Assembly: GCF_000091045.1 (NCBI RefSeq)
Contig: NC_006684.1
Span: 645,001-667,500, forward strand
DNA from: Cryptococcus deneoformans JEC21
Lineage: Eukaryota; Basidiomycota; Tremellomycetes; Tremellales; Cryptococcaceae
Direction of reading: 5' to 3'
Length of the DNA stretch: 22,500 nucleotides
The position numbers and the translations under genes were made by a program. The notes beneath the pieces were generated by a model that did not search any database, was not told where the DNA came from, and saw only the letters and a program-made list of their open reading frames with translations. Numbering within the stretch: position 1 is the stretch's first letter; the number at the start of each line of letters is the position of its first letter. Of this stretch, positions 1 through 22,500 are shown piece after piece.

Positions 1-1127
1 GGTCGAGGAGTGGCACCGGTGGGAACGGTTGTGTCTTTAATAACATGGTCAATAGGGAGATTCAAATGCTTTGCAATGATACTCGTCATGTCATATTTAG
101 TAAGAGCAGGAGCTGGAGAAGCATAGTGCAAAATGGGAGGGAGTGGCTTCTCCAAGTCTGGGTTGCGAAATGTCAGCTTTGCTGAGCAAATGAGGTGTAC
201 TTACGAGCCAGATCATAAAGCACCCGGCCAATGTCTTCCACGTTGGTAGGGAATCTGACTTGTCTGGCATCCATCTTATAGGTCTTGCCAGACTGGTCCT
301 CGACAACATCTCGAAGGATGTTGACGGCGGATTCAGCATTGTATTCTGTCCTCCCGTATAAAACGGGGATTCGGAGAACAGAGACCTTTGCACCCTTCTC
401 ATGCTCAGCGAGGACAGCCTTTTCACCGTCGAGCTTTTGACGACCGTACATTTGAAGAGGGTCAGGGGTGTCATTGACCTCATAAGGAGGGCTACGATTG
501 ATTTGTCAGGGAAGGCTTTGCTTATAGAGCGACGGATGAACCTACTTGCGACCATTGAAGACATAGTCAGTGGAAATGTAAATAAGAGTGAACCCTTGCT
601 CTTTGGCAAGAGAAGCAAGCTGAGCAGGGACAGCAGCATTAATCTATAAGGCAACAAGAAATCAGACATTGTCCATCCGAAGAAAGGGTACCCAGTTTAC
701 CTTTGCGGCTTTCTCGGGATCCTGAAGATAGCAAAGGGTCAGTTTCAAATTTGCCAACATTTCATAAAGGAACCTACGGCCTCAGCAACATCAGGGCGGC
801 GCTCGGCAGCGCCTAGTTTTCTGTTAGCTATGGTGTGTATCTTGACAGGCGTTCACTTTCAAAGACGTACAGTGTACGACAACTGAATTGCAGGTTAGCT
901 CCGGAAGGCTTCGAAGGCGACATTTACTCACAGTCTATGTCGTTGCTTCCGAAGAAATTTTTGACAGCCTCCTGGTCCATCAAGTCGAGCTTGGTGTAGT
1001 GAGGGTCCCTATCAGCTCGGCTATTGGCGAGAGAGATGACTTGGTCACCCTGGGAGATGAAGTAGGCGGCAACAGCTCGTCCAAGAAGACCACTAGCACC
1101 GGTTACTGCAACGTTTTTGGCTACCAT
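1..1127 (-). CDS. MAT2B: MAT2B-like NAD(P)-binding protein (methionine adenosyltransferase regulatory subunit beta family), 3' end outside window
   Basis: Spliced by hand on the minus strand: exons 1127-932, 882-871, 812-778, 721-701, 643-546, 491-205 and 157-1 (continuing out of the window), all frame-consistent, giving about 268 residues of an expected ~330. It is an extended short-chain dehydrogenase/RmlD-type Rossmann protein: the glycine motif VTGASGLLG is near residues 8-16, HCAAERRPDV follows, YISTDYVFNGR is at about 110-120, and the catalytic-type pair YGRQK is Tyr136/Lys140. The later stretch LRIPVLYGR and the motif RFPTNVEDIGRVL match the MAT2B family. In mammals the beta subunit binds the SAM synthetase catalytic subunit and tunes it; a fungal role is inferred from similarity only. 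The second exon is only 12 nt and encodes the VVH before the conserved Cys. The gene is divergent from the IML2-like gene, with 306 bp between starts. Related RmlD-type reductases are the main alternative. Confidence 0.9.
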
Positions 1128-1433
1128 TATCGTGAAAATTTGGAGAAGGGGATATGAAAGTGGGAAGTGGATATAATCAAGCGGAAAAGGGCTAATTGCT
1201 GCTTGTAAACGTATGTGGAACTCTTGGCTGGAGAAAGTTACCGCCGGTTCCTGTCGTGCCTGGCAGAGTCTTGTTATCCGCGTGGCAGTTATGTATATGC
1301 TTAATAATAAATTTAATAGAGGAAACATGTGAAGTCAGACGGTCACTCGTAAGCCCGATGGCCGCCCTCATCCGTCCACCTGTTATTTTCTGTCTGACGT
1401 CTTCTGCCTCTTCCATTTATTCCCAACATCGCC
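1128..1433. promoter_or_regulatory. Shared divergent promoter of the MAT2B-like and IML2-like genes
   Basis: This 306 bp interval separates two opposite start codons and must hold both promoters and both 5' leaders. The right part, before the plus-strand ATG at 1434, is rich in C and T (cttctgcctcttccatttat), as is typical of fungal leaders. An AT-rich patch lies at about 1297-1320 (cttaataataaatttaatag) and could serve as a nucleosome-poor core. I recognise no specific factor site. Confidence 0.6.
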
Positions 1434-4400
1434 ATGCCTTTCGGTCGCAAGTCAACAACATCGAAGAAGAAAAGCCTCAATTCCGATGATTTGCCCAGGG
1501 CGCCTAGCTCGAAGACCGATACGCCCGCAAAGATGAGGGATGTAAGCAACTCGAGCGCGATCGATGACGGAACGAGCTCGACAGGCAAACACAAGAGGAG
1601 GCATACATTGCTGGGGTAAGAATACCACTCCCGATCTATTTGAATCCTGCTGATCTAACGATGATTTTTGTATTATCTCTCTCTAGCTCCAAAGGACGAA
1701 AAAAGCTTTCGTCTTTGTTCTCTTCATCTTCGTCTCTCTCCTCTTATACGGAGCGCGAAGGAACTGCATCCCCTAAGCATGGCCGATCCAAGCTCAACGT
1801 ATCATCGACTTCTTCGGGTACTTCGACACCTTCCCGGTCCACTCAGCTTAGTGATGCCACAAATGCTCAGAAAGCTCTCAACCAGCTAAGCATTGGAACC
1901 GCTGGTAATCAGATGACGGAGTCTCCGGAATCATCGCCAACTGTCACAACAGATGGAGCAGCAAGGCGTCAGCGACGTGACAGCTTGTGGTCGCAGTGGG
2001 AGCTGGAGGGGGCAGGTGAATCGTCCGATGAAGACGATGCGTTCCTCACGCCTTCCGAGGGCCTCAGCGAAGTAGAGGAGGAGGACGAACAAGAGAACGA
2101 GCCTCCTACCGCTCCCAAAAGGACAAGTCAGCCTTCAGACGAAGCTGCTGTTGTTGATGCTGCATCTTCAACCCCTGACCATCTATCCTCTTCCACGGAT
2201 GTCAAGGTAGAGCCTACAAACGTTGCCAAGGGTTCAGTTACTTCTAGTGGTGATATTGCCGGAACAGGAACTTCAACTATCCATAGAAGCCTTCCATCAA
2301 CTGCCGAGACAAAAGTCAAGCGACACATGTCTCATAACCGTCCTAGCGCAACTACTGTCGACCAGGCTGCAGTATTAGGTGATGACATCGAGACATGTCG
2401 AGAGGCTATTCGCCTATTTTTGACCAGCCGAATGAAGGAGGCTGAAGAGTTTTGCGAGGAAAGCGAGTCAGAAGGCCACCACCTCTATTTGCAAAGCGCA
2501 ATGGGTATCATTGAAGCGCTCAAAGGCATGATGACTTTCGACTCTGTTGACTTGCACAACGCTCTCGAAATCTGCAAATCGACTGCGGTTACGGCGTCGT
2601 CTCTCCGTCGACCTTCTGACAACGTTTTCTCCCGTCTAGGAGGTATGGTGAAATCTCATGGAGGTTTGGCCAGGGTGAAAGCCATGACACCACTGGAGAG
2701 GCATGCGGAGTTAGTCTATGCGGAGCAATCGTTAATGAAGGCAATGTTGGCCATTATCAGCGGAGGTGACTGGATCGGACTGGTCAGAGAGGCGTAGGTA
2801 GATTTCTCATTTGGCAGCTTTGGTGGCTAATCTGGCTTTAGCTTCAATATGCGCACTGCTCATGGTATCTATCGAAATTTGCAGCATTTCTTGGAGGATG
2901 CAGATAAGCATGGCTATGACGATGACATTGACATGGACTTCCGATCTGTGAGTCTTCCCTCTCGTGTCAGATAATGTTTGTTTATTTGTTTCAGGGTGTT
3001 CTTCTTGGTACTGGCACATCATCTCTTATGCTATCTCTTCTACCTGGCAAGGTTCTGAAGGTAAGACATGTGCCCGTTTAACACCGTATGCTTGAACCCG
3101 CTGACTGTTTATGCTCATAGATTGCCGAAGTCTTTGGCTACGCCGGAGACCGAAAAGTCGCTCTGGCAACGCTCATGGCTGCCGGTGGTTGGTCTCACGA
3201 CTCACCGGAGCCTACTTTCAACGAGAAGAACGAGGGATTGAGGAGGCCCGTTTGTGATCTGATCTTGTTGGCCTTCCACTTGGTGATTTCTGTCCTAATG
3301 TAGGTCGTTCCTATGATCTATTATGACCTCTCGAACTGGAAGGCTAATGCAAATACAGTCCCATTACCGGCGTAGACGTTCCCCTAGCAAAGAACGTCTT
3401 GGCGTACAACATGAGGCGATACCCTAACGGTATGCGTCCACATATGGCCGTCGGAACATTGGGGGCTCATGTAATGATTAGGTGTTTTCTTCCTGTACTT
3501 CCAAGCTCGACTCCACACTACACAATGCCAACCTGCAGAAGCCAACGATTCCCTTCAGCGAGCTTTAGATCTCAAGCTGGAATATATTCAGTTGCAACAC
3601 ATGTGCTTGGTCCGTCATTCATTTTGGAGAGCGTAACGATAATTACTGATGCCTGGACAGTGGGATTACGCTTGTAATTATATGATGCTGGGTAAATGGA
3701 AAGGCGCTCTGGACTGTTTCTCAATTCTCAAAGACGAGTCTAATTGGAGTCGAGCCGTATACACATAGTAAGTCCAATTGGACATAACGAAGGATTCACG
3801 AAACTGATCTATCCCAAAGCGCCGCTGCTGCTTGCATCGTTGAATTGGTCGAGGATGGCGACCAGGATGCCAAAATGTCGGAAGCCGATAGGTTGATGCA
3901 GCAGATACCAAAGTTGACTAAAAAAATTGCTGGCAAGTCATTGCCAATTGAGGTGCGCTTTCCAAATCTTCAACTTTTTTTTTTTATTTTTCTTTCTTTG
4001 CCATTGTTGACCTTGAGCGCGTAGAAATTTGCCTCTCGAAAGGCCCGAAAATTCTCATCGCAATCTTCTCGCCTTTTCCTTCCTGCTCTAGAGCTGGCCT
4101 ACGTCTTTGGATCATTATCAAATACCCCTCGAAGGAGTCTTCTCGATATCCATGTACCTAGGTTGAATGAAATGATGAAGAAGTTGGAGAATGGTGAAGA
4201 GAATTACGGCAATGGCACTGGCAAAGAGTACTGGGATGGTGGGTGTGTCGTCACACAGAACCAGAAACGAGAGGGACTAACGGCGATGAAATAGACTATG
4301 TCCTAGCACACTTCCTTCGCGGCATGTGTCAATTCATCGCGCGATACCAACCTGTGGATGCCGAGCCTTCAACTCTAGTGGTACTCCCAACGGACCCGTC

Positions 4401-4776
4401 GGACCCCGATCTCGATCAAGCAGCCGAAAAAGATTTCCAAGCAGTCATCAGGCATACTCCTGATGTCCAGCTCGATCACTGGATCTTATATCATTGTTAT
4501 TATGAGTTGGGTAGACTGTATGCGAGAAGAGGGGATGATGATCAGGCAAAGTATCACTTTGAAGTGGTTATGTCTGGTGAGCCCGTGTCCGATACTTAAT
4601 TCAGGAGAGGGGATTGCAGACTGACCACTTGCCCAATAGGAAAATTGCCGGATCACAATGCATACATGGCTAAAGCGGCGGGCAAATACTCTCTCGAAGG
4701 TGCTTTACTTCTCAAAACACATGCGGCCTTATCTGCTGTAAAAGAACGAGAGAAAGAAAGTTCCGGTAAAAGGTAG
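1434..4776 (+). CDS. IML2: IML2/TTC39-family protein (inclusion body clearance/outer mitochondrial membrane type)
   Basis: Twelve exons: 1434-1615, 1687-2793, 2842-2947, 2995-3060, 3121-3299, 3359-3429, 3482-3609, 3661-3767, 3820-3952, 4025-4238, 4295-4576 and 4640-4776; together 2712 nt, 903 residues, with all phases matching. Residues 1 to about 290 are a Ser/Thr/Glu-rich, probably disordered head. From about residue 293 (DIETCREAIRLFLTSRMKEA) the protein is helical and TPR-like, with family landmarks such as LLGTGTSSLMLSLLP, AYNMRRYPNG, FFLYFQARL, YMMLGKWKGAL and YVLAHFLRGMCQFI. Yeast Iml2 is linked to clearance of protein inclusions and lipid droplets, and animal TTC39 proteins to lipid homeostasis; the role here is inferred. 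The donor of the seventh intron is GTCCGT rather than GTRNGT. Intron 9 (3953-4024) contains a long T-run. The start at 1434 follows a CT-rich leader and is the first ATG of the conserved frame. Confidence 0.88.
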
Positions 4777-5294
4777 TAGTTGTTTAGAGGGAGGTTTCAT
4801 GGGATGGTCCGGTAAAGCGAAAGGGCCAGATGTTGAGGAATACGGTAGTGTATAATGTCTGCAATCTTGATACCAATCTTTAGCGTCGTGCATACCGACG
4901 TGAGATGATCTTTATGGAACTTTTTCTATCCTTTCTGCTGATATAATTGGTCACCAACAAGTGATATGATGATCCTTTCAGCAGCAACTGCAGCGTACGA
5001 ATGGAAGAAACTGCAGTACTTTTCTTTCACTGTTATAATCTAATCAGCATCCTCAGATTGATCTTTATTCCTCATTCCCGTATCCGATTGTGACTTTCAG
5101 AGGTAAAGAAATAGTCACCCCAAAGCCAATAATAGTACCCACCCACCACACAAACTCCTCAGCATCATCCCTTTCTCTCCTTGCTCTGTTTTCCTAAAAA
5201 CTTTCATCCGGTCTCTTGATCCACTTGGCGAGCTTTTTTTCGCAGCAATTTACGCCTCAAAGCCATACCCACTATACAACGCGACATAGTAACG
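4777..5294. other. Intergenic: IML2 3' region and putative promoter/leader of a small transcript
   Basis: No coding frame is supported here. The first part should be the 3' untranslated region of the upstream gene. From about 5155 the plus strand becomes pyrimidine-rich (ctttctctccttgctctg), resembling a transcription start/leader, and a strong 3' splice site (agctttttttcgcag) ends at 5245. A possible partner donor (ggtaaagaa) lies at about 5102, but I cannot prove the pairing. Confidence 0.4.
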
Positions 5295-6480
5295 ATGTGT
5301 GACCGCGCACCGGGACACAGACCCGGTAGTGGATTACCCCCGCCTAACCCACCGCCCTACGTGCCCCCCTCCAGAAGGAAGAGAGACGAGGTGTAAAATA
5401 AGAGGTCGGTGGCTGCACTGTTGAGTAGTATTCATATAGTACCAACAAGAATATGTAATGGTTTGATGGGTATTCTGTCAAGGCTCAGTATGGACAGCAA
5501 ATATTACATACAACAGCAGGAGGATCATAATCATCGTCTGTCCGTCACAGCGTCGGACGTCGTGCCGGGAGTGCAAGTCACACCGAATCGTTGTGCATTC
5601 ATATGTGATCAGAGCATTGAAATCAGTATGACACTGACAGTCCATGAATGGTTTTGGTATGTCGTCTGTCGTCTTCTTTCGGTTGGTGCTTTTTTCTTTT
5701 CATCTTATTGACAACTGACGACAGAAAAGGTCCACCATACTTCGTTGTCGGGGAAATCCGAAAGGCTCGTGATGACGATATATAAGTAGTTATAGTACCA
5801 GTGCTAAATGAGCTATTTTTGGGCACATGGAGGGAGACAAAGCGAACAGAAGGTGTAGAAAGATAAAATAAAATAAAAGAGGATATCATGGTTATTTATG
5901 ATGAGATCTTTTGCAAGCCTGGATGCTGCATTGCCGCCTGGCTGCATTAATCGACATTCCACACAAACGCCGCACGGCGGTTATAACAACGTCACACGAG
6001 GTATGAGGACTACGTCGCCGCCCTGAGGACGAAGAACTTTATCCTTCTATTTTATGATGAATGATGTGATGGTGGTGGGTGAAATATGGAGGAAGAGCTG
6101 ATGGAGCACAATGGAGAGACGACGAAAGAAGATAGAAGCGGTCACTCTCGACGAAGAGCGGTGGTAAAACGTTGCGGGATGTTGCTGTCTACGCCGAGAT
6201 CTAAGCTCGGCTGTATACGAGAAATGCTTAGCAGTCTCCGTTGTGCTGCTGGAAACGAGGAGAGAAAGGGCACAAGATTAAGGTGCCAACATTATATGTA
6301 CGACTCTTCCCAGTTCGCGTCGTTCTAGAGGCAAGCTAACGAGAACGCGAAGAGCTAGGGCGGCTACTATAATTTTTTAACTCTACTGATAATTACGACT
6401 CGTAAGTCTTGTTGCTGCCGAATGCAAGCCGGGAGCCGGATGCAAAGTACAGATACCAATAGTGATCTAACTGTAATCAG
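5200..6480 (+). ncRNA. Putative spliced transcript of unknown type (introns 5657-5724 and 6402-6480)
   Basis: Two intron-like segments stand out in DNA without a long conserved ORF. The first has donor GTATGT at 5657, a T-rich tract, branch CTGAC at about 5715 and acceptor ACAG at 5721-5724; its 68 nt length is typical for this window. The second has donor GTAAGT at 6402, branch CTAAC at 6467-6471 and acceptor ATCAG at 6480 (79 nt). They could belong to a long non-coding RNA, to a small-protein gene, or to a long leader of the PH-domain gene downstream. Splicing across the first joins a 23-codon frame beginning at 5644, which I consider weak. Transcript ends are not defined by the sequence. 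Confidence 0.35.
5295..5396 (+). CDS. Putative 33-residue proline-rich small ORF
   Basis: This short frame is flanked by gene-like features. ATG at 5295 runs to TAA at 5394-5396 and encodes a 33-residue peptide with a compact proline-rich core (SGLPPPNPPPYVPPS) followed by a basic stretch (RRKRDE). It lies downstream of a CT-rich leader and a good 3' splice site at 5245, and upstream of a well-formed intron at 5657-5724, so the surrounding DNA is probably transcribed on the plus strand. I do not recognise a family. It may be a genuine micropeptide, an upstream ORF of a longer transcript, or chance: proline-rich frames arise easily in C-rich DNA. No second exon that would extend the frame could be established. 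Confidence 0.3.
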   Translation: MCDRAPGHRPGSGLPPPNPPPYVPPSRRKRDEV

Positions 6481-6690
6481 CAGCAGCAGTTGGTGTCAAT
6501 GAGCAGAACGAATGATCCCGTATGCGTCTGTGAGGAAAGATAGCTAAAGCGGCGACTGTTCATTGCATGGATAAACAGGGCCTGAAATAGACCTGGGGTC
6601 GAGCGTTGGGACATGCATAGGCAATGAGTTAGAAGCAAACTGAAATCAGCGACGAGGCCGGGCGGCGGTTGTCACTGTGGAGTTTTTGAG
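5397..6690. other. Gap without a recognisable protein-coding gene
   Basis: The longest open frames (5409-5711 and 6086-6328, both plus; 5623-5889, minus) have no recognisable motif, and the first runs straight through the intron-like segment at 5657-5724. I found no tRNA cloverleaf, no repeat family and no transposon remnant. The only gene-like signals are the two intron signatures described separately. Confidence 0.5.
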
Positions 6691-7378
6691 AGCATGACGT
6701 CGAGGCTGGGGCTGGACGTGTTGGCTTATTATCGCCACCTATTGCACTCTTCCAACCCTCCTTTCCACTTGTCCCAACGCCCACAGCGCCTCCCTCCCCT
6801 CCGCGAAAAGTCCCCCAAACCGTCTCCTCTTCCCCATCCCCTGCCCCGCGCCAACAGAAGGCTCGCATATCTCGCCGGATCAGCTAATTAACCCATCGGT
6901 CTTCGCCCCTTGTCCCTAGACCCGTTCCTCACTCTACCGCACTCGTCGACCTGGGGGGCCCATCGCTTTCGACTTGTTCCGCCAGCCTTTTCCAGCTCTC
7001 TGGCAGTCCTTTCCACTCTCTGGCAGTCCTTTTCCATTTCTCTGGCAGCTTCATCCCACAGTGCATAGCCTCGGACGGCGATCTCTCAGAATCGGCAAGA
7101 AAATTGGCCAAGAGCCAAGAGATCCGTGAGTCCGTTTGCCCGTCGCATTCATCGGCATCGCCATTCGCCTATCTCACGTTTTGCATCAACAGAGGATATT
7201 GCTGCTGCTGTACCCGTACAAGTGAACAAACAGTGAGTCACCCGTCCTCACTTACGATTTTCCACCCCCTGCGTGTGCGTCTCATGTCGCCCAATAACCA
7301 TCTTGCAGTACATATCATCAGTGTCAAATATCCCATCTAGCTCCTCCGGAACTACTACTAGCGGACGCACAGCTCAAT
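6691..7378 (+). promoter_or_regulatory. Long CT-rich 5' leader of the PH-domain gene, with a leader intron and upstream ORFs
   Basis: From about 6730 the plus strand is strongly pyrimidine-rich up to the start codon at 7379, which suggests promoter plus transcribed leader. A leader intron is likely at 7233-7308: donor GTGAGT, branch-like ataacc and acceptor cttgcag, 76 nt. Upstream ATGs (for example 6694 and 7104) open short frames that end before or overlap the main start, so translation of the main protein may be dampened by upstream ORFs. The three-copy repeat at 6986-7048 sits inside this leader. Confidence 0.5.
6986..7048 (+). repeat. Three-copy short tandem repeat, about 20 bp unit
   Basis: Three imperfect head-to-tail copies of a unit like ccttttccannctctggca are visible, with cores tctctggcag at about 6996, 7016 and 7039. 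The copies differ by small indels in the T-run and by a few substitutions. The array is pyrimidine-rich and lies in the leader of the PH-domain gene, so it could carry repeated RNA-binding or promoter elements, or be simple slippage. Confidence 0.7.
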
Positions 7379-10300
7379 ATGCCCCTATTCTTCCAACGCT
7401 CTCGGCGGGCTTCCGAAGCCCCTCCTGCGCTCCATCCTCCGGATCCCCAGGTCCACAAGCGGCTCTCCATAGATGCGACGTCCAACACAGATCACAACCC
7501 GCCATTTTCAAGCATGAACAGTACAAAACTCAAGACGCTGCTGGGAGCTGGTCCTGGGAGTGGTAGCCAGTCTGGGACGCCGAAAAAAGAAAGGATGAAA
7601 AAGAAATTGACTACCCCATCAATGTTTTTCCGCCGTAATTCTAGCTCTTCTCCCGAGCCTCCCAGGCAATCTTCGACGTCACTCGACCAGGGGAGCCATG
7701 GGTTACCCGGATCTGCGCCTGTTGCCACAAGACCTGGAAACGAACTTGCCATGGCCGATTATCGGGATTCTGCGCAAAAATTGTCCACCAAGCCAGTCAA
7801 CGCTGGGTATTTCCCATCAGCCACTGTCGTCCCTGATAACTTTATCCTTTCGCACACTGTTTCACCTGAAACATCCTCTCCATTGTCGCAAGAGTCAGTC
7901 AGTCCCAATGCGCGAACTCGCCCTTTATCGCGGACTTGGCAGCCGTCGTACCCTCTGGTGCTTCCGGATGAAGGATATGCGGAAGTTCCCCCCAATGAAC
8001 TAGTACCATTGACTACTGGCCCTGATATCGTTAGCGCGACGAATGACGAAAATGCAAAGCGTCGATCAACAGATGCGCAAATGTTGGACAGTCGGCCAAC
8101 TACAAAGCAGCAAGAAATGGTGGTGGTCCCCCCCGAACCGCAGCTTCCCACGCCACCGTTGAGCGGTAGAGTATCGCCCGAGACTGGATCACAAAATGAG
8201 GTGGACACAAGCCAGAGACGGCCGTCCTTGGCCCTCAATATCTCTGACGAAGTTTTGACGCCGAAGGCTCTGCAGCCTGTGTCCCGTGAGCAGGGGAATA
8301 TCAAGACATCTGTGGCTGGCGCCGACAGCCAGATGCTCTCTGGAAACGTCCATCCGCCAAAGACGCACAGCCAAGATATTCTCGCGATCGCACCATATCC
8401 AATCACCCATCACACTGCCTCTTCGATTCCCTCCATATCTGCCCCCCCCGCCACGCCTTCCTCAACCATGTCATCTTCATCCTCGCCTGTCCGTATGTCT
8501 CACCCAGGTCTATCCGTTCGCAAAACTACTGTCATTCACTCTCCCCCTATGCCCCAGCCCATCAGGAACCTGCCAACTCTAACCAATCTTGCAAGCTTAG
8601 CGGGTGACACCTCCAGTCCGACTCCAACAGCAACACCAGGTTGGGGGGAGTTGGCAAAGGAAGGAGGACCTAAAACGCCAGGAGGTGGAATCATGAGATC
8701 ACCGATAACAATGATGAACGGAGCAAGAACGCCAGCTTTAGGTTCATTTACATTGAATTTACCCCCAGGAAAGGCGAAGAAGACACCAATGACCGAGCAG
8801 GAATTGAGAAAGGCCAGGAGGGCGATGGTACGTTATTTGAATTTTGCTTCCAGCCATTCAAAGATCTGATTCGGTACATAGCCTGTGATGCTTCGCCAAC
8901 CGTCAACAGTACCCTCAAATGAGGATGACGAAGGTGGAGATGCCGGAGACGATGACGACGAGGAAGAATCTGAGGATGGCGTAGGCTCTGATGGTGATTC
9001 CGATAATGATAGCGAGGCGGAAACCACAAGGAATCCTTCGACAGTAGACTCAAGTCTCATGGGTTTTGCTGGGAGATTGGCCAGGAAAACTAGGACAGGT
9101 TCTTCAAGTCAAGTTGGAGAGATGGCGAAGAGTGCAGTAACGGAAGAAGGTGGTCAGTCACCGATATTTTCTCGCTAAAAGATCATTACTGACAGTTACA
9201 TTGCAGATGTAAGCGGATCAAGGGTATCAAATGCGTCTACGGATATACGTCATGAATCGGATTTTCCACGATTTAGTAACATGTCAAACGTACCCGGATC
9301 GACCATTATTCCCAAAGCCAATGGCAAATCAGTGTGGTCACTGAGTACACCTTGCGAAAAAAGCGAATCCACTTCTTGGGCACAGTTCAGTAATGAAGGT
9401 ACTCCTGTACAAGATGTTGTGCCGACGGTTATCGTTGATACTGGCAATGCGCAACCTACAGCTGGAGCCGCAGCTGCTATTGCGAGAGCCACTCTGGAGA
9501 GAGGCCAACCATCTAATCCGAGCACGCTTACCACAACATCGAGATGCTCCTCTGGATACTTTGATAGCCAGCCGTCGTCTTCTGGTCCCAGTGCTATGCC
9601 ATCGCCGCTACCTCGATTGGATAAAGGAAAGGGCAAGGATGCGGCTGTGGACTCGGGCTTGGCAGCATCAGTGACGGCGCCAAGAGTGGAGGACGAAGAG
9701 GAAAGGAGTGTTTTGGAGGAGGAAAGCGAGGTTGAGGAAGACGCGCGGAGAGAAGAGCTTGGAGCCAGCAGCGAGGATACTAGTGAGGTTTCTACTGAAG
9801 GTGGAACGCCATCAGTAGAAGCAAATGACACTGTCGAATCTACCGTTCAACCCCCGCCTTCTCAACAAGCCCCCCAACGTCCCTCTCTTTACACTCAGAC
9901 TTCCATCTCAATGATTAACCTTCCACCCAAACCTCAGGATAGCGGAGACAGTACTGCAGGTCGAATGCTCGTCAAACCAAAGTTGGAAACAGTCAAATCC
10001 GGTGAACAAATGCCCTTCCGTATCTCTTTGCCACCTCAACAAGAGCCTACTGGGCCAGGTGGTATTCTGAGCCCCCAAGAATGGGCCAAACCGCCTCCCA
10101 CTCCTGCGGCTGGATTGAATGGCTTCAATCTCTCAGTTGCCGGAAAGGATAAACAAAAAGAGTTGAAGAGAAGAAGGTCGGCAGATGATTTAGTGGCGCC
10201 ACCACCAAAATATGAGCCACCATTCCCCGGGACATTTATTCCAAAACCAAGGGACGAAGAGGGGAGGGAAAAGCTGCCAAAATACTGGTGCTCGGTAAGT

Positions 10301-11466
10301 CTCAAACGTGCTGATTCCGCCCAAAGGATGAGTATGCTTATAGTGATGCTAGGTCCATATCGAAGGCATGCTGCAACGGAAAATGGAGTTCACCGGAGAG
10401 AAGGACCTGGGAACCGGACCTGACGGCAAGAAGAAAGTTGAGAAGATCCAAGCTCGAGACCGAAGCTGGAAACGCTATTATTTCATTCTGCACGGTACTG
10501 CGCTCTTGGTGTACAAATTTGATCCTCACAGATTCCCATTGAAGACCGATGCGCCTGTCCCCACTATTGACGATGAAGATGCGGACGAGTTTTTGCATGT
10601 ACATCCAGCGCCTGAGAGAAGGAGAAGGGCATCGTCGAGCAGTGCGATCGGTCCTGGTAACAAGAGGAGCTCAATCTCAGCCGATCCGGGTCGAAGGGGT
10701 TCAGTGGATACCACAAACTCTATGACGTGGCGTGGAACTGGTGATTCTACCTCCCCAATCAGTATTCCCATACCGGGGCGCCGAACATCCGAATCTAACA
10801 ACACTCTTGGTTCAGGCAGTTATCGGCGAAGCTCTTTGTCGATAGTGCATAATGCCGAAAATGGGGATGACGTCAAGGATGCCGCCCTTTTCAACAGTCA
10901 GCGACGTGCTTCCACCTCTGGGACAAACGCCGCCTATCCATCGAGCAGCTACGGGTCGACCAATACCCCCTTATCTAGTCACTTTCAGCACAATGCTTTG
11001 GTAAAACAGTATTCGCTGAACAAGACGGAGAGCGGCTTGGCTGCCGACTATCACAAGAGGAAGAACGTGGTTCGTGTCAGGGCAGATGGCGAACAATTCC
11101 TGCTGCAGACGGAGAGTGCAAGGGATATGGTCGACTGGGTCGAGGTACGTGTATCGGCAGTTCGCAATGCGGAGATTGAATTCTAACAGTTCAATTTAGG
11201 CGTTCCAAGCTGCTACAAACGTTGCCAAGGATCTTGATGAACGACCTATGCCAAAGATAATAACCCTTCCTCGTCGACGACGAAGACGTAATCCAGCTCA
11301 GCAGGCTGCCGCTGCCGCCGTTTCCAATCCGGCCAATGCCGCCGCGTCGGGTGCGATCAATCCTAGAGAGGCGACAATGGTGCAGCAAGCGCTTGTCGCG
11401 GCGGATGAAGCGGAGAGGGAGAGGGAAAGGATGTTGAGGGAAGATCAGGAAGCGGCCGCAACGTAA
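7379..11466 (+). CDS. Large PH-domain protein, mostly disordered, with PH domain near the C-terminus
   Basis: Five exons: 7379-8827, 8882-9152, 9207-10294, 10353-11144 and 11200-11466; 3867 nt, 1288 residues. About 930 residues are Ser/Pro/Thr-rich and probably disordered, with an acidic run around 497-530 (DDDDEEESEDG). The PH domain begins at the exon 4 junction: YWCSVHIEGMLQRKMEFTG, then SWKRYYFILHGTALLVYKF, and after a long Ser/Arg-rich insertion NVVRVRADGEQFLLQTES and ARDMVDWVEAFQAAT, whose Trp is the hallmark of the C-terminal PH helix. The tail is Ala- and charge-rich. PH domains usually bind phosphoinositides or proteins at membranes. Fungal relatives with the same split PH arrangement exist (yeast YNL144C/YHR131C come to mind, weakly). 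The second intron could alternatively use the donor at 9150, changing one residue. Confidence 0.87.
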
Positions 11467-11659
11467 TGTAATGAAGATGATGTCTTGGCGAGATTTGGTT
11501 CATAATTATGTAGCATTAACGTAAGACAGTACGAGTTCTATCAAACCGTCCTCCCAATAGAGTGTCCTGGATAATAATACAAATGCATAGCTATCCTCTA
11601 ACGACATCGATACAGTACACAGCTTCCATTTCATCCCCTCCAATAATGAATCAGGATGA
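11467..11659. other. Convergent 3' gap between the PH-domain gene and the membrane-protein gene
   Basis: Only 193 bp separate two stop codons on opposite strands, so both polyadenylation regions must lie here and the 3' ends may overlap. The DNA is AT-rich (gtcctggataataatacaaa at about 11562-11581). No other feature is supported. Confidence 0.5.
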
Positions 11660-12384
11660 TCACAGCTTTCTCAGTCTTTCTGGCGTATTATGTTTATGTT
11701 GCTTTTTCGTTATCCTGCCCCTCCCGCCTCCAAATACAATAACCCACCATCCCCAGACGGCTACAAAGACATTTCCCCCTCCAACGAAAACGCCTAATCC
11801 ACCTAATCCACCTGCATTCCAAAGCACTGCTCCAGAGATGGTAGTCAATCCCACCAAAACACCCAAAAGAGGAGTGCGAGATGGATTAGTAGAAGGCGGG
11901 GTGTATGTCGGGACCAAGATGAAGAGAGACACGAGGGACATGGCTATGAGGCCAAGGGACAAAGATAGGCAGAGAGTGTACTCGAGAGGGGTGAGACTGT
12001 CATAATGATTCTCGCGAGCTGCAGCTGCAGCATTGGCGACGGAAGAGGATGAAAAGGGAACAGTAGGCGGAGGCGTCTGGGAGAAGAAAATGAGGATGCG
12101 GGGGAATAAGAGAAGTGGTACAGCGAGTATGGCGAACCTGCTGGGAGTGTCAGGGATGCAATGTAGTGGGAGAGCGTGACAAAAACGGACCATGAAGAGA
12201 GGACGAGGGCCCATACAGAGATGGCGTCCAGCCCGGCGTCCTGCTGGAGATGTATGATTGCCTTTGCCTTTTCCTCTGCGGACCTGTACGCTTTGCCGAG
12301 GGAGCCGGCGGGCGGATCGGCGTGTCGCGGGGGGAGCGGAGGGGCTGATGCACCCAGGGGTTTGAGCTCGATGCCTTCTGCCAT
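11660..12384 (-). CDS. Uncharacterised small membrane protein with about four transmembrane segments
   Basis: Two exons on the minus strand, 12384-12191 and 12137-11660, give 223 residues. The 53 nt intron (12190-12138) has donor GTCCGT, a CTGAC branch site and acceptor CAGCAG, and it joins the hydrophilic head to the hydrophobic body in frame. Residues 1 to about 50 are hydrophilic and proline-rich (LGASAPPLPPRHADPPAG). Hydrophobic stretches follow: VWALVLSSWFAILAVPLLLF (TM1), YTLCLSLSLGLIAMSLVSLF (TM2), LLGVLVGLTTISGAVLW (TM3) and a Gly/Trp/Val-rich TM4, then a basic tail (RGRITKKQHKH). I do not recognise the family. Its start is 329 bp from the PEX5 start, on the opposite strand. Without the intron the alternative frame would lose TM2-TM4, which supports the model. 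Confidence 0.78.
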
Positions 12385-12713
12385 GCTGGGAAGACAATCT
12401 TGTATTCAATACCCGTAATCGTATAGTAGTAGCAGGTAATAGAGAAGCTGGTTAAAAGTAAATGCAGTGAGTGACGGATCATCGAATTTCACGGCCCATA
12501 ATAGACCATAGTTCATACGTCATGATGCCCGTGCCTGAGTCCTCTATTAGGCAAGCACCGTCAACTGTCATCGTTTCTGCGCCTATTTCTCGGCTACATA
12601 ACCCCGTCGGATAACCGGGCGGCGGTCTGTACGCCCGACGTGCTTTCTGACGAAATCATGATAAATCTCATCTCTTATTTCATCCCACATCGCTCTCTCC
12701 CACACATACCGCC
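12385..12713. promoter_or_regulatory. Shared divergent promoter of the membrane-protein gene and PEX5
   Basis: This 329 bp interval separates two opposite start codons. On the PEX5 side the sequence before the ATG is CT-rich (ttatttcatcccacatcgct), consistent with a leader. I could not identify a specific regulatory motif, including any oleate-type element for peroxisome genes. Confidence 0.5.
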
Positions 12714-15558
12714 ATGTCTGCTTTCCTATCGGGCGCTTCGGTCCAGTGTGGACCTACATCTGCTCTCAAAAACGTCTCAGACAGGATCAACGTTGACCGT
12801 TCTCTACAACAGGTGCGCTGATGAGTGTCGATCACTTTGCAAGCTTATTTATAATGAGCTAACTTATCCCGTGGTAGGATCGACTAGCCTACACCTCGAA
12901 TGCCTCTGGATCATCATCAAAGGTGGGTATGGAAGTATGCATTACATCCTATATTGATAGCTTGCATAGCAGCCATTCAGAGCTCAACTTGCTCAGCTGC
13001 CAGTCAACCAGTCCCCGAAGCAAGTTCCAGGACCTCCATCAACTTTTGACCTCTCTTCACTGAGGCAACAGCTTTCTCCTGTTCCATCAACTTCTCATGC
13101 CTCAGATTGGGCCAGCGATTTCGTCCCTCTGACAGGACCGACAGCATCGAAATACACCCGTTCTGTAGCTTCCACAAAGAGCGGTTGGCAGGAAGAGTTT
13201 AGCCAGCATGTTGCAGCCGCGCCTCCACTTGGAACCACAAGATCTCAGAAACCCCTATATAATGCTGGTCTTGCACCATGGGAGGTTCCAGAAACTCAAT
13301 ATCAACTTCAGCGCCCGGCATTGATGCGACCAAGCTTTCGGTCGCATGACATTCCGATTTCAGAAGCAAGCCTGACATTTCCTCGACCTGATATCCATGC
13401 AGCGGCTCCCGTTAGTAAATATGAAGAGCAAATTGGTCAACCAACCGGATCAGAAACTCTGCCTCTTGATGAATCTCAACAATTACTAGCTCGGACGGCC
13501 CGGTCCTTTGTAAGTAATCTGGAGACCCAGTCAGACATTTTATCTGCCAATCCCAAATTTGCACAAAGTAAATTCTTGTCTCTTCTGAGAGGCTTAGGTG
13601 ACGAACAGGTTGTGGTCAAAGAAGGGCAAGAGGTAAAAGGTGAGGAGGTGGGTGAGGGTGCGACATTCGTTGAGCGGAACATTGTTGGAAACAATTGGGC
13701 GGAAGGTTTTGCCAAGCAAAAAGAGAAATCAATACCGCAAGAAGCCCCCACCTTGGCTGAAGCTGAATACCTCGAACGAAGATCGCCTTATCCTCCAGGT
13801 CAAAAAGAGTATCCAGCCCTGAATTCTTGGGTTCCGGCTTTGCCAACGCACACATTGGTTCCTCCCCAGACAGCTCCTCAAGCTGCCCGACTAGCCGCGA
13901 ATAATGGTGCTTTGTGGGATCAACAGTATCATGATCAAGAAGCCCTCATACAATCTTCGGAATCGCCCGCACCCGAGCCAAGAAAGAATGTCCACTTTGA
14001 CGAACACCCCGCTTCTCGAGAAAGGAGTGGTGTACCCAGCACTCTCGAGGAAGCCATTTCGTCTCCTGGCAACATCCCCGGCGCAGGTTGGGGTTGGAAT
14101 GAACAAGGGCTAACTCACGACTTTGATGAAGATGTTTTTGAAGAGTTCAATGGTCAACTCAGACGGGCCCAAGAAAGTTTGGAAGGCGGAGTGGGGAAGC
14201 AAGAAAGTTGGGATAGGCTGCAAAGTGATTGGGAGGAATTTCAAAGGACAGAACCTGGCGTTGCACATTTCAGAGGCATGGGGACTGGCGACCAGTCAGA
14301 AAGATACATGTTCCAAAGTCGAAACCCTTATTCGACCGATGAAGAGGAGCTATATTTCGAAGTGTCTAGAGACTCACCTACCTTAAAAGTGAGTTGCATA
14401 TCCCCTTCTTCTGTTTGATTCAGCCGTCTGACGTACATCCCAGGGTATACTTGAGCTTGAATCTGAAGTACAGAAAGATTCTACCTCACATGAAGCATGG
14501 TATGCCCTCGGCCTCAAGCAACAAGAGAATGAGCGCGAAGACCAAGCTATCTTGGCCCTATCCAAAGTCATTCAACTGAATCCGCAGTATCGGCCAGCGT
14601 ATCTTGCCCTCGCTGTCAGCTATACAAATGAAGGGGAAAATGAGGCCGCGTGCACCATGCTGGAGGATTGGATTAGACTGAAGGACAGCAAAAATACAAC
14701 CGGCGCTGATGGACAAAAAGGAAAAGACAGAAACAAACTCATTGAGAGTTTAATAGAAATTGCGAGGCAAACGCCGCACGAGATTGATGCTGATGTTCAG
14801 GTTGCACTCGGGGTGCTGTTCAATATGAGTGGGGGCCAGGTAAGTCGTCTTTCTTGTCAGCCATTGCGCGATTACTTATGACCATCTGGGACAGGATTAT
14901 TCCAAAGCTGAGGATTGCTTTTTGGCGGCCTTGGAGGCCCGGCCTGAAGTAAGGCAGCTTGCTTCCTGTAATACATCTCGCAGATGCTAACTGCCCCTAT
15001 AGGATTGGTTGTTGTACAACCGTCTCGGTGCAACACTTGCGAACAGCGGAAGATCCAGCGAAGCTGTACAGTACTACCATCAAGCTCTGAGGTTGCATCC
15101 CGGTTTTGTCCGAGCTTTGTAAGCATTTCACCACTATATCTCGGGTGATGCGAGCTTTCTAACGCAGCTCTTCTCTTCAGGTTCAATCTTGGCATCGCAT
15201 ACATGAATCTCGGTGAATATCAAACTGCCGCCCAATCAATCCTCGACGCCCTGAGGCTCCAGCACTCTGAGGCAAGTGAAGCCTATGCATACGGCCAGAA
15301 TGGTGGAGGTGCAAAAGGTGTTACGAGCGAGACGCTATGGAATAGTCTAAAAGGCGCCTGCTTCTAGTAAGTGCTATATTCACCTCTCCAAACGTTTTTG
15401 ATTCCTGTGTTAACGGATGGGTATCAAGTATGAATCGACAGGACCTTGTAAAAATCGTAGAAAAGAGAGATTTATCTGGTGAGTAGCCCTATCTGATGTG
15501 CGCCATCGCTAAATTTTTGTCAGGTCTGCCATTGAAATTTGTAGATGAAGAGCTCTAG
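12714..15558 (+). CDS. PEX5: PEX5, peroxisomal targeting signal 1 (PTS1) receptor
   Basis: Nine exons: 12714-12812, 12878-12922, 12970-14388, 14444-14839, 14895-14948, 15003-15118, 15181-15366, 15429-15478 and 15524-15558; 2400 nt, 799 residues. PEX5 is the cycling cytosolic receptor that binds C-terminal SKL-type signals with its TPR domain and docks at PEX13/PEX14. Visible features are an N-terminal cysteine at residue 12 (VQCGPTSAL), corresponding to the Cys monoubiquitinated for receptor recycling; WxxxF/Y motifs WASDF (Trp95), WQEEF (121), WAEGF (291) and WDQQY (364); a conserved NPKFAQSKFLSLLRGL segment; and TPR repeats from about residue 522 (AWYALGLKQQENERE, ALSKVIQLNPQYRPAYLALA, DWLLYNRLGATLANSGRSSEA, LFNLGIAYMNLGEYQTAAQS). 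Exon 3 may start at 12973 instead of 12970, a one-Gln difference. The gene is convergent with RPB11, 91 bp apart. Confidence 0.95.
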
Positions 15559-15649
15559 ATTGTATCATAATTGTAGCCTTTAGTTTATGCATATTTGAGT
15601 ACTGCTGACAATAACTTTACAACAAGGATTTTTCAATCTCACAAACATT
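15559..15649. other. 91 bp convergent gap between PEX5 and RPB11
   Basis: Stop codons of opposite-strand genes lie 91 bp apart, so the two 3' untranslated regions almost certainly overlap as antisense. The DNA is AT-rich, with tttagtttatgcatatttga around its middle. No separate element is seen. Confidence 0.5.
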
Positions 15650-16269
15650 CTAAAAGTCGTATACATCCTGCCCCTGGTCCCTCACTGCACCGCCGACGAC
15701 CACATTGCCCTCCCTCCCGAACCCATCCCCATACGGATCGTACGCCCCATTCGCACCTGCTGCATCTGGAGCGACTCCTTGTTCGGGACCCATACCCATC
15801 TCGATGTTCTTTGCTTGCTGTTGGAATTGAGCTTTGATGTGTACGGTTTGCCGGATCAGTTCATGACAAGCACGTTTGAGAGCCTCTGCAGGATTTGACC
15901 GCTCGTCGGTCTGGATTTTGAGAAGAATGTCGTTTTCAAGAGGGTGAGGAACTTTGTAGCCCGCGAAGAGAACAGTAGGGTCGAGCATTAATTGTCTTAA
16001 CCAGTTGTCAGCACATCCATCATGAGATCAATTCAATGGCTTGCGGCTCACGCTCTGAGCATGTTTCCCAATGTATGATCCTGTCGTCGTATGACTATAG
16101 TGGAGGCGTTGGGCAGTTTGGGGTCCTCCGTGATCGTTAATCTGTCGAGTCCAACTCATTAACTTTTGATCCTTATGTATATATGTGCTTCGTAACGGTG
16201 TGATGGAGAAACTCACGGTTTCTCATCATCTTGTAACAACCATGAGTCAATCCTATTAGGCTGATTCAT
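15650..16269 (-). CDS. RPB11: RPB11, RNA polymerase II core subunit
   Basis: Three exons on the minus strand, 16269-16217, 16141-16052 and 15995-15650; 489 nt, 162 residues. RPB11 pairs with RPB3 as the alpha-like dimer on which RNA polymerase II assembles. Family hallmarks are the N-terminus MNQPNRIDSWLL (yeast and human proteins also begin with MNAP), RRQDHTLGNMLRAQLMLDP, LFAGYKVPHPLE (residues 57-68) and a helical C-terminal part with HELIRQTVHIKAQF. Yeast and human proteins are about 115-120 residues; here roughly 45 extra Gly/Ala/Asp-rich residues follow from about position 118, ending QGQDVYDF. The start at 16269 is set by homology. An upstream ATG at 16559, followed by a good donor at 16532, suggests a spliced 5' leader with a short upstream ORF. 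Intron 2 has a clear CTGAC branch and a TTAAG acceptor. Confidence 0.95.
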
Positions 16270-16906
16270 CCCGACTATCTACTATCAAAATAGGTGCGAA
16301 ATGTGCAATATATAGATGTTCAACAGCACTGTGATGGCGTCAGCCCAAGTTACCACAATGTGATCATACACGACAGGAATCATAAGAAGAGTCATTAGTG
16401 GTCAAACGTTTTCGGCTGAGGCTGTCGACTCTCAATGAGAGAAGCGTCTATTCCGTGGATTGACAGATTATTATAGTTTGTTGAATAATCATGCGAAGAT
16501 GCCAGGGTTTTTCAAATTGAGCATGGACTTACGGATATAATGTGGGGGTTATTGCTCATTCGGATGGGAAGAGAGGAGAAAGAATGACCGGGGAATGAAA
16601 GTGAATTGAAAAGAAAGAACGAAAGTGCAGCAAAGAAGCGGAATACAGTTTGGGGTCACTAAGTGGGTGCCCAGATAGCTTCATCTTTTTTGATTACGTC
16701 ACATTTTTTTAAAGGTGCCTCCGCCGCCGGTCGCGGGTCAGGAGCCAAACTAATGTTCTGAGCAAGAAGCGCGTCGACGAAAAGACTTCCGGCGTGTAAT
16801 TGATAAGATACTGAAGTCGTTGTCCATCCGCTAATATCTCCCGTAGCTCCCACATTCGTCAATCATTTTCAGGCATCTTTCTCAAACCGGTAGAGGATAC
16901 GAAGTC
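16270..16906. promoter_or_regulatory. Divergent promoter region of RPB11 and the PHD/chromodomain gene, with probable RPB11 leader exon
   Basis: The 637 bp between the two start codons is longer than the other divergent promoters here. On the minus strand, CT-rich DNA (plus-strand purine-rich, about 16560-16625) resembles a transcription start for RPB11. It is followed by ATG at 16559, a 27 nt open stretch and the donor GTAAGT at 16532. A candidate acceptor with a CTGAC branch ends at 16329, giving a 204 nt leader intron, long for this window. A T-run near 16686-16710 and CT-rich DNA before 16907 would serve the plus-strand gene. Confidence 0.45.
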
Positions 16907-18864
16907 ATGCCGCTTTCATCTTCAAATTTTCATCCAAATCCTCCGACGGTTTTGATTCCATCAAAACGATCATCTGCGCGGACTCCTCGCTCTGGGTCCC
17001 TTTACAAGAAACATCGCTCGAACCCCAAAGAACAGCCAGAGGAAGAAAAAAAGGACATGTCGCAAATACTGTCAACACTGACAGCCATTATCATGGCTCA
17101 AAGTAATGCATTTCAGGCGCATGCCCAGAGATTCGACGCGTTCGCTGAAACAGTACAAACGCGCTTGGATTCCATCGAATCCAAATGTGATGATAGTCTG
17201 AATCGAAAAGAGCTTGGGATCATGGGCTCTCTAGGAGTTATTACTCAAGAAGTGAATACTCTTCGAGAAGAATTTTTATCCATCTTTTCCTCCGGAACCC
17301 GTTCCCGCTCCCGCCAAATAAGGCGCTCCCACAGGTCGGTCGCTCTCTCTTCCAGAGGTGCCCACGGTCATTCCCCCGCGGATTTCAATGATGGACAACG
17401 TCAGTCAAGTATGCCGAGTGACGGCGACAGTGGTCATGGCGGCGGGATTGTGGAAAGAGCTATCGCTAGGGAACTGAAGAGGCTAGGAGGTGCTCCAGTT
17501 TTAGCAGATGGGGAAACTACCATCCATTTCAATCCACGAAAAAGGTGGTCCAAAAACAGAGTGGACATCCTAGATATCGAGGAAGAATCAGATTTGGAAT
17601 CGTGAGTAGCCTTTCAAGGGACAGTGTGGAAATTCACAGACAACCCAGGGATACTGGCTCCAGCTTATACCCCATGAGCTCCAGTCTTGAAAGAAGATTA
17701 GCAGATGACGATGAAGAGTCAGAGTCAGAGGAAGAGGAAGAGAATGAAGAAGAAACGGAATCCGAAGAAGCTGAAGAGACTGAAAGCTCAGAACTTATAC
17801 GAGAAAATGGAGAGGGACACATGCACGAGAAAGAACCGTCTCTCAAGCGCGACAAGGTTTTGGCTGCCAGCAATGGTCACAATGTTGACGGTCATAAATG
17901 GCCCAAACTTGGGCCGGACTGTACGGAAGGACGCATGGTATGTCTTCTGGAGAAATCCTATATGAACTCACCCGTCTTCTAGAAAGTGATAGATTGTACA
18001 GCGGTATGTCTTCCTACATTTGATCCCTTAAAACTGACCTTTTCCATTACAATTTGACGGGAATGAAGTGTGATGGTCGGTAGGTTTCCCCATATCCCCG
18101 ACTGAGTATACTCATTGACATATGCATATATCAGTGTACATTGGGCTTGCGCCGGTCTGGATCCGGAGGTCTCTATGCTTAAGAAATCTTGGTACTGCCC
18201 CAGCTGTACGCTTTTGATAAAGGATCTTAAACCGGCGATTGCTCGAAGGATGAAAGAGCGCGAGGAATTACCAAGAACGCAAGATAGAGAACGATGTTTG
18301 AGACCAGATTGCATCCATCAGTGAGTCAGATGAGGCAGCCAGCCATAGCCTGCACCGGTATCAATACATACTGAAGTTTCCGGTCAGCCAACCGGTCGAT
18401 ATGACTTCTGCAAAAGCAGAAGATGACAATTTATACTACATGTCTGGCATAGTAGGGTTAGTGGTAGCGTGAAGCTGAAATCTTCCACTTTGCCGGGCAC
18501 TAACACTGGATATACAGGAGGCGCCATACCAAAGATCGTCCGAGAACTTTGCAATATTTGGTGCAGTGGAATGAATGGGAAGATTACGATTGTACATGGT
18601 TGGTCCTTGTCATTTGATTCGTTTGAGATAAACTAACTGCTGATATATGCTTATAGGGAACCACCTTCCAATATCCCCGCCGTGGATCTGCCCGGCTACA
18701 AGAGCCTGTTTTACAAGCAGGCTAAAAACGAGAACCTTGACCTGTCGAATAAGAAAACAGCGATTCTCTCTCAATTCTCGCAGTACTATGAAGCGGATGG
18801 AAGCTACAATGTAAAGCTATTGAAAAGATTGGGGGTGGAAGATAAGGACTGGTGGGGCTGGTAA
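16907..18864 (+). CDS. Coiled-coil, PHD-finger-like and chromodomain protein (candidate histone-methylation reader)
   Basis: Eight exons: 16907-17601, 17649-17937, 17983-18003, 18069-18079, 18135-18320, 18388-18456, 18518-18598 and 18657-18864; 1560 nt, 519 residues, all phases matching. Residues about 45-130 are helical with heptad character (MSQILSTLTAIIMAQSNAFQ, EVNTLREEFLSIF). A basic Ser/Arg stretch and then an acidic run (ADDDEESESEEEEENEEETE) follow. A PHD-like finger at about 323-363 shows Cys323, Cys333, Cys336, His341, Cys344, Cys360 and Cys363 (DCTACDGRVHWACAGL, SWYCPSC). The chromodomain spans about 415-457 (DDNLYYMSGIVGRR, LQYLVQWNEWEDYDCTWEPP), with probable cage residues Tyr417/418, Trp441 and Trp444 or Tyr447. 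Chromodomains of this type bind methyl-lysine on H3K9 or H3K27. Cryptococcus PRC2 has a chromodomain subunit (Ccc1), and this is a candidate for it or another reader; I cannot decide from sequence. Exon 2 could start at 17640 instead. Confidence 0.85.
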
Positions 18865-19416
18865 TTGTATGTGGGGTTTTGTGAATGGTTCGTTGTCACA
18901 CGCATGTTTTGCTTACAGACTTTTATGTCTGTCGCGAGCTCCCCGTCCTCATGGGAGTGTAACTCTTGATGTCTTCACTTCTTCTGTTCGTTATGTTATG
19001 TATGTTATATACGGATACGCAGCCCGCCGAGTGCGAATTGCTGCTTTACTCTGTTTCCTTGCAGCGTCGTGGTGGAATTAACTGAGTGATCAACAGCATT
19101 TATTTGCCTTATTTGTCTGTCAAGCTCTGATATAACGATATAAGCGGTAACACTGAATCTAAGATATAGAATAGTAGCAGTTAATAGTTGCCTGTCGGCA
19201 TTCTTGATCTTCAACATCAATATTATGATCAGATGCGAATGATATTTTGAGTTGCTTGTTACGGTCTTAGTAATACCTGCATACCAATCTATTTGCTCTA
19301 TTGAAATGGTTACAGCTGCAGTTGTACAACGCCCAAGATGAGAAACTTCTATTTTCTTTCATGACAGCAGTGTCTTTCATTCCCTCTTCACCACGCTCTC
19401 CTAACCATCCCATTCT
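18865..19416. other. Convergent 3' intergenic region
   Basis: The 552 bp between the stops of the chromodomain gene (plus) and the PQ-loop gene (minus) holds no recognisable gene. Open frames on both strands (18869-19081 plus; 19005-19220 minus) lack any family motif and overlap each other. It presumably contains two 3' untranslated regions and polyadenylation sites. Confidence 0.5.
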
Positions 19417-20558
19417 TCATGCCCTCACGTTATAGGTCTGCGTACTTTTAATTCCACCTCCGGCAGCCTTCGGTTCCTCCTTATCGTCCAACCTAGGTTG
19501 TTCCTTTTCTGAATCCACGCATGCAATATCCCGTCCCCTGTCACCATCATCTTGGACCTCCTTGTCTACCATGAGACCATGACCGACCAAAGTGGGAGCT
19601 GTTGGCATGGGAGTGGTCGATGCACCCTCAATTCCCGCTTCGCTGTCTGATTGCTGCTTCTCAGCTTCCCTAGCACGGCGTCGCTTGGCAATGGGGTTGA
19701 GAATAAAGTAGAGAATAACTACAATGCTGTCGAGTATGACGACAAGAGCGTAAGACACCTATGTAACCTGTTAGTGGATGGACGGCAGGGTGAAGGAAGG
19801 AAAGGCAGATGAATAACTGACGAAAGCAGCGATATCAAGGTCTTCCCGGAAAAACAGGCTCAGAAAAGAAAAAACACCTCCCAGAATATCGACAACCATG
19901 AAAAGTACAGAAATGCCAATGACTTCACGATATTTGTAGATCTCCCAATATTGTGGTCTTGATATTTGTCAGCAGAGTTCCACGGACAACACGTTTTAGG
20001 CGGCTCACAGTAGCGCAACAGCCAAAAGGACGGCAGAGATATATCCATACATCAAGATTGGCCACTCTGATCCATTTCGTTGCCCCGCCTATGACCATGG
20101 TCAGCAATCTACTCGAACGAGCGCATTGATCGGTAACCTTACCCAGAGCGCATACACACTACCGGTCTCGAACCCGGCGAAAATACAACAAAAGCCGAAG
20201 AATATCGCCCACACGGATTTGAGAGAGTAGCCTCTGTCATAATGCAGACACTGACACCAAGAGACGGCGGCTAGCACTCCAAAGGCCTGTGGCTGGATCT
20301 GCAATGGGATAGATAGTTTCTGAGCCACGATGTAAGCACCAAGGAACAAAGATGCCAAAGCCCATATGCTTTTTTTTTTGGTCAGTGAATTTACCAGACT
20401 ATATAATGACAAAATATGACTCACAACATGAGTGAAGCTGATAACCCCTTGGTCGTCTTCTCGCGATGTGATTTGATGATTTGTGGAAGGATTTGAATCA
20501 TCCACAAGATCGCACCAATGGTCCCCAAAGCATTCTCGGCGGCGTGGTTCTCTTTCAT
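19417..20558 (-). CDS. PQ-loop repeat membrane protein (seven-helix, SWEET/SLC66-like fold)
   Basis: Five exons on the minus strand: 20558-20425, 20368-20143, 20088-20009, 19957-19822 and 19758-19417; 918 nt, 305 residues. Two PQ-loop repeats are visible: GTIGAILWMIQILPQIIKSH with Pro25-Gln26, then KTTKGLSASLMFIW; and LLPQYWEIYKYREVIGISVL with Pro148-Gln149, then FMVVDILGGVFSFLSLFF. Between and after them are hydrophobic segments (WALASLFLGAYIVAQ, VWAIFFGFCCIFAGF, ALVVILDSIVVILYFIL), consistent with seven helices. The C-terminal ~90 residues are basic then acidic and hydrophilic (KRRRAREAEKQQSDSEAG). PQ-loop proteins include lysosomal/vacuolar cationic amino acid and cystine exporters and Golgi/endosome proteins related to flippases; the substrate here is unknown. 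The first intron ends in an A-run directly before its AG, with no pyrimidine tract. Confidence 0.88.
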
Positions 20559-21080
20559 TGCCTGTAATGGTGTCGTGTGACTAGAGGAGCAGCAGTTACG
20601 GTGACGATAATCAAGAGACAGCAGGTCAATGCCGGTCTGTGAATCTCAAACTCTAGACGACGTGGTTATAAAAGTTGAGGGAAACAGACAATATTGGTAC
20701 AGTAAATCATGATTATGGTTCTATATTGGAGCGATAAGCCAGCAAGAGTTAATGGTAACGAGAGACGCATCATGAGCATGAGCTACTTCGGAAAAGAGAG
20801 ACGATTTTTCTCCGGCGACTCAACGGTTTAGGCAAAATTAGTAATTCCTGTAGGCGATTTCCGCCAAGCTCGCCTGGAAGTGCCTCCACCTACCTGCCTC
20901 AGCTTAGAATAGCGACCGCCAATAATAATTATGACAAATTTGCCAGAAAAGTTACTCACCCGCCGTAGAACATGGTGTGCTATTTTCGACAGCATGCATG
21001 CGACAAGCCATTCCGCATAGGTGGAATTGTAGGCAGTGATTGGCGAGATAGCAACGAACAGACGAACGACAGCACTTCTT
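20559..21080. promoter_or_regulatory. Upstream region of the PQ-loop gene, no other feature seen
   Basis: This stretch lies upstream of the minus-strand start at 20558. The only long frame (20828-21103, minus) has no family motif. I see no tRNA, repeat family or mobile element. It presumably holds the promoter of the PQ-loop gene and, at its right end, part of the promoter of a plus-strand transcript. Confidence 0.4.
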
Positions 21081-21933
21081 ATTGCCACGATTAATTGACT
21101 CACTTCGTCTTTATCTCTCTTCGCTTTCTCCCAATGACTTTTTTTACCCTTTCAATCTTCCTACCTCGACTATGCAACATTTTTACACGCCTTTACGTTT
21201 TCACACTCCCCATGGAAATGTTTCGTCTTGTTCCATGATCATCAACGGGGCAAACAAAGCAGCGGCTCTCGCGGATCGGGTAGAGCACGGACTATTGCGT
21301 CGTGGAGCGAGAACAGTCTTGATCTTTGCGCTGAAGGAGCCAAGGAGGTTTGCCAAATGGCAAATGATCATCAGCATCCTATCAACCTTGCTCATTCCTT
21401 TCGACAAATTGTCGTTTTAACCAAATCATCATTTTAGCTTCATCGCATCAACTATCGCCTATCGCCTACCGTGCAGTGGAGAGGTGGCGCAGATTGAAAG
21501 TAACAAGGCGAAAACGCAAGGACTGATACTACATCTCCGAGCCAATCCCCTATCTGGTATCTACACTAATATCTGCGATTTGAGGTCCCGACACGTGGCT
21601 ACCTCATCCGGAGGGTAAGCAAGTAGGGGCAGTTTGAACCGACTACCCGCGGAAGGTGTTCAGCGTGAATAAATTGCAGCAGTGTTCGGCAGAATCTGAG
21701 AGGTGAGCTTTCCACGATTACGTTCACCTGAATTAGGCTAGAAAATGTATCAGCCTTGTTCAGCTCTCGCTAGCCTCAAACTCATAGCGCGGAACCTGCT
21801 GGAAGTGGGTCGTTGGATGCGAAATCAGGATCTGTCTGTGCGTTGTCGGATACCTTTCTGGGTCTTGGGTGACCCACCACTGAGGGTGGTTGATGGTACC
21901 TCTGCACTAAAAGGTCTCACCATGCACTTTTAG
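21081..21933 (+). promoter_or_regulatory. CT-rich leader and unresolved 5' part of a plus-strand gene
   Basis: A strongly CT-rich stretch at about 21103-21170 (cttcgctttctcccaatgac) followed by ATG at 21172 resembles the transcription start regions of the other genes. Two overlapping frames (21172-21420 and 21228-21437) could contain a first coding exon, but neither has a family motif and no confident donor/acceptor pair joins them to what follows. The motif tatcgcc is repeated in tandem at about 21454-21467. An acceptor-like ctttttag, preceded by a branch-like cactaaa, ends at 21933. Confidence 0.3.
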
Positions 21934-22459
21934 CGGTACGCCCATTTCGCCATGCTCCCCGGAAATCTCTCCTATCAGCCGACTCTCACACCTGCCCCAG
22001 AGCTAAAAGCCCCCGCGTTGTTTCCTCAGTCCCTTCCATCCTCCCAGCTATCCACCACAGTTGACTCACCTACTTTGCCGCCCGCTAGGTCTCGTTCCGA
22101 TATGAACCAGTCGTCCTACGGGTATCTATTGGACCAACCCTCGCCAAAGAACCAGCCGCTAGAGCTGCATTTCCCCTCCATCACCCACCCGCCACACACC
22201 ACTGATGGCAGCGCCCATATCCCGAAACCTCATCCCCATCTGGCCAGTTAGCTATTCCATCCACAGACAAGTTTAGCTGACGTTATCACCATGCAGATTT
22301 CGCCTGTTATTTATATCAACTCTTATCCACAAGACCTCCCCAATAGCCTACTGCTAGACTGCTTAGAAGGATGCCCCGTTAAAATTACACTTCCACCTGT
22401 TGTACTGCCTGACGTCCGCCTCATGCCAGATGCCTATTATGACTGGATGCCCAGATCAG
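21934..22459 (+). CDS. Partial unknown gene, Pro/Ser-rich segment then possible RRM-like exon; model unresolved
   Basis: An open, Pro/Ser-rich frame runs from a possible acceptor at 21933 (first ATG at 21952) to TAG at 22249-22251, with stretches such as LTPAPELKAPALF and PKNQPLELHFPS. In the same frame, after the stop, a second open stretch starts at ATG 22291 with a good context (atcaccatg) and reads ISPVIYINSYPQDLPNSLLL, then VKITLPPVVLPD and YYDWMPRSG, ending at donor GTGCGT at 22460. VIYINSYP resembles the first strand (RNP2) of an RNA recognition motif, but this is weak. Either an intron removes the stop, or the gene starts at 22291 and the upstream frame is leader. A donor at 22135 (GTATCT) with acceptor before 22271 keeps frame; others are possible. 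The 3' end is outside the window. Confidence 0.35.
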
Positions 22460-22500
22460 GTGCGTGACATCAGTTGTTGCTCAGGCTCCACCACTGATTA

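Follow-up and report, generated by a model that had tools for sequence, protein, structure and literature searches.

A candidate Polycomb-type chromodomain reader with a degenerate PHD-like finger and a linked paralogue in Cryptococcus deneoformans

Chromatin remodellers such as Mi-2/CHD4 and fission yeast Mit1 carry PHD-type and chromo domains in a single protein, while Spp1/Cfp1 keeps the full PHD ligand set without a chromodomain. A non-canonical monovalent zinc finger reportedly stabilizes the incorporation of Cfp1 into COMPASS, the complex that methylates H3K4 (PMC7145517). In Cryptococcus, Ccc1 is described as a PRC2 subunit with a chromodomain and a coiled coil (PMC8788455). According to the reviews, in the parts we could draw on, Ccc1 recognises H3K27me3, a mark that shifts into H3K9-methylated regions when Ccc1 is lost (PMC8788455, PMC7348808, PMC9720130, PMC13068663). 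It is also said to resemble proteins of deacetylase complexes and to associate with Hda1 (PMC7348808).

Here we describe a gene in a window of 22,500 nucleotides, G000:C2:645001-667500, of the C. deneoformans JEC21 genome. Judged against the published description of Ccc1, its product is similar in having a chromodomain and a coiled coil (the latter in residues 45-94 only) and in coming from Cryptococcus. It also has a PHD-like part, which the descriptions of Ccc1 available to us do not mention. We consider it fairly likely that the gene encodes a Polycomb (PRC2) chromodomain reader, and Ccc1 is then the best candidate.

An eight-exon gene with a paralogue close by

The gene occupies 16907-18864 on the plus strand, and its eight exons are spliced into a model of 519 amino acids:

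Exon 1, 16907..17601, plus strand: start codon and N-terminal region, with the predicted coiled coil of residues 45-94 at about 17039-17188 (from the model, the orthologues, the periodicity and the low-confidence helices of P0001).
Exon 2, 17649..17937, plus strand: acidic tract, residues 251-300, at about 17704-17853; C323 at 17920-17922 (acceptor following P0001 and P0002).
Exon 3, 17983..18003, plus strand: 21 bases, KVIDCTA, with candidate zinc ligand C333 (the paralogue has an exon of equal length and phase).
Exon 4, 18069..18079, plus strand: 11 bases, with C336 and the invariant R339, whose codon is split with exon 5 (again matched in length and phase by an exon of the paralogue).
Exon 5, 18135..18320, plus strand: H341, C344, C360 and C363, then C393 (18295-18297) and C398 (18310-18312) downstream (invariant in all eight aligned members; PHD-like match below cut-off).
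Exon 6, 18388..18456, plus strand: start of the chromodomain, with cage residue Y417 (Pfam Chromo above cut-off; CBX1 alignment).
Exon 7, 18518..18598, plus strand: core of the chromodomain, with cage residues W441 and W444 (Pfam Chromo, alignments).
Exon 8, 18657..18864, plus strand: end of the chromodomain (WEPPSNI) and C-terminal region; stop codon at 18862-18864 (Pfam Chromo, spliced model).

Two protein searches, one of which scored the 7986 candidates with the most shared words, returned only two homologues for the window protein. The first, P0001, has 519 residues and is 86% identical to it in the alignment (84% by BLASTP). The second, P0002 (CNBG_0134 of C. deuterogattii R265), has 457 residues, starts at window residue 63, and is 80% identical (78% by BLASTP). 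Identity over residues 310-519 rises to 91% and 88%, respectively. Since both orthologues read S-D-T-G/A-S-S at the first junction, we chose the acceptor ending at 17648 and dropped two alternative models with other exon-2 acceptors.

When the genome was searched with the part of the window protein that carries the domains, just two loci matched at E ≤ 10, with six exon matches, five of them in the window gene. The other locus, a few kilobases off and outside the window (G000:C2:672486-670344, minus strand; L013:4345-6487), encodes a paralogue of 548 amino acids in seven exons; it was also found in the genome search with the Chromo profile (G000:C2:670617-670733, minus strand). The two proteins are 30% identical across 201 residues (BLASTP E 1e-21). 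They have in common an N-terminal helical region, a finger with a C-x4-C pair, a chromodomain, and exons of 21 and 11 bases with their phases, whereas the paralogue differs in its cage (F-W-Y), in lacking C323, and in reading WEYR for WEPP. The gene models of both are supported because these mini-exons occur in each with equal phases. The sequence-only reading had drawn the same 519-residue spliced model, whose exon joins are backed by the orthologues and by the mini-exons of the paralogue. It had also placed C323, C333, C336, H341, C344, C360, C363, Y417/Y418, W441 and W444 where we find them, and its observation of a gene with a finger-like part and a chromodomain is confirmed.

The search with the paralogue gave seven proteins (P0003-P0009), among them P0003 and P0004 of C. 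neoformans, P0005 of Cryptococcus sp. DSM 104548, P0006 of C. amylolentus, and P0007 of C. floricola. In the tree, which was rooted at its midpoint only, the window and paralogue groups are split with full support. The second intron of the paralogue begins with GC (GCGAGT) in our model. The predicted proteins P0008 and P0009 end soon after this intron, which suggests annotation trouble at this point.

Gene order relates both genes to strain H99, where, in the sources as far as they were available, CNAG_03730 is RPB11 (PMC6115741), CNAG_03732 an integral membrane protein (PMC12417091), and CNAG_03734 the "chromodomain protein" CDP1 (PMC4778953, PMC8022950). In the window, an RPB11 frame (15653-16027, minus strand, Pfam E 9.8e-19) precedes the gene, and frames that by eye are hydrophobic and of membrane type follow it (19417-20580, minus strand); the piece of these that was scanned, 20104-20580, matched no Pfam family at E ≤ 0.001. 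By this succession, the window gene is CNAG_03731 and not CDP1, and the paralogue is probably CDP1. The published tables list CDP1, like AGO1 and others, as absent from C. deuterogattii R265, and mark its role in RNAi as unknown (PMC4778953, PMC8022950); the window gene does have an orthologue in R265, CNBG_0134. The literature search, which covered open-licence papers, found no paper on CNAG_03731. Elsewhere in the window, at 12970-14881, a frame that matches the PEX18/PEX21 C-terminal domain (29.3 bits, cut-off 25) is closely followed by a TPR frame, an arrangement like that of a Pex5-type peroxisomal import receptor.

Domains, cage and the identity of the gene

In the Pfam scan, which used a 522-residue model of the window protein, six families were listed at E ≤ 1. 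Chromo (PF00385) matched with 37.1 bits (E 2.9e-9, cut-off 25.1) and scored 38.5 and 40.9 bits in the two orthologues. The clear chromodomain of the sequence-only reading is thus borne out, with Y417, W441 and W444 aligned to CBX1. Helicase, SET and chromoshadow domains were not among the families listed. The protein therefore differs from Mi-2/CHD4 and Mit1, as it lacks a SNF2 helicase family match at this threshold and only Chromo passes its cut-off, and from HP1/Swi6, as the chromoshadow family was not found in it. The acidic tract noted earlier is also there, with 26 Asp or Glu among the 50 residues of 251-300.

At the N-terminus, residues 45-103 form a stretch of 59 residues without Pro or Gly. 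The 3.5-residue hydrophobic periodicity of residues 45-94 was equalled by 26 of 5000 shuffles, while it was not significant at the 1% level in residues 102-143 (259 of 5000), in residues 45-130 (4338 of 5000), or in residues 55-140 of the paralogue (2009 of 5000). The AlphaFold2 model of P0001, built from the seven-row alignment A2, has helices at 45-94 and 102-143, both of low confidence (mean pLDDT 34, pTM 0.18). As the other stretches fail the periodicity test and these helices are of low confidence, a coiled coil, noted earlier for the N-terminal region, is supported for residues 45-94 only.

The cage of the window protein has three aromatic residues, Y417-W441-W444, when aligned to CBX1. 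At the residues known to form the cage in the reference proteins, the printed alignments have Y-W-W in fly Polycomb, F-W-W in CBX8 and CBX6, and Y-W-F in CBX1 and CBX5. In terms of its letters, Y417-W441-W444 is the Polycomb pattern. All five sequences of the paralogue group have F-W-Y. A Trp at the third cage place is also found in CHD1, a reader of H3K4me3. The chromodomain frames of Dnmt5 and Swi6 in this genome, identified by eye, have Tyr there; in the source as consulted, both proteins are H3K9me readers in C. neoformans (PMC6896017). The residue before the cage Tyr is Leu in the window protein, Val in Polycomb and in the paralogue, and Glu in CBX1, so that a hydrophobic residue at this place does not separate the window protein from its paralogue.

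The genome search with the Chromo profile gave 19 matches at E ≤ 10, which were assigned by eye. The window gene, the paralogue, Dnmt5 and Swi6 account for one each, Chd1 for two, and EF3-like ATPases, which are not chromatin proteins, for two. Nine are probable retroelements or their remnants (of these, C6:884 kb and C12:174 kb were inspected, the rest judged from the table). The remaining two lie at C1:214 kb (19.9 bits, below cut-off) and at C1:832 kb (G000:C1:832013-832192), where a clear chromodomain of 45.8 bits with an F-W-Y cage, read by eye, is found near the N-terminus of the gene. The ATPases, by eye two distinct ABC proteins (G000:C1:265124-265276 and G000:C4:651879-652016), each carry a chromodomain-like insert, the second scoring 23.5 bits, below the Chromo cut-off.

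Architecture, cage, gene order, and the fact that the gene is not CDP1 all point to Ccc1, and on these grounds, with Ccc1 known by its published description, we regard the identity as quite probable. The sequence-only reading had offered Ccc1 or an independent reader; the candidacy of Ccc1 is strengthened by these four points, short of proof of identity. The genome has a single match to the EZH2-type preSET_CXC profile (G000:C11:347114-347248, E 7e-5, 28 bits, cut-off 23.3), and none of the ten matches listed in the genome search for SET lies on the same contig; the CXC match by itself is consistent with an EZH2 gene in this genome. The genome search for the VEFS box gave no matches, as did its controls.

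The window gene might instead encode a reader independent of PRC2, Ccc1 being another gene, e.g., the one at C1:832 kb. We find this unlikely, with a chance that still deserves weight. The chromodomain at C1:832 kb is clear, though only the first part of that gene is readable, and the open-licence literature searched, in the parts available, did not give a gene number for Ccc1. Yet the third cage residue at C1:832 kb is, by eye, Tyr, and it is the window gene that combines a chromodomain with a coiled-coil-like helix and a Polycomb-type cage.

A reader of H3K9 methylation in constitutive heterochromatin, acting like HP1/Swi6 or as CDP1 may, is improbable. The whole chromodomain does resemble those of cpSRP43, CBX5 and CBX1 more than that of Polycomb (1pdq, E 0.028), so that CBX5 and CBX1 are among its best matches, and the listed losses of R265 include the paralogue, probably CDP1, as well as RNAi genes. 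However, the third cage place does not hold the Phe or Tyr of HP1-type cages, the cage Tyr is not preceded by Glu, and both published tables, as consulted, leave the RNAi role of CDP1 as unknown.

A PHD-like finger with a changed set of zinc ligands

The PHD profile (PF00628) matched the 522-residue model with 21.1 bits and E 3.1e-4, which is beyond chance but below the curated threshold of 24. Hence, in the comparison with the Pfam Chromo and PHD profiles that had been proposed from the sequence, Chromo passes its cut-off and PHD does not. The orthologues score 20.4 and 17.3 bits and P0006 12.7 bits, and for P0003 no PHD match was listed at E ≤ 1. Among solved structures, the finger piece is best matched by the PHD of ING2 (E 3.7e-5), then by Spp1 and TAF3.

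We aligned eight of the 11 family sequences (the window gene, the paralogue and P0001-P0009) in alignment A3, leaving out P0004, in whose predicted protein the first half of the finger is missing, as well as P0008 and P0009, whose predicted proteins end before the zinc pairs. H341 and eight cysteines (C333, C336, C344, C360, C363, C393, C398 and C449) are invariant in all eight members. C323, present in three of them, is the only cysteine of the C-terminal part of the window protein that varies. Eight of nine cysteines are thus invariant in this part, against 45 of its 219 residues overall; the chance of at least eight of nine is 1.4e-5, a value that is indicative given that the rows are related. 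With C449 excluded, as it lies within the chromodomain, eight potential ligands are kept across the family: C333, C336, H341, C344, C360, C363 and the pair C393-x4-C398. The seven of eight PHD ligands counted from C323 to C363 in the sequence-only reading hold from C333 onwards, but not for C323, and the downstream pair had gone uncounted.

The usual order of a Cys4-His-Cys3 finger with all eight ligands does not occur in the family, as the first cysteine is missing from all eight aligned members and the second from five. At the place of the methyl-lysine Trp of PHD fingers, two residues before the zinc His, where TAF3 has Trp in the alignment, all eight have Arg339. Because of this substitution, reading of H3K4me3 by the finger is unlikely, and the finger is probably a structural module. 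These features speak against the earlier proposal that the protein reads two marks on one tail. A working PHD finger that reads the H3 N-terminus alongside the chromodomain is very doubtful: the Pfam match and the similarity to the ING2, TAF3 and Spp1 fingers favour it, while the loss of the first ligand, the frequent loss of the second, the replacement of the cage Trp and the sub-threshold PHD score weigh against it.

C333/C336 and C360/C363 would make an intact PHD site 2. For H341 and C344, whose partners are wholly lost in the paralogue and half lost in the window gene, C393 and C398 could supply the missing ligands. The extended PHD of Spp1/Cfp1 in COMPASS likewise has a PHD followed by a C-x4-C at the equivalent place (6j2p and 6ven alignments). 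The pair may descend from such an extended PHD, since the HMMER alignment with Spp1 runs on through the C-x4-C of Spp1 (KRKCRISDCY), which it places opposite ERCLRPDCI of the window protein. No convincing Spp1-like gene, as a possible source of the finger, was found among the 18 PHD loci of the genome (E ≤ 1), which were checked for a single form of the C-x4-C, [RK]C-x-[RN]-x-x-C, together with the end of the PHD; six were inspected further. The AlphaFold2 model of P0001 is too poor for zinc geometry. Alternatively, and only in the window protein, H400/H401 could take part in a separate zinc site; both histidines are missing from the paralogue.

Proposed role of the reader and its paralogue

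In the mechanism we propose, the N-terminal helix of the window protein would tie the reader to PRC2 or other partners. Methylated H3 would be held in the Tyr-Trp-Trp cage of the C-terminal chromodomain, with a preference for H3K27me3. The PRC2 enzyme would thereby stay where its own product is. The zinc module would derive from a PHD finger that lost its first ligand pair, of which one of the two is left in the window branch, as well as its methyl-lysine Trp. It would serve a structural or protein-binding role, either packed between the helix and the chromodomain or bound to a partner, with site 1 presumably completed by the downstream C393-x4-C398.

The odd set of zinc ligands and the linked paralogue look new. 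As a tentative and rather unlikely extension, a local duplicate pair may have split between two silencing systems: the window gene, probably Ccc1, would have gained or retained a cage of Polycomb type that serves PRC2, and the other, probably CDP1, would have an HP1-like cage and a past linked to RNAi. In the PHD finger of each, a C-x4-C downstream of the finger would stand in for the lost first ligand pair, i.e., a rearranged zinc order.

Ccc1, as published accounts in the parts consulted have it, keeps the Cryptococcus PRC2 at its proper places. The origin of such a subunit would become visible in a recognisable family that has a peculiar zinc module and includes a linked paralogue, and the pair would allow a direct test of how a duplicated reader might serve two silencing systems.
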